Shown: piece by piece, positions 1-64,000 of the stretch
Layout of the letters: each line of letters starts with the position of its first letter
How positions within the stretch are numbered: position 1 is the stretch's first letter
Source of the DNA: Candidatus Saccharimonadota bacterium
GTDB taxonomy: Bacteria > Patescibacteriota > Saccharimonadia > Saccharimonadales > Saccharimonadaceae
Assembly: GCA_017552385.1 (NCBI GenBank)
Contig: JAFZQB010000010.1
Location: 1-64,000 of the forward strand
Length of the DNA stretch: 64,000 nt
Direction: 5' to 3'
Translations under genes and position numbers: made by a program
The notes under the pieces: generated by a model
What the model saw: the letters and a program-made list of their open reading frames with translations, nothing else
What the model was told of the DNA's origin: nothing
The model's database searches: none

Positions 1-28
1 AAATTATTCGACGTCGCAACGACGGCCG

Positions 29-51
29 AAAAAAGAGACCTCATTGGTCTC
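29..51 (-). terminator. intrinsic terminator, minus strand
   Basis: On the minus strand a 6-bp stem (GAGACC at 46-51 read backwards against GGTCTC at 35-40) with a 5-base loop is followed by six T (29-34). It would end the transcript that starts at the tRNA-Gln promoter. Confidence 0.75.
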
Positions 52-146
52 ATCACGTGCTCGAACCGAACTTTAGGACCTAGTGGACTGATATTACAGG
101 GGTCAGGACCGTTCGCTCGGAACCTTTTGGACTCAAAAACAAAAAA
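52..146 (-). other. unexplained transcribed spacer downstream of tRNA-Gln
   Basis: About 95 bases lie between the encoded CCA of tRNA-Gln and the terminator at 29-51 on the minus strand. There is no open reading frame worth calling. Short self-complementary pieces are visible (for example GGTTCCG/CGGTCC around 108-125). It was compared by eye with the conserved SRP RNA core and does not match. It may be only a tRNA trailer or a small RNA. Confidence 0.3.
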
Positions 147-221
147 TGGCTGGGGATGAGGGATTCGAACCCCCGAATGGTGGGACCAGAACCCACTGCC
201 TTACCACTTGGCGAATCCCCA
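147..221 (-). tRNA. tRNA-Gln (anticodon CTG)
   Basis: On the minus strand the cloverleaf is complete: acceptor TGGGGAT/ATCCCCA, anticodon stem GTGGG/CCCAC with loop TTCTGGT, giving anticodon CTG. The T-loop is TTCGAAT, the discriminator base is G, and CCA is encoded (147-149). The window has gatC, gatA and gatB but no glutaminyl-tRNA synthetase, so this tRNA is probably charged as Glu-tRNA(Gln) and amidated. Confidence 0.95.
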
Positions 222-232
222 GTGTGTACACA

Positions 233-261
233 ATTTTAGCAAAAGCACGCTTATTTTTCAA
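233..261 (-). promoter_or_regulatory. promoter of tRNA-Gln
   Basis: Minus-strand TTGAAA (256-261), a 17-base spacer and TAAAAT (233-238), preceded by TG one base upstream (extended -10). The start would fall about 5 bases before the tRNA. Confidence 0.75.
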
Positions 262-342
262 GCCCTAGGCGCATAGCCAGGGTAGGTAAGGCCTCGTGGC
301 GTCTAGGTAGCCATTGTTGACCATTGCAAATTATAACATTTA

Positions 343-351
343 TGTTATAAT
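343..351 (+). promoter_or_regulatory. extended -10 promoter for the gene at 402
   Basis: TGTTATAAT at 343-351 lies inside a short palindrome (TTATAACATTTATGTTATAA, 331-350). No -35 at a proper distance: TTGACC at 317-322 is 23 bases away. Expected leader is about 43 bases. I see no feature in 262-330. Confidence 0.55.
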
Positions 352-401
352 TGTAGGCAGTACCCAATCCGTTCGCGAATTATTTTATAGGAGGGATAGA
401 A

Positions 402-884
402 ATGTTGGACTGGGAATGCACATTAGAGAGTAAATGGGAAGGTAGCTTCAGGAGAGCACTTGGAAAGATCAATAAGCTACCGTCACCAATCGGAATCGTG
501 GTCTTTGGCGCTGACTGTGCTTTCAAAAACAAGGTTATTGACATGATCCCGAATGAAGTCATTGATCTCACCCGTAATCCGGGCAGCGACTGGAAGATGA
601 GAATAAGGTGCGGAGACAGCATCCTCATTTGTATGAACGGTGACGATTCTGCATCTCATGTATGCCGGCACAACCAGGTCCAGGAACTAGCAGATGCCAA
701 GTGTACGAATGTCGTCGGCATCTATGTGAAGACCGACCCGGCATGGGCAGGAAAAGATGGAATGACGAGGGAGCGTGCGCTGAAATATAGCACGCAGTCA
801 ACCAATCTCAAGAATAATCCTCCCACTCCGGATGGACTGGACTATCTCATCACGGTAAGTGAAAAGGAATGCAAAGAAGACTAA
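402..884 (+). CDS. hypothetical protein, 160 aa
   Basis: I do not recognise this family. It is a soluble-looking protein with no signal peptide or membrane segment and six cysteines (for example in CAFKNK, RIRCGD, LICMNG and HVCRHN). The start is fixed by a strong Shine-Dalgarno (AGGAGGG at 390-396) five bases before ATG. It stands alone: its own extended -10 promoter (343-351) lies upstream and its own terminator (897-921) follows. This layout (single gene, long leader, strong ribosome site) is shared with the accessory genes at 7499, 8349, 9155, 14958 and 51869 and contrasts with the leaderless core genes. Function unknown; real gene likely from the ribosome site and paired promoter and terminator. 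Confidence 0.75.
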   Translation: MLDWECTLESKWEGSFRRALGKINKLPSPIGIVVFGADCAFKNKVIDMIPNEVIDLTRNPGSDWKMRIRCGDSILICMNGDDSASHVCRHNQVQELADAKCTNVVGIYVKTDPAWAGKDGMTRERALKYSTQSTNLKNNPPTPDGLDYLITVSEKECKED

Positions 885-896
885 GCCCCATCTCTC

Positions 897-921
897 GCCC
901 CGCACTAATGCGGGGCTTTTT
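897..921 (+). terminator. intrinsic terminator
   Basis: Eight-base perfect stem GCCCCGCA/TGCGGGGC with a CTAA loop, then five T. It ends the 402-884 unit. Confidence 0.9.
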
Positions 922-950
922 ATATCAAGACATAATCTTAATAAAGACTA

Positions 951-979
951 TTGACAAGCATAAACATTTATAATAGAAT
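951..979 (+). promoter_or_regulatory. sigma-70-type promoter for the surface protein at 1079
   Basis: TTGACA (951-956), 17-base spacer, TAGAAT (974-979). A TATAAT at 969-974 is too close to the -35 (12 bases) but could act alone. Transcription would start near 986. Confidence 0.6.
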
Positions 980-1078
980 GATAAACAGGAAACGTGTAGA
1001 GCGTTCGAATTGGCTCGTTTAAGAGCTCCGAACGTGAGTTCCAAAATAAAAACTAAAAACAAAAGCGAGCGTAGAGTT

Positions 1079-2050
1079 ATGCAAAAAACCACAAAAAAAT
1101 TACTCGGGCTAGTTGGTTTGGCGCTGGTCGTATTATTGACGATTTTCGCCTACTTCTTGCCTTCAAACGGTGTTTATGCCGATTCGGTTGCCGGCACTGA
1201 CACAATTAGAATAACCGTCATTAGCGAGTATCCATCCATCAAAATTGACGATCCAGACACGGACTATTTGACGACATCGCCAATTCTTGGACTGACTTTT
1301 ACTTATGAAAACGCCTCGTATGTTGACTTTACTGCTACCTATACCGACGGCAATGGTAATACTACAGTAGTTGCTCTGCCACGTTTTAATCCGAGCTCAG
1401 AGGAGATAGACCCAGAGCTTGGATATGGTTCCGGCACGTCTTCAGCCACTATTAATCTACGCGATTCTGGCCTCGACTATGGACATTATATTATCGAAGC
1501 GGTCTCCGGAAGCACAGTCGGAGAATCGGCAGGCGATTCGATAGAGTTTGATTACGCTCCGGCTACACTTGAAGAAGTAGCTACCGATGAAAACACGAAT
1601 GACCCGATCGTGGAAGTAACTCATGATAGCAATATAGCCCGAATTGAAATAATGCCTATCGATGAGAATGGTAACCCGCTCTTAGATGAACCAGTAATTA
1701 TTGAAATCACGCCTGACGAGAACGGTAATTATCCTTCTGGCGTAGAGACAGTTACGCTCCCGTTCACTAGTAACGGTCTGGAAGGTGGCGTATATGACAT
1801 CCTTGTTAACTCGTATAGCCCAAGTAACGAATTGCTTTACTCGCCAAAAGATATTTATCCAGCTAGCTACGAACAACCAATCGCGCCAGAAGCCCCAAAC
1901 ACAGGTAGCTTCTTCGGTAAACTTAATATTGCCGAATCTGATTACGTTATAACTATCGCAATCGTATTCGCTGCGGCTGCCGCCATCGCCTTCAGAATGA
2001 TTACTCGCAAAAAGAAAGATTATCGTAAAAACATTCGATCTAGGAAATAA
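1079..2050 (+). CDS. cell-surface protein with signal peptide and sortase-like C-terminal anchor
   Basis: From ATG 1079 the product is 323 aa. The N-terminus (QKTTKK followed by about 20 hydrophobic residues) is a signal peptide, with a plausible cut after VYA (residue 34). The middle is acidic, Ser/Thr/Asn-rich and resembles extracellular beta-sandwich repeats (the stretches IRITVIS, VEVTHDSNIARIEI and the like). The end has PNTGSFFG, then a hydrophobic helix and a Lys/Arg-rich tail: the order of an LPxTG cell-wall sorting signal, although the motif is APNTG rather than LPxTG. A TTG at 1010 in the same frame would add 23 basic residues; ATG 1079 is preferred because it gives a normal signal peptide, but neither start has a good Shine-Dalgarno. 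A strong terminator follows. Probably displayed on the cell surface; ligand unknown. Confidence 0.8.
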   Translation: MQKTTKKLLGLVGLALVVLLTIFAYFLPSNGVYADSVAGTDTIRITVISEYPSIKIDDPDTDYLTTSPILGLTFTYENASYVDFTATYTDGNGNTTVVALPRFNPSSEEIDPELGYGSGTSSATINLRDSGLDYGHYIIEAVSGSTVGESAGDSIEFDYAPATLEEVATDENTNDPIVEVTHDSNIARIEIMPIDENGNPLLDEPVIIEITPDENGNYPSGVETVTLPFTSNGLEGGVYDILVNSYSPSNELLYSPKDIYPASYEQPIAPEAPNTGSFFGKLNIAESDYVITIAIVFAAAAAIAFRMITRKKKDYRKNIRSRK

Positions 2051-2061
2051 TCCCTAAACGC

Positions 2062-2104
2062 AAAAATCGGGCGCTCACAACTGCGAGGGCGCCCGATTTT
2101 TATT
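2062..2104 (+). terminator. intrinsic terminator
   Basis: A 13-bp stem (AAAAATCGGGCGC at 2062-2074 with GCGCCCGATTTTT at 2089-2101) ends in T. A-rich on one side and T-rich on the other, so it may also work in reverse for the tRNA-Lys/tRNA-Val transcript. Confidence 0.9.
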
Positions 2105-2114
2105 ATTTTCAATA

Positions 2115-2140
2115 AATAAAAATTGCCTTTTTAAGGCAAT
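2115..2140 (-). terminator. intrinsic terminator of the tRNA-Lys/tRNA-Val unit
   Basis: Minus strand: ATTGCCTT/AAGGCAAT stem followed by a run of T interrupted by A (2115-2121). Lies just 3' of tRNA-Val. Confidence 0.7.
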
Positions 2141-2151
2141 CATCCAAATGA

Positions 2152-2228
2152 TGGTGGAGCCTAGAGGAGTTGAACCTCTGACCTTTTCTACGTCAAAGAA
2201 ACGCTCTAGCCAACTGAGCTAAGGCTCC
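2152..2228 (-). tRNA. tRNA-Val (anticodon GAC)
   Basis: Minus strand: acceptor GGAGCCT paired with AGGCTCC, D-arm GCTC/GAGC, anticodon stem TTTCT/AGAAA with loop TTGACGT (anticodon GAC), T-arm AGAGG/CCTCT with TTCAACT loop. CCA is encoded at 2152-2154. Follows tRNA-Lys in one transcript. Confidence 0.95.
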
Positions 2229-2252
2229 ACGCTCTGAATTGTTAATCGATTT

Positions 2253-2329
2253 TGGTGAGCCGGGAGAGGCTCGAACTCTCGACACCGGGCTTAAAAGGCC
2301 CGTGCTCTAACCAACTGAGCTACCGGCCC
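2253..2329 (-). tRNA. tRNA-Lys (anticodon TTT)
   Basis: Minus strand: acceptor GGGCCGG/CCGGCTC (one G-U pair), anticodon stem CGGGC/GCCCG with loop CTTTTAA (anticodon TTT), T-loop TTCGAGC, encoded CCA at 2253-2255. Confidence 0.95.
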
Positions 2330-2341
2330 AAAATCTTACCT

Positions 2342-2350
2342 ATTATAACA
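2342..2350 (-). promoter_or_regulatory. extended -10 of the tRNA-Lys/tRNA-Val operon
   Basis: Minus strand TGTTATAAT (2342-2350), 12 bases upstream of the tRNA-Lys 5' end. No convincing -35. Confidence 0.65.
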
Positions 2351-2418
2351 CTATCATTAAAAAAATAAAACCCTTTTTTGAGCTTTCGCAAACACAAGCG
2401 GTTTGATATAATATACTT

Positions 2419-3906
2419 ATGTTTGCGAACTTTCTTAAAATTTCCACAATAGCCTTGATGTTTTTAGGAGCGGTAGCTTGTCCAATTCGCCATTCGGCCG
2501 TACACGACTCTGATCCGGCTCCAGACGAAATAATTATACCTAGGGTTGATACTAGCTGTGGGTCTACTGCTGCATCTCTCAAGAAATATCTCATGGACGC
2601 TGGTTATACTCTCGATGCCGCCTCCGGGATTCTGGGCAATCTCATGCAAGAATCTGGTGTCTCGATAAAATCTATAGAAGATAGTAGTGTCAGGCCCCTC
2701 ACCACCGACTTTGTTGCTTATGATTTTGAGAACGACAAAAAGACTTTTCGGGGAGGGTTTGGTATTGCTCAATGGGACTATAAAACGCGCGTAAAAGCTT
2801 TGCAGACTTACGCAAATAATTATGCCAATGGCGTGGTAGTATCGGAGAAAGCGCAATTCGGTTATCTCGTGCAAGAGCTAAACAAACAACTTTCACCATC
2901 GGTATTAAATAGCAAAAGTTTAGAAGAAGTCACATGGATTATAGTGCGCAGCTATGAGAACCCATTTTCAGTACGCTGTACACAAAATAATCCATGCACG
3001 TCCTATTCTTTTACCTGTGAAGACGGAGATCATTGTAGATATACTGGAGTAGTTAGCTCCAGCGGGAAAAGACAAATCGCCTACTGGAACGATGTCAATA
3101 CTCATGACGCGAAGACGTCATACGACGAGCTAGTTAACAATAAATCGAAATACTTGGCAGCTTGGCGTACGTGGAACAAAAGAACTGAATACGCGCAAAA
3201 CGCCAAAGACATGGATATTACCAAATGTTCAGGCACATCCAGCCAAGATGACGATAGCTCTGATCCACAAGTCCCAACCTCGGACCCAGATCCAGACAAT
3301 CCAACGGTCACGACGACTGGCGCTATCGGTGCTAGCTCCTCAAATTCATTCTACCGACAAGATCAGTATAAGACCACTGTTTGGCGCAAAGACGGAAGCA
3401 CTATTTTCGATTCTGGCTGTTCATTGATTGCGGTCGCAAATAGTATGAAAGTACTTGGTATAAATGGTAGCAACCCAAACTTACTTGCCGAATATACCAG
3501 AAGCGTCATTCAAGGAGAAACGCAAACTGGTTGGGGTAGTTCAAGTAAATCAATTGAAATGTTACTGAGCCGCTATAATATGTCCAAAACTATGCTATGG
3601 AGCAGTTACAATACACCGACCGCTACTAAGATTCAAGCTATCCGCAACGCATTAGCCAGTGGTAAAGCTATTATCATGGGCGGAGACCGTAAACACATTT
3701 CGCCGGGGATGACTACTTGCCCAGACACGTCGAGTGGTGTTTGCGTCTTTACCTACAATGGGCACTTTGCGGCTATCGTCGGCATAACGGCGGATGATAA
3801 AATCGTTGTCGCCAATCCTGCCCGTGGCAACGGCAGGGGCAACGTCTTCAATGCGGACAACGTTCTAAAATATTCAAATAAAGCCATAGCAGTGGAGAAG
3901 AGATAA
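2419..3906 (+). CDS. secreted two-domain cell-wall hydrolase (phage-tail-type lysozyme plus C39-like peptidase)
   Basis: 495 aa. A short hydrophobic leader ends in AVAC at residue 21, which could be a lipobox, so the protein is exported or lipid-anchored. Residues about 45-200 resemble the phage-tail lysozyme family: a helical start, NLMQESG carrying the likely catalytic Glu, then FGIAQW. After a Ser/Asp/Pro-rich linker, residues about 325-495 resemble C39-like cysteine peptidases: FDSGCS with the candidate nucleophile Cys, NGHFAAIVGI with His, and VVANPARG. Expected to cut both glycan and peptide of peptidoglycan. TGATATAAT (2404-2412) ends 6 bases before ATG, so the mRNA should be leaderless. 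The next gene follows after one base. Whether the target is its own wall or that of a host is not shown. Confidence 0.8.
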   Translation: MFANFLKISTIALMFLGAVACPIRHSAVHDSDPAPDEIIIPRVDTSCGSTAASLKKYLMDAGYTLDAASGILGNLMQESGVSIKSIEDSSVRPLTTDFVAYDFENDKKTFRGGFGIAQWDYKTRVKALQTYANNYANGVVVSEKAQFGYLVQELNKQLSPSVLNSKSLEEVTWIIVRSYENPFSVRCTQNNPCTSYSFTCEDGDHCRYTGVVSSSGKRQIAYWNDVNTHDAKTSYDELVNNKSKYLAAWRTWNKRTEYAQNAKDMDITKCSGTSSQDDDSSDPQVPTSDPDPDNPTVTTTGAIGASSSNSFYRQDQYKTTVWRKDGSTIFDSGCSLIAVANSMKVLGINGSNPNLLAEYTRSVIQGETQTGWGSSSKSIEMLLSRYNMSKTMLWSSYNTPTATKIQAIRNALASGKAIIMGGDRKHISPGMTTCPDTSSGVCVFTYNGHFAAIVGITADDKIVVANPARGNGRGNVFNADNVLKYSNKAIAVEKR

Positions 3907-3907
3907 T

Positions 3908-4495
3908 ATGGAAGATACAACACCGCAATTAGGGTATCACAACTACGAAAACGCGACGACTAGACAAAATACGTCTATAAAAAAGATAATTTTCTTAGCT
4001 ATAGCCTTGGTACTTGTTATAGGTATCGCTTATGCTGTCACTCAGCTGATTCAATCACTCGGAGCCGAGAACAACGAAAACGAAGAACCAAACATCGCCT
4101 GGGCCGGAGATGACTCGCCACTTGCGGACATCCAATTCTTGACTAGCAACGGCCTAACATACGAACAATATACTGATTTTTATCACCAGCTTACGGATTA
4201 TTTCAAAGAAAAACATGCTGAGTATAAGTATGTTGAATACGTTTATGACACGTTCGACGTGAGTACTAGTGCGGATGACAAGATGACTGATTGCGTGGTA
4301 GAAGACACGGAAGGCTATGAGGAGGACGAGATGGGCTTTTGGAGCTGCAAGGGAGACGAGTTTGCTACAACGACCATGACTATGAAGCTTCGCGCCGACA
4401 ATGAGGACGAGTACACCGTCAATATTGAGCCGGATAACACCAATAATACAGTCACCATCCACCTGTACGGCAATGATCACGAAGTATTAATATAA
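3908..4495 (+). CDS. single-pass membrane protein, unknown function
   Basis: 195 aa with one membrane helix at about residues 25-49 (SIKKII then a run of I/L/A/V) and an acidic exterior rich in Asp, Glu, Tyr and Thr. Two cysteines (DCVVED and WSCKGD) could form a disulfide outside the cell. I do not recognise the family. ATG is one base after the stop of the cell-wall hydrolase, so the two form an operon and this protein may be its partner or a membrane-tethered modulator (inference from position only). Confidence 0.75.
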   Translation: MEDTTPQLGYHNYENATTRQNTSIKKIIFLAIALVLVIGIAYAVTQLIQSLGAENNENEEPNIAWAGDDSPLADIQFLTSNGLTYEQYTDFYHQLTDYFKEKHAEYKYVEYVYDTFDVSTSADDKMTDCVVEDTEGYEEDEMGFWSCKGDEFATTTMTMKLRADNEDEYTVNIEPDNTNNTVTIHLYGNDHEVLI

Positions 4496-4533
4496 TACTT
4501 CAAAATATATTATGCTTATGCTAAAATTAAGCT

Positions 4534-4740
4534 ATGACTACTAAGAAAACTCAATCCAAAAAGGCTACCAAAAAAGCGCCAGCCAAGAAAACAAAAAGTA
4601 CTGTTGCAAAGAAAATCTCTGCACCAGTGTCAAAGAACGCAAGAGACACCGAGCCGTTTAGCCCGATATTCGGCGTTATTTTGCTCATTGTTTGCGTCAT
4701 TATCGCCGTCGCATTACTAGTAGCAGCAACAAGACTTTAG
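4534..4740 (+). CDS. small Lys-rich membrane protein, truncated paralogue of the next gene
   Basis: 68 aa: about 35 Lys/Thr/Ala-rich residues, then PFSPIFGV and one hydrophobic helix to the end. It matches the first ~65 residues of the gene at 4779 almost word for word (same MTTKKTQ start, same SPIFGV junction), and the promoters match too (TGCTAAAAT at 4519-4527 versus TGTTAAAAT at 4764-4772, both ending 6 bases before ATG). This is a tandem duplication in which this copy lacks the thioredoxin domain. Leaderless mRNA predicted. The basic tail resembles DNA- or membrane-binding tails, but no function can be assigned. Confidence 0.75.
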   Translation: MTTKKTQSKKATKKAPAKKTKSTVAKKISAPVSKNARDTEPFSPIFGVILLIVCVIIAVALLVAATRL

Positions 4741-4778
4741 CTATTCTAATTGCAATGTGCTTATGTTAAAATTGAGTT

Positions 4779-5513
4779 ATGACAACTAAGAAAACTCAAC
4801 CATCTTCTAAAACTGCAAAAAAATCTTTAGTAAAGAAAACAAAAAGCACTACCGCTAAGAAAGCCTCTGCACCAGTACAAAAAACAGTCAAAAGCACCGA
4901 ACCATACAGTCCTATTTTCGGTGTCCTTTTGCTATTTGTTTGTGCCATTACGGCTGCTGCTTTGCTGATAGCGGCGATTAAAACGATTGCTCGCTTGTCG
5001 TACGGCGACGATACAAACTTTTCTGAAATATATACTCAGGTAGATGCGGATAATGTTTACAAAATTAAAACCGCAGAAGAAACTATTGCGATTTTGGAAC
5101 ACGGTACTGGTGTAGTATTTATCGGTTTCCCAAGTTGTCCATGGTGCCAGGCATATGCACCAATGTTGAATGATCTTGCGAAAGACTATGACATTAAAGA
5201 GATCTACTACTTCGATATTAAGGAGGATCGTGAAAATAATACGGAAAGCTATCAAAAGATAGTTGAACTGCTCTCCGACTACCTCCAATACGATAATACG
5301 GGCAACAAGCGCGTCTATGTGCCGGAGACTGCATTTGTCATGAATGGCGAAATAATCGGTAATGACTGGGAAACTTCTAAAGATACGCTAGGACTAAAGA
5401 CGCCAGAAGAATACTGGACCGCAGAGCGCATCAAGGCCTGGGAAGAAAGAGTTGGGCCGCTTATGGAGCAAGTCAAAGCCACAGAGAATTGCGCGACTAG
5501 CTGCAACGAGTAA
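4779..5513 (+). CDS. membrane-anchored thioredoxin-like protein
   Basis: 244 aa. A Lys-rich cytosolic N-terminus (about 1-45) and a single membrane helix (about 47-68) carry an external thioredoxin-like domain (about 85-240). The active-site motif is CPWC (C120, C123) after VVFIGFPS, where thioredoxins have CGPC, and TAFV sits where the cis-Pro strand is expected (VYVPETAF). It resembles bacteriocin-accessory/thiol-reductase folds. Likely acts on disulfides or cysteine residues outside the membrane; substrate unknown. TGTTAAAAT ends 6 bases before ATG, so a leaderless mRNA is predicted. A terminator follows. Paralogue of the truncated gene just upstream. Confidence 0.8.
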   Translation: MTTKKTQPSSKTAKKSLVKKTKSTTAKKASAPVQKTVKSTEPYSPIFGVLLLFVCAITAAALLIAAIKTIARLSYGDDTNFSEIYTQVDADNVYKIKTAEETIAILEHGTGVVFIGFPSCPWCQAYAPMLNDLAKDYDIKEIYYFDIKEDRENNTESYQKIVELLSDYLQYDNTGNKRVYVPETAFVMNGEIIGNDWETSKDTLGLKTPEEYWTAERIKAWEERVGPLMEQVKATENCATSCNE

Positions 5514-5522
5514 AATTGGGCC

Positions 5523-5550
5523 AAAGCTCGTTCATAGAAACGAGCTTTTT
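5523..5550 (+). terminator. intrinsic terminator
   Basis: AAAGCTCGTT (5523-5532) pairs with AACGAGCTTT (5539-5548) across a short loop and continues into T. Confidence 0.85.
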
Positions 5551-5588
5551 CTTGCATTTATCTCTAAAAAGTGCTACAATATACCGTC

Positions 5589-7403
5589 ATGGATAAGAAC
5601 AAAATCAGAAATGTGGCTATTATTGCGCACGTCGATCATGGCAAAACTACGCTGGTCGATGGGCTTTTGAAGCAATCTCACACATTTCGTGATAATCAGG
5701 CCGAAATGAGCCAAACGCTCATCATGGACTCTGGCGACCAGGAACACGAACGCGGTATTACTATTACCGCTAAGCAAACCGCAGTATTCTATAATGGCTA
5801 CAAAATTAACATTATAGATACACCTGGCCACGCAGACTTTTCCGGAGAAGTTGAACGCACGCTCAACATGGCCGATGGTGTTCTTTTGATTGTCGATGCT
5901 CAAGAAGGGCCAATGCCTCAAACGAAATTTGTGCTTCAAAAGGCACTTAGCCTGAAGCTTCGCCCGGTGGTAATCATTAATAAGATTGACAAGCCAGCCG
6001 CACGCATCGAAGAAGTGAAAGATGAAATATCTGATTTGTTCTTGGAACTCGCTACGGATGAGTCTCAACTAAACTATCCGATTTACTACGCTATTGCTCG
6101 CGAGGGTAAAGCCGGGAAAACAACCGATCTCGACGACGACCTCCACGTGATCTTTGAATCTATCATTAATGATATTCCTGCGCCACAAGTCGACGAAAAC
6201 GACGGCAAGGGCGCTCAACTTCTAGTCGCGGCGCTTGCTGCTGACAATTACCTTGGCAAATACGCCATAGGGAAAATCTTTCGTGGCAAACTCAAAAAAG
6301 GCCAGACTGTCAAACTTTTACAGCGCGACGGTTCCGCGCAGGCCAAAATTGAAAACTTGTTTACTTATCGTGGATTAAGCAAAGAAGAAGTGCAAGAAGC
6401 TACTGCTGGCGACATCGTGGCTATCACTGGTATTGGAAAAGCCAATATCGGCGATACAATTGCGACCGGCGGCCAACCAGAAGCGCTCCCGACTATTGAA
6501 CTTGAGCCACCTACCCTTTCTATTTACATTGGCCCAAACACCAGCCCACTAAAAGGGAAAGAAGGTGAATTTACAACTTCTCGTCAAATTTCCGAGCGCC
6601 TAGAGCGCGAGCTCGAAACCAATATTGCTCTCAAAATTGTGCCGGATGGCCTCGGTTATAAAGTATCTGGCCGCGGTGAATTACATCTCTCTGTCTTGAT
6701 CGAAACTATGCGACGCGAAGGCTACGAACTTGAAGCTGGACGCCCAGAAGTAGTCTATAAAGATATCGAAGGCGTCAAATCTGAGCCGATCGAGTCGCTC
6801 ACGATAGAGGTCGACTCCGCCTACGTTGGTGCAGTATCTCAAGAATTGGGTATCCGTAAAGCTGATCTCAAATCGACCGAAATTACATCCACTGGCACTA
6901 CTCGCTTTACTTACGAAATCACTACGGCCGCCCTCATCGGTTTACGCAACAATTTGCTTACCGCCACCAAGGGTACAGTTATTATGTCTTCAATCCCAAA
7001 GGGTTATAAACCAGTCGAATCCAAATATAAACCAGAACGTAACGGCGCACTGATCGCCTTTGAATCTGGCGTCTCTACGGCATATGCTCTCGATATGGCG
7101 CAAGCGCGTGGGATTCTCTTTATCCCGCCACAAGTTCCAGTTTACCAAGGTATGATAGTGGGTCTGTCTAATAAAAAAGAAGACATTGATCTTAATATTT
7201 GCCGCGAAAAGCAGCTAACGAACATGCGCACGCACGCATCTGACGGAGCAATTCAGCTCACCCCATATACGCAACTGTCTCTTGAACAGTGTCTCGATTT
7301 CCTGCTTGATGACGAGCTTCTTGAAGTCACGCCAAAATCTCTACGCCTTCGCAAACGTCAGCTTGACCCAATTAAGCGCAAGCGTGAAAATCGTACACAA
7401 TAA
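5589..7403 (+). CDS. typA: translational GTPase TypA/BipA
   Basis: 604 aa, the usual size for TypA/BipA, a ribosome-associated GTPase of the EF-G superfamily. G1 is AHVDHGKT at about residues 12-19, the switch has RGITI, G3 is DTPGHADF, G4 is NKID. The TypA-specific C-terminal region ([16 protein letters not shown], then KQLTNMR) is present. ATG 5589 is chosen over an in-frame start at 5571 because TGCTACAAT (5572-5580) lies between them and ends 8 bases before 5589; the upstream codons would sit in the promoter. A leaderless mRNA is predicted. It stands as a single gene. Confidence 0.95.
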
Positions 7404-7498
7404 CATTTACAAAAAGTAAAGAATATGCTATAATACAGGCACACATACCGCCACCATTTTTGGTGACTGTACATTAATATATAGAAAGGGGTGAAAAC

Positions 7499-8176
7499 AT
7501 GGACTGCATCCATCCGGCTGACCTCATTCCGGTTTATCTCCAGAATGGTCTTGACGTCAAAACCGAAAAAGACTTGGAATACTTGGGACGGGAAAATCTC
7601 CTGTTCCTGGCCAAATTCTGGAAAAACCGCATGGGAAAGTTCTATCAAAAAGCTGAAGCTGAGCCCAGTAGGCTCAAGCGCGACGATTTGAAGAGCGAAG
7701 TGCAATTCTGCTCTAAAAAGCGGGATTACCTGAGAGCATTAGCAGCTCGTAGCGAATCGAAACCCGCAATTTTCGAAAAGCAGGCTATCCGTGTCAGCAC
7801 CAAAGTTACCTATTTCACAACTGAGCCGGACGACAGCTACGTAAGTGGCATTGTCGTCAAAATCAATGTAGACAACAAGATTGATGTAGATGAAGCCAAG
7901 ACTGATATAGACAGAGAATCCAAGACTGGCTCGTTCAGTATTCGTGTATACGATAGAAATCTGTTAACCAAGTATTATGATTTTGTATACACACCTGACG
8001 GACGCTCGCTGTTCTTAACCAGCGACTTTGAGTACTATTGTGCTCATCCGGACTACTTCAAGTTTGTGCTCTACTACTGTACTGATACGCTTACGCCCAG
8101 TGAAATCGCCTACATCGATCGTATGCTTGCCGCTCTCCCGGAAACTGCAACCCCCGCCTCGCCTGACATTGCTTGA
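7499..8176 (+). CDS. hypothetical protein, paralogue of the gene at 8349
   Basis: 225 aa, soluble. No known family recognised. Two blocks recur in the protein encoded at 8349: an N-terminal helical block (YLGRENLLFLAKFW, then ESKPAIFEKQ) and a C-terminal block (an aromatic stretch, then HPDYFKF). The middle, with VTYF...VSGIVVKINV, looks like a beta-barrel that differs between the two. Promoter TGCTATAAT (7426-7434), leader about 58 bases, strong AAAGGGGTG ribosome site 7 bases before ATG, and a terminator at 8252-8287. The C-terminus is Pro/Ala-rich (ATPASP). Confidence 0.75.
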   Translation: MDCIHPADLIPVYLQNGLDVKTEKDLEYLGRENLLFLAKFWKNRMGKFYQKAEAEPSRLKRDDLKSEVQFCSKKRDYLRALAARSESKPAIFEKQAIRVSTKVTYFTTEPDDSYVSGIVVKINVDNKIDVDEAKTDIDRESKTGSFSIRVYDRNLLTKYYDFVYTPDGRSLFLTSDFEYYCAHPDYFKFVLYYCTDTLTPSEIAYIDRMLAALPETATPASPDIA

Positions 8177-8251
8177 GCCTCGCTCACCAGTCCACACCCA
8201 CTGGATAATGTCAGACACCTGCGCTGGCCGCAGCGCCTCACCCTCTTCCGT

Positions 8252-8287
8252 CCCCTCGGTACTCATAGAGTAAAGAGGGGCTTTTTA
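8252..8287 (+). terminator. intrinsic terminator
   Basis: CCCCTC (8252-8257)/GAGGGG (8275-8280) with an inner TACTC/GAGTA helix, then CTTTTTA. Confidence 0.85.
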
Positions 8288-8348
8288 TTTGCGCAATAAG
8301 AATAATTATGGTATAATAATGCAACGCACATTAAAAAGGAGGGTAGCT

Positions 8349-8960
8349 ATGAAGGACTTATCTGATTTGGTCCCAAATGAATACGATGTCAGCCATATAC
8401 CGACTTTGCATGAACACAGTTTTTGCTACATCGGATACGAGAGCCTTAGTTTCTTAGCGGATTACTGGGAAAATAAAGCCGCCGAATATAGCAAGAAAGG
8501 TGAGACCGATAATGCCGATGAACGCATCATTGATGTCAGCGAGGCGGAATTATGTCGCAAAAGAGCCGATAATCTGAAGAAACTGATGCCATATGCTGAG
8601 TCTAAACCACTGATTTTTGGCCAAAAACCTTATGAAGCCGGGCAGCGCATTACTTGCTTCTTCGAAAGCTCATCGAAAGGAGCGCCAGATGGTCTTAATG
8701 GCCCTGATCGCTTCGTCGATGCAACCGTAATAAAGGTGGTGCAGCACGGTTCAAAGACGAGCTATCAAATCAGGCTTCGTAGTCAAGCGAGTGATAATCT
8801 AAAGTTACATACTTTTACCCCAGATAAAGTATCGGCAATTCCGACCGACGACTTCCTTTACCTCCGGGTCCATCCTAATTTCTTCCGGATGTATCTCAAT
8901 ATCCGCGCTACTACTGAGTGCGAAAGAAGTAAAATTATACCTATCCTCTCTGCTCTTTAA
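8349..8960 (+). CDS. hypothetical protein, paralogue of the gene at 7499
   Basis: 203 aa from ATG 8349, set by the ribosome site AAGGAGGG (8336-8343); an in-frame start at 8289 would overlap the promoter TATAAT (8312-8317). The helical N-terminus (YIGYESLSFLADYW, ESKPLIFGQ) and the end (LYLRVHPNFFRMYL) match the neighbour at 7499, whereas the centre (ITCFFE, ATVIKVVQ, YQIRLRS) is a diverged beta-rich segment. The pair is therefore a tandem duplication that has diverged beyond DNA similarity. No function assigned. Own promoter and terminator (8968-8997). Confidence 0.75.
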   Translation: MKDLSDLVPNEYDVSHIPTLHEHSFCYIGYESLSFLADYWENKAAEYSKKGETDNADERIIDVSEAELCRKRADNLKKLMPYAESKPLIFGQKPYEAGQRITCFFESSSKGAPDGLNGPDRFVDATVIKVVQHGSKTSYQIRLRSQASDNLKLHTFTPDKVSAIPTDDFLYLRVHPNFFRMYLNIRATTECERSKIIPILSAL

Positions 8961-8967
8961 TCATCTA

Positions 8968-8997
8968 CCTCCAGCCAATAATAACTGGAGGTTTTTT
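8968..8997 (+). terminator. intrinsic terminator
   Basis: CCTCCAG (8968-8974)/CTGGAGG (8985-8991) and six T. Confidence 0.9.
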
Positions 8998-9009
8998 AAT
9001 TGCAATTAT

Positions 9010-9093
9010 CTAAAAAAAATGTTACTATCTGATTAGCAACTCTTCAGAGTTGGGAACCCATACAATTTGGATAGTTATTTTTTAATAAAAAGT
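9010..9093. other. structured intergenic element with A/T-tracted outer stem
   Basis: An A-tract followed by ACTATC (about 9011-9030) is complementary to GATAGT followed by a T-tract (about 9077-9092). Inside is a perfect hairpin CAACTC-TTCA-GAGTTG (9040-9055). The whole looks like a branched, roughly symmetric terminator or a small RNA in the gap before the gene at 9155. TACAAT at 9111-9116 is the likely -10 of that gene. Confidence 0.4.
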
Positions 9094-9154
9094 GCATTTT
9101 GTCAAACGATTACAATACTAGCGACGACGACCCAGATAGAAAGGGGGAACCAAG

Positions 9155-10750
9155 GTGAAAACAATAGACCACTGGAAAAGAGTCGGAAATATTACCTATA
9201 CTGAATTTCCGGTCTTTGATGAACTCGCACAGCTCAGACCAGACGCCGCACAAAAAGTCATGACGTTCTTCCGGATGATTGGCCTTGGTACCCCACGGCA
9301 AATCAACGAGGCTATCGGTGAGCCAAATGACAGTGACCGAGTCGAATGCTTGCTGAGACGGATTAATGTTAAAGTCTCGGTCGACGAGGCTACATCAGCA
9401 GAGAATGTTCGCGAATTTGAAGAATACCAGAAAGAGATCTTAGGGGAAGACACTAAGGCCTATACCATCAATGTAAGCGATATCGTCGTAGAAGCTCAGA
9501 GCATTCACTACAGTCTAGAGAAAGCTCTTAGAAAGTTGCTTGCAGCGCATGGCTTCAAGGGGTCGACAGAGCCGTCTAAAGACTCAAAGTTCAGAAAAAA
9601 ATTGAGCGAGATGGCGGCAGACACACCAGAAAAGAGCCAATGGATAATAAAGAGACCTACTTCGCAAGAGCCTCCAAAAGACAATTCATCGCTCAGGTTA
9701 TCTAGTAGGTTCTTGTTAGGGTTACCGGACATGCCTACACGCCGGAGAGGCTCTGCAGCGACGTCGGCAAGACCCCAAGCCATGGCGGCCAAAAAGGCAC
9801 CGGAACGACCCACGGAAAAGACGACAACGGTAATACCAGAACAGCCGCAGGTAACGACACCAGAGCAAACTCCTCCAGAAAAGGTGCCGGAACAACTTTC
9901 GGAAAAGGCGCCAGAACAGCCCTCGGAAGTGACTCTGGGGCAACCCTCGGAAGAAGACCCAGAAGTAGTGTCTAAGCTGGCCCAAGCACAAGAGCTACCC
10001 AAGGAGAAAGATCCGGGAGTCACGCCGGAGCCTGAGCCTATTCAGGAGGGGCCGCCAGAAGCGGCTGCAGAGCCAGCAGAGGGGTCGGACGAAATCTCCA
10101 AGAAAGTGTTGGATTATGCCGCGGCCTGTACTATTGACGCCAGAAGGGGATACATGAACCGCAGAGAAGTGCTCAATGACAAAGAGTATCTAAGGAAACT
10201 CGTCGAGCATTTCCCACTTGTAAGCAATGAAATCATCGCAAGGTATTTGTTCGATGGCTCAATAACAGGTATTCAGGTAGGTAATAAGATACGCGCCGCC
10301 GGCATCAAAAAGCAGATCGGTAGAAGGTTAGGAGGGTCTGACAATATACGCGCAATCTATCAGCGCGCATCGTTTGTCGCTTGGACGAACGGAGATTGGC
10401 GATCTTATCTGGATCATGCTTTGGCCCACGCCAAAAAAGACGCTGATCCGGAAGCCATGGAAGAACTGAATCGAGCCACTGACGATTTGGCCAAACATGG
10501 ACAGTCCACTCCGCCCCCTTGCCACTTTGAAGCAATTAACAAACGCGCGGACTACGTACCGGCAACGGTCGAGACAATGAAAGTATTGCCCGGAACGAAG
10601 CCAATCGTATATCGAGAAGGGCACTTTGGCGCAACCATTGACGTATCTACCACTGCAGGGCGAGCCGAAATCGAATCACTCGTTATGTACATCATGACAA
10701 ATATGCCGAATATTAAGCTGGATTCGTATAGTATTTATCCAGACGAATAA
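9155..10750 (+). CDS. hypothetical protein with Pro/Glu-rich central linker, 531 aa
   Basis: GTG start set by AAGGGGG (9141-9147). Three parts: an N-terminal helical domain (about 1-170), a low-complexity linker of Pro/Glu/Gln/Lys with repeated PEQ-type units (about 215-310), and a C-terminal helical domain (about 315-531) containing ARYLFDGSITGIQVG and IRAIYQRASFVAWTNGDW. I do not recognise either domain. The linker arose by short in-frame repeats (PEQ, PEK, SEE). Base use is more GC-rich than in neighbouring core genes. Own leader with a strong ribosome site and own terminator: a stand-alone accessory unit. Cytosolic, as no signal or membrane segment is seen. Confidence 0.7.
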   Translation: MKTIDHWKRVGNITYTEFPVFDELAQLRPDAAQKVMTFFRMIGLGTPRQINEAIGEPNDSDRVECLLRRINVKVSVDEATSAENVREFEEYQKEILGEDTKAYTINVSDIVVEAQSIHYSLEKALRKLLAAHGFKGSTEPSKDSKFRKKLSEMAADTPEKSQWIIKRPTSQEPPKDNSSLRLSSRFLLGLPDMPTRRRGSAATSARPQAMAAKKAPERPTEKTTTVIPEQPQVTTPEQTPPEKVPEQLSEKAPEQPSEVTLGQPSEEDPEVVSKLAQAQELPKEKDPGVTPEPEPIQEGPPEAAAEPAEGSDEISKKVLDYAAACTIDARRGYMNRREVLNDKEYLRKLVEHFPLVSNEIIARYLFDGSITGIQVGNKIRAAGIKKQIGRRLGGSDNIRAIYQRASFVAWTNGDWRSYLDHALAHAKKDADPEAMEELNRATDDLAKHGQSTPPPCHFEAINKRADYVPATVETMKVLPGTKPIVYREGHFGATIDVSTTAGRAEIESLVMYIMTNMPNIKLDSYSIYPDE

Positions 10751-10759
10751 CTATCCACA

Positions 10760-10785
10760 CTCCCAGCCTAACGCTGGGAGTTTTT
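10760..10785 (+). terminator. intrinsic terminator
   Basis: CTCCCAGC (10760-10767)/GCTGGGAG (10773-10780), loop CTAAC, five T. Confidence 0.9.
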
Positions 10786-10806
10786 CATGCATGATATAAT
10801 AAGGTC

Positions 10807-11598
10807 ATGTATTTAATTGACACTCATTGCCATCTTCATGACCGCGAATTCTTCAGCGAAGAACAGGCGGAAAAAATGCTAGAGAATGCCCACGCCCGGG
10901 GCGTTAGGCAAGTTATCTGTATCGGGACTTCACACCAAGATTCTTTGAATGCTTCCGCGTTCGCCGAGTCTCACCAAGATGTTTTCTGGACATATGGGAC
11001 CCACCCAGAAGCATCAAATGATTATGAAATTAATTGCAAAAAAAGCAAGGGGCTTGTAGCCATTGGGGAAGTGGGTCTAGATTACCATTATCCGGGGTAC
11101 GATAGAGATGAGCAAATCCGATTGCTCGAAGAATCAATTGATTTGGCAATCAAGTTGTCGCTCCCATGCTCGTTCCACGTACGCGACGCAATGTCCGACT
11201 TCTTCTCTGTAGTAAAGAACTTTCCGAAGTTAAAACCTAGTGTCTTGCACTCATTCTCGGACACGAAAGAGAATCTAGAATACGCGTTAGAAAACGGTTT
11301 TTATATTGGCGTCAACGGATTGATTACCTTTGCGGGCCTCGACTGTTTTAAGCAAACCACCCCTGATTTTCTAGACCACTGCATCTTAGAAACAGACGCT
11401 CCCTTCTTGACACCAGAGCCAAATCGTGGTAAAATAAATGAACCAGGTAATATCGCTGATATTGCCACTTGGTTATCACGTAAATTGGGAGTCTCGGAAC
11501 CAGAAGTTGCCGAGAAGACAACCAACAATGCAAGAAAAATCTACCACCTTCCTAATCCCGAACCAGCCGAGCCAGGCGCCCGCGCTGAATTTTCTTGA
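10807..11598 (+). CDS. tatD: TatD family metal-dependent DNase/hydrolase
   Basis: 263 aa, usual family length. TIM-barrel amidohydrolase fold: DTHCHLHD near the N-terminus (metal His pair), IGEVGLDYHY (metal Glu), SFHVRD, LHSFSD and the final ETDAPFL, all typical of TatD/YcfH. TatD enzymes are 3'-5' exonucleases or DNA-quality-control hydrolases in the cytosol. TGATATAAT ends 6 bases before ATG: leaderless. The last 24 codons overlap the start of a small frame at 11528, and the C-terminal tail (after YHLPNPEP) is longer than the usual RIFxL ending, which fits with the overlap region having been shaped by another frame. Confidence 0.9.
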   Translation: MYLIDTHCHLHDREFFSEEQAEKMLENAHARGVRQVICIGTSHQDSLNASAFAESHQDVFWTYGTHPEASNDYEINCKKSKGLVAIGEVGLDYHYPGYDRDEQIRLLEESIDLAIKLSLPCSFHVRDAMSDFFSVVKNFPKLKPSVLHSFSDTKENLEYALENGFYIGVNGLITFAGLDCFKQTTPDFLDHCILETDAPFLTPEPNRGKINEPGNIADIATWLSRKLGVSEPEVAEKTTNNARKIYHLPNPEPAEPGARAEFS

Positions 11599-11680
11599 GC
11601 TGCGTGACCAAGAGATCTACGCCGAGCTGAACCATATCGCAGAGGAGATTGACCGATGCCGAGCCTTGATTCTGTTTTAG
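11528..11680 (+). CDS. small overlapping protein, 50 aa
   Basis: A short frame begins inside the 3' end of tatD (71-base overlap) and ends 25 bases inside the gene at 11656. Codon choice in the part between the two genes (GAG CTG, GAC, ATC, GCC) looks coding, and the peptide has an amphipathic helix (RDQEIYAELNHIAEEIDR). It would couple translation through all three genes. The ribosome site is weak. It could also be chance, but without it 57 bases separate tatD from the next gene with no promoter. Confidence 0.45.
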   Translation: MQEKSTTFLIPNQPSQAPALNFLELRDQEIYAELNHIAEEIDRCRALILF

Positions 11681-12018
11681 AGAGGTTTAAGCCTCGCAAA
11701 TATCTCACCAAGACCATCGAGGATAAGATTAATGCCGAATCCGAACTTGGTCGCACGATTTTTGGTCCTATCCCAGCCGGCCACCAACGTGAATTCTTCG
11801 AACACAAGAAAAATATCTGGATTTGGCATGAATCATGGCTAGATAGCGGCATTAATCAGGAGATTACTATTCGCTATGAAGTCCGTCCGGACGGAGTCTT
11901 TAAGAAAGTCAACGGATCCGCCTATTACAAGCTAGAAGGTGCCGAGCTAAGCAACTTTGTTCAGGCTACCAGACGCTATCTTGAGCTTATTAAAACCGAG
12001 CTTTATCACGCGAATTAA
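11656..12018 (+). CDS. conserved-looking hypothetical protein, 120 aa
   Basis: A soluble protein: a helical N-terminus (PSLDSVLERFKPRKYL), then a compact beta-rich core with many Trp/Tyr (NIWIWHESW, ITIRYEVRPDGVFKKVNG) and a C-terminal helix. The region from GPIPAGHQREFF onward resembles no family I can name with confidence. AGGAG (11642-11646) precedes ATG. Probably co-transcribed with tatD. A terminator follows at 12039-12071. Confidence 0.75.
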   Translation: MPSLDSVLERFKPRKYLTKTIEDKINAESELGRTIFGPIPAGHQREFFEHKKNIWIWHESWLDSGINQEITIRYEVRPDGVFKKVNGSAYYKLEGAELSNFVQATRRYLELIKTELYHAN

Positions 12019-12038
12019 GCGCGTGTGAAAAATGCGAC

Positions 12039-12071
12039 AGCTATTGGGGTAGCACCCCTGTTAGCTATTTT
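12039..12071 (+). terminator. intrinsic terminator
   Basis: AGCTA-TT-GGGGT / ACCCC-TGT-TAGCT stem with AGC loop, followed by ATTTT. Confidence 0.7.
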
Positions 12072-12109
12072 GGTTCTTTTCGCTAATGTTTATGTGCTAT
12101 AATGGACTC

Positions 12110-12646
12110 ATGGAACCAGTTATCCCTATTGACGACGATAAGACAGAAGAGACTTCGAAAACCAAAAAAAAGCTTAGCAAAAAAGCCAAGCTCGCCATCA
12201 TAATTTCAGCTGCCGTAGTTGTACTACTAGGTATAGCGGCGGTCTTATTTTTCGTTGTCTTTAAGAAAGAAGAACCAGAAATTGTCCTGACGGATCGCGA
12301 TATCCTTACTTCGATCTCCTGGGAAAAACAGGGTGCCCCCACCGTCATCTGGACTTTTCGTGCCGACGGTACTGGAGAAATCACTACAAATAAGTCAAAC
12401 TATTATAACACTACTTGGTCTCTCAATGACGAAGAGGGGATCGACACCACGCTCGATATTACTACGTCCTGGCTTTATGAGCTGAAGGACTCTTTTACCT
12501 TTAAATTAGACCGCGAAGCCAACACTTTTACAGTAAAAAATCTGGCCGACGAAACAGAGTCAATCTTTGTGCCTCTAGGTACTGCCGAAAAAGCTACCGC
12601 GGGACAACTTGAAGGCCCCGCTGAGCTTGAAAAAACAGAAGAATAA
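12110..12646 (+). CDS. single-pass membrane protein with external lipocalin-like beta domain
   Basis: 178 aa. Lys-rich cytosolic N-terminus, membrane helix about residues 27-50, then an external domain with alternating beta strands (VIWTFRADGTGEITT, TFKLDREANTFTVKN) that resembles the small lipocalin-like domains found in bacterial lipoproteins. ATG 12110 is chosen over an in-frame upstream ATG at 12086 because TGCTATAAT (12095-12103) ends 6 bases before it. Leaderless. Ends in a short Glu-rich tail. Function unknown; it may bind a small ligand or cover the surface. Confidence 0.75.
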   Translation: MEPVIPIDDDKTEETSKTKKKLSKKAKLAIIISAAVVVLLGIAAVLFFVVFKKEEPEIVLTDRDILTSISWEKQGAPTVIWTFRADGTGEITTNKSNYYNTTWSLNDEEGIDTTLDITTSWLYELKDSFTFKLDREANTFTVKNLADETESIFVPLGTAEKATAGQLEGPAELEKTEE

Positions 12647-12661
12647 TTATATAATATATCT

Positions 12662-13810
12662 ATGATTTATCTCGATCATGCAGCCGCAACGCCGGTTTCT
12701 GACAAGGTTTTGAAAGCCATGAAACCATTCATGACAGATGACTTTTTCAACCCATCCAGTGCCTATCTTCCAGCGGCGCGCGTTCGAGGTATGTATGAAG
12801 ATGCGAAAAACAAAATCGCAAACTTTATTGGGGCGAAGGGCAACGATCTCGTAATTACGAGCGGAGCCACTGAGGCCAACATGCTAGCCTGTACGGCTGT
12901 GTCGAAAACCGGAAAAATCCTCGTTCTTGAGACCGAACACGCCTCTGTGCTGGAAAATGTTAAGAAATATAAATACAGCACTGTCAAGGCGGATAAAACC
13001 GGCCTAATCAATCTCACCGACCTTAAAGCTAAACTAACAGACGATGTGGAACTAGTGTCTGTCTCCCTTGCAAATAATGAGCTTGGCACCATCCAGCCAC
13101 TTGCTGAAATTTCGCAAATCTTGAAGGAAGTTCGTTTATCTCGTCTTAAAAAAGGCATTACCACTCAATTGTTGCTTCATTCTGATGCATCGCAGGGGCT
13201 AGCACTTATAGAATTGAACGTCGCACGCCTTGGCGTCGATCTTATGACGTTAAACGCCGCCAAAGTCTGCGGGCCGAAGGGCGTAGGCGCGCTCTATGTT
13301 GGACATGGCGTACGTCTCAACCCGGTTTCTATGGGTGGTGGCCAAGAACGCGGTCTCCGTGCCGGCACCGAAAACATTGCGGGCGTTGTTGGTTTTGCTA
13401 CAGCCATAGATGCCGTAAAAGGACATTCTACTGCTGCGCGCAAAAAATACACTACCCTAGTGAAAAGTTTGAAGTCGGAGCTGGAAAAAGCCAAGGTCGA
13501 ACCAATCTTTTTGGGCACCCCCAAACATCAGCTCGCAAATTTCCTCCCAGTTAGCTTTCCGGGTCTAGACGCCGAGCGACTTATCTTCATGCTCGAAGAA
13601 AAAGAAGTTTATGTTTCAACTGGCGCCGCTTGCTCTGCTTCGAAAGGTGAACCATCTCACGTACTTCGTGCCATTGGTCTTAGCAGTAAAGAGATCGCTG
13701 GCTCGCTACGCATTTCTCTCGGCGTTTTGAACAACGAATCGAATGTCAAGGAAGCGGGTAAAATCATTCGTGAAGTCGTAGACAAAGAATACGCGAGGCT
13801 CTATGACTAA
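12662..13810 (+). CDS. iscS: cysteine desulfurase (IscS/NifS type)
   Basis: 382 aa PLP enzyme. The N-terminus YLDHAAATPV, ITSGATEANM, the Schiff-base lysine in NAAKVCGPKG (K201) and the mobile-loop cysteine in STGAACSASKG (C324) are all present. It removes sulfur from cysteine and passes it on. The partner here is mnmA, which overlaps its 3' end by 8 bases (ATGACTAA), so the main use is probably 2-thiouridine in tRNA. TATAAT (12650-12655) ends 6 bases before ATG: leaderless. No Fe-S scaffold gene is in the window. Confidence 0.95.
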   Translation: MIYLDHAAATPVSDKVLKAMKPFMTDDFFNPSSAYLPAARVRGMYEDAKNKIANFIGAKGNDLVITSGATEANMLACTAVSKTGKILVLETEHASVLENVKKYKYSTVKADKTGLINLTDLKAKLTDDVELVSVSLANNELGTIQPLAEISQILKEVRLSRLKKGITTQLLLHSDASQGLALIELNVARLGVDLMTLNAAKVCGPKGVGALYVGHGVRLNPVSMGGGQERGLRAGTENIAGVVGFATAIDAVKGHSTAARKKYTTLVKSLKSELEKAKVEPIFLGTPKHQLANFLPVSFPGLDAERLIFMLEEKEVYVSTGAACSASKGEPSHVLRAIGLSSKEIAGSLRISLGVLNNESNVKEAGKIIREVVDKEYARLYD

Positions 13811-14849
13811 ACAAAACGCGACTGTCTTCCTCGGCATGTCTGGTGGTGTCGATTCGTCTGTTTCGGCGATTCTTCTTAAAGAGCAAGGCTACAAGGTGGT
13901 GGGCGTATATATGAAAAACTGGAGCAAAGATCTCCCCGGTATGAAATGTCCGTGGGCTGAGGATCTGGCCGATGCTAAACGCGTTGCTGTAAAGCTAGGC
14001 ATCGACTTCATGGTCTTCGATTTTGAAAAAGAGTACAAGCAAAAAGTCGTCGACTATATGTTGGGAGAATTTCAGGCCGGTCGTACGCCTAATCCTGACA
14101 TTATGTGCAACGAGGAGATTAAGTTTAAATTATTCTTCGAAGAAGCTTTAAAACGTGGTGCGGACTATATCGCTACTGGCCACTATGCAAAGTCCGAGAA
14201 CGGGAAACTCAAACTAGCTAAAGACGATAATAAAGACCAGACTTATTTTCTCTATCGCATTTCTAAAGAAGCTGTCGAAAAAACACTTTTCCCACTAGCA
14301 GAGCTCAAGAAACCCGAAGTTAAACAAATTGCGGCTAAGCATAATCTGGCAAACGCCTATAAAAAAGAGTCTATGGGGGTTTGCTTTGTTGGCGATGTTG
14401 GTATGAAAGATTTCTTGCGCGAATATATCGACCTTAAGCCAGGTGAAATTCGTGACGCTGACACCGAAGAAGTTCTAGGCTATCATGATGGCGCGGTTTT
14501 TTATACAATTGGCCAACGTCATGGCCTATACGTTGGTGGTGGGTTGCCATATTATGTCGTTAAAAAAGACTTGAAGAATAACATCGTCTATGTATCTAAG
14601 AATCTCAACAACGAAGAATTATGGACCAAGGAAATCGTGCTCGAGAGTATTTTCCTTCGCGATCCAGCCGACTTACCAAAGGACGGTAATATTTTGATTC
14701 GTCTTCGTCATCGTGCACCACTCGTCCCAGCTACCTTCAAAAAAGATCGAGTTATTCTCGGCGAAGAAGTCAAGACTATTGCTGCTGGCCAATCTGTTGT
14801 GTTCTATCATGATGATATCTGCCTCGGTGGCGGCATAGTTAAGAGCTAA
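13803..14849 (+). CDS. mnmA: tRNA-specific 2-thiouridylase MnmA
   Basis: 348 aa. PP-loop ATP site SGGVDSS near residue 15, catalytic cysteines C102 (PDIMCNEE) and C194 (MGVCFVGD), and the C-terminal beta-barrel (TIGQRHGLYVGGG). It activates U34 of tRNA Glu, Gln and Lys with ATP and inserts sulfur relayed from IscS, whose gene overlaps by 8 bases. The window's tRNA-Lys has a TTT anticodon and is a substrate; the CTG tRNA-Gln is not. Confidence 0.95.
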   Translation: MTKQNATVFLGMSGGVDSSVSAILLKEQGYKVVGVYMKNWSKDLPGMKCPWAEDLADAKRVAVKLGIDFMVFDFEKEYKQKVVDYMLGEFQAGRTPNPDIMCNEEIKFKLFFEEALKRGADYIATGHYAKSENGKLKLAKDDNKDQTYFLYRISKEAVEKTLFPLAELKKPEVKQIAAKHNLANAYKKESMGVCFVGDVGMKDFLREYIDLKPGEIRDADTEEVLGYHDGAVFYTIGQRHGLYVGGGLPYYVVKKDLKNNIVYVSKNLNNEELWTKEIVLESIFLRDPADLPKDGNILIRLRHRAPLVPATFKKDRVILGEEVKTIAAGQSVVFYHDDICLGGGIVKS

Positions 14850-14957
14850 CTCTTTTGATTTTTTAGGAACGCTGTGATATCATGTAGGCAATTTAGTGGG
14901 CTTTAAAGTACCTTATGAATTTGGGTCTGGACAAGGCCGAGGAAGGAGGGTAGAAAC

Positions 14958-15329
14958 ATGAAAGTAGATGAACTGAAGAAACGCGTCGAGAATTTGCCGA
15001 GGTACCAATTTATTATTTTGTCTGGGGGCTCGCTAGTGATGCATGGTCTACGCGAAGAAACACAGGATGTTGATATTTGCGTGTCCGATACGCTAGCCAA
15101 GGATCTGGGGATATTCGGCAAAGAGCCCAACGAAAAAGGTTATTATGAATTGCCTAACGGAATGGACGTAATGGTTGGCATGGAGAAAATCAACAGTGAG
15201 CTTGTTGGTGACTACCTATGCCAAAGGCTGGAAGACATCCTAAAGTTCAAGAAGGCGCGCAATTTGCCGAAGGACCAACAAGATATATATAAAATCGAAG
15301 AATGCCTCGCTCAACAAGGTCACAGCTAA
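14958..15329 (+). CDS. nucleotidyltransferase-fold protein
   Basis: 123 aa. The N-terminal half carries the nucleotidyltransferase signature: LSGGSLVMHGLR followed by TQDVDICVS (GGS then DxD). The end KDQQDIYKIEECL resembles the AbiEii/DUF6036-type group. Such proteins can be antitoxin or toxin halves, or tRNA or protein nucleotidylating enzymes; here no partner gene is adjacent. It is a single-gene unit: TGATATCAT (14874-14882) as promoter, a leader of about 70 bases, AAGGAGGG 6 bases before ATG, and a terminator. The role is not established from sequence. Confidence 0.65.
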   Translation: MKVDELKKRVENLPRYQFIILSGGSLVMHGLREETQDVDICVSDTLAKDLGIFGKEPNEKGYYELPNGMDVMVGMEKINSELVGDYLCQRLEDILKFKKARNLPKDQQDIYKIEECLAQQGHS

Positions 15330-15349
15330 TCCCGCCCAAATTCATCAAT

Positions 15350-15376
15350 CCCCAGCTACCAGGCTGGGGAGTTTTT
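15350..15376 (+). terminator. intrinsic terminator
   Basis: CCCCAGC (15350-15356)/GCTGGGG (15363-15369), then AG and five T. Confidence 0.9.
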
Positions 15377-15382
15377 AATTAG

Positions 15383-15409
15383 AAAACCCCGCCATGATAT
15401 ACGGCGGGG
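15383..15409 (-). terminator. intrinsic terminator of the HD hydrolase gene
   Basis: Minus strand: CCCCGCC/GGCGGGG stem (15387-15409) followed by TTTTC. Faces the plus-strand terminator at 15350. Confidence 0.85.
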
Positions 15410-15427
15410 CAAGACTAAGACAAGAGA

Positions 15428-16057
15428 CTATTTAGATCCATTAAAATCTAATTCAATATTATGAACAATAGCAAGATTAACGTAGATTGCGCGTAAACTT
15501 GCGCGAATGATATGAAGGGCGTTAGAGAGTTCCGGATAACGATTTTTTGCGTCATGGAGAACTGGCATCAAGAGCTCATGGGTTTCGATAATATTCTTCT
15601 TGATGGAGTCTTCATCCATAATACCTTCCATAGTAGAAAGATTCATAAAACGGTCGATGCCCTTGCACATTAATGCTTCTTTGGACTCAATCAACTCCCT
15701 AAAATACCGGCGCTTCATTGCGGCTTTTTCCTCGCCTTCAAAAGGTGTAATAGTCATATATTTTACACCGCGCTTGATATTGTCATTGACCGGCAAGGTC
15801 GAGAGCGGAACGCCACAGTCTTCAACAACATCATGAAGCAAGATAGTTGCAACCATATCGTCGGTGGTGCCATGCAGCGCAACGGCGTAACAAGCCATAG
15901 ACAACGGATGGATGATATAAGGTTGTCCATCCTTGCGTTTCTGCCCCGAGTGTTTATCGCATGCAAATCCCAGAGCTTTCTCGCTTTCTAGAAAGTGAGC
16001 GCCATGAAGATAACCACGGAGATACGTAAGCATCTTGTCTTTGTCATAAATGTACAT
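15428..16057 (-). CDS. HD-domain hydrolase similar to (p)ppGpp hydrolases
   Basis: 209 aa. Residues about 25-110 match the hydrolase half of SpoT/RelA and the stand-alone Mesh1/SAH enzymes: A.....H.GQ.RK.G.PYIIHP, then a helix and LLHDVVEDCG holding the HD pair. Such enzymes remove the 3'-pyrophosphate of ppGpp with manganese. No synthetase domain is present. It could therefore be a small alarmone hydrolase; a general HD phosphohydrolase is the alternative. Its leader has extended -10 TGTTATAAT (16089-16097, minus) and AAAGGGGG 7 bases before ATG, the accessory-gene type. Confidence 0.75.
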   Translation of the reverse strand: MYIYDKDKMLTYLRGYLHGAHFLESEKALGFACDKHSGQKRKDGQPYIIHPLSMACYAVALHGTTDDMVATILLHDVVEDCGVPLSTLPVNDNIKRGVKYMTITPFEGEEKAAMKRRYFRELIESKEALMCKGIDRFMNLSTMEGIMDEDSIKKNIIETHELLMPVLHDAKNRYPELSNALHIIRASLRAIYVNLAIVHNIELDFNGSK

Positions 16058-16163
16058 TTTTTAGCCCCCTTTCTAAAAATATTTACATATTATAACATTA
16101 TGCTACAAAAAAAGCAAGGCACCATTCATTTACTATGAAACCGATTATGCTATAATTATTATC

Positions 16164-16745
16164 ATGGGAACGAATTTTATCATCGCGCAAATCTTCGGGG
16201 TATTAAGTATCATTTGTAGTGTTTGCTCAATGCAGTTCAAAAAGCGCAAACATATTTTTATTGCCCTACTGCTTTTAAGTGTTTTCGCAGCGCTTAATCT
16301 CATTTTCCTGGACTCATTTTCGAGCGCCTACATTACTATCTTTGGCATCGTAGAAATGCTAATCAATAGTTTGTTCGAGCGCAAGAAAAAGTCAGTGCCA
16401 AAGCTCGTTATTGCTTTCTATGTGATTGTTAATATCGCCCTTGGAGCGCTCAACTTCACGGGCTGGCTTGACATATTACCTATTGCCTGCGCTTTGGTAT
16501 TCTGTGCTACATTGTTGACTAAGAACGAGCAAACTATTCGTAAAGAAATGCTCCTTAATCAAATCCTTTGGCTCGTCTTTGACTTCTCCGTTTGCGCATA
16601 CATGCTAGTCGTTTCCAATATTCTCACCATTATTTCTACGTCAATCGCCATTTATCGATTTAGCAAAACTAGAGCAGAGAAGAGCGCTACGCCGAAAAAT
16701 ATTTCTAAGAGCAAGGCCACCAAAAAATCTTCCAAAAAGAACTAG
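16164..16745 (+). CDS. YgjV-family integral membrane protein
   Basis: 193 aa with five or six hydrophobic helices, beginning IAQIFGVLSIICSVCSMQFKKRK, which fits the YgjV/Imp-YgjV family of small inner-membrane proteins. Two Lys-rich loops separate the helices, and a basic Lys/Ser tail ends the protein. Function of the family is not known. TGCTATAAT ends 7 bases before ATG: leaderless. Confidence 0.7.
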   Translation: MGTNFIIAQIFGVLSIICSVCSMQFKKRKHIFIALLLLSVFAALNLIFLDSFSSAYITIFGIVEMLINSLFERKKKSVPKLVIAFYVIVNIALGALNFTGWLDILPIACALVFCATLLTKNEQTIRKEMLLNQILWLVFDFSVCAYMLVVSNILTIISTSIAIYRFSKTRAEKSATPKNISKSKATKKSSKKN

Positions 16746-16832
16746 CAAGCAATGCAGTATATCTAGTATTGCCACATCCGACCGCATAGAAGGAATGTCA
16801 TGATGTATAATTAATATAAAAGAAAGGAAACT

Positions 16833-17993
16833 ATGGTAAACGTTCGCTATCTAACACCAAATGATAATCTTGAAAAAGCGGCAGACTTAGTGTTCCAAGT
16901 TGATCCATATATTTGTCCAGATTTTTTCGGCGACGTCGAACGCGCTCGTAAGTTTGGCAAGATCCTGTTTACTGATGATGGCGGATTATTCGATTTTAAT
17001 CACACACTCGTTGCTGAAGAAAATGGTGAACTTTTGGGCGTACTAATCTACACAGACAATACAGTAACTAGCTGGGATTGCGCCACGATGAAAGCCAAAG
17101 TTGAATCTCTCGACATAAAAATACCAGAAAAGTTTGATCGTGCCAACAAAGAATATATGGAACTAGTCGTGAACGCCGCAAAAGAGCTCGAAGATGGCGT
17201 CGTTGAGGTTGAATGGTGCGCTACAGATCTTAACTCTCGCGGTAAAGGCGTAGCACAGGCATTATTCAAAAAGTTCTTAGAATTACCATACAAAGAACAA
17301 CATCTCACCGTTCTAGCTGACAATCCGCCAGCCATCCACGTTTATGAAAAAATGGGCTTCAAGATTGTTTCCACACAGACAGGCTATCCAGACGACTCTG
17401 TCGGTACGCACAATATGATACGTAAACCCATCCCGATAGAAATATCTGCTCGACACGTCCATTTGTCTCAGCATCTCGTGAACGTTCTATTTGGAGAGGG
17501 ATATGAGCTGACGCCCGCAAAAGGCCTTTCTCAACCAACAGAGTTTTTGTGTAATGAACGTGTTGACATTGTTGGGCCACGCGAGATTATTCATAACGTC
17601 GCTGTTCTTGGACCTACTCGTGAGCACACTCAAGTCGAGATCGCCTTGACTGATGCGCGCAAACTCGGCCTCAACCCTCCCATTCGTGAGTCAGGCGACC
17701 ACGATGGTTCTGCGGCTTGTCGCATCGTTGGCCCAGCCGGAGAATATGAACTTGATGACGGCGTAATAATCGCTCGTCGTCACCTACATCTAGGCACTAA
17801 AGAAGCAGAGAAGCTTGCATTAAAAAATGGCGACATTGTCTCCGTCGAAGTGAAGAATTCCTTGCGCCCACTCATTTTTGAAGATGTTCTTATTCGTGTT
17901 AAAGACACGTATAGCCTATCTATGCATGTCGATACGGATGAGGGAAATGCCGCCGGACTCACGCCTGACTCTTACGGCTTGATTACAAAATAA
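16833..17993 (+). CDS. fused GNAT acetyltransferase and PduL-type phosphotransacylase
   Basis: 386 aa. Residues 1-195 are a GNAT N-acetyltransferase: motif A is CATDLNSRGKGVAQALF, and VLADNPPAIHVYEKMGF is the motif B/C end. Residues about 199-386 are PduL, the structurally distinct phosphotransacylase: RHVHLS (H208, H210), RRHLHL (H317, H319) and SMHVDTDEGNA (H365) give the metal ligands known in that family, and LGPTREHTQVEIALTD is conserved. PduL interconverts acyl-CoA and acyl-phosphate; with a kinase it can yield ATP. Both halves use acyl-CoA, so fusion may channel acetyl-CoA or reflect shared regulation (inference). TATAAT (16806-16811), a short leader and AAAGGAAA before ATG. Confidence 0.85.
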   Translation: MVNVRYLTPNDNLEKAADLVFQVDPYICPDFFGDVERARKFGKILFTDDGGLFDFNHTLVAEENGELLGVLIYTDNTVTSWDCATMKAKVESLDIKIPEKFDRANKEYMELVVNAAKELEDGVVEVEWCATDLNSRGKGVAQALFKKFLELPYKEQHLTVLADNPPAIHVYEKMGFKIVSTQTGYPDDSVGTHNMIRKPIPIEISARHVHLSQHLVNVLFGEGYELTPAKGLSQPTEFLCNERVDIVGPREIIHNVAVLGPTREHTQVEIALTDARKLGLNPPIRESGDHDGSAACRIVGPAGEYELDDGVIIARRHLHLGTKEAEKLALKNGDIVSVEVKNSLRPLIFEDVLIRVKDTYSLSMHVDTDEGNAAGLTPDSYGLITK

Positions 17994-18044
17994 GCTTTCA
18001 GCTGTGCTATAATTGACATAAGCATAAACAGGAAATTATTTTCT

Positions 18045-18839
18045 ATGGAACAAATGATGAACAAAGAGGGCATGGGTATGGAAATGGCAGGAGCTTCCAT
18101 GGCCGCCGGCAAAAAAGAAGGCAAAGGCATGATGATGGGCATGATGATGTGTGCCGTCATTGCCATCGCCGGTATCGGTTTTGGCGTCTATGAATTCATG
18201 CAGGCCAACTCCGCTAGGCAACAAATCGCCGATTTGAAAGTCGAAATCAAAAAAGATGATGGCACTACTACAACCATCGAAACAGACAAAATCGAAGTCA
18301 AAAAAGATGATAAGACTATCGTTATTTCCGATTCGCCAATTCAGTCTTTTCGTAATCCAATAATATCATCCAATGACGAAGCCACGATGACTGGTATCTT
18401 TGAGTCAGACGACTATTATACGGAAAGAAGAAACATCGTAATATATTATACTAATGGCGAAATTACTGAATGTAGCATCCTTAAACCATCATCAGATGGC
18501 TATGGAAAAACCACCGTGGCGAATTGCCAAATAAACGGGGTTTCGGGAAAAATCAGCACCATTTCCAGAATGGGCAACACTCAGATGAGCTGGCCATACC
18601 TTGGGCTTCTCCTCGAGGATGGAACAGTCGATTATATATCCGCTAGCGAATTAGCAGAAAACTTCTCTGCGACAGTCAAAGGCAAAGTTAAATTTGAGCC
18701 CAATAAACCAGTTACGAATATAGTCGATAACATTGGATTTAGACAAGCAAATACAATTGGAGGGCACCGAACAACTGCCTTCTATCATAGCGATGGCTCC
18801 ATGAGCATCTTCAACGACTCTATGCTTACCGAAGAGTAA
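18045..18839 (+). CDS. membrane-anchored protein with Met/Gly-rich N-terminus
   Basis: 264 aa. The N-terminal 45 residues are very rich in Met, Gly and Lys (MEQMMNKEGMGMEM, GKGMMMGMMM), leading into one membrane helix about 36-57. The rest is external: an alpha/beta stretch (KVEIKKDDGTTTTIE), then beta-rich segments. Not recognised. A comparable Met cluster could bind metal or reflect an unusual signal-anchor; both are guesses. Leader about 25 bases from TGCTATAAT (18005-18013), with AGGAAA. Terminator 18865-18888. Confidence 0.7.
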   Translation: MEQMMNKEGMGMEMAGASMAAGKKEGKGMMMGMMMCAVIAIAGIGFGVYEFMQANSARQQIADLKVEIKKDDGTTTTIETDKIEVKKDDKTIVISDSPIQSFRNPIISSNDEATMTGIFESDDYYTERRNIVIYYTNGEITECSILKPSSDGYGKTTVANCQINGVSGKISTISRMGNTQMSWPYLGLLLEDGTVDYISASELAENFSATVKGKVKFEPNKPVTNIVDNIGFRQANTIGGHRTTAFYHSDGSMSIFNDSMLTEE

Positions 18840-18864
18840 CAAGATAAGTTATTTTGACGAAGCC

Positions 18865-18888
18865 AGCCCCTCTATCGAGGGGCTTTTT
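18865..18888 (+). terminator. intrinsic terminator
   Basis: AGCCCCTC (18865-18872)/GAGGGGCT (18877-18884), loop TATC, T-run. Confidence 0.9.
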
Positions 18889-18927
18889 GTTCGCCGTAAA
18901 CAGAGTATTGTGATATAATATATATCC

Positions 18928-20808
18928 ATGAATGCAAGCGAAATCCGTCAAAAATATTTAGATTTTCAACAACAAAAGGGGCACAAAGTTATCGCACCTG
19001 CTCCACTCGTCCTCGAGAACGATCCAACTACCCTCTTCACCGGCTCTGGTATGCAGCCTCTGCTTCGCTATCTTCTTGGCGAAAAACACCCTGATGGTAC
19101 TCGCTTGACTGATTCGCAACCTTGCCTCAGGCTCCAAGATATTGAAGACGTTGGCGATCCGCGCCATACTACAGTTTTCGAAATGCTTGGTAACTGGTCA
19201 CTAGGCGACTACTTCAAGAAGGAGCAAATCGAAAACTATTTTGAATTCTTGACCAAGGTCATTGGCCTTGACCCTGAAAAGATATTTGTTACTTGCTTTA
19301 TCGGTTCGGAAAAATATGGCATTCCAAAAGACACCGAAGCTGCTAAAATATGGCAAGGCGTTTTTGAAAAGGCCGGAGTTAAAGCCGAGATTGCCGAAAT
19401 CGATACTGCAGAGAATGGTGATAAGCGCGGTATCAAAGACGGTGAACGAATTTTCTTTTACAATGATAAAGAAAACTGGTGGTCCCGTGGCGGCGGCATT
19501 GAAACCACGCCAATCGGTGACCCATGTGGCCCAGATTCAGAAGTATTCTATGACTTCGGTGAAGATAAACAGGATGTAGAGAAATACGGCAAATCCCACC
19601 CAGCATCCGACGGCGCGCGGTTTATGGAAATTGGGAATCAAGTCTTCATGCAATATCGTCGCAACGAAGATGGTTCGTTTAGCGAGCTCGAACACAAGAA
19701 CGTCGACTTCGGTGGCGGTCTCGAACGTCTCGCTGCGGCTAGCATGGGCAGCTTCGATGTGTTTAGGATCTCTCTCATGCAGCCAATCATTGACAAGCTC
19801 GAACAGCTTTCTGGTAAGTCTTACGATAACAATACCGATGAAATGCGCATTATTTGCGATCATCTTCGCGGTGCCTATTTGCTTTCCGCACAAGGTCTTA
19901 CCCCATCCAACAAAGCCCAGGGATATGCTCTTCGTCGTCTTATTCGCCGTGCTATTCTGAAGGCTCTAGATCTCGGTATAGCCAAAGACTTTCTCCGCGA
20001 GACTATATCTACTATCGAAAACGAATATAAGTCACTCCCAGATTCAATTTTGACCAACCGCGAACACGCCCTCGAGCTTCTCGAGAAAGAAGAACGCACC
20101 TTCCGCCAAACTTTGAATAAAGGGCTGAAAGAACTCGAAAAAATTTCTAAGCATCAAGAAATTATCACCGGTCGCGACATCTTTAAGCTCCAAGACACTT
20201 ACGGGTTCCCGTATGAGATTTCAATCGAAGAAATTTATCGTCAGAATCTCAAACTTTCTGATAATTTTAAAGCCGAGTTCGACGAAGCATTAAGCGAACA
20301 ACGTGAGCGTAGCAAGACTGCATCTAAGGGCATGTTTAAGGGAGGCCTCGAAGATCACGGGGAAATGACAACCAAGTATCATACTGCCACCCACCTTATG
20401 CTTGCTGCTCTTCAGAAACATGTTGACCCAAACATTTGCCAACGCGGTAGCAACATCACGGCCGATCGTATCCGCTTTGATTTTAATCTCGACCATAAGA
20501 TGACTCCAGAAGAAATTAAAGCTGTTGAAGATCAAGTTAATGAATGGATTAAAGCCGATCTTCCGGTTGTCTTTGATGAGTATGACAAAGTCTATGCACG
20601 TGATACTCTAAAGGCCCATGGTCAATTTTGGGATAAATATCCTGAGAAGCTTAAGGTGTATACTATTGGCGATTTTGATAACCCAATCTCACGCGAGGTT
20701 TGTGGTGGTCCTCACGTTGAACATACTGGTGTTTTAGGAACTTTCAAAATTAAAAAAGAAGAATCTTCTTCTGCTGGTGTCCGCAGAATCAAAGCTGTCA
20801 TTGAGTAA
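18928..20808 (+). CDS. alaS: alanyl-tRNA synthetase lacking the C-terminal C-Ala domain
   Basis: 626 aa, well short of the ~870 aa common in bacteria. The catalytic class II core is complete (QKGHKVIAPAPLVL, FTGSGMQP, RHTTVFEMLGNW, then GGGLERLAAA). The editing domain is also complete: HTATH (H485, H489) and CGGPH (C592, H596), the metal set that clears mischarged Ser/Gly-tRNA(Ala). The protein stops about 30 residues after CGGPH, so the DHHA1/C-Ala part, which helps tRNA binding and dimerises, is missing. TGATATAAT ends 8 bases before ATG: leaderless. Confidence 0.95.
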   Translation: MNASEIRQKYLDFQQQKGHKVIAPAPLVLENDPTTLFTGSGMQPLLRYLLGEKHPDGTRLTDSQPCLRLQDIEDVGDPRHTTVFEMLGNWSLGDYFKKEQIENYFEFLTKVIGLDPEKIFVTCFIGSEKYGIPKDTEAAKIWQGVFEKAGVKAEIAEIDTAENGDKRGIKDGERIFFYNDKENWWSRGGGIETTPIGDPCGPDSEVFYDFGEDKQDVEKYGKSHPASDGARFMEIGNQVFMQYRRNEDGSFSELEHKNVDFGGGLERLAAASMGSFDVFRISLMQPIIDKLEQLSGKSYDNNTDEMRIICDHLRGAYLLSAQGLTPSNKAQGYALRRLIRRAILKALDLGIAKDFLRETISTIENEYKSLPDSILTNREHALELLEKEERTFRQTLNKGLKELEKISKHQEIITGRDIFKLQDTYGFPYEISIEEIYRQNLKLSDNFKAEFDEALSEQRERSKTASKGMFKGGLEDHGEMTTKYHTATHLMLAALQKHVDPNICQRGSNITADRIRFDFNLDHKMTPEEIKAVEDQVNEWIKADLPVVFDEYDKVYARDTLKAHGQFWDKYPEKLKVYTIGDFDNPISREVCGGPHVEHTGVLGTFKIKKEESSSAGVRRIKAVIE

Positions 20809-20835
20809 ACTAAAAGCTCGTGCTATAATGTTGGC

Positions 20836-22164
20836 ATGAGCTTTTTAAACCTGCCTAAATTGCCCGAAAGCTCCCCAAAAGTTGAGCCTAGAACTACACT
20901 CCTCGCTCTTGATATAGGGTCTAGTTTTGTTAAATGCGCATTAGCTTCACCTGTTGATAGCCAGAAGCCAGACAAAGTTCTTAAATTCAAAAAGACACTT
21001 CCTTCTGGCAAGCTTAAACTGCTCGGTGTCTCTAAAGTGCCGCAAGCTCCAGGTAATATGAACAATGGTGGCATTGTTGATATACCAGGCGTGGTGGATG
21101 TCTGCGAGAAGGCTATAGCCGAACTAGAATCTCAGACCGGAGAGCATGCTACAGTTGCAGTCGTAGGTATTGCTGGCGAGTTTGTCAAAAGCAAGACTTC
21201 GACCATCCGCTATCGCCGGGACATGCCTAATCGACCCATTACGGAGCCAGAACTCCAGGAGCTACTAACCAAGATCGAAAAACGTAATCTCGAAAAACTT
21301 AAGACTGAATTATCTCTTGAGGTCAATAATCCAGAAGTTGATTTAAGCTTAATCAACTCTGCCGTTGTGTCAATTTCGATAGACGGATATCGCATCAATA
21401 ACCCAGTAGGGTTTAAGGGTGCAGAGGTTTTAATCGAATATTATACTGCTTTTGCCCCGACGCCAGCTATTTCTGCTATCGAGAAGTTGTGCGCCGAGCT
21501 TGAGCTTGAGCTGCTCACTGTTGTAGTGGAACCATTTGCGGTATGCCGCGCTTGCTTAGGCGACGACGTAGACGTTGATTTTTCTGCCGTCTTGATAGAT
21601 ATCGGTTCTGCAAAAACCGGTATCAGTGTAGTAGATTCTGGAGATATTTGCGGTACCAAGATGTTCAATATCGGAGGCACTGCTTTCACGCGTCAAATAG
21701 CAGAGTCGCTTTCAATCAGCCAAAAGAAAGCAGAGATTATTAAACTCAATCTCGATGATGATTCCAAACTATCTGATTCTGTAATCGCAAAAACTACATC
21801 TGCCGTCGAGCGTAGCCTATCAGTTTGGCTAGCTGGTGTCGAACTAGCTCTCGAAGAGTTCAAGAATATCGAGCCTCTTCCTGGCGACATCTTTATATGC
21901 GGTGGCAGCAGCCAGCTTTTGCCGCTCGAAGAGTCGCTTGCGCTTGGTGATTGGTATGAATCACTACCGTTTACTAAACGCCCTTTGATACACACTCTCG
22001 ATCCTTTTACTCTCCCTGACTTCATATTTCCAGATTCATCAGAAACAATCGACACATCTTATGTCGTGTCATTAGGCCTACTCCGCGTTGCGGTTGATAC
22101 TTTGCTTGCTTCTCCGGATAAGACTGGCTTCAAGGCTAAATTGTCCAAGTTACTTAGTCACTAA
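20836..22164 (+). CDS. FtsA/PilM-like actin-fold ATPase
   Basis: 442 aa. Actin-like phosphate loops LLALDIGSSFVKCAL and VLIDIGSAKTGISVV, an SHS2-type insert after AVVGIAGEFVKS, and a final GGSSQLLPL adenosine loop. This fits FtsA, which tethers FtsZ to the membrane, or PilM of type IV pili. The N-terminal extension of ~20 residues and absence of pil genes nearby leave the choice open; no ftsZ is in the window. TGCTATAAT (20821-20829) ends 6 bases before ATG: leaderless. The 3' end overlaps by 15 bases with the convergent pseudouridine synthase gene. Confidence 0.8.
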   Translation: MSFLNLPKLPESSPKVEPRTTLLALDIGSSFVKCALASPVDSQKPDKVLKFKKTLPSGKLKLLGVSKVPQAPGNMNNGGIVDIPGVVDVCEKAIAELESQTGEHATVAVVGIAGEFVKSKTSTIRYRRDMPNRPITEPELQELLTKIEKRNLEKLKTELSLEVNNPEVDLSLINSAVVSISIDGYRINNPVGFKGAEVLIEYYTAFAPTPAISAIEKLCAELELELLTVVVEPFAVCRACLGDDVDVDFSAVLIDIGSAKTGISVVDSGDICGTKMFNIGGTAFTRQIAESLSISQKKAEIIKLNLDDDSKLSDSVIAKTTSAVERSLSVWLAGVELALEEFKNIEPLPGDIFICGGSSQLLPLEESLALGDWYESLPFTKRPLIHTLDPFTLPDFIFPDSSETIDTSYVVSLGLLRVAVDTLLASPDKTGFKAKLSKLLSH

Positions 22165-22857
22165 GCGAATTTCGCCAGACTTCAAATCGTTCAGCTCATA
22201 TTTACCAAAACTCAGCCTATGAAGCTTTTCTACTTCATAGCCAAGAGCTTCGAACGTACGGCGAATCTGACGATTACGCCCTTCAGACATAGTCACTTCG
22301 AACCGTTTTCTCGTTTCACCATTATCGAGCCGTATTAAACCGAGTTTTGATACTCCATCAGGCAATTGCACACCAAAATCAGCAATCATTTGCTGATGAA
22401 GTGGCTCGAGGTCACGATTTAATGTTACATGATACACTTTTATCTTTGTAAACTTTGGATGTGTCATTTGGTATGCAAAATCACCATCGTTCGTAAACAT
22501 GATTAGGCCGGAGGAGTCTTTGTCCAATCGCCCAACGGTTTTAAGTTTTTGGTATTTGTCAGGCAAGAGTTCATAAATAGTTGGCGCATCTCCCTGTTTA
22601 TTGCGAGAGCAAACATAGCCAACCGGTTTGTTCATCATAATATATATATATTCGTTTTGAAATTGTATTTCTTCGTCGCCCAATCTTACTTTTGATTCTG
22701 GCATAATTCTAGTACCAAGAACAGCAACTTTGTTGTCTACAAATACTTTTCCACTAGCAATCAAATCATCAGCTTCGCGACGACTAACGCCAAGTCTTTC
22801 GGCAAGAAACTTATTGAGCCGGAGCTGCTGGTGGGGTTGGTTGTACTGGTTGGGCAT
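22150..22857 (-). CDS. rluB: RsuA/RluB-family pseudouridine synthase
   Basis: 235 aa. S4 RNA-binding domain (LRLNKFLAERLGVSRREADDLI) followed by the catalytic domain: VGRLDKDSSGLIMFTNDGD contains the catalytic Asp, and EGRNRQIRR is the RsuA-type motif. It modifies rRNA uridines (position specificity not determinable; the RluB/RluE/RluF and RsuA branches are alike). The start lies 47 bases inside the preceding response-regulator gene, so it is third in the minus-strand operon. Its first 12 residues are Gln/Asn/Pro-rich and read across the regulator's Pro-rich tail in another frame. Confidence 0.9.
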   Translation of the reverse strand: MPNQYNQPHQQLRLNKFLAERLGVSRREADDLIASGKVFVDNKVAVLGTRIMPESKVRLGDEEIQFQNEYIYIMMNKPVGYVCSRNKQGDAPTIYELLPDKYQKLKTVGRLDKDSSGLIMFTNDGDFAYQMTHPKFTKIKVYHVTLNRDLEPLHQQMIADFGVQLPDGVSKLGLIRLDNGETRKRFEVTMSEGRNRQIRRTFEALGYEVEKLHRLSFGKYELNDLKSGEIRLVTK

Positions 22858-23572
22858 TCAAATCTCCTTGTGGGGCAACTTCTGGCATAGGGACACTAGG
22901 GGCCACTGGAGCTACAGACGCAGGAGCTACTGGGGCTTCCGGTGTAATAGGAGCAGCAGGGGCTACTGGTGCTACAGGAGCAACAGGAACTTCTGGCATG
23001 GCTGGAGCTTGCGGCGTCGCCACCGGAGGGGTCATCGGAGCCTCTGGTGCTGCAACGGGAGCTGGAGCAGTGACTGGTGCAACTGTAGGTACAGCAGCTG
23101 CTAATGCAGGATCATCTACAGCTACTGCTGGCTGTGGCGTCGGCATTTGCTGATCAACAGGAACTTCAGGCGGGGTAGGCATATTTGGCATTGGTGCACC
23201 AGCTGCACCACCAAGTACTTCGTGAACAGCCGAAATCACATCTTCAATACCAACTTGGCTTTTTACTAGATATTTGTCAGCACCGAGGTTCTCGCCGCGT
23301 TTTCGCTGGTCGTCACTAGACAATGCTGTCATCATAATTACCTTGATGTTCTTCGTCTCTGGAGTTGATCTCAAAATATCGAGCATATCAAACCCAGATA
23401 TTTTAGGCATCATCACATCTGAAAGTACTAGATCCGGGCGTTCTTTTACGGCAATCGCGAGCGCCTCTTCGCCATCACCGGCAGAAACAACCTCATATCC
23501 CTCTGCGGTCAAACGGATTGAGTATATCTCTCTTAGGCTTTGGTCATCCTCGACCACCATAATTTTTGTCAT
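22811..23572 (-). CDS. CheY-like response regulator with long Pro/Ala-rich tail
   Basis: 253 aa. Receiver domain at about 1-125: acid pair EDD, phosphoacceptor D52 in LVLSDVMMP, Thr/Ala in MMTALS and K in YLVKS. No DNA-binding domain follows. Instead residues ~126-253 are low complexity (Pro, Ala, Val; many APVAP units). The upstream sensor kinase carries a similar tail. Output may work through protein contacts. SD GGAAGG precedes ATG; the gene is 28 bases downstream of the kinase. Confidence 0.9.
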   Translation of the reverse strand: MTKIMVVEDDQSLREIYSIRLTAEGYEVVSAGDGEEALAIAVKERPDLVLSDVMMPKISGFDMLDILRSTPETKNIKVIMMTALSSDDQRKRGENLGADKYLVKSQVGIEDVISAVHEVLGGAAGAPMPNMPTPPEVPVDQQMPTPQPAVAVDDPALAAAVPTVAPVTAPAPVAAPEAPMTPPVATPQAPAMPEVPVAPVAPVAPAAPITPEAPVAPASVAPVAPSVPMPEVAPQGDLNAQPVQPTPPAAPAQ

Positions 23573-23600
23573 AGGGTTATTTTCCTTCCTCCATTTTACT

Positions 23601-25430
23601 TTATTGTATTATATTTTGTCCGTTTTGAATAGGTGGGGTTTGCTGAGTGCTCGGCGGCTGTTGTGTCTGTTGGGCTAGCGGTTGAGCAGGCTGAGCCATG
23701 ACGGGTTGAGCCACCGGAACGACAGACTGTGCGGGCGGCATGGTTGCGGCAGCTTGAGCCATAGGTTGTTGTGCTGGCGTTGTCGCAGGAGCGCTAACCG
23801 GTGTTTGCAAAGATGCGGCGGGTTGAGTGGCTGTTACGCTCGGCTGGGCTATTGCTGGTTGAATAGGAGTACTGGTGGCAGCTTGCGGGGTGGTTGGCTG
23901 TAATGTTGGTGCCGTTCCTACTGTAGGCGTCGTTGGCTGCCCGTATACAGGCGACTGGGCTTGAGCAAGCATTGAATTTGGTATAACCATAGGTGCTGGT
24001 GGCGTTGTGGTTTGAGCGGTGTTTTGTGTTGCTGCTTCAACTGACGCAACTGGTGCTTGGGCCACATTGGCGCCTAGTAATGAAGGATCAAAGCTTGGCT
24101 CGGATTGGTTTAAGTTTGGCATACCTAAAACCGTTGTCCCGGCTGCATTGGCGGCTACATTTGCCTGCAAATCTTTCTCGGCAAACGACTGAACGGCTTT
24201 TTGATTTTGCTCGGCAATTTGACGTTTTTCAAATTCGTCAGAAGTAAGTCTTGGTAGGGAAACATAGAACGTCGATCCTTCACCGAATGCGCTCTCAGCC
24301 CAAACACGCCCAGCCATAGCTTCAACGCGTTGCTTGACGAGGTAGAGGCCCAAACCGGTTCCACCAACCGTTCGAGTCTGTGAATTGTCTGCACGATAGA
24401 ACTTTTGGAATATATGTTGCAAGTCTTCAGCCGCTATTCCGATGCCAGTATCTGTTACGTTGATGAGCGCACGATCGCCATCACCTTGTACATTTACCCA
24501 GATTGCTCCCCCTTCGGGAGTGTACTTGATTGCATTCTCGATGAGGTTGGCGATTATTTCGCCTAAGAAGTCTACGTCGGCAAAGGTATAGACGACTTGA
24601 TCAATCGTCTTTCCGCCCCCAGCAAAGCGCTTGCTCTTCATTGAATCAGCGCCAAAGCTATAATTTAGGTTCTTTTCTTTAAATTTAGGAATGTATTCAT
24701 CTGAGAATTTTTTCACGAATCCAGTTAATTCTAGCGGTACCATATGTGTATGGATACGTTTATCATCAAGTTTTGTTACATCCAAAAGATCACGGAAGAG
24801 GTTGCCTAAGTGTTGGCTTGCGCTGTGCGCTGATTCGAGATATTGTCTAGCGCGTGCGTCGATCGTAGCTGTCTGTGGGTTTAATGCTAACCCAAGATAC
24901 CCTTCAATCGAAGCTACCGGCGTTCGCATCTCGTGGCTTGCCGTAGAAATAAACTCCGTCTGAGCGCCTTCTTCCTCTAGCTCCTTTGCAATGTTACGGA
25001 AGGTAATGATTCTGTCGCTTCGTCCATCTCCGGAGGGAGTCAGATGAAGAGCAATTGGGGTCTTCTTGTCCGCTTGCTTAGAAATCAACACAAATTCGCG
25101 CGAATCGAATTCTTGATTGGTCTTTACGGCAGTTAAAAATGTATTGTTATTTTCGTCAACTCGTGTTCCGTCCGTTTTTTCAAACTTCATCACGAGGGCA
25201 AAATCCAAATTTAGCGCATTTTCGGGCCTCTCACATCCAGTCATTTCAACAGCGGCAGGATTGATGTATTTTATCACACCATCTTTATTGAGAATTAAAA
25301 CACCATCATGTATTGTTTTAAGGGCTAACTCAGCAAGACGGTTCGCTTCGACTGTAACATTAGAAACCCCTCCCGCAGCAGCAGGAAGAATTTGCGCATT
25401 AGACTTTTTTCCAATATTAAAAATGCCCAC
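23601..25430 (-). CDS. soluble PAS-type sensor histidine kinase with Gln/Pro/Thr-rich tail
   Basis: 609 aa starting with GTG. PAS-like sensor at about 30-150, dimerisation helix with the phosphoacceptor in SHEMRTP (H166), N box EIIANLIENAIKYTP, G boxes DTGIGIA and GGTGLGLYLV. The kinase ends near residue 400. From ~420 on the protein is a disordered Gln/Pro/Thr/Ala tail. There is no membrane segment, so the input must be cytosolic. TGGTAAAAT (25437-25445, minus) ends 6 bases before the GTG, so a leaderless GTG-start mRNA is predicted. It drives an operon with the response regulator and pseudouridine synthase. Confidence 0.9.
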   Translation of the reverse strand: MGIFNIGKKSNAQILPAAAGGVSNVTVEANRLAELALKTIHDGVLILNKDGVIKYINPAAVEMTGCERPENALNLDFALVMKFEKTDGTRVDENNNTFLTAVKTNQEFDSREFVLISKQADKKTPIALHLTPSGDGRSDRIITFRNIAKELEEEGAQTEFISTASHEMRTPVASIEGYLGLALNPQTATIDARARQYLESAHSASQHLGNLFRDLLDVTKLDDKRIHTHMVPLELTGFVKKFSDEYIPKFKEKNLNYSFGADSMKSKRFAGGGKTIDQVVYTFADVDFLGEIIANLIENAIKYTPEGGAIWVNVQGDGDRALINVTDTGIGIAAEDLQHIFQKFYRADNSQTRTVGGTGLGLYLVKQRVEAMAGRVWAESAFGEGSTFYVSLPRLTSDEFEKRQIAEQNQKAVQSFAEKDLQANVAANAAGTTVLGMPNLNQSEPSFDPSLLGANVAQAPVASVEAATQNTAQTTTPPAPMVIPNSMLAQAQSPVYGQPTTPTVGTAPTLQPTTPQAATSTPIQPAIAQPSVTATQPAASLQTPVSAPATTPAQQPMAQAAATMPPAQSVVPVAQPVMAQPAQPLAQQTQQPPSTQQTPPIQNGQNIIQ

Positions 25431-25436
25431 GTATAT

Positions 25437-25470
25437 ATTTTACCACAAGCTTTTAATTTTGTGATAAAAT
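25437..25470. promoter_or_regulatory. divergent leaderless promoter pair
   Basis: Minus strand TAAAAT (25437-25442, TG upstream at 25444-25445) serves the kinase; plus strand TGATAAAAT (25462-25470) serves the gene at 25479. The two start codons are only 48 bases apart, and both -10 boxes end 6-8 bases before them. Confidence 0.75.
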
Positions 25471-25478
25471 ATTTACAT

Positions 25479-27392
25479 ATGAACAAAGAAACTATTTATA
25501 TCGAACCAAGTGACGATATCACTGATATCTTATCGCGGTTAAAAGCTTCCGATAAAAAGATTGTCGCTCTTGTTCCGCCAAAGAAACCAACGGTTCTTCT
25601 TAGCTCTGTCAACATAAAACTTATTTCACGGGCCGCTAAAGCTAGTAAAAAAGCAGTAGTTCTTGTTACTACTGACGACTCCCTCACTAAACTCGCTATG
25701 ACGGCAAACTTACCTGTCGCTCCATCTCTTAAATCGCGTCCGATTATGCCAGGTGAGGAGAAGCCCGTCAAAGCCGAACCAAAAGAAGAGCCGGACGATG
25801 AACCGGATACAGATCCAGATAGTGACGAGCCCGAGGCGGAAGCGGACGAAAGAGCCGAAGAGCAATTTGAAGATTATGATGACGAAGGCGAAGATGCGTC
25901 AGAAGAAGATGATGAAGTAGAGAGTGACGAAGAAGACGAAGAAGATGATGATGAAGACGATGAAATCGAAGACGAAGATGAAGGCGAAGATAGTGGCGAC
26001 GGTGGCGAAGATGATGAAGAAGATTCTGACGAAACAGACAAAAGTAAAAAGAGCTCCAAGGATTCTGAAAAAGCTGGCGCCAAATCATCCGAAAAGAAAA
26101 CCAGCAAAAAAGAAAAAAAATCCAAGAAGTCCGACGAAGAATATTCCAATGCCTTCATTAAGTTTATTGCCTTGCACAAAGCATGGATTATCGCTGGCGC
26201 CGCAATCCTAGTCGGCTTGATTGTGTTTCTAGTATGGGCTTTTACTATTGCTCCACGCGTTAGCGTTTCTATATCGGTTCGTACAAATTCAGCAAATTTC
26301 TCTGAAAATGTCACGTTCTCCAAAGATTCTGCCGATGAAAACTCCTCAACTGGATCATTCTTCCTCCATGAAGAGAAAATTGAAAAAAACCAAATCGTCA
26401 AATTCACCGCTACGGGCAAGAAAGATCTCGGCGAAACAGCTTCTGGCGAACTAGTGCTTACATCCTACTTCATAGGCCCGGGGACAGTTTCCGTGCCAGC
26501 TGGGTCAACCTTTACATATGGAACGCTTAACTACGTAACCTTGGCAGACATCGTTCTCGCGGGGCCCGCTGATAATAAAGCCAAAACATTCAAAGCTACA
26601 TGTAATAATTACAGCGAAGACTTCGAGATTGGAGTTGATTATTGTCAGGTATCTACCGTTGTATCTATCAAAGCCGCAGCGCCTGGCGAAGATTATAATA
26701 TATCTGCCTCAGGCGAAGGATGGAGTTCATCAGTTGGCAATGTTACCGCCTACAACAACGCAGACATTACTGGAGGCACCTCCAATATTGTCACAATAGT
26801 CCAGCAATCAGATGTTGATTTGGCGCTAGATAAGCTCAGAGGAGACGAATCTACTGGCTCAAGCGATGGCAAGAAAGAACTTTACGATGGGCTGTCAAAG
26901 ACAGTCATGCCTGTCGAAGCTAGCTATAAAGTAACCACATCAGATCCTCAAACCACGCCGGCCGTTGGAGAAGAAGTAAAGGAGGGTGTTACCCCACAAG
27001 TGTCAACAAACACAACGTATTTTGTTTACACAATCGATCGTGTACGTATGGAGGAGTTTATCAAGAACAAAGCTGTTATAGACGAAGGTAAACGAATCTA
27101 TTCTTATGGTGATCCATTCATTGAATATTTTGCAGAGAGCAGTAGCGGTAATACTTACACCGGTAAGCTCAAGACAACATACAAGACTGGTCCGGAAATA
27201 AGCGAAACCGAAATATTAGACAAAATCCGCGGCGAAAAGATCGGCCGCATCGAACCTATATTGAAAGATGCTTTCCCTGGAGTAGCTAGCGTTAAGACCG
27301 AAAAGTCCTACTTCTGGGTTAATAACATCCCAAATGATGAAAACAAAGTCGAGATCAATCTAACAATTGAAGGTTTCGATAACGAAGAGTAA
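25479..27392 (+). CDS. single-pass membrane protein with a very acidic tract and Baseplate-J-like exterior
   Basis: 637 aa. Residues 1-85 form a small alpha/beta domain. Then about 100 residues are almost only Asp and Glu (~105-190), then a Lys/Ser-rich stretch, a membrane helix near 240-262, and an outer half of ~370 residues. The outer half has VSVPAGSTFTYG and APGEDYNI, reminiscent of Baseplate_J-like repeats of phage/contractile-tail proteins and of CPR surface proteins. The acidic then basic order suggests ionic tethering inside the cell. ATG 25479 is chosen from TGATAAAAT ending 8 bases earlier. Operon with the following genes. Function unknown. Confidence 0.8.
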   Translation: MNKETIYIEPSDDITDILSRLKASDKKIVALVPPKKPTVLLSSVNIKLISRAAKASKKAVVLVTTDDSLTKLAMTANLPVAPSLKSRPIMPGEEKPVKAEPKEEPDDEPDTDPDSDEPEAEADERAEEQFEDYDDEGEDASEEDDEVESDEEDEEDDDEDDEIEDEDEGEDSGDGGEDDEEDSDETDKSKKSSKDSEKAGAKSSEKKTSKKEKKSKKSDEEYSNAFIKFIALHKAWIIAGAAILVGLIVFLVWAFTIAPRVSVSISVRTNSANFSENVTFSKDSADENSSTGSFFLHEEKIEKNQIVKFTATGKKDLGETASGELVLTSYFIGPGTVSVPAGSTFTYGTLNYVTLADIVLAGPADNKAKTFKATCNNYSEDFEIGVDYCQVSTVVSIKAAAPGEDYNISASGEGWSSSVGNVTAYNNADITGGTSNIVTIVQQSDVDLALDKLRGDESTGSSDGKKELYDGLSKTVMPVEASYKVTTSDPQTTPAVGEEVKEGVTPQVSTNTTYFVYTIDRVRMEEFIKNKAVIDEGKRIYSYGDPFIEYFAESSSGNTYTGKLKTTYKTGPEISETEILDKIRGEKIGRIEPILKDAFPGVASVKTEKSYFWVNNIPNDENKVEINLTIEGFDNEE

Positions 27393-27406
27393 TTATCGGA
27401 GACACC

Positions 27407-29074
27407 ATGAAGCTCATCGCATTAGACGTAGGCGAAAAACGTATTGGTGTGGCTAAAGCTGACACGAGTGTTAAGATTGCTGTGCCTATCGGGATGATCC
27501 CGGTCGACGGACAAGAAGTTACCGCCATCGTCCGTCTCTGTAATATTCAGAATACCGACAATATCATCATTGGTATGCCACGTAATCTCCAGGGTCAATT
27601 GACTAAGCAAAGTGATTATGTGAAGAATTTCACAGAATCGTTAAAGACGTCACTTCAAGCAGCTAAACCGAATGGCAAGGAGATAGGTCTTTTCTACCAG
27701 GACGAATCACTTACCTCTGTTCAGGCCGAGCAAAACCTAAAATCGAGAAATTATAATAAAAAGTCGGGTGACGTGGATGCGGAAGCCGCTACCATCATTC
27801 TTCAAGACTTTCTCGAGAATATCTCTCATCGTATTTCCGATCAACAGCCAACTGAATCTCCTGGCGCGCCAACTACAGAGGAATTGTCCGCTGCTCCACC
27901 TGCTCCCGCCGACATTTCTACCGAGCAAGCTAATAAAGAAGATGAAGACATAAAAGTCCCTATAGGAGATGGCCATATGAAAAAACACTTTTTCGTTCGT
28001 ATTATTATCATAATTATCGTTGTTGTTGGGCTCACTGGGCTTGGTGCCGTGCTTTGGTATAATTCTTCGGTTTCGCCAGTGGTAGCGTCCGACCAATGTG
28101 CTAGTTTAACGGAAGTTGATGAGACTGACCCATGCGCTACAGCTTCATTTACGGTCGAAGAAGGTTCTGGTGTTTCGGTTATTGCCGATTCGCTAGAAAA
28201 GGCTGGGCTGATTCGCAGCGCTCTTGCTTTCAAAATCTACGCCAAGTTTTCTGGCAAAGAAAACGACCTTAAACACGGCACCTATAGCTTAGCCCCATCC
28301 ATGACTGTCGAAAAGATCTTTTCTAAAATGGTAGAAGGGAGTAACGAAGCTAATGTTTTCCGCTTTACTGTTTTGCCTGGCGAGACTGAGTATGCAATCA
28401 AGACGCGGTTAATTTCTATCGGGTATACCCCAGAAGAAGTAAATAAAGCCTTCTCTAAGAAATATGACCACCCAGTTCTCGTAGATAAGCCAGACGACGC
28501 GTCTCTAGAAGGATATTTGTTTGGCGAAACCTATGAATTTTTCCAAACAGATTCGGTGGAGACAATCATCACCCGTATGCTAGACGAGCTTTACTCAGTC
28601 GTCAAGAAAAACTATCTACGCGAGAAGTTTATTGGTATGGGTTACGATCTTCATAAAGGCATTATTATGGCTTCGATTGTCCAGAAAGAAGCTGGCACGC
28701 TCTCAGAAGAAGACCAAAAAATCGTCGCTCAAGTTTTTTGGAGCCGTCTAACCGATGGTTGGAGGTTAGGAAGTGACGTTACAGCCACTTATGCTGCCGA
28801 TCAGATTGATCCAGGACGCATATATCTAGACAATAACGCTGCGATTCTTGATGTAGATTCTTGCTACAATACGCGCAAATACGCTGGCCTTCCCTGTGGG
28901 CCTATCTCAAACCCGGGCGCTCAAGTACTCTTATCGACAGCCAGCCCAGCAAACACTTCTTATCTTTATTTCTTGACAGGTGATGACGGTTTGATGTATT
29001 ATAGTACTACAGAGGCTGAGCATCTTCTGAACCGAGACCAACATTGCCAGGACCTCTGTAACGCTCAATTATGA
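27407..29074 (+). CDS. fusion of RuvX/YqgF nuclease domain and MltG endolytic transglycosylase
   Basis: 555 aa. Residues 1-145 are YqgF/RuvX (ALDVGEKRIGVA, NIIIGMPRN, YQDESLTSVQAE, KSGDVDAEAATIILQ), the pre-16S rRNA/Holliday-type RNase H-fold nuclease. A Pro/Ala/Glu linker (~146-188) follows, then a membrane helix (~194-215) and MltG/YceG (~215-555) with LEGYLFGETY and IVQKEAG (catalytic E428), which cuts new glycan strands outside. In Bacillus the homologous genes yrrK and yrrL are neighbours near alaS, so the fusion may come from adjacent genes. A Shine-Dalgarno (AGGAG at 27964-27968) stands 8 bases before in-frame ATG 27977 (residue 191), so free MltG may also be made. Confidence 0.9.
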   Translation: MKLIALDVGEKRIGVAKADTSVKIAVPIGMIPVDGQEVTAIVRLCNIQNTDNIIIGMPRNLQGQLTKQSDYVKNFTESLKTSLQAAKPNGKEIGLFYQDESLTSVQAEQNLKSRNYNKKSGDVDAEAATIILQDFLENISHRISDQQPTESPGAPTTEELSAAPPAPADISTEQANKEDEDIKVPIGDGHMKKHFFVRIIIIIIVVVGLTGLGAVLWYNSSVSPVVASDQCASLTEVDETDPCATASFTVEEGSGVSVIADSLEKAGLIRSALAFKIYAKFSGKENDLKHGTYSLAPSMTVEKIFSKMVEGSNEANVFRFTVLPGETEYAIKTRLISIGYTPEEVNKAFSKKYDHPVLVDKPDDASLEGYLFGETYEFFQTDSVETIITRMLDELYSVVKKNYLREKFIGMGYDLHKGIIMASIVQKEAGTLSEEDQKIVAQVFWSRLTDGWRLGSDVTATYAADQIDPGRIYLDNNAAILDVDSCYNTRKYAGLPCGPISNPGAQVLLSTASPANTSYLYFLTGDDGLMYYSTTEAEHLLNRDQHCQDLCNAQL

Positions 29075-30141
29075 AAACTAACAAATCTAGTAAATTTTCC
29101 AAGAGTCCGTTCGTTAGGGCTGTTTCGTATATCCTCATTGCTGGTGCTATTATAGCTACGGCTTATTTTGGGTCCCAGAATAAGACTGTAGAAGCCGACG
29201 GCACACCTATCATGATGGCAATATCCGACAACAATTACTCTGTATCCGTCGATCAGCTTTCTGAGCTATATATTGTCGCTGAGATTGCGAACAATGTTTC
29301 TCTAAGTTCATCTAGCTATCTTAACATGGACTACATTTCCGCAGTTACACAATATTCCATCAACCAGACAGCATCCACTAAGATTGAAAAGACCAATATT
29401 GTTGACACCTCATCGCTCGCTAAAGGCGTAATAGAATACGAAGTTGCCTCTGGCGAATCAATGGATAGCATTGCTGCCGCTTTCGGTCTTTCTACAGATC
29501 AGATTCGTTGGTCTAATGGTATGAAAACAACCGACGTATCAGCTGGCCAAACTCTTTATCTCCCAAGCGTCAGCGGCATCGTGTATACCATTAAAGAAGG
29601 CGACTCGCTTGATTCAATTGCTAATAAATACGGTTCTTCGGCGGCGGAAATCGAAGATAGAAACAATCTCGGCGCTCGAGGAGTTATCGCAGGCACCAAG
29701 ATTGCTGTTCCAAACGGTGTTGTCCCCGAGACAGAGCGTCCAGAATATGTTGCTCCAGCCCCAGTCCAGACCTATACCTATGTCCCGTCCTATAACCTTT
29801 ACGCCACGAGCTCCAATCCAATGCCTTACGGGTGGTGTACATGGTATGCTTGGCAATGGCGCTACGAAAACGGCTCTCCGCTTCCTGGAGGACTTGGCAA
29901 CGCTCGTTATTGGGCGTCGCAACTAGCCGCGAAAGGATACGCTGTTGGTCGCGACCCGGCCTATGGCGCCGTCTTCGTTTCTCAAGCTGGCTACTATGGC
30001 CACGTCGGTATTGTCACTGCCGTATATGATGATGGTTCTATCCAGATTACCGATATGAACGGCGTTTCTGGTTGGGGACGCGTTGGATCCAAGACTCTAG
30101 GCCCGTCCGAATGGGGTGGCTACCAATTCGTTTACATGTAA
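29071..30141 (+). CDS. secreted peptidoglycan hydrolase, two LysM domains and CHAP
   Basis: 356 aa; ATG overlaps the previous stop (ATGA). Signal-anchor at about 12-32, a linker region, then two LysM repeats (VASGESMDSIAAAFG and IKEGDSLDSIANKYG) that bind glycan, and a CHAP amidase/endopeptidase at the end: GWCTWYAW carries the nucleophile Cys, GHVGIV the His. Translationally coupled to the RuvX-MltG fusion, so a glycan-cutting and a peptide-cutting enzyme are made together; a coordinated wall-remodelling unit is likely. Confidence 0.9.
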   Translation: MKTNKSSKFSKSPFVRAVSYILIAGAIIATAYFGSQNKTVEADGTPIMMAISDNNYSVSVDQLSELYIVAEIANNVSLSSSSYLNMDYISAVTQYSINQTASTKIEKTNIVDTSSLAKGVIEYEVASGESMDSIAAAFGLSTDQIRWSNGMKTTDVSAGQTLYLPSVSGIVYTIKEGDSLDSIANKYGSSAAEIEDRNNLGARGVIAGTKIAVPNGVVPETERPEYVAPAPVQTYTYVPSYNLYATSSNPMPYGWCTWYAWQWRYENGSPLPGGLGNARYWASQLAAKGYAVGRDPAYGAVFVSQAGYYGHVGIVTAVYDDGSIQITDMNGVSGWGRVGSKTLGPSEWGGYQFVYM

Positions 30142-30183
30142 ACCGTATTTGCTTATATATTATATATATGGTATAATTTTCGT

Positions 30184-31485
30184 ATGTTTGTTGATACTGC
30201 GAAAGTCAAATTACAAGCCGGCAAAGGCGGTGATGGTGCCGTTTCTTTTCGACATGAAATTTATATCCCGAAAGGCGGTCCAGACGGTGGTGACGGCGGT
30301 CATGGCGGCTCAATTATTTTTCGCGCAGATAAAGACACAAATACTCTTTTGAATTTTCGTTTCACACCTGAGCTCAAAGCCGAAGACGGCAAGAATGGTT
30401 CTGGCACCCGCTCCGCAGGCCGCTCTGGAAAAGATTTGGTTATCGAAGTGCCAATCGGCACCGTAGTTAAAAAAGAGGGCAAAATAATCGCAGACTTAAC
30501 TAAAGATCAACAAGAAGCCGTTATCGCTAAAGGAGGCGATGGAGGATTTGGCAATGCTCATTTCAAATCTTCGACCCGCCAAGCTCCTATTATTGCGGAG
30601 GTTGGCGAACCAGGCGAGGCTTTCGAGGCGGAGCTTGAACTAAAACTATTGGCCGATGTAGGCCTAGTTGGCCTACCTAATGCCGGTAAGTCAACATTTC
30701 TCTCTGTCGTTTCGAACGCCAAACCAGAAATTGCCGACTATCCATTCACGACGATTACGCCTAATTTAGGCGTAGCTACGGTCGACGATAAAGACCTATT
30801 AATTGCGGATATCCCTGGTCTTATTGAAGGAGCTTCAGAAGGGAAGGGACTCGGTCATGCTTTCCTACGTCATGTTGATCGTACTGCGGTTCTACTGCAC
30901 TTAGTTGATGTTTATAATGATGATGCCGGCGAAGCATACCAAACCATTCGCAACGAGTTATCAAAATATTCCGATCTCAAAGATCGTCCCGAGATAGTTG
31001 CTTTAACCAAGTGCGAAGGTCTAGACCCAGAAATAATTAACATCCAAATCAAATCCATCTTAGCAAAGAACCCCGAGGCAAAAGTTTTCACTATTTCATC
31101 TTCGGCGCACGAAGGCTTGACTGAACTACTCCGCGAACTAGCTTCCGTTAAACAGTCGGCTAGCGCTAAAACTGTAATCAATGGCAAATCAGAAGCCGAA
31201 GAAGAATCAGAGCAAGACGACGCGTTACCAGTGATATCTCTTCCAAAATCGTCCGTCAAAACGTCTTGGAACGTCGAGAAGCAAGAAGACAAGTTCATTA
31301 TTACCGGAGAAAAAATTGAGAAGTTCGCCCGTCGTACAGATTTTAATAACTATGCTTCAGTCAACCGTTTGCGCGACATTTTAAAGAAGCTTGGTATACG
31401 TGCGGAGCTAACGTCACAAGGCGCCATGGCAGACTCTATTATCTCTATCGCTGGGCACGAATTTACCCTTGTTGAAGATTGGTAA
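30184..31485 (+). CDS. obg: GTPase Obg/CgtA
   Basis: 433 aa. Gly-rich Obg fold (AGKGGDGAVSFRHE, GGPDGGDGGHGG), GTPase core with GLPNAGKST (P-loop), DIPGLIEGAS (G3) and TKCEG (G4), and the C-terminal OCT domain (RLRDILKKLGIRAEL). It assists assembly of the 50S subunit. TGGTATAAT ends 6 bases before ATG: leaderless. It is the last gene before the candidate RNA at 31550. Confidence 0.95.
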   Translation: MFVDTAKVKLQAGKGGDGAVSFRHEIYIPKGGPDGGDGGHGGSIIFRADKDTNTLLNFRFTPELKAEDGKNGSGTRSAGRSGKDLVIEVPIGTVVKKEGKIIADLTKDQQEAVIAKGGDGGFGNAHFKSSTRQAPIIAEVGEPGEAFEAELELKLLADVGLVGLPNAGKSTFLSVVSNAKPEIADYPFTTITPNLGVATVDDKDLLIADIPGLIEGASEGKGLGHAFLRHVDRTAVLLHLVDVYNDDAGEAYQTIRNELSKYSDLKDRPEIVALTKCEGLDPEIINIQIKSILAKNPEAKVFTISSSAHEGLTELLRELASVKQSASAKTVINGKSEAEEESEQDDALPVISLPKSSVKTSWNVEKQEDKFIITGEKIEKFARRTDFNNYASVNRLRDILKKLGIRAELTSQGAMADSIISIAGHEFTLVEDW

Positions 31486-31514
31486 AAATTACAACATTTT
31501 ATTTCGAAATACCC

Positions 31515-31543
31515 TTGACAAAAGCACAAACATTTTTTAAAAT
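31515..31543 (+). promoter_or_regulatory. strong consensus promoter of the candidate RNA
   Basis: TTGACA (31515-31520), 17-base spacer, TAAAAT (31538-31543). This is among the best matches to sigma-70 in the window, and it does not point at a nearby start codon: the first gene downstream begins 225 bases later and has its own promoter. Confidence 0.8.
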
Positions 31544-31549
31544 AAACTT

Positions 31550-31693
31550 AAGCTGATACGCTTCACAGGGGTTCCACTGACAAGCTTAGTGGAGTGTGGA
31601 GACTACATTAAAACAAAAACAGCGGATTAAAACAAACCAATGTGCCCCAGGGTGGGCGCGCATCAGCAGAGAGCCGGCCCACAGCCGGCTCTC
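31550..31693 (+). ncRNA. candidate structured small RNA, family unknown
   Basis: A stretch of about 145-170 bases without a credible reading frame, started by a consensus promoter. Visible pairing: an outer helix GCTGATACGC (31552-31561) with GCG and ATCAGC (31656-31667); a hairpin TCCACT/AGTGGA inside CACA/TGTG (31563-31600); an A-rich single strand (about 31607-31638); GCCC/GGGC; and a perfect 10-bp hairpin GAGAGCCGGC/GCCGGCTCTC (31669-31693). No T-run follows the last hairpin, so the exact end is uncertain. It does not fit tmRNA or SRP RNA core motifs; 6S-like RNA or a CPR-specific RNA remains possible. Confidence 0.6.
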
Positions 31694-31773
31694 GAAGTCC
31701 CATTGATGTTCTTGAATTATCTACTGTGCTTGTGCTATACTAGATAAAAGATATCTGAGGTGGAGGTAAAACT

Positions 31774-32106
31774 ATGGCAAATACGAAATCCGAACATCGC
31801 GCAATCGTCTATGTTGTTGGTGCTATTCTTGTAATTGTTGCACTCGCCATTTTTATATCAACTCGTCTCTCAGCTGGCCCAAAACCGGAAATTTCCTCTC
31901 TCGAAATCGACGAATCAATATTGACTATTATTCCTAAGGACGACTCTTCTCGTCTTGTTTTTTGCATTACTAAAACTCCTAGTCCATCTGGTTGTAAATG
32001 GGAAGAGACGAACGTGCTCAGCCTATCTCCAGAAGACACATATTACGCTTTTATAAAGAATATTGATACTGGCGCTATTTCTAACCCAAAAGCTGTCGAG
32101 CGCTAA
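31774..32106 (+). CDS. small single-pass membrane protein
   Basis: 110 aa. Membrane helix at about residues 11-31, then a short external domain with one Cys pair (VFCITK and SGCKWE) and a predicted beta fold. Not recognised. TTGAAT-18-TATACT (31712-31741) and a strong GGAGG ribosome site (31763-31767) precede ATG. uvrB begins 23 bases after it, on its own promoter. Confidence 0.7.
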
Positions 32107-32128
32107 TAAAGAGATATATAATAAGCCC

Positions 32129-34153
32129 ATGAATTTTCAACTCGTTTCTAAGTATCAGCCAACCGGAGACCAGCCTGCTGCAATTGAAAAGTTAACTAAG
32201 GGCCTCAAAGAAGGCATTAAAGAGCAAGTTCTACTCGGAGTCACAGGGTCAGGTAAGACTTTTACGATGGCGAACATCATTCAAGACTACGGTAAGCCAA
32301 CGCTAGTTCTAGCACATAACAAAACTCTTGCAGCTCAGCTCTATTCCGAATTTCGCGAATTTTTCCCGAAGAATGAAGTTCATTATTTTGTTTCGTACTT
32401 CGATTACTATCAGCCAGAAGCCTATATTGCGTCTACAGATACATATATCGAAAAAGATTCGGCTATTAACGAAGAAATAGATCGTCTTCGTCACGGCGCG
32501 ACGGAAGCCCTCCTGACGCGTAACGATGTCATCATAGTTGCATCTGTATCATGCATCTATGGTATAGGCTCGCCAGCAAACTACCAGGAAATGTCTTTTC
32601 CGCTGTGGAAAAAAACATCAGGATGGGTTACGTCTGAGGATACCGCCATTGCAGACCAATTATCCTTTGTACGTACACTTGTCGGCATGCAATATCATAG
32701 AAACGATCTCGCATTCGAGCGTGGAAATTTCCGAGTTATGGGGGATACCGTCGATCTTTACCCAGCTTCTGGAGAGTGGGCATATCGATTCGAATTCGGC
32801 TTTGATAGTCTTGAGTCGGTCAGAATAATCGATCCGCTTACGGCCGAAACAAGAGAAAAACCTGATCATATCCACATTTTTCCAAATACCCACTACGCTA
32901 CACCGGAGTCGGATCTCCAACGCGCTCTTGTTTCAATAGAAAAAGAATATAAAGAGCGGCTCGCATTCTTTGAAAAACGCGGCAAATATCTTGAAGCACA
33001 ACGGCTTAGCCAGCGCATCAAGTATGATCTTGAGATGCTAAAAGAAACCGGCTTCGTCAAAGGCATCGAAAACTATTCGCGGCATCTAGAAGGACGAAAA
33101 GCTGGCGAACCGCCATCGACTTTGCTTGATTTCTTCCCAGAGGATTTCCTTCTTCTCGTTGACGAATCACATATGACATTGCCTCAAGTTCGTGGCATGT
33201 TTAACGGTGATCATTCTAGAAAACAAAGTCTTGTTGATTACGGTTTCCGCTTACCAAGTGCACTTGACAATCGCCCACTTACATTTTCGGAGTTTTATCG
33301 CCATATTACCCATGCGATATATGTATCGGCTACGCCGGGAGATTATGAGCTTTCGAACTGTCCAAAACCAGCTGAGCAAGTCATTCGTCCTACTGGATTG
33401 CTTGATCCAGAAGTTGAAGTTCGCCCATCAGAAGGCCAAATCGATAATCTAATAGAAGAGATAGATCAACGCATCGCGAAGCACCAACGCACGCTTGTGA
33501 CAACACTTACCAAGCGTATGGCCGAGGATCTGACCGATCATCTCAAAGAACGCGGTATCAAAACGGCATATGTTCATTCTGACATTGATACATTAGAAAG
33601 GAGCGACATTCTCCGCGATCTTCGCGCCGGTGTTTACGATGTTCTGGTCGGTATCAATCTTCTTCGTGAAGGCCTAGACTTGCCAGAGGTATCACTAGTC
33701 GCCATTCTAGATGCCGATAAAGAAGGATTTCTCCGTTCCGAATCCGCACTTATTCAAACCATTGGGCGCGCAGCACGCCATGTTGAAGGGAAAGTTATCA
33801 TGTATGCTGACTTTATTACAGAAAGCATGGAAAAAGCGATTAGCGAAACTGCACGTCGTCGCGAAATTCAAACTACATATAACAAGAAGCACCATATTAC
33901 GCCAAAGTCCGTGACTAAAGAAATATCAGCAGGGCTTCGCGCTATCATTCCGGAAAAAGAACAAAAATCTGAGTTCAATATCAAGAAAATCCCGAAGGAA
34001 GAATTGCCAAGCTTGGTCAAGCAGCTTACTTCTGAGATGCAACTTGCGGCCGCTAATCTCGAATTTGAGCAAGCAGCTCTTTTGCGCGACCAAATTGCCG
34101 CAATACAAGAGACCATCTCACCGAATGGTCAAAGTAAGCTCACGGATACTTAA
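32129..34153 (+). CDS. uvrB: excinuclease ABC subunit B
   Basis: 674 aa. Helicase-like damage verifier of nucleotide excision repair. Walker A GVTGSGKT, the beta-hairpin region ([15 protein letters not shown]), DESH box, helicase motifs [31 protein letters not shown] (split, positions about 520-550) and the C-terminal UVR motif ([21 protein letters not shown]) that binds UvrC. ATG 32129 is fixed by TATAAT (32117-32122) ending 6 bases earlier; an upstream in-frame start at 32063 would overlap the previous gene. Leaderless. uvrA and uvrC lie outside the window. Confidence 0.95.
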
Positions 34154-34213
34154 TAAAAAGTGGAATTTTAACGTTGTTTTTAATTTTAGCTTATGTTAAA
34201 ATGAGAATTAGTT

Positions 34214-34477
34214 ATGAGTGATGAGAGACTTAATAATACTGCGCCAGCGACGCGCAACCCTTCGTCGATTATGTCAGCTCCGCGTGACAAGAAAAAAACC
34301 CAGCGAGCTCTTATCATTATTGTTGCATTGGCATTAAGCCTCGCCCTAAATATTGTTTTGGCTGTAGTCTCTCTTTCCAAGAACGAGAAGATCAACCAAC
34401 TCCAGAAAGACGCTAAAGACAACGAAGCCCTTATTATTGAATTAAAGAACAAAATCAACGCGTCAAATAGTTTTTAA
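34214..34477 (+). CDS. small membrane protein with coiled coil
   Basis: 87 aa. A polar N-terminus, membrane helix about 33-53 and a C-terminal coiled coil rich in Lys/Glu/Leu/Asn (NEKINQLQKDAKDNEALIIEL). Such layout resembles small divisome or scaffolding proteins, but no family is recognised. TGTTAAAAT (34194-34202) is 11 bases before ATG, so only a few leader bases are expected. Confidence 0.65.
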   Translation: MSDERLNNTAPATRNPSSIMSAPRDKKKTQRALIIIVALALSLALNIVLAVVSLSKNEKINQLQKDAKDNEALIIELKNKINASNSF

Positions 34478-34507
34478 TTACGCTAATAAGTGATATAATT
34501 TCCTATA

Positions 34508-34795
34508 ATGGAAGTTACAGAACAAGAAATAAATCACTTGGCGATGCTCAGTAATTTTTCGCTAGAGCCGTCTGAAAAAGACGCTCTAAAAAAAGATTTG
34601 TCGGGTATTTTCAAATACATCGGCAAGCTCGATGAGCTTGACACATCTGGCGTCGAACCGACCTATCAAGTTTTTGAGATGAAAAACGTTTGGCGCGCCG
34701 ACGAAATCATAAATCAAGATGCAGACCGTGAAGCTCTGTTAGCCTTAACCAAAGAAGAGAGAGACCACCAAATTAAAGTCCCGAAGGTATTATAA
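34508..34795 (+). CDS. gatC: Asp/Glu-tRNA amidotransferase subunit C
   Basis: 95 aa, usual size. INHLAMLSNFSLEPSE at the start and the conserved LDELDTSGVEPTYQVFEMKNVWRAD block identify GatC, which clamps GatA to GatB. TGATATAAT ends 8 bases before ATG: leaderless. gatA starts two bases after its stop. Confidence 0.95.
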   Translation: MEVTEQEINHLAMLSNFSLEPSEKDALKKDLSGIFKYIGKLDELDTSGVEPTYQVFEMKNVWRADEIINQDADREALLALTKEERDHQIKVPKVL

Positions 34796-34797
34796 TC

Positions 34798-36189
34798 ATG
34801 AAAATCGCTAATTCCTCTACCACCGCTGTTTCATTAGTGAAAGCTGCCCTTTCGCGCATCGAAGAAACCAAAGAATGGAACATTTTTACATTTGTTGATA
34901 AAAAAGCGGCTTTGGAAAGAGCCGAAGAAATCGATGCTAGAATCAAGAAAGGTGAAACCGTCGGTCGCTTAGCTGGTGTGCCTTATGCTCTGAAAGCTAA
35001 CTTTCTTTCCAAGCATCGTCCCGCCGATGCATCTGTCAAAATCCTCACGGAATTTACTTCGCCAATTGACTCAACAACTGCCGAAAAATTAGACAAAGAA
35101 GATGCTATATGTGTAGGCTGCGTCAATATGGACGCCTTTGCGCATGGCTCATCTACCGAAAACTCCTATTTCGGTCCGACTAAAAATTCTACCGACAAGA
35201 CGCGCGTTGCTGGCGGCTCTTCTGGCGGATCCGCCGTTGCTGTAGCTTTGGACTGCGTTCAATTTGCTACCGGGTCTGACACTGGCGGCTCTATCCGCCA
35301 ACCAGCTACGTTTAACGGTATATACGGCATTAAACCTACTTATGGCACAATTTCTCGCTATGGAGTTGTCGCAATGGCCTCTTCTTTTGATGTTATCGGT
35401 TTTCTTGCCAAATCCGCTTCTGATCTTGATCTACTTATGTCGATCACTGCCGGGCAAGATCCAAAAGATCAAACCTCTCTTCCGGATTATTACGGGGCAG
35501 ATGATACAAAACTAGACAAAAAGTCCGTCGGCTATATTAAAGAATTTATGGACTCTCCAGCTCTTGATCCTGAAATTAAGTCCGCACTCGAGTCGAAACT
35601 ATCAGCTCTCAGGGCTAAAGGGTATGATATCGTCGAACTGTCCATGCCTACACTAGAATACGCTCTCCCGACTTATTACATTATCCAGCCTGCTGAAGTT
35701 GCCTCGAACTTATCCCGTTATGATGGCATTCGCTATGGCTTCCGCACCAAAGAGCTTAATGCGCCAGACAAGACACCGCTCGATCTTCTCTTTGAAAACA
35801 CTCGCAACGAAGGCTTCATGCGCGAGAACAAGCGCCGCATTATGATTGGCAACTTTGTCCTAAGCTCTGGTTTTTACGACGCATACTTCCTTAAAGCCGC
35901 CAAAGCCAGAACCCTCATTATTAATGAGTTCAACAAAGCATTTGAAAAAGTTGACGCAATCTTAAGCCCAGCATCGCCAAACCCAGCCTTTAAGCTAGGA
36001 GAAAAAGTCGACGACCCAGTTTCGATGTATCTTGAAGATGTTATGTCTGTCACGGCCAATCTTGCAGGCATCCCAGCCATAGCCTTCCCAGCCGGTACAA
36101 ACAAAGCCGGTTTACCTCTTGGTCTCCAGATAATGGGACCTCGTCGCTCGGATAAAAATTTAATTAAACTCGTGGAGGAGCTCGCCTAA
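34798..36189 (+). CDS. gatA: Asp/Glu-tRNA amidotransferase subunit A
   Basis: 463 aa amidase-signature enzyme. The Ser-cis-Ser-Lys triad is spread as in the family: ALKANF (Lys), then GGSSGGSAVAVA and TGSDTGGSIRQPA (Ser nucleophile). GatA releases ammonia from glutamine for GatB. With gatB two genes downstream and no glutaminyl-tRNA synthetase here, it likely serves both Gln and Asn tRNA. Confidence 0.95.
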   Translation: MKIANSSTTAVSLVKAALSRIEETKEWNIFTFVDKKAALERAEEIDARIKKGETVGRLAGVPYALKANFLSKHRPADASVKILTEFTSPIDSTTAEKLDKEDAICVGCVNMDAFAHGSSTENSYFGPTKNSTDKTRVAGGSSGGSAVAVALDCVQFATGSDTGGSIRQPATFNGIYGIKPTYGTISRYGVVAMASSFDVIGFLAKSASDLDLLMSITAGQDPKDQTSLPDYYGADDTKLDKKSVGYIKEFMDSPALDPEIKSALESKLSALRAKGYDIVELSMPTLEYALPTYYIIQPAEVASNLSRYDGIRYGFRTKELNAPDKTPLDLLFENTRNEGFMRENKRRIMIGNFVLSSGFYDAYFLKAAKARTLIINEFNKAFEKVDAILSPASPNPAFKLGEKVDDPVSMYLEDVMSVTANLAGIPAIAFPAGTNKAGLPLGLQIMGPRRSDKNLIKLVEELA

Positions 36190-36614
36190 TGAATAACGCA
36201 TCATTTTACGCACTATTTGGCTCTATTGCCGTAGTTGGCATCTTGGTTTTCGTCGCTATCGTTCTAACTAGCAAACGCAAATATTCATTCAATAAGCTTG
36301 AATATCAGTCTGATTTTCTAGCAATTGAAAATTCGCTCACGCGAGAAAACAGCCAAAGTTATAATATGGCTGTGGTTGAAGGCGACAAACTACTCGACAA
36401 AGCTCTTATTGAAATGGGTCTCCCTGGTAAGACCATGGGCGAGCGATTGAAGAAGTGTGGTCAAGACAAATTCTCTAAAACCAACGCCGTATGGAATGCG
36501 CATAAGCTACGTAATCAGATTGCTCATGAACCAGGCTTTAAACTAGACTACCAACAAGCAAAGCACGCCCTTGCAACATATAAGCAAGCTCTAAGAGATT
36601 TAGGAGCTATCTAA
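36189..36614 (+). CDS. membrane-anchored HEPN-like protein between gatA and gatB
   Basis: 141 aa. One membrane helix (about 9-30), a basic/polar linker and a C-terminal helical domain. The motif LRNQIAHEP (R108 to H113) is the Rx4H signature of HEPN domains, and the sequence around it (VWNAHKLRNQIAHEPGF then YKQALRDLG) is also the kind seen in DUF4145-like HEPN proteins. HEPN domains are often RNases, but many lack activity. The gene overlaps gatA by one base and gatB by one base (TAATG at both junctions), so it is translated with the amidotransferase subunits. A link to tRNA quality or to anchoring GatCAB at the membrane is inference. Confidence 0.75.
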   Translation: MNNASFYALFGSIAVVGILVFVAIVLTSKRKYSFNKLEYQSDFLAIENSLTRENSQSYNMAVVEGDKLLDKALIEMGLPGKTMGERLKKCGQDKFSKTNAVWNAHKLRNQIAHEPGFKLDYQQAKHALATYKQALRDLGAI

Positions 36615-38038
36615 TGGCTAGAAAGTACGAAATAACTATCGGCATAGAATGCCACGTCCAGCTAAAGACTAAAACCAAGCTCTTTTCCGAAGTAGACAAC
36701 GATGCTCGTGGAAAAGAACCAAATTCTTGCGTTTCGCCAGTTGACTACGCCCTTCCTGGGATGTTACCCCGCCTAAACGGGGAAGCAGTTAGACTTGCGA
36801 TTCGTGCTGGCGCTGCTATGAATGCAAAAATTAATCCCGATTCACGTTTCGATCGCAAGCACTACTTCTATCCTGACTCACCAAAAGGATATCAAATCAC
36901 GCAGTTCTATCATCCTATTATTGGGGAAGGTTTTGTTGAACTTCCTTCGGGCAAAAAAATTCGCATCGAGCACGCTCATCTAGAGGGCGACGCCGGTAAA
37001 CTGACGCACTTCGACACATACTCGCTCGTGGATTTGAATCGCGTCGACACTCCATTGCTAGAAATTGTTTCCATGCCAGACATTTCTTCGCCCGAAGAAG
37101 CTCGTGATTATTGTAAAGAGCTCTGGCGCAATATGGTCTACGCAGGAGTTACAAACGGTGATTTGTACAACGGTAACATGCGCTTCGATGTAAACATTTC
37201 GCTCAAAAAGCCAGAAGACACAAAACTTGGGACACGTGCCGAGATCAAGAATTTGAACAGTTTTCGTAGCATCGAGCGTGCTGCTGCTTACGAGTACGAA
37301 CGCCAGTCAAAGTTGCTCGATAAGGGTGAAAAGGTCATTCAAGAAACACGTGGCTGGTCAGACGCCACAGGAGTAACCACCGGCCAACGTAGCAAAGAGG
37401 AAGCTCAAGACTACCGTTATATGCCAGAGCCAGATCTTCCACCGCTTAGTCTAACGCAAGACTTCATCAAAGCTGAGTACGACAAGTGCCCAGCTTTGCC
37501 CGCCGATTATCGTGCGCGTTTTACTAAGGTAATCACTGAGGATACACTCGAAGTTTTGCTTGATTATCCTGAGCTCGTCAATCGTCTAGCGGAAATTGCG
37601 GACGGTGGCCAACCAGTCGATTATATCGCGAACCTTTTTGCGTCGGTCTTGCTTGCTGAAGAGAATCAAAGCCTGCTAAACGATAATCTCCCAAGTGCCA
37701 ACCAACTTACTGAGCTTGCAGCCATGAAGTCTAAAAATGAACTCTCATCCACCTCTGCGAAAGAAGTATTCATCAAGTTATTTGAACCGAAACATTGCGA
37801 CAAGACCCCATTAGAGCTCGCGAAGGAACTAAACTTAGTACAAGAGAACGATTCTGGAGCACTCGAAGCCATCGTTGACGCTGTACTCGCGAAACCCGAA
37901 ACCGCAAAAGCCCAAGCCGACTATAAAGCCGGGCAGGAGAAAGTGTTAGGATTCCTCGTTGGTCAAGTCATGAAAGAGTCTCATGGCAAGGCTAATCCTT
38001 CTGCTGTATCTGAAATTTTAAAGAAAAAGTTAAAATAG
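36614..38038 (+). CDS. gatB: Asp/Glu-tRNA amidotransferase subunit B
   Basis: 474 aa. GIECHVQLKTKTKLF, HKKHYFYPDSPKGYQITQF-type core (DRKHYFYPD), HLEGDAGK, VDLNRVDTPLLEIV and the YqeY/tail domain (EVFIKLF, VLGFLVGQVMKES) are standard. GatB kinases and transamidates the misacylated tRNA, using ammonia from GatA. Start overlaps the HEPN-like gene by one base. Confidence 0.95.
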   Translation: MARKYEITIGIECHVQLKTKTKLFSEVDNDARGKEPNSCVSPVDYALPGMLPRLNGEAVRLAIRAGAAMNAKINPDSRFDRKHYFYPDSPKGYQITQFYHPIIGEGFVELPSGKKIRIEHAHLEGDAGKLTHFDTYSLVDLNRVDTPLLEIVSMPDISSPEEARDYCKELWRNMVYAGVTNGDLYNGNMRFDVNISLKKPEDTKLGTRAEIKNLNSFRSIERAAAYEYERQSKLLDKGEKVIQETRGWSDATGVTTGQRSKEEAQDYRYMPEPDLPPLSLTQDFIKAEYDKCPALPADYRARFTKVITEDTLEVLLDYPELVNRLAEIADGGQPVDYIANLFASVLLAEENQSLLNDNLPSANQLTELAAMKSKNELSSTSAKEVFIKLFEPKHCDKTPLELAKELNLVQENDSGALEAIVDAVLAKPETAKAQADYKAGQEKVLGFLVGQVMKESHGKANPSAVSEILKKKLK

Positions 38039-38088
38039 ACTTAACAACTTTCGCCTCGTAGCGTATAATAATTCGGGTAAGGAGTATT

Positions 38089-39300
38089 ATGGCTAAAAAA
38101 ATCAAAATTTTTTCTGAAATTGCTTTAGGCTTTGCTTCAGCTCTGACTCTTAGTTTGGCTGCATCTATATCCTCAGCACACGCCTGTGGGAACGGAGGGC
38201 CAGTTGGTTACGACAAAGATGGCAATGCAATCTATGCTAACTGCGAAGACGTTAGCGAGGTGGTTGAAGAAAGCGACGCTGACGCCGATTCTGAGTCTGA
38301 AGATATTTACGCAGAGAGTGGCTCCGACATCGAGTCTGAACGCGATATTTCTCACTCCTTTTTTCTAGCTGGCAACGACGTTAAATCGAGCGGCAATACT
38401 AGCGGTATCCATTTTCTCGCCGGTAATTTAGTTGATTTTACCGGTACAGCCGAATACGGTGCCTTTGCGGGCAATTCACTCAAAGTCAACGGTTCAATTA
38501 AAAAAGATTTGTTTATTGCTGGTAGCGCTATAGAGCTAGGCGAAGATGCGCTAATCGGGCGCGATCTCTACGCCGCTGCTACTACAGTGTTGATAAAAGC
38601 TAATCTGACAGGCAATGCCTTCGTAAGTGGCAACCGTGTCGTTCTCGAGAACGTCACCATTGATGGTGATCTCAATATAATGGCTAGCGACATTGTTCTA
38701 AAAGGAAAATCATCCATTGCGGGCACATTTAAATATAATGATAGCGCTCGTATTACTAGTCTCGAAAACTTGTCGACTGGCGACATTGTCACCTATACAG
38801 CACCAACCAACGAGATATCATTTGGCGAGTCTTTGACGACCAAAATCGTTTTCTTGCTTGGTCGGCTACTTGTTACTATTATTGTCGTTGCGATTGCTGC
38901 GAAGTTTTCCAAACGCCTTCTAGAAGAATTCTCTGCAAAGAATTGTTGGAAAGATCTAGCTCTTGGTCTCGGTCTCCTGATCGGCGTTCCTCTAGCCAGT
39001 ATATTCATTATGATCACCGTTATCGGTTTGCCACTTGGCATAGTTGGGCTCGTGGTTTACGGATTATTTGCATACTTTGCTTCTAGCGTCACTGGAGGTG
39101 TCGTTGGCAACCTTGTTGCAACAAAGGTCTTCAAGAAAGAAAACATGCACATCTTCTTAAAGTTTACAATTGGCATCATCTTAGTCGAGCTCCTAGGCCT
39201 AATACCGTACGTTGGCTCACTAATCTCTGGCCTCTCACTATGCTTCGGGTTCGGCTATCTAGTTCATAAGATCTTCCGCCAGCCAAAGACAGCTAAATAA
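38089..39300 (+). CDS. secreted bactofilin-like beta-helix protein with C-terminal membrane domain
   Basis: 403 aa. Signal peptide (cut after AHA, about residue 32), an acidic Asp/Glu/Ser segment, then a bactofilin-like right-handed beta-helix (repeats such as FFLAGNDV, GAFAGNSLKVNGSI, GRDLYAAATTVLI, VSGNRVVLENVTI) and finally four hydrophobic helices. Bactofilins are usually cytosolic polymers; here the helix is on the outer side of the membrane. It may polymerise at the surface. Leader with TATAAT (38064-38069) and AAGGAG before ATG. ung follows after five bases. Confidence 0.75.
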   Translation: MAKKIKIFSEIALGFASALTLSLAASISSAHACGNGGPVGYDKDGNAIYANCEDVSEVVEESDADADSESEDIYAESGSDIESERDISHSFFLAGNDVKSSGNTSGIHFLAGNLVDFTGTAEYGAFAGNSLKVNGSIKKDLFIAGSAIELGEDALIGRDLYAAATTVLIKANLTGNAFVSGNRVVLENVTIDGDLNIMASDIVLKGKSSIAGTFKYNDSARITSLENLSTGDIVTYTAPTNEISFGESLTTKIVFLLGRLLVTIIVVAIAAKFSKRLLEEFSAKNCWKDLALGLGLLIGVPLASIFIMITVIGLPLGIVGLVVYGLFAYFASSVTGGVVGNLVATKVFKKENMHIFLKFTIGIILVELLGLIPYVGSLISGLSLCFGFGYLVHKIFRQPKTAK

Positions 39301-39305
39301 TTATT

Positions 39306-40016
39306 ATGATACATGACTCCTGGAAACAGTTTCTAGAAACAGAATTCAAGAAACCATACTTCCAGGAGCTTTCATCTTTTCTTAAAGACGCATACGCTAA
39401 TAAAACTATTTTCCCCCCGCGCGAAGCGGTGTTTAGAGCGTTTTCTACAGACTTAAATGACGTTAAAGTAGTCATATTGGGCCAAGATCCATACCATACT
39501 CCTGGCGCTGCCATGGGGTTAGCGTTTTCTGTTCCGTCGACCGAGAAAATCCCACCATCCTTGATTAATATATATAAAGAGATTGATTCCGATCTTGGCC
39601 AAATCTACAATGACTTAAAAGTCATGAACCCCAATTTGGACATTACCCCAGACGACTACAAGCATCACAACGATTCTGGTGATTTATCGAACTGGGCCAA
39701 GCAAGGAGTCCTGCTGCTAAATAATGTGCTTACCGTTGAAGCCCATATAGCCGGGTCGCACAGAGGGAAGGGCTGGGAGATCTTTACCGAAGAAGTCATT
39801 AAATATCTAAATGATTATTGTAGCCATCTTGTTTTTATACTTTGGGGCCGAGATGCTCGCTCTAAGAAGCCATTGATAGACGAAAGAAAGCATCTTATTA
39901 TCGAATCCGCTCATCCATCACCACTTTCAGCGCATGCTGGCTTTTTTGGCTCACGCCCCTTCTCGCGTACAAATGAATTCCTAAAGCAAAATGGGCTTTC
40001 GCCCATTGTTTGGTAA
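39306..40016 (+). CDS. ung: uracil-DNA glycosylase family 1
   Basis: 236 aa. Water-activating loop GQDPYH, a PPSL serine loop, NNVLTVE and the HPSPLSA Leu loop are intact. Compared with common UDGs there is an insert of ~24 residues after IYKEIDSDLG (QIYNDLKVMNP and neighbours) where the usual sequence is a short loop; it should be surface exposed. Removes uracil from DNA at the start of base-excision repair; exoA is also in the window. Confidence 0.95.
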   Translation: MIHDSWKQFLETEFKKPYFQELSSFLKDAYANKTIFPPREAVFRAFSTDLNDVKVVILGQDPYHTPGAAMGLAFSVPSTEKIPPSLINIYKEIDSDLGQIYNDLKVMNPNLDITPDDYKHHNDSGDLSNWAKQGVLLLNNVLTVEAHIAGSHRGKGWEIFTEEVIKYLNDYCSHLVFILWGRDARSKKPLIDERKHLIIESAHPSPLSAHAGFFGSRPFSRTNEFLKQNGLSPIVW

Positions 40017-40034
40017 TCTAGATTCCAGCTTACT

Positions 40035-40568
40035 CTAGACCCACTTAAGCAAGCGCTTATATTCAGGAGAATCTGGATCGTATTGGTCTAAGATATCCTC
40101 AGTGTAAGTTTTCCCATTTGTAATATTCAGAGTTTCAACATCTGGGCATGCAGCCAATAGCCGTATTACGGCCTCGTCAGTATCAATGTTTGTCATCGAT
40201 TTAGCTTTATCAGTTTTGTGTGAGTGTACTCTCAGCTCTTTATAGACGAACCTTTTTATCCCAGCCTGGAGGCAATACTTTAAACAGTTTTCGCAAGTTG
40301 CAATCGTATTGTATATGGTGTATCCCGTCAGATCGCGTCCCGCAAAAAGCACCGCATTCATTTCTGAATGGATAGAAAAATAATATTTCATAGGACGCTC
40401 AGTTAACGTCATCTTTGACTCGTCGGCGCCTTGAATGGTGCCGTTATAGCCAAAAGAAACTGGTCGATGACGCTCATCGACAATTACGCATCCATTTTTA
40501 CTCGAAGGGTCCTTGGACTTTTTAGCCACTTCCTCCGCAATCCCCATAAAGTATTCATCCCATTTCAT
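40035..40568 (-). CDS. dCMP/CMP deaminase-family zinc enzyme
   Basis: 177 aa. Zinc motifs HSEMNAV (His and Glu; the family often has HAE) and TCENCLKYC (two Cys), and the N-terminal KWDEYFMGIAEEVAKKSKDPSSKNGCVIVD. Similar to dCMP deaminase/ComEB. It would supply dUMP for dTMP synthesis. An in-frame upstream ATG at 40616 would add 16 residues, but TGCTATAAT (minus, 40575-40583) ends 6 bases before ATG 40568, so the shorter start is chosen. Leaderless. Confidence 0.85.
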   Translation of the reverse strand: MKWDEYFMGIAEEVAKKSKDPSSKNGCVIVDERHRPVSFGYNGTIQGADESKMTLTERPMKYYFSIHSEMNAVLFAGRDLTGYTIYNTIATCENCLKYCLQAGIKRFVYKELRVHSHKTDKAKSMTNIDTDEAVIRLLAACPDVETLNITNGKTYTEDILDQYDPDSPEYKRLLKWV

Positions 40569-40663
40569 ATCTGCATTATAGCACAATACTCCGCAATCCA
40601 TAAGTAATAAAAACATCTAAGGACTTGCTGGAAAAAGTGACAAAAATATAATATAATATATTT

Positions 40664-43456
40664 ATGTCTGATGAAGTCGTTGAAGCTCGTTCCCGCGAGA
40701 CTTTTGTCTCGAATGTTTCTGGGCGCGCAGATTCTTCACGATTTGGCGGAGCGTCCAAAAAAGGGAAGAGAGGTTCAGGATTCTTTAAGAAAAAACACGC
40801 CCCACTGCTTGTTATTGCTGGCGTTCTTATTGCGGGAATTGCATTAGTGTTCATATCTCAGTCATTCATGCCATTCGCGTTAGTTAATCGCTTTATCGAA
40901 GAGTTTAATGGGGCAGGGATCTCTTCGACATTACGTTCTGATAGCATACTTGATATTCAACTTTCGAGCACTGGCTCATACTTTGGTTTATCCGACAATC
41001 AACGTGCCGCCCTTAAAGAGTCAAAAATCTATCCAGTTGATATTGCTGCTAATGGTACTGCCGTTACGGCATTAGTTTACGAAGAATCAACAGGTGACTG
41101 GCGTGCGGTCGTGCCTAAATCTGTCGTTGGATCAAACAACCTGAACGACAAAATTTCTGTCGCACTGAACAACTCCAACATTAGCCTAGCAAGCGCCCCA
41201 ATTTCGGTTGAGGATGCGCTCAACGGTACTTTTAAGACTCAATATGCATCTGCCTCGAAGACATGGCGCGGGGGGAATTCAGGCTGGTATGACTCTATGG
41301 AAGATCTTACTGAAGCACGTCTTGCTATCAGACGGACGCGCTTTAATTCGTGGACTGCAGCTGCTTTTTCTGGTGCAGACGAGGCTTGGCGTAAAATGGC
41401 AGCCGGCAACGTTTCTTCAGGCGACGGAGGAGTTTCAGATTACGGATCGTACCTTGAAACAGATTCAGAAGGTAACGAAACAACCGTGCGACATTCCGGT
41501 ACGGTAGACTCCAGTTCGCTATCTGGCCAAACTACGATTGAGGGAGTTCGCAGCGCTCTCAATTCTAAAATAGCAAGCGTAGCAAAGCTCGCCGCGACCG
41601 TGGGTTGCGCTGGTGTAGAGATAATGACTGCCATCCAAACTTATATGTCCGCACAACAATCGATCCAATATCTCAACCTAGCAACCGGCTACTTTGAAGC
41701 GGTACAACGTGCACAAATCGGCCAAAATGATGGCACGCCTATGAATAAATACAATAAGATTCTTACGACGCCAGATCCAGAAACAGGCAAAACACCAATG
41801 GGGGCATCAACATCACAAGCACTCTTTTCTGGCACCGCGGTTGATACAAACGATGAAAGTATAAAAACTGTTAGTTTCGAGAACCTTATGTCGAGCCTAG
41901 GAACATTGAGCGGCAACCTGAACTTTACGGCTCAGGCATTTGAAGCGTGTTCTTATGTAAAAATGGGTGTAGCGGCTACAAATTTTGTTACTACGGTCTT
42001 GAATTTTGTACCGGTTCTTGGTCAAGCCGTTAAAGCAATCCATATAGTCGCAAAGCTCGTCGGAAAAATTGCGCTTGGAGCTACAATTGCAGCCTTAACT
42101 AGCTTTATTATCCCAAAAATCATAAATCAAGTATTTAGCAATGTAGCTAAGAATGTCGCTACGCAGTGGGTCGGTGAAGATTATTTCAACGCCATGTATA
42201 GCGGTGCTGGAAAATATATCGGTGGCAATTACCAAACTGGAGGGGGGTCCGCTGGGTCAAAAGAAGCATTAAAGGCGTACAATCGCGCAAAATCTGTCGT
42301 TCTTGCAGAAGAAGCAGAGCTCGATCGCAAAACCAGAAGCCCTTTTGATCTTACGTCCAGAAACACATTCCTAGGTAGTATTGCTTATAGTCTTATCCCT
42401 ATAGCAACCAGCTCAGGAGTTGGCACTACTATCAAGAGTATCGGGAATGTTTTTACAAAATCTGTATCTAGCTTATTGCCAAGTGCATCGGCTGTTGCAG
42501 AAACGAGCCTAGTTACCAGCCTTGGCGAATGCCCAATCATGAATAGCGTAGGTGCTGTTTGTGACCCGACTGGCAATCCATACTACGTCGACGACCTGTC
42601 AACCATTGATTTAACCCCAGCTGAAATAGAAGCCAAAATTGTCGAGCTAGATCCGAACGCATTTAAGGGCGAGAATTCTAATGGGCAAAAGATTATAAAC
42701 CCCAATTCAAACCTGGGCAAAACTGCCATGATCCTCGATCAGCGCATAGCCACTCTAGGTATCGCAGATGCTAGCGCCGCTAATATACTAGTCCAGCAAC
42801 CTTCAACAATCGTTGCGAATCTTCCGCTCGTTGGCGACGTGGCGCAAATCATCTCTGCGCTTGGCGAAGCAGATAATATGCCTTGGATTTCCGGTTCCGC
42901 AGGTGTTAACTCTGAAGAAAACCCGCTATGGGATGAAGTTAAATATTATCAAAGATATATATCAGACCAACGGTTGCTTGAAGTAGCTGGCATAACGCAA
43001 AAATCTTCGGTAACTGCACTTCTCGAAGATTATTACGAACAAAACCCGCTCGACAACTCTCGCGAGGGAGTTATTGCCCGTTATTCTGGGTTGACAAAGG
43101 ATCAAGTAATCGCTGTTGAGGATACCATGGATGTCATAAATTATATCGCTAATTACGATCCTAGCACACGCACAAATTTCTCCCAAAATGATTCAGCTTA
43201 TGCTATAATAGGAACATGCCAGAACAATTCTTGCGCAAAGCAGAGGAAGGATCCACTAAACAAAAACAAAACAGCGGATCTGACGGAGCCGTTGATGAGG
43301 CTCGCTCTGCTGAATCAGGAGGAGAAGAAGGAGAGAAGTACTACACTTACGAGGATCTTGGCAACGGCGCCTTTGAGGAAGTCGAACATTTTCGTAACAA
43401 CGTTAGTGGAAACAGGAAAGACAAGGCAAAGAAGACAAAGTCTTCTGCTAGCCTAA
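40664..43456 (+). CDS. giant membrane protein, paralogue 1
   Basis: 930 aa. Basic N-terminus, a membrane helix (~45-68), an external region with SASKTWRGGNSGWYD (W201), and a long central hydrophobic hairpin (~430-485) before NVATQWVG; then a domain with SPFDLTSRNTFLGSIAYSLIPIAT. It matches the next gene block for block. No known family recognised. TATAAT (40652-40657) ends 6 bases before ATG: leaderless. The final ~79 residues (852-930) read over the 5' end of the next gene in another frame and look unlike the paralogue's end (Lys/Arg/Leu/Thr-rich). Either the original stop was lost or a frameshift exists near 43200. Confidence 0.8.
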   Translation: MSDEVVEARSRETFVSNVSGRADSSRFGGASKKGKRGSGFFKKKHAPLLVIAGVLIAGIALVFISQSFMPFALVNRFIEEFNGAGISSTLRSDSILDIQLSSTGSYFGLSDNQRAALKESKIYPVDIAANGTAVTALVYEESTGDWRAVVPKSVVGSNNLNDKISVALNNSNISLASAPISVEDALNGTFKTQYASASKTWRGGNSGWYDSMEDLTEARLAIRRTRFNSWTAAAFSGADEAWRKMAAGNVSSGDGGVSDYGSYLETDSEGNETTVRHSGTVDSSSLSGQTTIEGVRSALNSKIASVAKLAATVGCAGVEIMTAIQTYMSAQQSIQYLNLATGYFEAVQRAQIGQNDGTPMNKYNKILTTPDPETGKTPMGASTSQALFSGTAVDTNDESIKTVSFENLMSSLGTLSGNLNFTAQAFEACSYVKMGVAATNFVTTVLNFVPVLGQAVKAIHIVAKLVGKIALGATIAALTSFIIPKIINQVFSNVAKNVATQWVGEDYFNAMYSGAGKYIGGNYQTGGGSAGSKEALKAYNRAKSVVLAEEAELDRKTRSPFDLTSRNTFLGSIAYSLIPIATSSGVGTTIKSIGNVFTKSVSSLLPSASAVAETSLVTSLGECPIMNSVGAVCDPTGNPYYVDDLSTIDLTPAEIEAKIVELDPNAFKGENSNGQKIINPNSNLGKTAMILDQRIATLGIADASAANILVQQPSTIVANLPLVGDVAQIISALGEADNMPWISGSAGVNSEENPLWDEVKYYQRYISDQRLLEVAGITQKSSVTALLEDYYEQNPLDNSREGVIARYSGLTKDQVIAVEDTMDVINYIANYDPSTRTNFSQNDSAYAIIGTCQNNSCAKQRKDPLNKNKTADLTEPLMRLALLNQEEKKERSTTLTRILATAPLRKSNIFVTTLVETGKTRQRRQSLLLA

Positions 43457-46056
43457 GAAAGAAGCTCCCGCTACTCATGGCGGGGTGTATGTTAGTAATC
43501 ATCATAGCGTTTATTAGTATTGCGCAGAGTATCCTCCCTGTCGCGGTTATCAATCGCATGATTGAAGAGTTCAACACCGCTGGCTATACTGCGGTTCTAC
43601 GCTCAGACAATATCCTGAATTACCAAATGTCTAGCGTGGGAACTTCATTCGGACTAACGCAATATCAAAAAGATAGCTTCAAGAATTATGGCGTTTTGCC
43701 CGTTGACGAAGGCGGCGGGACAGTACTCGCATATGAAACTAATCAAACTGGTGTTTGGCGAGTTGCGCACGGAGAAGTCCCAGCCAGCCCGAGTATAGAT
43801 AAAATCAAAAGATTACTCGTTGAGCTGTATTCTGATCTAGGGTATAGGTTCGACACGCTCTCGCTAGTTACGCTAGAAGAAGCTATGAACGATGGAAATT
43901 TCAAGAACGCTTATACTTCTGCCTCAAAGACATGGCGCGGTGGTAACGCTGGATGGTATGACACACTCAGCTCACTTAATGAAGAAATACGCGGCTATAC
44001 TCGTACTCGCTTTTGGTACACAGTTACGGATTCTCTCAATAACAACTTAGCTAGCACTACTAAGGCTTTAAACTATCGCAGGAGTCGCAGGTTCAATCTT
44101 TCAGTGACGGCGACCGCTAAGCGAAAGATTAACCAGTTCATTGTCAAAACGATGGCTGGCACCAAGTTAGGCAAAGCTCTAATGAACAGGCCAGTAAACA
44201 TGACCAAAGATCGCGTCGCAATGGGCAGACTCGGGCTCGAGGCTTCTGCGCTTCTTGGTTATGTATCATCGGGTATATCTTTGGGTTGTGCGGGCTTACA
44301 AATGATCTCTAAAGCCCAAACAATTATATCGAGTATACAGAACTTGCAATATCTCAATCTTGCCTCGGGCATGGGCGAAGCAGTGCAAGGTGCCCAAGTA
44401 GGGAACAATGATGGCGAGGCCATGCATACCTATATGGAAGCCATTACAAAAAATGACGAGTCTGGCCATAACGGTATGGAGTCGGAAGGGATGTCGGCGG
44501 TCATGACCGGTTCAGAGATTAACGAAGACGCCGATAGCGTTAAACAGGTCAACTCCGAAAGAGCCATGACTAGTATAGATACCTCTACCTCATCTGGCAA
44601 TCTTATCGTAGACACACTTCGCAGCCTCGCAGTGGAAATGACCGACATGTTATCAGCCATAAATACCTGTAAAAAAGTCGCTGCCGGGCTTAGCATTCTA
44701 AGTACGGTGGCTACTGTTGCCATAACAGTTGTTACATATGGCGCTGGAGCTCTTGTCGATACATTCTTGACATCTCTCATTTCAAGCGTTGCTTCGATAG
44801 CCATTCAAGAAAGCCTAAAGCCACTTGCGAATGCAATAATAGACTGGGTATGGGATAGTTTTTCTGACACGATTGCTCAGAATGTCGCCACCGACTGGCT
44901 TGGCCCAGCTCTCGGAGAAGCGACATATGTAGGGTTTAACGGACTACTGGCTAGCCAGGGCTTAATCGGATCCAGTGCGCTAGGAGGTAAAAACGAAGTT
45001 AAGGCATACATGCGCGAGAGAGATCGTATCATCGCCGAAGAAGCGGAGTATCAACGGAGCATTCGGTCGCCATTTGATGTTAGATCACAATATACCTTCC
45101 TCGGGAGCATTGTGTACAGTTTAATTCCTGTCGCGACTACGTCGAACGTAGGCGGTATTATCAAAGGCATCAGCAACGTTATGAACAATTCAGTATCGAA
45201 AATTATACCAACGGCTTCCGCCGTGGCGGAGACTAATATCGTTACGGGATTCGGTGATTGTCCTGCCTTGGAGGACATCGGCGCAGCCTGCGACAAGCTA
45301 GGACGCCCATACGTCATATCTGACGAAAGTGCTTTAAAGAGCTATGAGCCCCAACAACTAGTTGATAAAGTGTATGCTCTGAAGGGAATTACTAGCAAGA
45401 CTCCGAACTCATCGGGGACTTACGAAGTCACTAAGGATTCCAATGCTGAAAAATTCTTGACGTACTGCGGCGAACGCTTGTCCGAATTTGGGAAAGCAGA
45501 TGCGAATATTTCTGAAATGGAGGCGCAGAGAGCCAGGAAGAACCACTGGTGGGCGAGCATTCCTATTCTTGGTAGCCTCATAGAATCCATCATTACCATC
45601 TTCAAAGACGATACAGAGGAAAGGGCGTGGATTATGGGCAACTATTGTGTTGACTCCGAAGAGAACTCTTGCTTCTGGGAATCCGAGGGTAAATATTATC
45701 AAGCCTTCTTCCAAGATCAACGTATTCTTGAGAATGCTGGAGCTATCGAAAAAAGCGCCGCTACTATAGCCCTCGAACGCTATCACGATGAATACCCACT
45801 CGACAACTCCACTGAAGGCATCCTTGCCCGCTATTCTGGCATGACTAAGGACGATGTTATCGCTACGCTTGACTTCATGGAAGCCATGGACTATCTTGCA
45901 AATTACAAGCCAGAGGAGCGCGTGGCTTTCGGAGCAGAAGATACCGATGATACTATTCTCTTTGAAGAAACCGAGGACGACTTCTCGAGATTTATAGCCA
46001 TAGAGCCAAAATATGTAGTATACGATGCAATCAGAAACCGCGCGACTTTAGTCTAA
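43216..46056 (+). CDS. giant membrane protein, paralogue 2
   Basis: 946 aa. Similar blocks to the previous gene: signal-anchor helix (~88-110), SASKTWRGGNAGWYDTL (W240), a hydrophobic hairpin region (~490-560) before NVATDWLG, SPFDVRSQYTFLGSIVYSLIPVAT, YYQAFFQDQRILENAGA and YSGMTKDDVIATLDFMEAMDYLANY. The N-terminal cytosolic part is longer and acidic (TYEDLGNG and so on). TGCTATAAT (43201-43209) lies inside the upstream gene and ends 6 bases before ATG, so it has its own leaderless promoter. Extracellular or membrane-inserting role probable from layout; function unknown. Confidence 0.8.
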   Translation: MPEQFLRKAEEGSTKQKQNSGSDGAVDEARSAESGGEEGEKYYTYEDLGNGAFEEVEHFRNNVSGNRKDKAKKTKSSASLRKKLPLLMAGCMLVIIIAFISIAQSILPVAVINRMIEEFNTAGYTAVLRSDNILNYQMSSVGTSFGLTQYQKDSFKNYGVLPVDEGGGTVLAYETNQTGVWRVAHGEVPASPSIDKIKRLLVELYSDLGYRFDTLSLVTLEEAMNDGNFKNAYTSASKTWRGGNAGWYDTLSSLNEEIRGYTRTRFWYTVTDSLNNNLASTTKALNYRRSRRFNLSVTATAKRKINQFIVKTMAGTKLGKALMNRPVNMTKDRVAMGRLGLEASALLGYVSSGISLGCAGLQMISKAQTIISSIQNLQYLNLASGMGEAVQGAQVGNNDGEAMHTYMEAITKNDESGHNGMESEGMSAVMTGSEINEDADSVKQVNSERAMTSIDTSTSSGNLIVDTLRSLAVEMTDMLSAINTCKKVAAGLSILSTVATVAITVVTYGAGALVDTFLTSLISSVASIAIQESLKPLANAIIDWVWDSFSDTIAQNVATDWLGPALGEATYVGFNGLLASQGLIGSSALGGKNEVKAYMRERDRIIAEEAEYQRSIRSPFDVRSQYTFLGSIVYSLIPVATTSNVGGIIKGISNVMNNSVSKIIPTASAVAETNIVTGFGDCPALEDIGAACDKLGRPYVISDESALKSYEPQQLVDKVYALKGITSKTPNSSGTYEVTKDSNAEKFLTYCGERLSEFGKADANISEMEAQRARKNHWWASIPILGSLIESIITIFKDDTEERAWIMGNYCVDSEENSCFWESEGKYYQAFFQDQRILENAGAIEKSAATIALERYHDEYPLDNSTEGILARYSGMTKDDVIATLDFMEAMDYLANYKPEERVAFGAEDTDDTILFEETEDDFSRFIAIEPKYVVYDAIRNRATLV

Positions 46057-46111
46057 CCATAGAACACCAAGAGATGACGCCCATATAGCTCGCCTATGTT
46101 ATAATATACTT

Positions 46112-48637
46112 ATGCTTTATTATAATCATTCCGTCAAAGATACGCTTATTGATTTACGTACAGATTCTGAAACCGGCCTATCAAGCAAAGACGTTAAAAA
46201 GCGACGTGCCAAATACGGAGAAAACACTCTTAACATTAAGACTACGCCTCTATGGAAGAAGTTATTAGAACCCTTTGCGGACTTATTTATGGTAATCCTG
46301 CTAATCGCGTTGGCTTTATCAATCGTACAACAATCTTGGACAGAAGTAATTGTCATTGCGCTGGATATGATTTTGGACGTTGCGGTTTTTTACATACAGC
46401 GTTTTTCGACTGAACGAGTCTTAAACTCTCTCAAAGAGAAAACAGTCCAGAAGATTACGGTTCTACGCGATAAAAACGAGATTGAAGTTGATGCTAGCGA
46501 ACTGGTTCCGGGTGATGTAGTCATATTGCATGAAGGCGATCGCGTCCCAGCCGACGGGCGTGTTATTAATGAGTCTGGGCTACTTACCAACGAGTCCATG
46601 CTCACCGGAGAATCAGAAGCTATAGCAAAAGACGCCAAAGCAATTTCCGGCAAGAAGAAGGTTTATGAACAGCGCAATATGGTTTTTGCCGGATCCTTTG
46701 TCATTACCGGCAGCTCGCGATTCGTCGTCACCGCGACGGGCAATGATACCGAATACGGGAAAATAGCCTCACTTGCATCTGGAGCATCCGTAAATTCGCC
46801 AATTCAAGAAAAGATTAATAAACTCGTCGTTAAGATCGCCGCGATTATTTTAGCCGTTGCGGTAGTTATTCTGGTGGTTCAAATAATAGATGGCATTGCG
46901 TTCTACGACGCAATTCAGTTCACACTTGCTATGATCGTATCTGCCGTGCCGGAAGACTTGCCGATTGTCACTGCTATCATTCTGGCTATAGGTGCCGTTC
47001 GTCTTGCGAAAAAGAATGCACTCATCAAAGAGCTTCGTGCTATCCAGAGCATTGGCATCGTTACTACTATTGCGTCAGACAAAACTGGAACTCTGACGGA
47101 AAACCGCCTATCACTACGTGATTATTGGAGCCCAGAGACTAAAAAGACTCTCAAAAATAATGAAGCATTCTTTATGACTATCGCTGAGTCAGCCATACCA
47201 ATTGATTCGGCTACCGACCCTCTCGATGTTGCTATCTGGGATTATATTAAGAACGAAGCGTCATACCTTGTAGATATTAAGCCACTCAAAACCTATGCTT
47301 TCGACCAAGATCTCAAAACATCGGGGAATCTTTTCGAGGATAAACGAGGACGCCTCCGTTTGATTATCAAAGGAGCTCCAGAAACCGTACTCAGCAAGTG
47401 CTCTGGCACTAGCCAAGCAACGATTAAAGCAGCCGAGGCAAAGCTAGAGAGTTTTTCGAGCAAGGGGTATAAGGTAATTGCATTAGCTTCCGCTAAAATC
47501 GACCGAGAGATTAACGAGCTCAACAAATTAACAAAAAACGACGTTTTCAAATTCGATGGCTACATCGCAATCGCTGATGCAGTTCGTCCAGGTGTTGTAG
47601 ACGCTATCGAGTCAGCCTCCATGGCTGGAGTTAAAGTCAAGATGGTTACCGGAGATCACGCTCAGACGGCATTTGCGATCGGCCGTGAACTTGGGCTATG
47701 CACAGAATTTTCAGAAGTTCTCGACTGCTCCAAAATTGGCGACCTTCCAGATTCTGATTTTGAGGATAGAGTGAGAAAAGCCACAATCTTCGCGCGCGTC
47801 ACGCCAGAAGACAAATTCAGGATTCTAAATATCATTAAGAAATCAGAAGTAGTGGCTATGACTGGTGACGGCGTGAATGATGTCCCGGCCTTAACAAACT
47901 CGCACGTAGGCATTGCCATGGGCAATTCACCAAGCATCGTTCAAGATGCGGGTGATATAGTTCTTTTGGACAATAACTTCTCAAACATTGTCTCTGCCAT
48001 GAAAGAAGGGCGTGTCATTATCGCAAATATCCGTCGTATGCTTATCTACTTATTATCTACTAACGCAGGCGAGGTCCTCGCCACATTAGGGGCGCTGTTC
48101 ATCTCCGGGTCGCAACTTCTCTTGCCGATTCAGATTCTATGGATTAATATGGTGACTGACTCGTTGATGGTGGTACCAATCGGCCTTGAGCCGCCAGAAC
48201 GTGAATTCATGTCCCAGAAGCCAGAAGATAAAGATGCGCCAATCCTCCCAAAGATACTTATCAAACGCATGTTTATCATCGCTATTACAATGACGGCGGT
48301 CGGGCTTGGCACTTATTATCTGGCCCTCGCACGATTTACGCATGACGAAGCTAACACACTTGCGTTTACGGCGATGGTCGTAGTTCAATGGTCGAACGCC
48401 TTCTGCGTTCGCGGCACTTACGAATCTGTCTTTAAACGCTTAAAGGTTAAAAATACGCTCTTCATCTTAGCCTTTATTGCTGCTATAGTCCTAGAAGTAT
48501 TGGTCTTGTTCGGGCCACTGTCTATTCTCACCAAGACCGTACCAGTCGATACCTTCGCATTGGTGCTAACGATCATTGTATCCTTCGCCGTGCCAATAAT
48601 CGTCACCGAGCTTCATAAGAAACTTGCAAAAAAATAA
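46112..48637 (+). CDS. P-type cation-transporting ATPase, Ca2+-ATPase-like
   Basis: 841 aa. Actuator TGES (SMLTGESEAI), phosphorylation site SDKTGTLTEN (D323), nucleotide site KGAPETVLSKC, hinge MVTGDH and MTGDGVNDVPAL. The order of helices fits type II (SERCA/PMR1-like) pumps. The M4 ion motif is VPEDLPI (P280-E281-D282) where Ca2+ pumps read PEGLP, so an extra acidic residue sits next to the ion-binding Glu. Ion identity is therefore not certain. TGTTATAAT ends 6 bases before ATG: leaderless. Confidence 0.9.
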   Translation: MLYYNHSVKDTLIDLRTDSETGLSSKDVKKRRAKYGENTLNIKTTPLWKKLLEPFADLFMVILLIALALSIVQQSWTEVIVIALDMILDVAVFYIQRFSTERVLNSLKEKTVQKITVLRDKNEIEVDASELVPGDVVILHEGDRVPADGRVINESGLLTNESMLTGESEAIAKDAKAISGKKKVYEQRNMVFAGSFVITGSSRFVVTATGNDTEYGKIASLASGASVNSPIQEKINKLVVKIAAIILAVAVVILVVQIIDGIAFYDAIQFTLAMIVSAVPEDLPIVTAIILAIGAVRLAKKNALIKELRAIQSIGIVTTIASDKTGTLTENRLSLRDYWSPETKKTLKNNEAFFMTIAESAIPIDSATDPLDVAIWDYIKNEASYLVDIKPLKTYAFDQDLKTSGNLFEDKRGRLRLIIKGAPETVLSKCSGTSQATIKAAEAKLESFSSKGYKVIALASAKIDREINELNKLTKNDVFKFDGYIAIADAVRPGVVDAIESASMAGVKVKMVTGDHAQTAFAIGRELGLCTEFSEVLDCSKIGDLPDSDFEDRVRKATIFARVTPEDKFRILNIIKKSEVVAMTGDGVNDVPALTNSHVGIAMGNSPSIVQDAGDIVLLDNNFSNIVSAMKEGRVIIANIRRMLIYLLSTNAGEVLATLGALFISGSQLLLPIQILWINMVTDSLMVVPIGLEPPEREFMSQKPEDKDAPILPKILIKRMFIIAITMTAVGLGTYYLALARFTHDEANTLAFTAMVVVQWSNAFCVRGTYESVFKRLKVKNTLFILAFIAAIVLEVLVLFGPLSILTKTVPVDTFALVLTIIVSFAVPIIVTELHKKLAKK

Positions 48638-48769
48638 AACTGCAGACAGATTTTGAGATATTTAAAACAATTTTTGTAATTTTTACTGTTGTATTATTTA
48701 CAACAATATATAGGGGTAGTAGGAAAAATAACAGATAAGCACAAACATAAAAATTCTTAAGAAAAAGCC

Positions 48770-48822
48770 TTGACACGCTATATCTAGTGTCATAAAATAG
48801 TTCCAGACGCTAGATGTAGTGT
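48770..48822 (+). promoter_or_regulatory. nrdD promoter with two NrdR boxes
   Basis: TTGACA (48770-48775), 17-base spacer, TAAAAT (48793-48798). Two 16-base boxes of NrdR type: 48775-48790 (ACGCTATATCTAGTGT) lies across the spacer, and 48807-48822 (ACGCTAGATGTAGTGT) lies over the start of transcription. They are 16 bases apart (32 base centre to centre), the usual helical phase for NrdR. Binding would block RNA polymerase when dNTPs are high. nrdR itself is not in the window. Confidence 0.85.
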
Positions 48823-48903
48823 CTAGCACACCAAATAAAACCATTGAAGAACTATAAATAAAAACACCTGAATAGAAGAAAGGTACAAGGAGGTCTATTT
48901 CTC

Positions 48904-51276
48904 ATGTTCAAAAAAATCATCAAGCGCGACGGTAAAATTGTCGATTTCAAGCTAGAGAAAATCGTAGACGCGATGACTAAAGCTGGTGTAGCTACCGGTG
49001 AGTTCGACCGTGAACGCGCTAAAGAGTTAGCGGCCGAGTTTGAAACTACCGCAAAAGAAGTCATTAAGTCTCGCATCCCGACTGTCGAGCAGGTCCAAGA
49101 CGCCGTTGAAAAAGTCCTAAAGGACGCCGGCTTCAAGCGTACGGCTCGCGCATACGCGGATTATCGCGCTCAGCGTAGTGATATCCGCATTGCCAAGTCA
49201 GACCTCATGAATATTTACCGTACCATTGCTATCGCCGATGCATCTGAGGACTCCGACGTTAAGCGCGGTAATGCTAACGTCGACGGTAACTCCGCCATGG
49301 GTAAGATGCTCCAGTTCGGCGCCGAAGGTTCTAAAGTCTTTGCCAAGACAACATTAATGAAACCTGAGTATGCCTACGCACACAACAATGGCGACATCCA
49401 CGTCCACGACCTCGACTTCTACGCCACAGGTACGCTCACTTGCTGCCAGACAGACCCACTTCGCCTTTTCAAGAACGGCTTTAACACCGGTCACGGCCAT
49501 CTTCGCACGCCACAATCAATCGGTTCATACGCGGCCCTTGCTGCCATCATTCTCCAAGCCAACCAAAACGAACAACACGGTGGTCAGTCTATTCCGAACT
49601 TCGATTATGCTATGGCTCCAGGCGTCGACAAGACTTTCCGTAAAGCTCTACGTCGCAACATTGAGAAATATAACGCCTTCGTCGACAAGAAGAACCGTGT
49701 AGATGTCCAAATTGGCGACTATATTGAATTCGGTGACGACGCAAAACTCTCTCGTATGAAGGTCCCAAAAGCCGTCATCAAAGCCTCCGTCGAGGACACT
49801 GAAAGCCAAACCGAACAAGCCATGGAAGGATTCATTCATAACCTCAACACTATGCACTCCCGCGCAGGTGCACAAGTTCCATTTACTTCGATCAACTTCG
49901 GTACTGACACTTCTCCGGCAGGTAGACTTGTTTCAAAGATGCTTCTTGAAGCTACTGACCACGGCCTAGGTAAGGGTGAGACGCCAATCTTCCCAATCTC
50001 CATCTTCAAAGTCAAAGAAGGTATCAACTACAACCCGGAAGACCCGAACTACGATCTCTTCAAGCGTAGTATGGAGGTATCTGCCAAACGTCTCTTCCCG
50101 AACTTCTGTTTCGTCGACGCGCCATACAATCTCAAATACTACAAGCCAGGCGATTACCGTACTGAGATTGCTACCATGGGTTGCCGCACTCGCGTCTTCG
50201 CATCGGTCTTCCCAGAGTCTGATGGTATAGTCACTGGGCGTGGCAACCTGTCCTTTACGACAGTAAACCTCGTTCGTCTCGGTATTAAACACGGTATTGC
50301 TACAGGTGAACGCGACGAAGCTGACTGGACCGCCTTCTTTGCTGACCTTGATCACGTTATGGACTTATGCGAAGGTGAGCTCTATGAACGCTTCGAATTC
50401 CAAGCCAACCAGCACGTTCGCAATTTCCCATTCCTCATGGGTCAAGGCAACTGGTTCGGCTCTGAGAAGCTTTCCCCAAATGATACTCTCCGCGACGTAA
50501 TCAAGCACGGTACGTTGTCCATTGGTTTTATTGGCCTTGCTGAAACACTGGTTGCTATGATAGGCAAGCACCACGGTGAGGACGAAACGGCTCGTGAGCT
50601 CGGTCTCGACATTATTGCACACATGCGAGAGAAATGTGATGAGTACTCTAAGAAGCATCGTTTAAACTATTCTCTTCTAGCTACCCCAGCTGAAGGTTTG
50701 GCTGGACGCTTCACTAAGATTGATCGCAAAGAATATGGAGTTTTGCCAGGAGTTACCGATCGTGATTACTATACCAACTCCTTCCATGTCCCAGTGTACT
50801 TCCCAATCTCCGCTTTCGAAAAGATTGAGATCGAAGCCCCATATCACGAACTATGCAATGCTGGCCATATTTCCTATATCGAGCTAGATGGTGACCCGAC
50901 TCAAAATATCGAAGCCTTTGAGGCAGTTATACGTAAAATGCATGATTGTGGGATTGGTTACGGTTCAGTTAATCATCCAGTAGATCGTGATCCAGTTTGC
51001 GGCTTCTCGGGTATTATTTCCGGGCATACTTGCCCATCATGCGGTCGTGAAGAAGGCGATATGCCATTTGAACGGCTCCGCCGCATCACCGGTTATCTAG
51101 TTGGCACGCTTGACCGCTGGAATGATGGTAAAAAGGCTGAGGAACACGACCGCGTCAAACACAATGTCGACTGTGGCTGTGTCCCATCTAATGCCGAGGG
51201 AGTCTATACCGTCGATGAGAAAGAACAGCGCGAAGCCGAGAAATTAAACGCCGATAAACCTTTGGGAAAAGAATAA
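48904..51276 (+). CDS. nrdD: anaerobic ribonucleoside-triphosphate reductase
   Basis: 790 aa class III RNR. ATP-cone at the N-terminus (KRDGKIVDFKLEKIVDAMTKAG); central barrel residues; glycyl-radical loop RRITGYLVGTLDRWNDGKK with G730. Zinc site near the end: C699 (VCGFSG), C710 and C713 (CPSCG). A fourth Cys is not evident at the usual spacing, so the zinc site may be incomplete. A tail of ~35 residues follows KHNVDCGC. Makes dNTPs from NTPs without oxygen; formate is the usual reductant. AAGGAGG ribosome site precedes ATG; regulated by NrdR boxes. Confidence 0.95.
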   Translation: MFKKIIKRDGKIVDFKLEKIVDAMTKAGVATGEFDRERAKELAAEFETTAKEVIKSRIPTVEQVQDAVEKVLKDAGFKRTARAYADYRAQRSDIRIAKSDLMNIYRTIAIADASEDSDVKRGNANVDGNSAMGKMLQFGAEGSKVFAKTTLMKPEYAYAHNNGDIHVHDLDFYATGTLTCCQTDPLRLFKNGFNTGHGHLRTPQSIGSYAALAAIILQANQNEQHGGQSIPNFDYAMAPGVDKTFRKALRRNIEKYNAFVDKKNRVDVQIGDYIEFGDDAKLSRMKVPKAVIKASVEDTESQTEQAMEGFIHNLNTMHSRAGAQVPFTSINFGTDTSPAGRLVSKMLLEATDHGLGKGETPIFPISIFKVKEGINYNPEDPNYDLFKRSMEVSAKRLFPNFCFVDAPYNLKYYKPGDYRTEIATMGCRTRVFASVFPESDGIVTGRGNLSFTTVNLVRLGIKHGIATGERDEADWTAFFADLDHVMDLCEGELYERFEFQANQHVRNFPFLMGQGNWFGSEKLSPNDTLRDVIKHGTLSIGFIGLAETLVAMIGKHHGEDETARELGLDIIAHMREKCDEYSKKHRLNYSLLATPAEGLAGRFTKIDRKEYGVLPGVTDRDYYTNSFHVPVYFPISAFEKIEIEAPYHELCNAGHISYIELDGDPTQNIEAFEAVIRKMHDCGIGYGSVNHPVDRDPVCGFSGIISGHTCPSCGREEGDMPFERLRRITGYLVGTLDRWNDGKKAEEHDRVKHNVDCGCVPSNAEGVYTVDEKEQREAEKLNADKPLGKE

Positions 51277-51277
51277 T

Positions 51278-51769
51278 ATGAATATTAGACTAAGTGGACC
51301 ACTAGAACGCGATTCCATAGTCAATGGGTATGGCCTTCGGGCCGTACTCTGGACCCAGGGTTGTTTAACGCACTGTAAGGGCTGTCAGAATCCAGAGACT
51401 TGGGATCTCGATGGTGGCTTCGAAATAGATACCGATGAAATCAAAGAGCGCCTTCGTGGGTTCAAAGGACAAGCTGGTCTCACTTTCTGTGGCGGCGAAC
51501 CATTTCTCCAGCCAGAAGCTTGCAAGGAAATTGCCGACTTCTGTCACGATGAATTGGGCTGGAACGTATGGAGTTTTTCGGGCTACACGTACGAACAGAT
51601 CAACACAAAAGGCGGTAAGCAACTAGAGTTTCTGAAGAGTCTCGATGCTCTTATAGATGGGCCATTCGTCCTTGAAGAGCGTGATTTATCGCTCAAATTC
51701 AGAGGTAGTCGGAACCAACGGCTTCTTCACCTTGAAAGAGGTACGGGAAAAATTCTCAAGACCGAATAG
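51278..51769 (+). CDS. nrdG: anaerobic RNR activating protein (radical SAM)
   Basis: 163 aa. CLTHCKGC (CxxxCxxC) holds the 4Fe-4S cluster, with GGEPFLQP as the SAM motif. Generates the glycyl radical of NrdD. One base separates it from nrdD, so they are co-transcribed from the NrdR-regulated promoter. Usual family length. Confidence 0.95.
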   Translation: MNIRLSGPLERDSIVNGYGLRAVLWTQGCLTHCKGCQNPETWDLDGGFEIDTDEIKERLRGFKGQAGLTFCGGEPFLQPEACKEIADFCHDELGWNVWSFSGYTYEQINTKGGKQLEFLKSLDALIDGPFVLEERDLSLKFRGSRNQRLLHLERGTGKILKTE

Positions 51770-51778
51770 CGCTCATGT

Positions 51779-51807
51779 TTGACATTCTCCTACGATGTTG
51801 GTAAAAT
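51779..51807 (+). promoter_or_regulatory. consensus promoter of the secreted protein at 51869
   Basis: TTGACA (51779-51784), 17-base spacer, TAAAAT (51802-51807) with TG one base upstream of the -10. Leader about 55 bases; AAGGAGGA 8 bases before ATG. Confidence 0.8.
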
Positions 51808-51868
51808 AGCGGTAATTTCCCATTGGGAGGAAATGTACTTTACTATTTTTCGAAGGAGGAATAAATCC

Positions 51869-52492
51869 ATGAAGCGCTTATTGTCCGTATTCCTTGTCCT
51901 GGCCCTTTGCATGGGCCTGGTCGCTACTGCATTTGCAGATGGCGATGCCAACACCAACGTAATCTTCAACGTGAACGTTACCGGAGGCACTGCCGGCGGC
52001 GGTTCCAGCGGTTCCGGTGCCCCTAGTGTGCCCAGTGCGCCTAGCGCACCTGGTGGTTCCAGCTCTTCCAGCTCGAGCAGTGGCTCGGGCGGCATCTCGT
52101 CCCGGCAAATCAGGTATGGTCTCCGGCTGTTCTGCGATGATCTGAAGAAGGAACTCAAACGTGAACTGAACGGCACTGAAGGCGAACTCGTTGCCTGGGA
52201 ACTCGAACGCGACTACTCTGGCCGCCGCATCTATGAGATTTCCGTCAAGAGCGACAAGAATCCGAAAGTCACCTGCTATTTGATTGCTATTCCTAAGGGC
52301 AAAGTTAAGCTGAGGAATAACAGGATTACATCGGATGTCGAAGTCTTCTTCTCCTGGAATTACAATGCGAATAACAGGCCCAGCGAGTACAACGACGATT
52401 GGCTCATCACGCCGCGCGATCAGTTCGCGGAAGACGCCATTCCGCAGTTCGTTGAAAAACTTCTTAACGGCGAAGTCGTTCGCCCGCAGTGA
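51869..52492 (+). CDS. secreted protein with Ser/Gly linker
   Basis: 207 aa. Classical signal peptide (MKRLLSVFLVLALCMG, cut after AFA about residue 24), a short domain (NVIFNVNVTGG), a Ser/Gly/Pro linker (~40-75) and a ~130-residue C-terminal domain (RQIRYGLRLFCDDLKKELK, then YNANNRPSEYNDDWLITP). Base use is visibly GC-richer at third positions than in nearby genes (CTG, GTC, CCG), consistent with a gene gained more recently. It is a single-gene unit with a consensus promoter and terminator, so it may be highly expressed. Function not recognised. Confidence 0.75.
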   Translation: MKRLLSVFLVLALCMGLVATAFADGDANTNVIFNVNVTGGTAGGGSSGSGAPSVPSAPSAPGGSSSSSSSSGSGGISSRQIRYGLRLFCDDLKKELKRELNGTEGELVAWELERDYSGRRIYEISVKSDKNPKVTCYLIAIPKGKVKLRNNRITSDVEVFFSWNYNANNRPSEYNDDWLITPRDQFAEDAIPQFVEKLLNGEVVRPQ

Positions 52493-52508
52493 TCCATTTC
52501 CTCCCACG

Positions 52509-52532
52509 GCCTCCCCTAAGGGGAGGCATTTT
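52509..52532 (+). terminator. intrinsic terminator
   Basis: GCCTCCCC (52509-52516)/GGGGAGGC (52520-52527), TAA loop, weak T-run (ATTTTC). Confidence 0.75.
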
Positions 52533-52558
52533 CATGCAAAATATGATATAATATATTT

Positions 52559-53218
52559 ATGCCAAAAATCAAATTCACCATCATCACGCTGTTTCGAGAA
52601 GCCATCGAGCCATATCTAAAAGCTTCCATGATGTGGAAAGCAGCAGATAAGGGCATTGTTGAATTTGACTTCGTTAACTTACGTGAATTCGGCCTAGGCC
52701 CACACAAATCTGTTGATGACACGCCCTACGGTGGCGGCGACGGCATGCTCTTACGCTGCGAGCCTGTTTTTGCTGCTATAGAGAGCGTTAAACAACGAGA
52801 CCCGGAAGCAAAAGTAATTCTTCCAACGCCAGCCGGAGAGACATGGAATCAAAACATGGCTCAAGATTTTTCTAAACAATCCGGTCATTACATTATTCTG
52901 TGCCCACATTACGAGGGCTATGACGAACGAATTCTGACTCTTGTAGACTACAAAATTAGCCTTGGTCATTATGTGCTAACCGGTGGTGAACTACCAGCCC
53001 TCATCATTGTAGATTCAATCACGCGTTTGCTACCAGGTGTTCTCGGTGGAGAAACCTCTGCCGCAATCGAGTCATTTTCGGATGGGGATAACATCGAGTA
53101 CCCACAATATACCAAACCGGCCGACTTCCGCGGTATGAAGGTGCCAGATATACTCCTTTCCGGCAACCATGGCGAAATCGCTAGATGGCGTGAGGAACAC
53201 TCCGGCCATGCCAATTAA
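52559..53218 (+). CDS. trmD: tRNA (guanine-N1)-methyltransferase TrmD
   Basis: 219 aa, near family length. SPOUT fold with the knot: PYGGGDGMLL, LCPHYEGYDERIL, SLGHYVLTGGELPAL and GVLGGETSAAIESFSDG are the family motifs. Methylates G37 of tRNAs reading CNN codons, such as the tRNA-Leu here (TAG). TGATATAAT ends 6 bases before ATG: leaderless. recG overlaps its 3' end by 11 bases. Confidence 0.95.
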   Translation: MPKIKFTIITLFREAIEPYLKASMMWKAADKGIVEFDFVNLREFGLGPHKSVDDTPYGGGDGMLLRCEPVFAAIESVKQRDPEAKVILPTPAGETWNQNMAQDFSKQSGHYIILCPHYEGYDERILTLVDYKISLGHYVLTGGELPALIIVDSITRLLPGVLGGETSAAIESFSDGDNIEYPQYTKPADFRGMKVPDILLSGNHGEIARWREEHSGHAN

Positions 53219-55265
53219 TTTAGCGAGCTCTATTCTATCGATTCGCGGTGTTGGCCCAAAGACAGAGAAGATTTTAAATAAAGCCGGGATCAGAACCATT
53301 CGTGACTTGCTTTACTACCTGCCACGCACGTACGAGAACTACACAGAAACAACTAAACTTTCTGAGATTAAGCCCGGCAAAGTTATTATCCGTGGTAAGA
53401 TTTCAGACCTCAAGACCTCCCATACGCGCCGACGTAATCTGACAATCACGGAAGGAGTAATCCGAGACGCCACAGATGCAATTCGTGTTGTTTGGTTTAA
53501 TCAACCATATCGTGCTAAACAATTTGATGAGACAAAGGATTACTATTTTGTTGGTAACTATGACTTCAGCCATGGACGTTACCAACTTACTTCTCCGAAA
53601 GCAGAGTTAGCCCAAGACATTGATCGGATAAAAAAACAAAACTCTACCTATCGACCTATTTATCCCGTACGAGGCGCTTTTAAATCGGAAGGATTTCATA
53701 AGATTATCGAATCGATACGACCGGAATTCGCTTCAATCCCAGACCTACTGCCAGAAACGACCTACTCTCGTTCTGGAGCTCGCGCTGATGCACTATTTAA
53801 AGCGCACTTTGCCGAAAGCGATGCGGATGTTGCATTCGCTCGCGAATATCTTGCCTATGAGGAGCTCTTCGAATTGATTCTGGCGAGTAACCTTAACAAA
53901 CAAGAGAACCAAAAGCTACGTGCGACGAGTATTCCATTTATTCCAAAAGATATCAAACAACTAGTCGAGCACCTCAAATTCAAACTCACCAACGCCCAGC
54001 GCCTGGCCATCTTCGAGATTTTGAAAGATTTAGAAAAGGCTACGCCAATGAACCGGCTCCTTCAAGGCGATGTCGGTTCCGGCAAAACTGTTGTTGCAGC
54101 TATCTCAGCCTATTCCGCCATCCGGGCCGGTCATCAAGTAGCGCTACTTGCCCCGACGGCTATTTTGGCATCTCAACACGCTGACTCCCTGAGAGAACTC
54201 CTTGAGCCGTTTGGTGTCAAAGTCACACTTCTAATTGGAGCAACTAAACATAAAGAGACAATTAAGAAAGAAATAGAATCAGGAGAAGTAGATCTTATAG
54301 TTGGGACACATGCTTTGCTCACTGATGACACTAGGTTCAAATCACTTGCTTTTACCATCATTGACGAGCAGCATCGTTTCGGCGTCGATCAGCGCCAAAA
54401 GCTACTTGAGAAGACAGTTGTATCTACCGGACTTGCTCCGCATCTCCTTATGATGACCGCTACACCTATTCCACGTTCTCTCCAGTTAGCTGTGTTTGGC
54501 GACCTCGACGTGTCCATTTTGAACGAACTTCCAGCCGGACGACAGCCGGTTACGACCAGAATTATTTCCGAACTCAACTTCAAAGACGCGCTCTATCCCA
54601 CGGTCCGCTCCTACCTTGCTAAAAAACAACAAGTGTATTGGATCTGTAAAAAAATTGAAGAGAGCAACTCCAGCGAAACCGCCTCAGTCAAGAAACAAGC
54701 TCAAAAGCTAGAAACGATTTTCAAAGACGCAAAGATAGCGTTTCTTCACGGCCGCATGAAGCCAGACGAAAAGGATTCAATCATGGAACAATTTGCTTCT
54801 GGTAAAGTTGATATCCTTGTTTCTACTACAGTCGTTGAGGTTGGGGTTAACGTTCCAAACGCTAATCTCATGGTTATCATGGACGCCGATAATTACGGGC
54901 TGGCTCAGCTCCATCAATTACGAGGTCGTATCGGACGAGGCCATGAAGCTGCTGAATGCTACCTTGTTACTACAAACGATAGGCCATCCCGCCGCTTGAA
55001 AGAACTGGAAAAATCAACGGACGGTTTCTATCTCGCGGAAGTCGATCTGAAACTACGCGGACCAGGCGAAATATACGGGTCGCTTCAGCACGGAGCATTA
55101 AACTTGCAGTTTGCCTCGTTGACGGATTCGCGACTAATTTCTGTCGCATCGAAAGATGCGAAGCGGTTCGCATCCGCCTGCGCCAATAACCACGAAACCC
55201 TTAGCCAATATCCAGAGCTCATGAAATGCATTAAACAATATCAACAACTAACAACATTAAACTAA
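53208..55265 (+). CDS. recG: ATP-dependent DNA helicase RecG
   Basis: 685 aa from ATG 53208. Wedge domain N-terminal; motor with GDVGSGKT, DEQHRFGVDQR, MTATPIPRSL and LRGRIGRGHEAAECYLVT. It remodels stalled forks and junctions. An in-frame ATG at 53169 would add 13 residues overlapping trmD more deeply; the chosen start overlaps trmD by 11 bases and has GAGGA upstream. rsmD follows after 21 bases. Confidence 0.95.
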   Translation: MPINLASSILSIRGVGPKTEKILNKAGIRTIRDLLYYLPRTYENYTETTKLSEIKPGKVIIRGKISDLKTSHTRRRNLTITEGVIRDATDAIRVVWFNQPYRAKQFDETKDYYFVGNYDFSHGRYQLTSPKAELAQDIDRIKKQNSTYRPIYPVRGAFKSEGFHKIIESIRPEFASIPDLLPETTYSRSGARADALFKAHFAESDADVAFAREYLAYEELFELILASNLNKQENQKLRATSIPFIPKDIKQLVEHLKFKLTNAQRLAIFEILKDLEKATPMNRLLQGDVGSGKTVVAAISAYSAIRAGHQVALLAPTAILASQHADSLRELLEPFGVKVTLLIGATKHKETIKKEIESGEVDLIVGTHALLTDDTRFKSLAFTIIDEQHRFGVDQRQKLLEKTVVSTGLAPHLLMMTATPIPRSLQLAVFGDLDVSILNELPAGRQPVTTRIISELNFKDALYPTVRSYLAKKQQVYWICKKIEESNSSETASVKKQAQKLETIFKDAKIAFLHGRMKPDEKDSIMEQFASGKVDILVSTTVVEVGVNVPNANLMVIMDADNYGLAQLHQLRGRIGRGHEAAECYLVTTNDRPSRRLKELEKSTDGFYLAEVDLKLRGPGEIYGSLQHGALNLQFASLTDSRLISVASKDAKRFASACANNHETLSQYPELMKCIKQYQQLTTLN

Positions 55266-55286
55266 TAACGGAGCGAATATATCACC

Positions 55287-55772
55287 ATGCGCATAATTTC
55301 AGGTATTTATAAAAACCACAAACTAGTCAGTCCAAATTCTGACGTCACCCACCCAATGGGCGAAAGGGAACGACTAGCTATCTTCAATATGATCGGTGAT
55401 TGCAACGGCAAAACAGTGCTGGATCTATTCGCTGGCACCGGTGCACTTGGTATTGAGGCGCTTTCGAGGGGAGCTGCCAAAGCGACCTTTGTCGAAATGA
55501 ATCCAAAAGCGCTCCTTTGCTTAAAAGATAACTTGTCTGATATAGACGGTGCCAGGATTATTAAGCTAGATGCTTATAAGTATGATGAAACTGTAAGTTA
55601 CGACATTATATTTGTAGACCCACCATACGACAAGTTTGATAAAGAGGCTGTAAATTTTCAAAGGTTTCTCTCCGAAAGTGGAGTGATGGTCTTGTCGTCG
55701 CCAGAACCAATTGGCCCCAATTCTAGAAAGTATGCTGGGTGTTACATTACGCTCATCCGTAAAAACAAATAG
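55287..55772 (+). CDS. rsmD: RsmD-like 16S rRNA methyltransferase
   Basis: 161 aa. RIISGIYKNHKL, then the SAM motif VLDLFAGTGALGIEALSRGA and the catalytic VDPPYD (DPPY). Methylates guanine N2 of 16S rRNA. About 20 residues shorter than Escherichia RsmD. Co-transcribed with trmD-recG. Confidence 0.9.
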   Translation: MRIISGIYKNHKLVSPNSDVTHPMGERERLAIFNMIGDCNGKTVLDLFAGTGALGIEALSRGAAKATFVEMNPKALLCLKDNLSDIDGARIIKLDAYKYDETVSYDIIFVDPPYDKFDKEAVNFQRFLSESGVMVLSSPEPIGPNSRKYAGCYITLIRKNK

Positions 55773-55874
55773 ATATTGCTTATACTTATAATATATGTGA
55801 TAATACTTGCACACAAATTACAATAGTGTTATAATAGCTTCAAACTAATACGGTGGGCTAGTATAGGAGTTATT

Positions 55875-56309
55875 ATGTACGGTCAAACCGGAGACCAAGA
55901 TAAACAAAAGAAGAAGATTATCATTGCGGCTCTCGTAATGGGCATCATCATTATTATCCTGATTGGCGTCTTGATTAATGCTATTACTAGCAAGAATCGC
56001 GCCAAACTTGCAAATAATGATCAAGGATCTACTGCAATAGTACGTGAAGACGAAAAAAACGAGCCTAAGAAAATCAACGAAGACAAAAAAGAAGATGATG
56101 CAAAAGCCGAAGATATGAAGCTTGAGCCAGTTTCAAACGAGTCAACAGACAACAAAACCGTCACGCCAAGCTCTAATGTCGTAGAAGACAAACCCACTAC
56201 CTCTGCGGGCAATAACAATCTTCCGTCTACCGGACCAGCTGGCGCTCTTGGCCTAGCTCTAATTGCTGGATCGGCAACATCCTACGTATTCTCTAAGAAG
56301 CGCAAATAA
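55875..56309 (+). CDS. small surface protein with LPxTG-like end
   Basis: 144 aa. A Lys-rich start, a membrane helix (~13-35), an acidic Asp/Glu/Lys/Thr stalk, then LPSTG, a hydrophobic segment and KKRK. That is the full order of a sortase signal, but the N-terminal helix has no clear signal-peptidase site, so the protein may instead span twice. No sortase gene is in the window. Extended -10 TGTTATAAT (55827-55835), leader ~35 bases, TAGGAG before ATG. Confidence 0.7.
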   Translation: MYGQTGDQDKQKKKIIIAALVMGIIIIILIGVLINAITSKNRAKLANNDQGSTAIVREDEKNEPKKINEDKKEDDAKAEDMKLEPVSNESTDNKTVTPSSNVVEDKPTTSAGNNNLPSTGPAGALGLALIAGSATSYVFSKKRK

Positions 56310-56362
56310 TACTCCTATATAGCCTTCTTTACACTACATTCTTTTTCAAGTATAATCTTCTT

Positions 56363-57460
56363 ATGGCTTCAAAACCTGAAGAAAAAACTGCGACAAAACC
56401 TAGTTTTTTTAAGAAAAAGCGCGTAAAGCAGCTCACTGTTCTTGTATTTGTCATTTTTAATATCTTAATCATTTATTGGACTGCCTCCAAAGAGCTTTCT
56501 CGCGAAAAAACCGCGAACCTAGAAGGACCCACATTCACTTGGTGGCTCCTCGTTTTGGCGGTCGCGGCGTTTATTTGCGCTATGGCTGCAGATATCTATA
56601 GGTACTATATCCTGATACAGCATTTTACAAAAAAGAAGGATATAAAGCTTGCTGCCCAGACGGTATTTCTTGGTCGTTATTACGACAATATTACCCCATC
56701 CGCTGTCGGCGGCCAACCTTTTCAAATTCACCATATGCATCGGCATGGCAACATCGATAACGAACACGCTGCCATGATCCCCATTATCGCCTTTGTTTCG
56801 CTTCAAGCGGCGTTCGTAGTATTATGTTTCCTAACCATTGTATTTGGATCCGGTTTAGTGCTTTCCGATGTTACTTATGCAGCTAGCTTCGTAGGCATCT
56901 TGCTCATGGCTTTCGCTCCAGGTACTATTCTTTTCTTTGCGCTTAAACCAAGAGTAGCCAAAAAGATCGCTTCAGCTGTCCTGAAATTTTTCTATAAACT
57001 ACACATTATTAGAAATATTGATAGCACCGAAGAAAAAACACTGGGCGAGATTGAGAAGTACGCTCAGACAGTTCGTCGTTTCATCAAAAACAGAAAGTTG
57101 CTAGCAAAGATCCTAGCACTTTCCTTCGCCTATCAGGGGCTACTGTATAGCATTCCATTTCTCGTTGTGCGCGCCTTTGGCGGTGATGTTGGCTATTTGC
57201 CAGCTACAATGACAGCCTTTACCATCCAAGCCGCAATTACCTTCGTGCCAACACCAGGTAACGCTGGCGCCGCTGAGGGATCATTCTATCTTGTATTCGC
57301 ACATCTTGGTTCGGGCAACACCTTCTGGGCCATGCTAACTTGGCGTTTCTTCACTTATTATGCATTCATTGCGCTAGGCGGTCTCGTATACCTCGATATG
57401 GCATATCACAGGCGTAAGAACAGTCTCAACGCCGGACACCCAGCCAACTCGACAAATTAA
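56363..57460 (+). CDS. flippase-like integral membrane protein (UPF0104/LPG-synthase TM family)
   Basis: 365 aa with about eight hydrophobic helices. TPSAVGGQPFQIHHMHRHG and PTPGNAGAAEGSFY are the conserved blocks of the lysylphosphatidylglycerol-synthase transmembrane/UPF0104 family. These are thought to move lipid-linked precursors or modified lipids; no synthase (catalytic) domain is attached. TATAAT (56351-56356) ends 6 bases before ATG: leaderless. Confidence 0.85.
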   Translation: MASKPEEKTATKPSFFKKKRVKQLTVLVFVIFNILIIYWTASKELSREKTANLEGPTFTWWLLVLAVAAFICAMAADIYRYYILIQHFTKKKDIKLAAQTVFLGRYYDNITPSAVGGQPFQIHHMHRHGNIDNEHAAMIPIIAFVSLQAAFVVLCFLTIVFGSGLVLSDVTYAASFVGILLMAFAPGTILFFALKPRVAKKIASAVLKFFYKLHIIRNIDSTEEKTLGEIEKYAQTVRRFIKNRKLLAKILALSFAYQGLLYSIPFLVVRAFGGDVGYLPATMTAFTIQAAITFVPTPGNAGAAEGSFYLVFAHLGSGNTFWAMLTWRFFTYYAFIALGGLVYLDMAYHRRKNSLNAGHPANSTN

Positions 57461-57486
57461 AAATAATCATATATAATACATGCTAT

Positions 57487-57571
57487 GCCCGGGTGGTGGA
57501 ATTGGTAGACACGCTAGCCTTAGGAGCTAGTGCCTCACGGCTTGCAAGTTCGATTCTTGTCCCGGGCACCA
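57487..57571 (+). tRNA. tRNA-Leu (anticodon TAG)
   Basis: Acceptor GCCCGGG/CCCGGGC, anticodon stem CTAGC/GCTAG with loop CTTAGGA giving TAG, a short variable arm typical of Leu, T-loop TTCGATT, encoded CCA at 57569-57571. It sits just upstream of the secE promoter. Confidence 0.95.
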
Positions 57572-57600
57572 TAAACTATATTTACAACTATGGCATTATC

Positions 57601-57641
57601 TGCTACAATACACTTGACAGTTTCGTAAAGAAACTTTTTTT
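57601..57641 (+). promoter_or_regulatory. secE promoter followed by attenuator-like hairpin
   Basis: TGCTACAAT (57601-57609) is the promoter. Between it and the ribosome site lies AGTTTC-GTAAA-GAAACT (57619-57635) followed by seven T (57635-57641). This has the form of an intrinsic terminator placed inside the leader, so some transcripts may stop before secE. TTGACA (57614-57619) is present but lacks a suitable -10. Confidence 0.55.
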
Positions 57642-57660
57642 ATAGGAAAGAAAGGAATTT

Positions 57661-58017
57661 ATGGCGCACGTCACACGCATTAAAGCCCACGACTCTGCGA
57701 AGTCCAAGGATTCTAAACCTACACCGGTCGAAAAAACAGAAAAGATCAAATTGGTTTCCAAAAAAGAAAAGAAAGTCAAGAAACAAGATAAAGCCAAAGA
57801 CGATGGCAAGAAACCGTTTATACTACTTCGCCCATTTGTGGCTTTCGGTCGCTATCTGAGAGATTCGTGGCGCGAACTTCGCCAAGTTCGTTGGCCCAAT
57901 CGTAAAGTCACTTGGAAAATGGTTCTCGCTGTGTTTGTCTACACTGCGCTCTTCGTCACCTTCCTAGTAGTCGTAGACCTCTTGTTTGATTGGTTATTTA
58001 ATATAATACTAAAGTAA
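57661..58017 (+). CDS. secE: preprotein translocase subunit SecE
   Basis: 118 aa, longer than the ~60 aa minimum because of a Lys-rich 60-residue N-terminal tail. The SecE core is at the end: LRDSWRELRQVRWPNRKVTWKMV and one membrane helix. It clamps SecY. The order secE-nusG-rplK is the classic ribosomal/export arrangement. Ribosome site GAAAGGAA. Confidence 0.95.
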   Translation: MAHVTRIKAHDSAKSKDSKPTPVEKTEKIKLVSKKEKKVKKQDKAKDDGKKPFILLRPFVAFGRYLRDSWRELRQVRWPNRKVTWKMVLAVFVYTALFVTFLVVVDLLFDWLFNIILK

Positions 58018-58034
58018 AAGGAGAGATATAACAT

Positions 58035-58580
58035 ATGGCAGTAAACCGCTATGATGATACCCGTGCATGGTACGCAATTAGTACCTACGGCGGATATGAG
58101 GACAAAGTTGCAGACTCGATTAAACAACGTGCTAATTCTGTGGATTTTGCCGACAAAATCTTTGACGCGATCGTTCCCAAAGAAAAACAGATTGAAATCA
58201 AAAACGGTAAGCGCAAAGTAGTTGATAAGAAAATTTTCCAGGGCTATGTACTCGTCGAAATGAAACTTTCGGACGAAACTTGGTATATTATTCGTAACAC
58301 CCCTGGTGTTACTGGCTTTATTGGTACTGGTACTCAGCCTACCCCAGTTTCAGAAAAAGAGATCGCTAAGATCAAGAAGCGCATGGGTGTTGAAGATCCT
58401 AAGTACTCTGTCAACTATGAAATTGGTGAAGTTGTTTCTGTCACTGATGGTCCATTCAAAGGATTTGAAGGCACAATCTCTGAAATTGATGCTGACAAAG
58501 GCAAGCTCAAAGTTATGGTCTCTATGTTCGGCCGCGAAACCCCGGTTGAGCTAGACGCCCTTCAGGTTGCAAAAATTTAA
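58035..58580 (+). CDS. nusG: transcription elongation factor NusG
   Basis: 181 aa. NGN domain ([26 protein letters not shown]) and a KOW domain ([22 protein letters not shown]). Binds RNA polymerase, Rho and S10. Stop and next promoter are close; rplK has its own extended -10 (TGGTATAAT). Confidence 0.97.
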
Positions 58581-58633
58581 CTAATTTGGTATAATAGCAC
58601 GCGTTACGCGCTCTACAAAGGAGTATATATAAT

Positions 58634-59062
58634 ATGGCAAACAAACAAGTTATCGGGAACCTGAAGCTCAGGATCCCAGGTGGCCGCGCCACCGCTGGGC
58701 CTCCAGTCGGTTCTACCCTCGGTCAATGGGGTCTTAATATGATGGACTTCATTAATCCATTTAACGAAGCGACCAAAGAGTTCATGGGCAAGAACGTTAT
58801 CGTCCACATCAAGGTCTATGAAGATCGTACGTTTGATTGGGTCTGTCTTGGTCAGCCAGTCGATGACCTTATCCGTGAAACTATTAAGCTCGAGAAGGGA
58901 TCTGGCCGCCCAAACACTGAGAAAGTCGGTAAAATCACACGTGCTCAGCTCGAAGAGATTGCGAATAAGAAGATGAAACAAATGAATGCAATCGATCTAG
59001 ATGGTGCCGTAAAGGTTGTCGCCGGAACCGCTCGCTCTATGGGCGTTGAAGTCGTCGATTAA
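58634..59062 (+). CDS. rplK: 50S ribosomal protein L11
   Basis: 142 aa. KLRIPGGRATAGPPVGSTLGQWG, QPVDDLIRETIKLEKGS and the C-terminal rRNA-binding helix TRAQLEEIANKKMKQMNA. AAAGGAG precedes ATG. Normally followed by rplA; here a terminator and the inverted cdsA come between. Confidence 0.97.
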   Translation: MANKQVIGNLKLRIPGGRATAGPPVGSTLGQWGLNMMDFINPFNEATKEFMGKNVIVHIKVYEDRTFDWVCLGQPVDDLIRETIKLEKGSGRPNTEKVGKITRAQLEEIANKKMKQMNAIDLDGAVKVVAGTARSMGVEVVD

Positions 59063-59080
59063 CTACCGCAAAAATAGAGA

Positions 59081-59106
59081 ATCTCCCGTGAAAACGGGAG
59101 ATTTTT
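59081..59106 (+). terminator. intrinsic terminator after rplK
   Basis: ATCTCCCGT (59081-59089)/ACGGGAGAT (59094-59102), GAAA loop, T-run. Confidence 0.85.
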
Positions 59107-59110
59107 CATA

Positions 59111-59138
59111 AAAAAGAAATCCCCGTCAATCGACGGGG
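59111..59138 (-). terminator. intrinsic terminator of cdsA
   Basis: Minus strand CCCCGTC/GACGGGG (59121-59138) followed by T-rich tail. Converges on the rplK terminator. Confidence 0.8.
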
Positions 59139-59146
59139 AAAGGAGG

Positions 59147-59842
59147 TTAGAGGACTGCAGAAAGGATAAATTGGATTGCAAGCACGAGAGAGAGCGAGTC
59201 AAGCCGATCGAAGAATCCGCCATGGCCATTTCGTCCACCAAGTAAACCTTCAATCTGCTTCAGAACGGGTATCTCCAATTGAATAATGTAATCATTTGAA
59301 TCCTTAACGTGAAAGCGTCTCTTGAATAGGCTCTCAAGTAGGTCGCCAAGGAATGCCACAGGTACCATCCAGAAAAAGCGAGTTTCCCCATTTGTCCAGA
59401 AGAAAACGGCCAACATTCCAGCACCTATTCCAAAAAAGCACCCCTCCCAAGTCTTTTTCGGAGAAATAGTCGGAAAAGGACGTTCTTCAATTAGTTTCGT
59501 ACCCAGAAGACTGCCGAACATGTATGCGCCGATATCAGTCGTGACGCTTGCAATGACCGCTGTCCCAAGTATCTTCGAATCGACACAGAGTAGACAGAGA
59601 GTGGCCATGATGAGAGTAAGCGACAGCCCGCCAGCCAGTACGAAATCGTTTCCATCAGGGAAAACGTTAGAACAGGATGCTACGTTCCAGAGTTCAATGA
59701 GAGCTATGATCAATCCGAGCCCAAGGACAATCTTAAGAGGGATTCCGTCAAACAGGAAGTATGCTGGCAGTAGCATGACCGCTATTAAGACAGAAACCCA
59801 AAGCCTTGTTTTGAACCCTCTGGAATTCAGAAACTTCTGCAC
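59147..59842 (-). CDS. cdsA: phosphatidate cytidylyltransferase
   Basis: 231 aa integral membrane enzyme, GTG start. The CTP_transf_1 signature is SLFKRRFHVKDS followed, after an insert of ~20 residues, by GHGGFFDRLDS. It makes CDP-diacylglycerol from phosphatidate and CTP for phospholipid synthesis. Leader type differs from neighbours: TTGAAA-17-TATAAT (minus, 59888-59916) and AAGGAGGG (59849-59856) 6 bases before GTG. It lies inverted between rplK and rplA, which are usually contiguous, so it appears inserted. Confidence 0.9.
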   Translation of the reverse strand: MQKFLNSRGFKTRLWVSVLIAVMLLPAYFLFDGIPLKIVLGLGLIIALIELWNVASCSNVFPDGNDFVLAGGLSLTLIMATLCLLCVDSKILGTAVIASVTTDIGAYMFGSLLGTKLIEERPFPTISPKKTWEGCFFGIGAGMLAVFFWTNGETRFFWMVPVAFLGDLLESLFKRRFHVKDSNDYIIQLEIPVLKQIEGLLGGRNGHGGFFDRLDSLSLVLAIQFILSAVL

Positions 59843-59887
59843 CTCAATCCCTCCTTGTAAAGTTGCTGGTCCCCAACCTCGAAGTTG

Positions 59888-59916
59888 ATTATAGCGGTAG
59901 CTCTCTGTTTTTTCAA
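59888..59916 (-). promoter_or_regulatory. cdsA promoter
   Basis: Minus strand TTGAAA (59911-59916), 17 bases, TATAAT (59888-59893). Leader about 40 bases. Confidence 0.8.
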
Positions 59917-59954
59917 ACTTAAGCTCTTACAAACTTGATTAAACAGCTGACTTT

Positions 59955-60032
59955 TGATATAATATACATATATTATAAATTCATGCTGGGAGGGCCAAAG
60001 CCCGCTAATACCACAGAAAGGATATTATACTT
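59955..60032 (+). promoter_or_regulatory. rplA promoter and structured leader
   Basis: TGATATAAT (59955-59963) starts a leader of about 63 bases. It contains GGGC-CAAA-GCCC (59992-60003) and a Shine-Dalgarno GAAAGGA. L1 is known to repress its own operon in other bacteria through an RNA site like its rRNA target; this hairpin is a candidate, not proven. Confidence 0.5.
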
Positions 60033-60962
60033 ATGGCCAAAGATGCCAAAGAAGTTAAAGATACCGCTCCAGTAGAAACTGAAGAGGTCAAAGTTGAAGC
60101 TACCGATGAAGTAGTCGAAGAAAAATTTGCCAAATCGGGCAAAAAATCCAAAAAACACCTTGAAGAGGTCAAGGCCGAAGAAGAGCGTCAAGCTAAGAAA
60201 GTAGAGCGCGCTAAAGAAGAGGCTGAAGCCGAGAAGAAGCCAAAAGGCGCTAAGCCAGTAACACGTCCATTGATCGAGCGCCGTGGCAAGAACTATCGCA
60301 AAGTTGCTGAAAAGATCGAGAAAGGCAAAATCTACCCACTAGCCGAGGCTATTAAACTTGCCATCGAAACCAATCCTGCAAAATTTGATGCTACTGTTGA
60401 AGCTCATGTTCGTCTTGGTGTTGACCCACGTCAAGCCGATCAGAACATCCGTACTACTGTTGTTCTACCAAACGGTAACGGTAAGACCGTCCATGTAGCT
60501 GTTTTTGCTCCGCTTGACGAAGCCAAAAAAGCCAAAGAAGTAGGCGCAGACATCGCAGAAGACGTTGAATTTCTAAAACGACTAGACAAAGGCGAGATTG
60601 CCTTCGACGTTCTCATCTCTACCCCGGCCTATATGCCTAAACTAGGTAAATATGCTCGTATGCTTGGGCCGAAAGGCTTAATGCCAAACCCGAAAGCTGG
60701 CACAGTCACTACTGATATCGAAAAAGCTGTTAAGGAAGCCAAAGCCGGTAAAGTTGAATACCGTGTTGATAAACAATCCATCGTCCATATCGGTCTAGGC
60801 AAGACATCATTTGGTGCCGAGAAATTACTTGAGAACGCCAATACCTTCTTTGACTCCTTGAAAACCCAGAAACCAGCTTCTCTTAAAGGCAATTATGTCA
60901 AGTCGGTATATATTACAACAACTATGGGTCCATCCATCGCTGTAGAAAATCTATACAGCTAA
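60033..60962 (+). CDS. rplA: 50S ribosomal protein L1 with charged N-terminal extension
   Basis: 309 aa, versus ~230 aa usual. Residues 1-~85 are a Lys/Glu-rich, probably coiled extension; the L1 fold follows from [15 protein letters not shown] and includes [31 protein letters not shown] and the final [15 protein letters not shown]. Conserved rRNA contacts look intact. The extension could bind rRNA or another protein at the L1 stalk. Terminator 60979-61004. Confidence 0.95.
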
Positions 60963-60978
60963 AACAGACAATAAAACT

Positions 60979-61004
60979 AGCGAGCCAGAGATGGCTCGCT
61001 TTTT
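60979..61004 (+). terminator. intrinsic terminator after rplA
   Basis: AGCGAGCC (60979-60986)/GGCTCGCT (60993-61000), T-run. Confidence 0.9.
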
Positions 61005-61020
61005 ATGATATATTATAAGT

Positions 61021-61788
61021 ATGCCACCGAAGAAGAGAATAAGCTACAAAACGAGGCGTATTATTGGTACTCTTTCTCTTCTTTTAGCGATTGCTGGAGT
61101 TGTCGTCTTGAATCCAGCATCATACGAATCAGTTTGGACACGATTGGACAATCCAGAATCCGAGAATGTAGCCCCTCTAGGTGCCTCAGTTACCAATTCT
61201 GACACTAACTCCCCAACTACAAAAGCGGTGGATGTTCTTGAGCAGCTTGCAGTTAAAGGGCGAGCTCCCAAGACAGGCTACTCACGCGACCAGTTTTATG
61301 AAACGTGGCCAACAATAGACGGCTGTTCTTTGCGCCAACATATTATCAAGCGCGAGATGGGCGATAGTGCGACCATTTCGAGCATTGATAATTGCGCGGT
61401 TATATCTGGAGAATACGATGATCCATATACGGGTTCTCATATTATTTTTCATGAAAAGGCCGATTTCACTTCTGGAATTCAGATAGACCATATCGTAGCT
61501 CTTTCTGACGCGTGGCAGAAGGGCGCACAGCAACTTACGGCAGAGGATCGATATCAACTAGCTACTGACCCTCTTAACCTTATTGCTGTCGATAGCCAAG
61601 CAAACCAAAACAAATCTGATGGTGATGCTGCTACATGGCTCCCGCCCAATAAAGCATTTCGCTGTGAGTATGTCGCACGTCAAGTATCGGTAAAACATAA
61701 ATATCATCTCTGGGTTACAGAAGCCGAGAAAGCAGCTATTCAAAATGTCTTAAATAAGTGTCCAGATGAACCGGCGATCGGCATCTAA
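61021..61788 (+). CDS. secreted or membrane-anchored HNH endonuclease (DUF1524/GmrSD C-terminal type)
   Basis: 255 aa. Signal-anchor (~12-32), a Ser/Thr/Asn linker, and a nuclease domain: FTSGIQIDHIVALSDAW with the DH pair, NLIAVDSQANQNKSDGDAATW and a final YVARQVSVKHKYHLWVT. The pattern fits the His-Asn-His fold of the secreted DUF1524 family. It should act on external DNA or RNA, for feeding or in DNA uptake. TGATATATT (61006-61014) ends 6 bases before ATG: leaderless. Confidence 0.8.
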   Translation: MPPKKRISYKTRRIIGTLSLLLAIAGVVVLNPASYESVWTRLDNPESENVAPLGASVTNSDTNSPTTKAVDVLEQLAVKGRAPKTGYSRDQFYETWPTIDGCSLRQHIIKREMGDSATISSIDNCAVISGEYDDPYTGSHIIFHEKADFTSGIQIDHIVALSDAWQKGAQQLTAEDRYQLATDPLNLIAVDSQANQNKSDGDAATWLPPNKAFRCEYVARQVSVKHKYHLWVTEAEKAAIQNVLNKCPDEPAIGI

Positions 61789-61832
61789 TCTGTACGCTAT
61801 CGACTGCAAGTGAGCTGTGCTATAATACAATC

Positions 61833-62243
61833 ATGAACAAGAAGCCTACCAATTCGGTGACTGTCAACCGGCGCGCTCACTTCGACTACGTGCTTGGAGA
61901 TGAGCTTACTGTTGGTATGTCTCTTACCGGATCAGAGGTCCGGCTCATACGAGATCATCATGTTCAATTAAAAGGCTCATTCGTTACAATTAGAAACGGC
62001 GAGCTTTGGTTAAACAACCTAACACTAGGCGCGGAAGTCGCCCCGAACATTAGACTTCTTGCCACTAAGAAGCAAATTATCGGTTTAGAGCGCGAAAAGG
62101 TTGCTGGCTCTACCATCGTCCCAGTGAAATTACTCGGGGGCGGTCGCCACATCAAACTTGTAATTGCAATTGGTCGAGGCAAAAAGAAATACGACAAACG
62201 TGAAACAATAAAGAAGAGGGATATCGATCGTGGCAGATTTTAG
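61833..62243 (+). CDS. smpB: SsrA-binding protein SmpB
   Basis: 136 aa. TVNRRAHFDYVLGDELTVGMSLTGSEVR, RIRDHHVQLKGSF-type core (LIRDHHVQLKGSF) and the basic C-terminal tail GRGKKKYDKRETIKKRDIDR that enters the mRNA channel. Works with tmRNA, which was not found in this window. TGCTATAAT ends 6 bases before ATG: leaderless. Confidence 0.95.
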   Translation: MNKKPTNSVTVNRRAHFDYVLGDELTVGMSLTGSEVRLIRDHHVQLKGSFVTIRNGELWLNNLTLGAEVAPNIRLLATKKQIIGLEREKVAGSTIVPVKLLGGGRHIKLVIAIGRGKKKYDKRETIKKRDIDRGRF

Positions 62244-63033
62244 GATATTCTCATGGAACGTTAACGGCCTCCGGGCAGTGCTTCGCAAGGGCTCATTGAA
62301 AGAATTTATAGAAAAAGAACAACCGGACGTATTATGCCTGCAAGAAATTAAATGCAACCCAAACCAACTAGATCTTTTCGAGCTAAATACACTAAAAGGC
62401 TATAACGTCTTTTGGCATCCAGCCAAGAGGCCAGGCTACTCAGGGACAGCAACACTAGTGCATAAGTCATGCCAATACCAAGTGCAAACCGAAGCGCCGT
62501 CTTTATCAGAAGGCATTAATAAGCTTGCCACCGATGAAGGACGTATTTTATGTCTCGATTTCGGCAAATTTTATTTGGTAAATGTTTATACTCCAAATTC
62601 GAAGCCCGATCTATCTCGCCTGCAATTGCGCTACGAGTCGTGGGATCCAGAATATAGAAACTATCTCAAGGAACTAGAAAAGGAGAAACCCGTTGTCACT
62701 TGCGGCGACTTTAATTGCGCGCATCAAGAAATCGACCTAGCTAGGCCTAAAACTAATCATAGGAATGCTGGCTTTACGGACGAAGAGCGTGAAGGTATCG
62801 ACAACCTTATAGGTGCCTGCTTCACCGACTCTTTTAGGAAGCTCCATCCAAAAGCAAAACGCTATACTTGGTGGTCGCATTGGGGGAATGCCCGCGCGAA
62901 TAATGTTGGCTGGCGCATCGATTATTTCTTTGTCTCGAATAGCCTTCTAGCCAAGCTAAAAGATGCAGAAATATACGAGCTTCAGCAAGGTTCAGACCAT
63001 TGCCCTATTTCCATAACCCTGGAGACAGATTGA
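62230..63033 (+). CDS. exoA: exodeoxyribonuclease III / AP endonuclease
   Basis: 267 aa, GTG start with a purine-rich ribosome site, overlapping smpB by 14 bases. FRIFSWNVNGLRAVL, LCLQEIKC (metal Glu), NVYTPNS, CGDFNCAHQEIDLA (Asp/Asn pair), WRIDYFFVS and GSDHCPI (catalytic His) are all present. Cuts abasic sites after Ung. Complete length. Confidence 0.95.
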   Translation: MADFRIFSWNVNGLRAVLRKGSLKEFIEKEQPDVLCLQEIKCNPNQLDLFELNTLKGYNVFWHPAKRPGYSGTATLVHKSCQYQVQTEAPSLSEGINKLATDEGRILCLDFGKFYLVNVYTPNSKPDLSRLQLRYESWDPEYRNYLKELEKEKPVVTCGDFNCAHQEIDLARPKTNHRNAGFTDEEREGIDNLIGACFTDSFRKLHPKAKRYTWWSHWGNARANNVGWRIDYFFVSNSLLAKLKDAEIYELQQGSDHCPISITLETD

Positions 63034-63839
63034 TGCAAGAGCCAGCTCCTTACTGGGAAAAAGGCATAGACTACACCAAACTGTCCACCGATCTTGCGTG
63101 GAATTTCCCAGAGCAACACAAAGGTGTTATCAAAATTCTTGGTGGAAATTCTTCTTCATTTTCTGTTGAAGTAAAAGCTGCCGAATATATCAATAGAACT
63201 TTCCCGTTCGTGAAGTCAATCAAGAATATTTTTCCAGATGTTTTAAAGTCTAAATTTCCACCGCTAGACAATCTGGAGTTTTATAAATCTACAGACTCTG
63301 GCTCGTTTGCAGACTCGGTCGAGCTGTCTCACGCATTTGAAGATATTGATTGCGGTATTATTATGGGTGATTTGTCTAAAAACTCGGTAACGTCGATTGC
63401 AGTATCAAAACTAGTCCAAAACAATCCAAGCACGCCACTCGTATTGACACGAGATGCAGTAGACCTTGTGTCCAATTCCGCTGGCGATTTTATCAACCGT
63501 GATCAATTATATATCATAGCTTCAATGGCGAGCTTTCAGAAACTACTTCGTGCACTCTATTACCCAAGGCCACTTATGCTTTCGCAACCGATTTTTCCAG
63601 TCGTCGAGACTTTCCATAAATTTACCCTAAGCTACCCAGTTTCCATCCTAACTTTTCACGATGGCAAGATTATATGTGCAAATAACGGTAAAGTTTCAAC
63701 TATTGAAATTGAAAAAACAGACTATACGCCACTCTCGCTATGGTCAGGTGAGCTCGCCGCCAATATCGCAGTGTATGCCATGTTTAATCCGTCTACGCCA
63801 CTCGAATCCATGCTTGCGGCCATTAACCATAAATGCTAA
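63033..63839 (+). CDS. possible ribokinase-fold (NAD(P)H-hydrate dehydratase-like) protein
   Basis: 268 aa from ATG 63033, which overlaps the exoA stop (TGATG). ILGGNSSSFSVEVKAAEYIN, DCGIIMGDLSKNSVTSI and PLVLTRDAVDLV echo the NnrD-type ribokinase fold (an Asp before the anion hole, near VLTRDAVD), and SLWSGELAANIAVYA is like its end. The match is partial and the usual GTGD motif is not evident, so function is uncertain. Confidence 0.5.
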   Translation: MQEPAPYWEKGIDYTKLSTDLAWNFPEQHKGVIKILGGNSSSFSVEVKAAEYINRTFPFVKSIKNIFPDVLKSKFPPLDNLEFYKSTDSGSFADSVELSHAFEDIDCGIIMGDLSKNSVTSIAVSKLVQNNPSTPLVLTRDAVDLVSNSAGDFINRDQLYIIASMASFQKLLRALYYPRPLMLSQPIFPVVETFHKFTLSYPVSILTFHDGKIICANNGKVSTIEIEKTDYTPLSLWSGELAANIAVYAMFNPSTPLESMLAAINHKC

Positions 63840-63938
63840 AATAGATAGGTTAATATCAAGAAGGGGCGAGAGAACGGCTCGATGACCCCCTACCAACCTG
63901 TTCTATAAGGTGGTAAATCCGACCAAGAAAGGAAAGAT
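63837..63938 (+). promoter_or_regulatory. SAM riboswitch (S-box superfamily) upstream of metK
   Basis: TGCTAAAAT (63834-63842) starts a leader holding ATATCAAGAAGGGG, then GAG/CTC (63868-63880), GATGA, and CCCCC; the aptamer runs about 63848-63926. P2 pairs 63862-63870 with 63878-63890. P3 pairs ACC..ACCT (63892-63899) with AGGTGGT (63908-63914). Loop CGG (63875-63877) can pair with CCG (63919-63921) to make the pseudoknot of SAM-I/SAM-IV. The 3' part runs into the ribosome site AAAGGA of metK, so control of translation is likely; there is no terminator. Confidence 0.85.
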
Positions 63939-64000
63939 ATGTTCTACCGAACCGCAGAAAGCGTTTCTCCGAAACATCCAGACAAACTTTGTGATCAAAT
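63939..64000 (+). CDS. metK: S-adenosylmethionine synthetase, 5' end only
   Basis: The first 20 codons before the window ends. SESVSEGHPDKICDQ is the usual MetK start; here the text is AESVSPKHPDKLCDQ, with the ATP-binding HPDK intact. Preceded by the SAM riboswitch, so made when SAM is low. Truncated by the window edge, not by mutation. Confidence 0.9.
   Translation, partial: MFYRTAESVSPKHPDKLCDQ

Follow-up and report, generated by a model that had tools for sequence, protein, structure and literature searches.

Overlapping paralogous membrane proteins of a Saccharibacterial genome as probable relocated, enzyme-less subunits of the T4SS

What are the two very large membrane proteins that are encoded in tandem, with overlapping frames, in a Candidatus Saccharimonadota genome (GCA_017552385.1)? 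They lie in a stretch of 64,000 nucleotides (contig JAFZQB010000010.1, positions 1 to 64,000; hereafter, the window), and a sequence-only reading had described them as paralogues of no recognised family that share a hydrophobic hairpin, have their own leaderless promoters, and may form an undescribed contact or secretion device. Both frames, here termed A and B, are present at the lengths given in that reading, and the 241-base overlap between them is confirmed (Table 1). Their paralogy is borne out by 36% identity over about 850 residues (BLASTP, E = 2e-150), and the motifs that were quoted for them are present and are conserved in relatives. It is likewise correct that A ends differently from its paralogue: its last ~81 residues, which are encoded in the overlap, do not align with B and have no counterpart there.

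Table 1. Positions of proteins A and B and of their features in the window
Feature	Position	Strand	Remarks
Protein A	40664..43456	+	930 aa; single membrane span behind a basic N-terminus; large part predicted to be extracytoplasmic; last ~81 residues non-homologous
Protein B	43216..46056	+	946 aa; paralogue of A; C-terminus of the type usual in the family (YDAIRNRATLV)
Overlap of A end and B start	43216..43456		241 bases, different frames
-10-like box of A, TATAAT	40652..40657	+	Ends 6 bases before ATG
Membrane span of A	40799..40867	+	Residues ~46-68; averaged hydropathy
Signature block of A (SPFDxxSxYTFLGSIVYSLIP...SASA type)	42338..42499	+	
-10-like box of B, TGCTATAAT	43201..43209	+	Ends 6 bases before ATG, leaderless arrangement; conserved in five genomes
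Membrane span of B	43468..43539	+	Residues ~85-108; averaged hydropathy and structure model
Small alpha/beta domain of B	43660..43938	+	Residues ~149-241; pLDDT near 90; no match to a known fold
Signature block of B, SPFDxxSxYTFLGSIVYSLIP...SASA	45067..45240	+	Family signature, conserved across genera
Lineage-specific C-terminal block of B	45562..45924	+	Occupies the place of the M23, VanY or Exo_endo_phos domains of relatives in other genera

Averaged hydropathy assigns one strong span to each protein, in agreement with the membrane anchoring proposed for both, plus a weaker Ala/Gly-rich stretch around residues 494-538 of B; this pattern does not support a clear hairpin. The family members examined have the same beginning, a charged N-terminus followed by one firm span. 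Searches of Pfam, NCBIfam, and PHROGs returned nothing above chance for A, B, or their close relatives; within the family libraries, no TrbL match was obtained for either protein and no peptidoglycan hydrolase domain was recognised in them, and a sequence search of the PDB gave a single match, at E = 0.55. Structure models of B (mean pLDDT of 61 at full length and 73 for the N-terminal domain model) drew only matches within noise, with best values of E = 0.26 and 0.37 in Foldseek and Z = 3.7 and 3.2 in VIA-align. VirB8, PrgK domains, and pore-forming toxins were absent from these fold matches, although the models are of moderate quality and such a search cannot exclude them. With no Pfam, NCBIfam, PDB-sequence, or fold match, the family is as unrecognised as had been supposed.

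A contig scan with the B sequence alone found no match, and a scan with an alignment of close relatives recovered 11 named loci, the nearest named relatives being Candidatus Saccharibacteria, mostly from the guts of sheep and goats. In the window's genus, 59 of the 60 genomes contain members, which for the most part do not form an overlapping pair (1 to 5 match segments per genome, several of which can derive from one long member), and all 39 genomes with a completeness of at least 90% and a contamination of at most 5% carry at least one. A class-wide, 21-row profile matched 76 of 147 genomes, all of them, among the matches listed, within the window's own GTDB family; this apparent limit is one of sensitivity, because a virB4-guided search (below) recovers members in other genera and families. 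A and B themselves match the family profile, including its SPFD...TFLGS block. The sequence-only reading had proposed looking for the same pair in other Saccharibacteria; members of the family are found both across the genus and outside it.

Judged from gene order, the family gene normally lies directly behind virB4 in the Saccharibacterial T4SS operon. Around members from other genera of this GTDB family, 20 regions were fetched; 16 of them hold virB4, and in all 16 the member follows it directly, in the order VirB6-like, PrgI, VirB4 N-terminal piece (TraC-like/TrsD), VirB4, member; the next gene is, as a rule, a lysozyme or glucosaminidase. These 20 regions had been chosen because they hold members. 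A separate, ascertainment-free test therefore started from virB4 alone, in profile-negative genomes from other genera and families, and drew on 14 loci. All 14 encode a large protein behind virB4, from 545 (cut by a contig end) to 1482 residues in length. The first pass of an iterated HMM search started from known members recruited 11 of these proteins (E = 3e-4 to 1e-43); with the second pass all 14 had joined, and no other ORF of the 14 loci fell below E = 0.1. Across the 1572 ORFs of all loci, every match fell either to a long member or to a member fragment truncated at the end of a locus. Two or three members occur within the T4SS region at L116, L117 (G158), L124 (G095), and L125 (G134), several of them each followed by its own lysozyme, which looks like duplication of a member-lysozyme unit.

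The window's genus differs in placement: a member lies directly behind virB4 in four of its 18 virB4 loci. In close relatives of A and B, the genes are flanked by a dCMP deaminase-like gene on one side and a P-type ATPase gene on the other; other loci of the genus have members next to VirB6-like genes, at the recF-dnaN-dnaA junction, directly between virB4 and cell wall hydrolases, or ahead of genes that look like pheS/pheT. The recF-dnaN-dnaA junction, where nine genomes of the genus keep a shorter member, is the site of the T4SS operon in other species.

At their C-terminal ends, many virB4-adjacent relatives carry enzyme domains, which vary: Peptidase_M23 (L107, L121, L127, and L128, with L129 below the curated cut-off), VanY (L113, L120, and L130), and Exo_endo_phos (L115, L121, and L127). 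The presence of wall enzymes at this end of relatives implies that it should face outward. In the window's genus and one neighbouring genus, the enzyme is replaced by a C-terminal block found only in these members, and many members of the window's genus finish in an exact tail like YaDvRNRSfaV, which B has and A has lost. As a separate observation, the Exo_endo_phos domains within these T4SS-operon proteins, some of them together with M23, could possibly represent an outward-facing nuclease in organisms thought to be unable to make nucleotides.

The genome of the window (97% complete) has one virB4, in an operon that adjoins recF-dnaN-dnaA on a contig other than that of A and B. This operon runs VirB6-like, PrgI, TraC-N, VirB4, Phage_lysozyme2 protein, and contains no family member. 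A and B, the only members found in the genome, are thus assigned to the family by sequence and not by a position directly behind virB4; if the T4SS requires such a subunit, it has to come from A, B, or both. About 13 kb from virB4, the same genome encodes a protein of 374 aa whose N-terminus weakly matches T4SS_pilin (VirB2-like) and whose C-terminal domain is unassigned (L065:631-1755). The window itself encodes a LysM plus CHAP wall hydrolase outside the T4SS operon (29071-30141) and, behind ribosomal protein L1, a stand-alone GmrSD_C domain protein (61021-61788).

We consider it probable, if well short of certain, that A and B are single-span, wall-facing scaffold subunits of the T4SS that have been relocated, have no enzyme, and have been duplicated. 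The N-terminus and span would dock on the translocon of VirB6-like protein, PrgI, and VirB4, and the outer part of ~800 residues would cross the cell wall space as a scaffold that positions wall-opening enzymes. In the window's lineage, a block with no recognised enzyme would replace the enzyme domain, and cutting would fall to the lysozyme that the operon encodes as a gene of its own; A and B, having arisen by duplication, may assemble together in one mixed complex or separately in two alternative ones. Of the device imagined in the sequence-only reading, the link to secretion stands, and its separateness does not, as the family belongs to a known T4SS operon.

The scaffold job envisaged here is that of PrgK in pCF10, which carries its own LytM, lysozyme, and CHAP domains. 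PrgK (VirB1-like, of the DELTA class of Gram-positive T4SS wall hydrolases, with TraG of pIP501 as an analogue) shares the slot directly after virB4, the order in pCF10 being PrgI, VirB4 (PrgJ), and then PrgK; the VirB4 of the window's genome matches PrgJ at E = 2e-43, and its operon lysozyme matches the lysozyme domain of PrgK at E = 1e-10. PrgK also resembles the family in its cytoplasmic N-terminus, one membrane span, and large outer part, a topology that hydropathy and model predict for A and B. Our searches of PrgK found a weak M23, Phage_lysozyme2, and CHAP, and degenerate M23/LytM, Phage_lysozyme2, and CHAP domains have been described for it (PMC11323569). Relatives in the family, too, possess an M23/LytM domain, and the lysozyme that is fused in PrgK is the separate next gene in Saccharibacteria, such that a member ending in M23 and followed by a lysozyme gene repeats the domain order of PrgK as two genes. 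The two differ in that the family core has no detectable homology to PrgK (hhalign probability of 0.2) and in that the enzyme of the family is far C-terminal and variable or absent, with A and B having no recognised enzyme domain and lying outside the operon. By analogy, then, the core may work like the anchor of PrgK, yet it is not a PrgK, because it is not detectably related to one.

The operon around the family corresponds to the T4SS of Patescibacteria (VirB2, VirB3/PrgI, VirB4, VirB6, and TrsD) as catalogued in a 2025 survey (PMC12102498). According to this survey, VirB1 and VirB8 are mostly missing from patescibacterial systems and other proteins may do their work; in Southlakia epibionticum, epibiotic growth depends on a peptidase gene and a lysozyme gene that immediately follow virB4, both being essential (citing Tn-seq, PMC10633639). 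The family is a candidate for the work of the missing proteins. Its conserved nonenzymatic core, enzyme-less relatives, and relocated or duplicated copies are not described in the parts of the survey consulted, and, supplementary tables aside, we found no description of the core or of the enzyme-less, relocated forms in the papers searched. In comparison with VirB6/TrbL, some members adjoin VirB6-like genes, but A and B have one firm span plus a weak stretch rather than five or more spans, and the operon has a VirB6-like protein of its own.

Some findings count against a scaffold: A and B are not in the operon, and their continued part in a working T4SS would have to be assumed; a number of genomes in the genus carry two or more members, which exceeds the need for a single structural subunit; and the core shows no homology to PrgK and no fold match, with no recognised enzyme in A or B. 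The proteins could instead be effectors, delivered by the T4SS or deployed on the surface, with a conserved N-terminal carrier and exchangeable C-terminal enzymes aimed at the host bacterium, the new block being the payload here. Several divergent copies in many genomes, exchangeable domains that include Exo_endo_phos (wall peptidase, carboxypeptidase, phosphodiesterase/DNase-like), the moderately hydrophobic middle stretch, and the conserved exact tail all accord with such effectors; we nonetheless judge them unlikely, given the firm N-terminal span after a charged N-terminus in the members examined, the order-wide fixed slot behind virB4 (as for a machine part), and the lack of a recognised immunity-like partner at the window locus.

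Closest to the idea of the sequence-only reading would be a repurposing of the relocated copies of the genus, which would then act at the surface as adhesins or in contact, with no dependence on the T4SS. Relocation, loss of the enzyme domain, and duplication would all suit adhesins, as would the secreted cutinase/VWA-domain protein gene that lies directly upstream of the pair in most close relatives. (One such cutinase plus von Willebrand A protein, of about 600 aa, is at L024:4737-6521, with equivalents at L025, L027-L029, L083-L087, L089, L090, L092, and L093.) This gene was not found in the window's genome, however, and the retention of at least one member by every well-covered genome of the genus, nearly all of those tested also keeping virB4, renders adhesins rather unlikely.

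A substitution for the missing VirB8, the wall-space ring subunit, would accord with the topology (N-in, one span, domain outside), and VirB8 is unrecognised in S. epibionticum, for which a completely different protein has been suggested to do its job (PMC12102498). The likeness to VirB8, PrgL, and TcpC is one of topology only, with no match in sequence or fold: the predicted outer alpha/beta domain (helix-helix-three strands-helix) drew no VirB8 match in a search that cannot exclude one, and family proteins, A and B included, are much larger. We regard a VirB8 substitute as quite improbable.

The A/B pair occurs in seven genomes, including that of the window, and the frames overlap in all seven, by 74 to 241 bases (window, 241; L083, 211; L084, 232; L086, 74; L088, 202; L089, 74; L090, 175). 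Because the overlapping pair recurs in this manner, a sequencing error can be excluded as its cause. In a FastTree tree (with long-branch warnings for its deep part), the A-type (9) and B-type (10) genes form two sister groups, and the duplication therefore predates these species. At two further loci (L085 and L087), an A-type gene occurs with no B and extends into the next, unrelated gene. When the codons of B are shuffled synonymously, the frame of A stays open equally long in 6 to 42% of trials; the overlap is thus unremarkable, and its length alone does not speak for a functional tail. It is accordingly very improbable that the tail of A is a second coding region, overprinted and under selection, despite a frame that is open in all seven pairs and often ends with RR and then a small hydrophobic end, since its Arg-rich end is a shifted-frame reading of the Lys-rich stretch that precedes the membrane span of B and since A-type genes also run on where B is missing.

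The -10-like box of B does lie inside the frame of A, as had been described, and the CTTATGCTATAAT preceding the second start is retained in five of the seven pair genomes. Boxes of this kind stand 12 to 14 bases ahead of about 14 of the 33 start codons checked in the window, such that leaderless-looking promoters are usual there. A special promoter for the pair was therefore dropped, and such promoters do not distinguish it; the spacing, as expected for leaderless transcripts, seems to be a general habit of this genome.

A 2024 review called the function of the Saccharibacterial T4SS completely unknown (PMC11665869), although genes of this system are essential for growth on the host. The family, which lies behind virB4 order-wide and, in one gut genus, has moved and increased in copy number, offers a concrete subunit to study. 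It is conceivable, though on balance unlikely, that epibiosis has its working end in this modular family: a fixed membrane carrier within an essential T4SS would present or deliver to the host a range of exchangeable enzymes, among them wall peptidases, carboxypeptidases, and DNase-like phosphodiesterases, with a new domain of unknown kind in the window's genus. The swappable enzymes, which are expected to face outward, hint at what the T4SS cuts.
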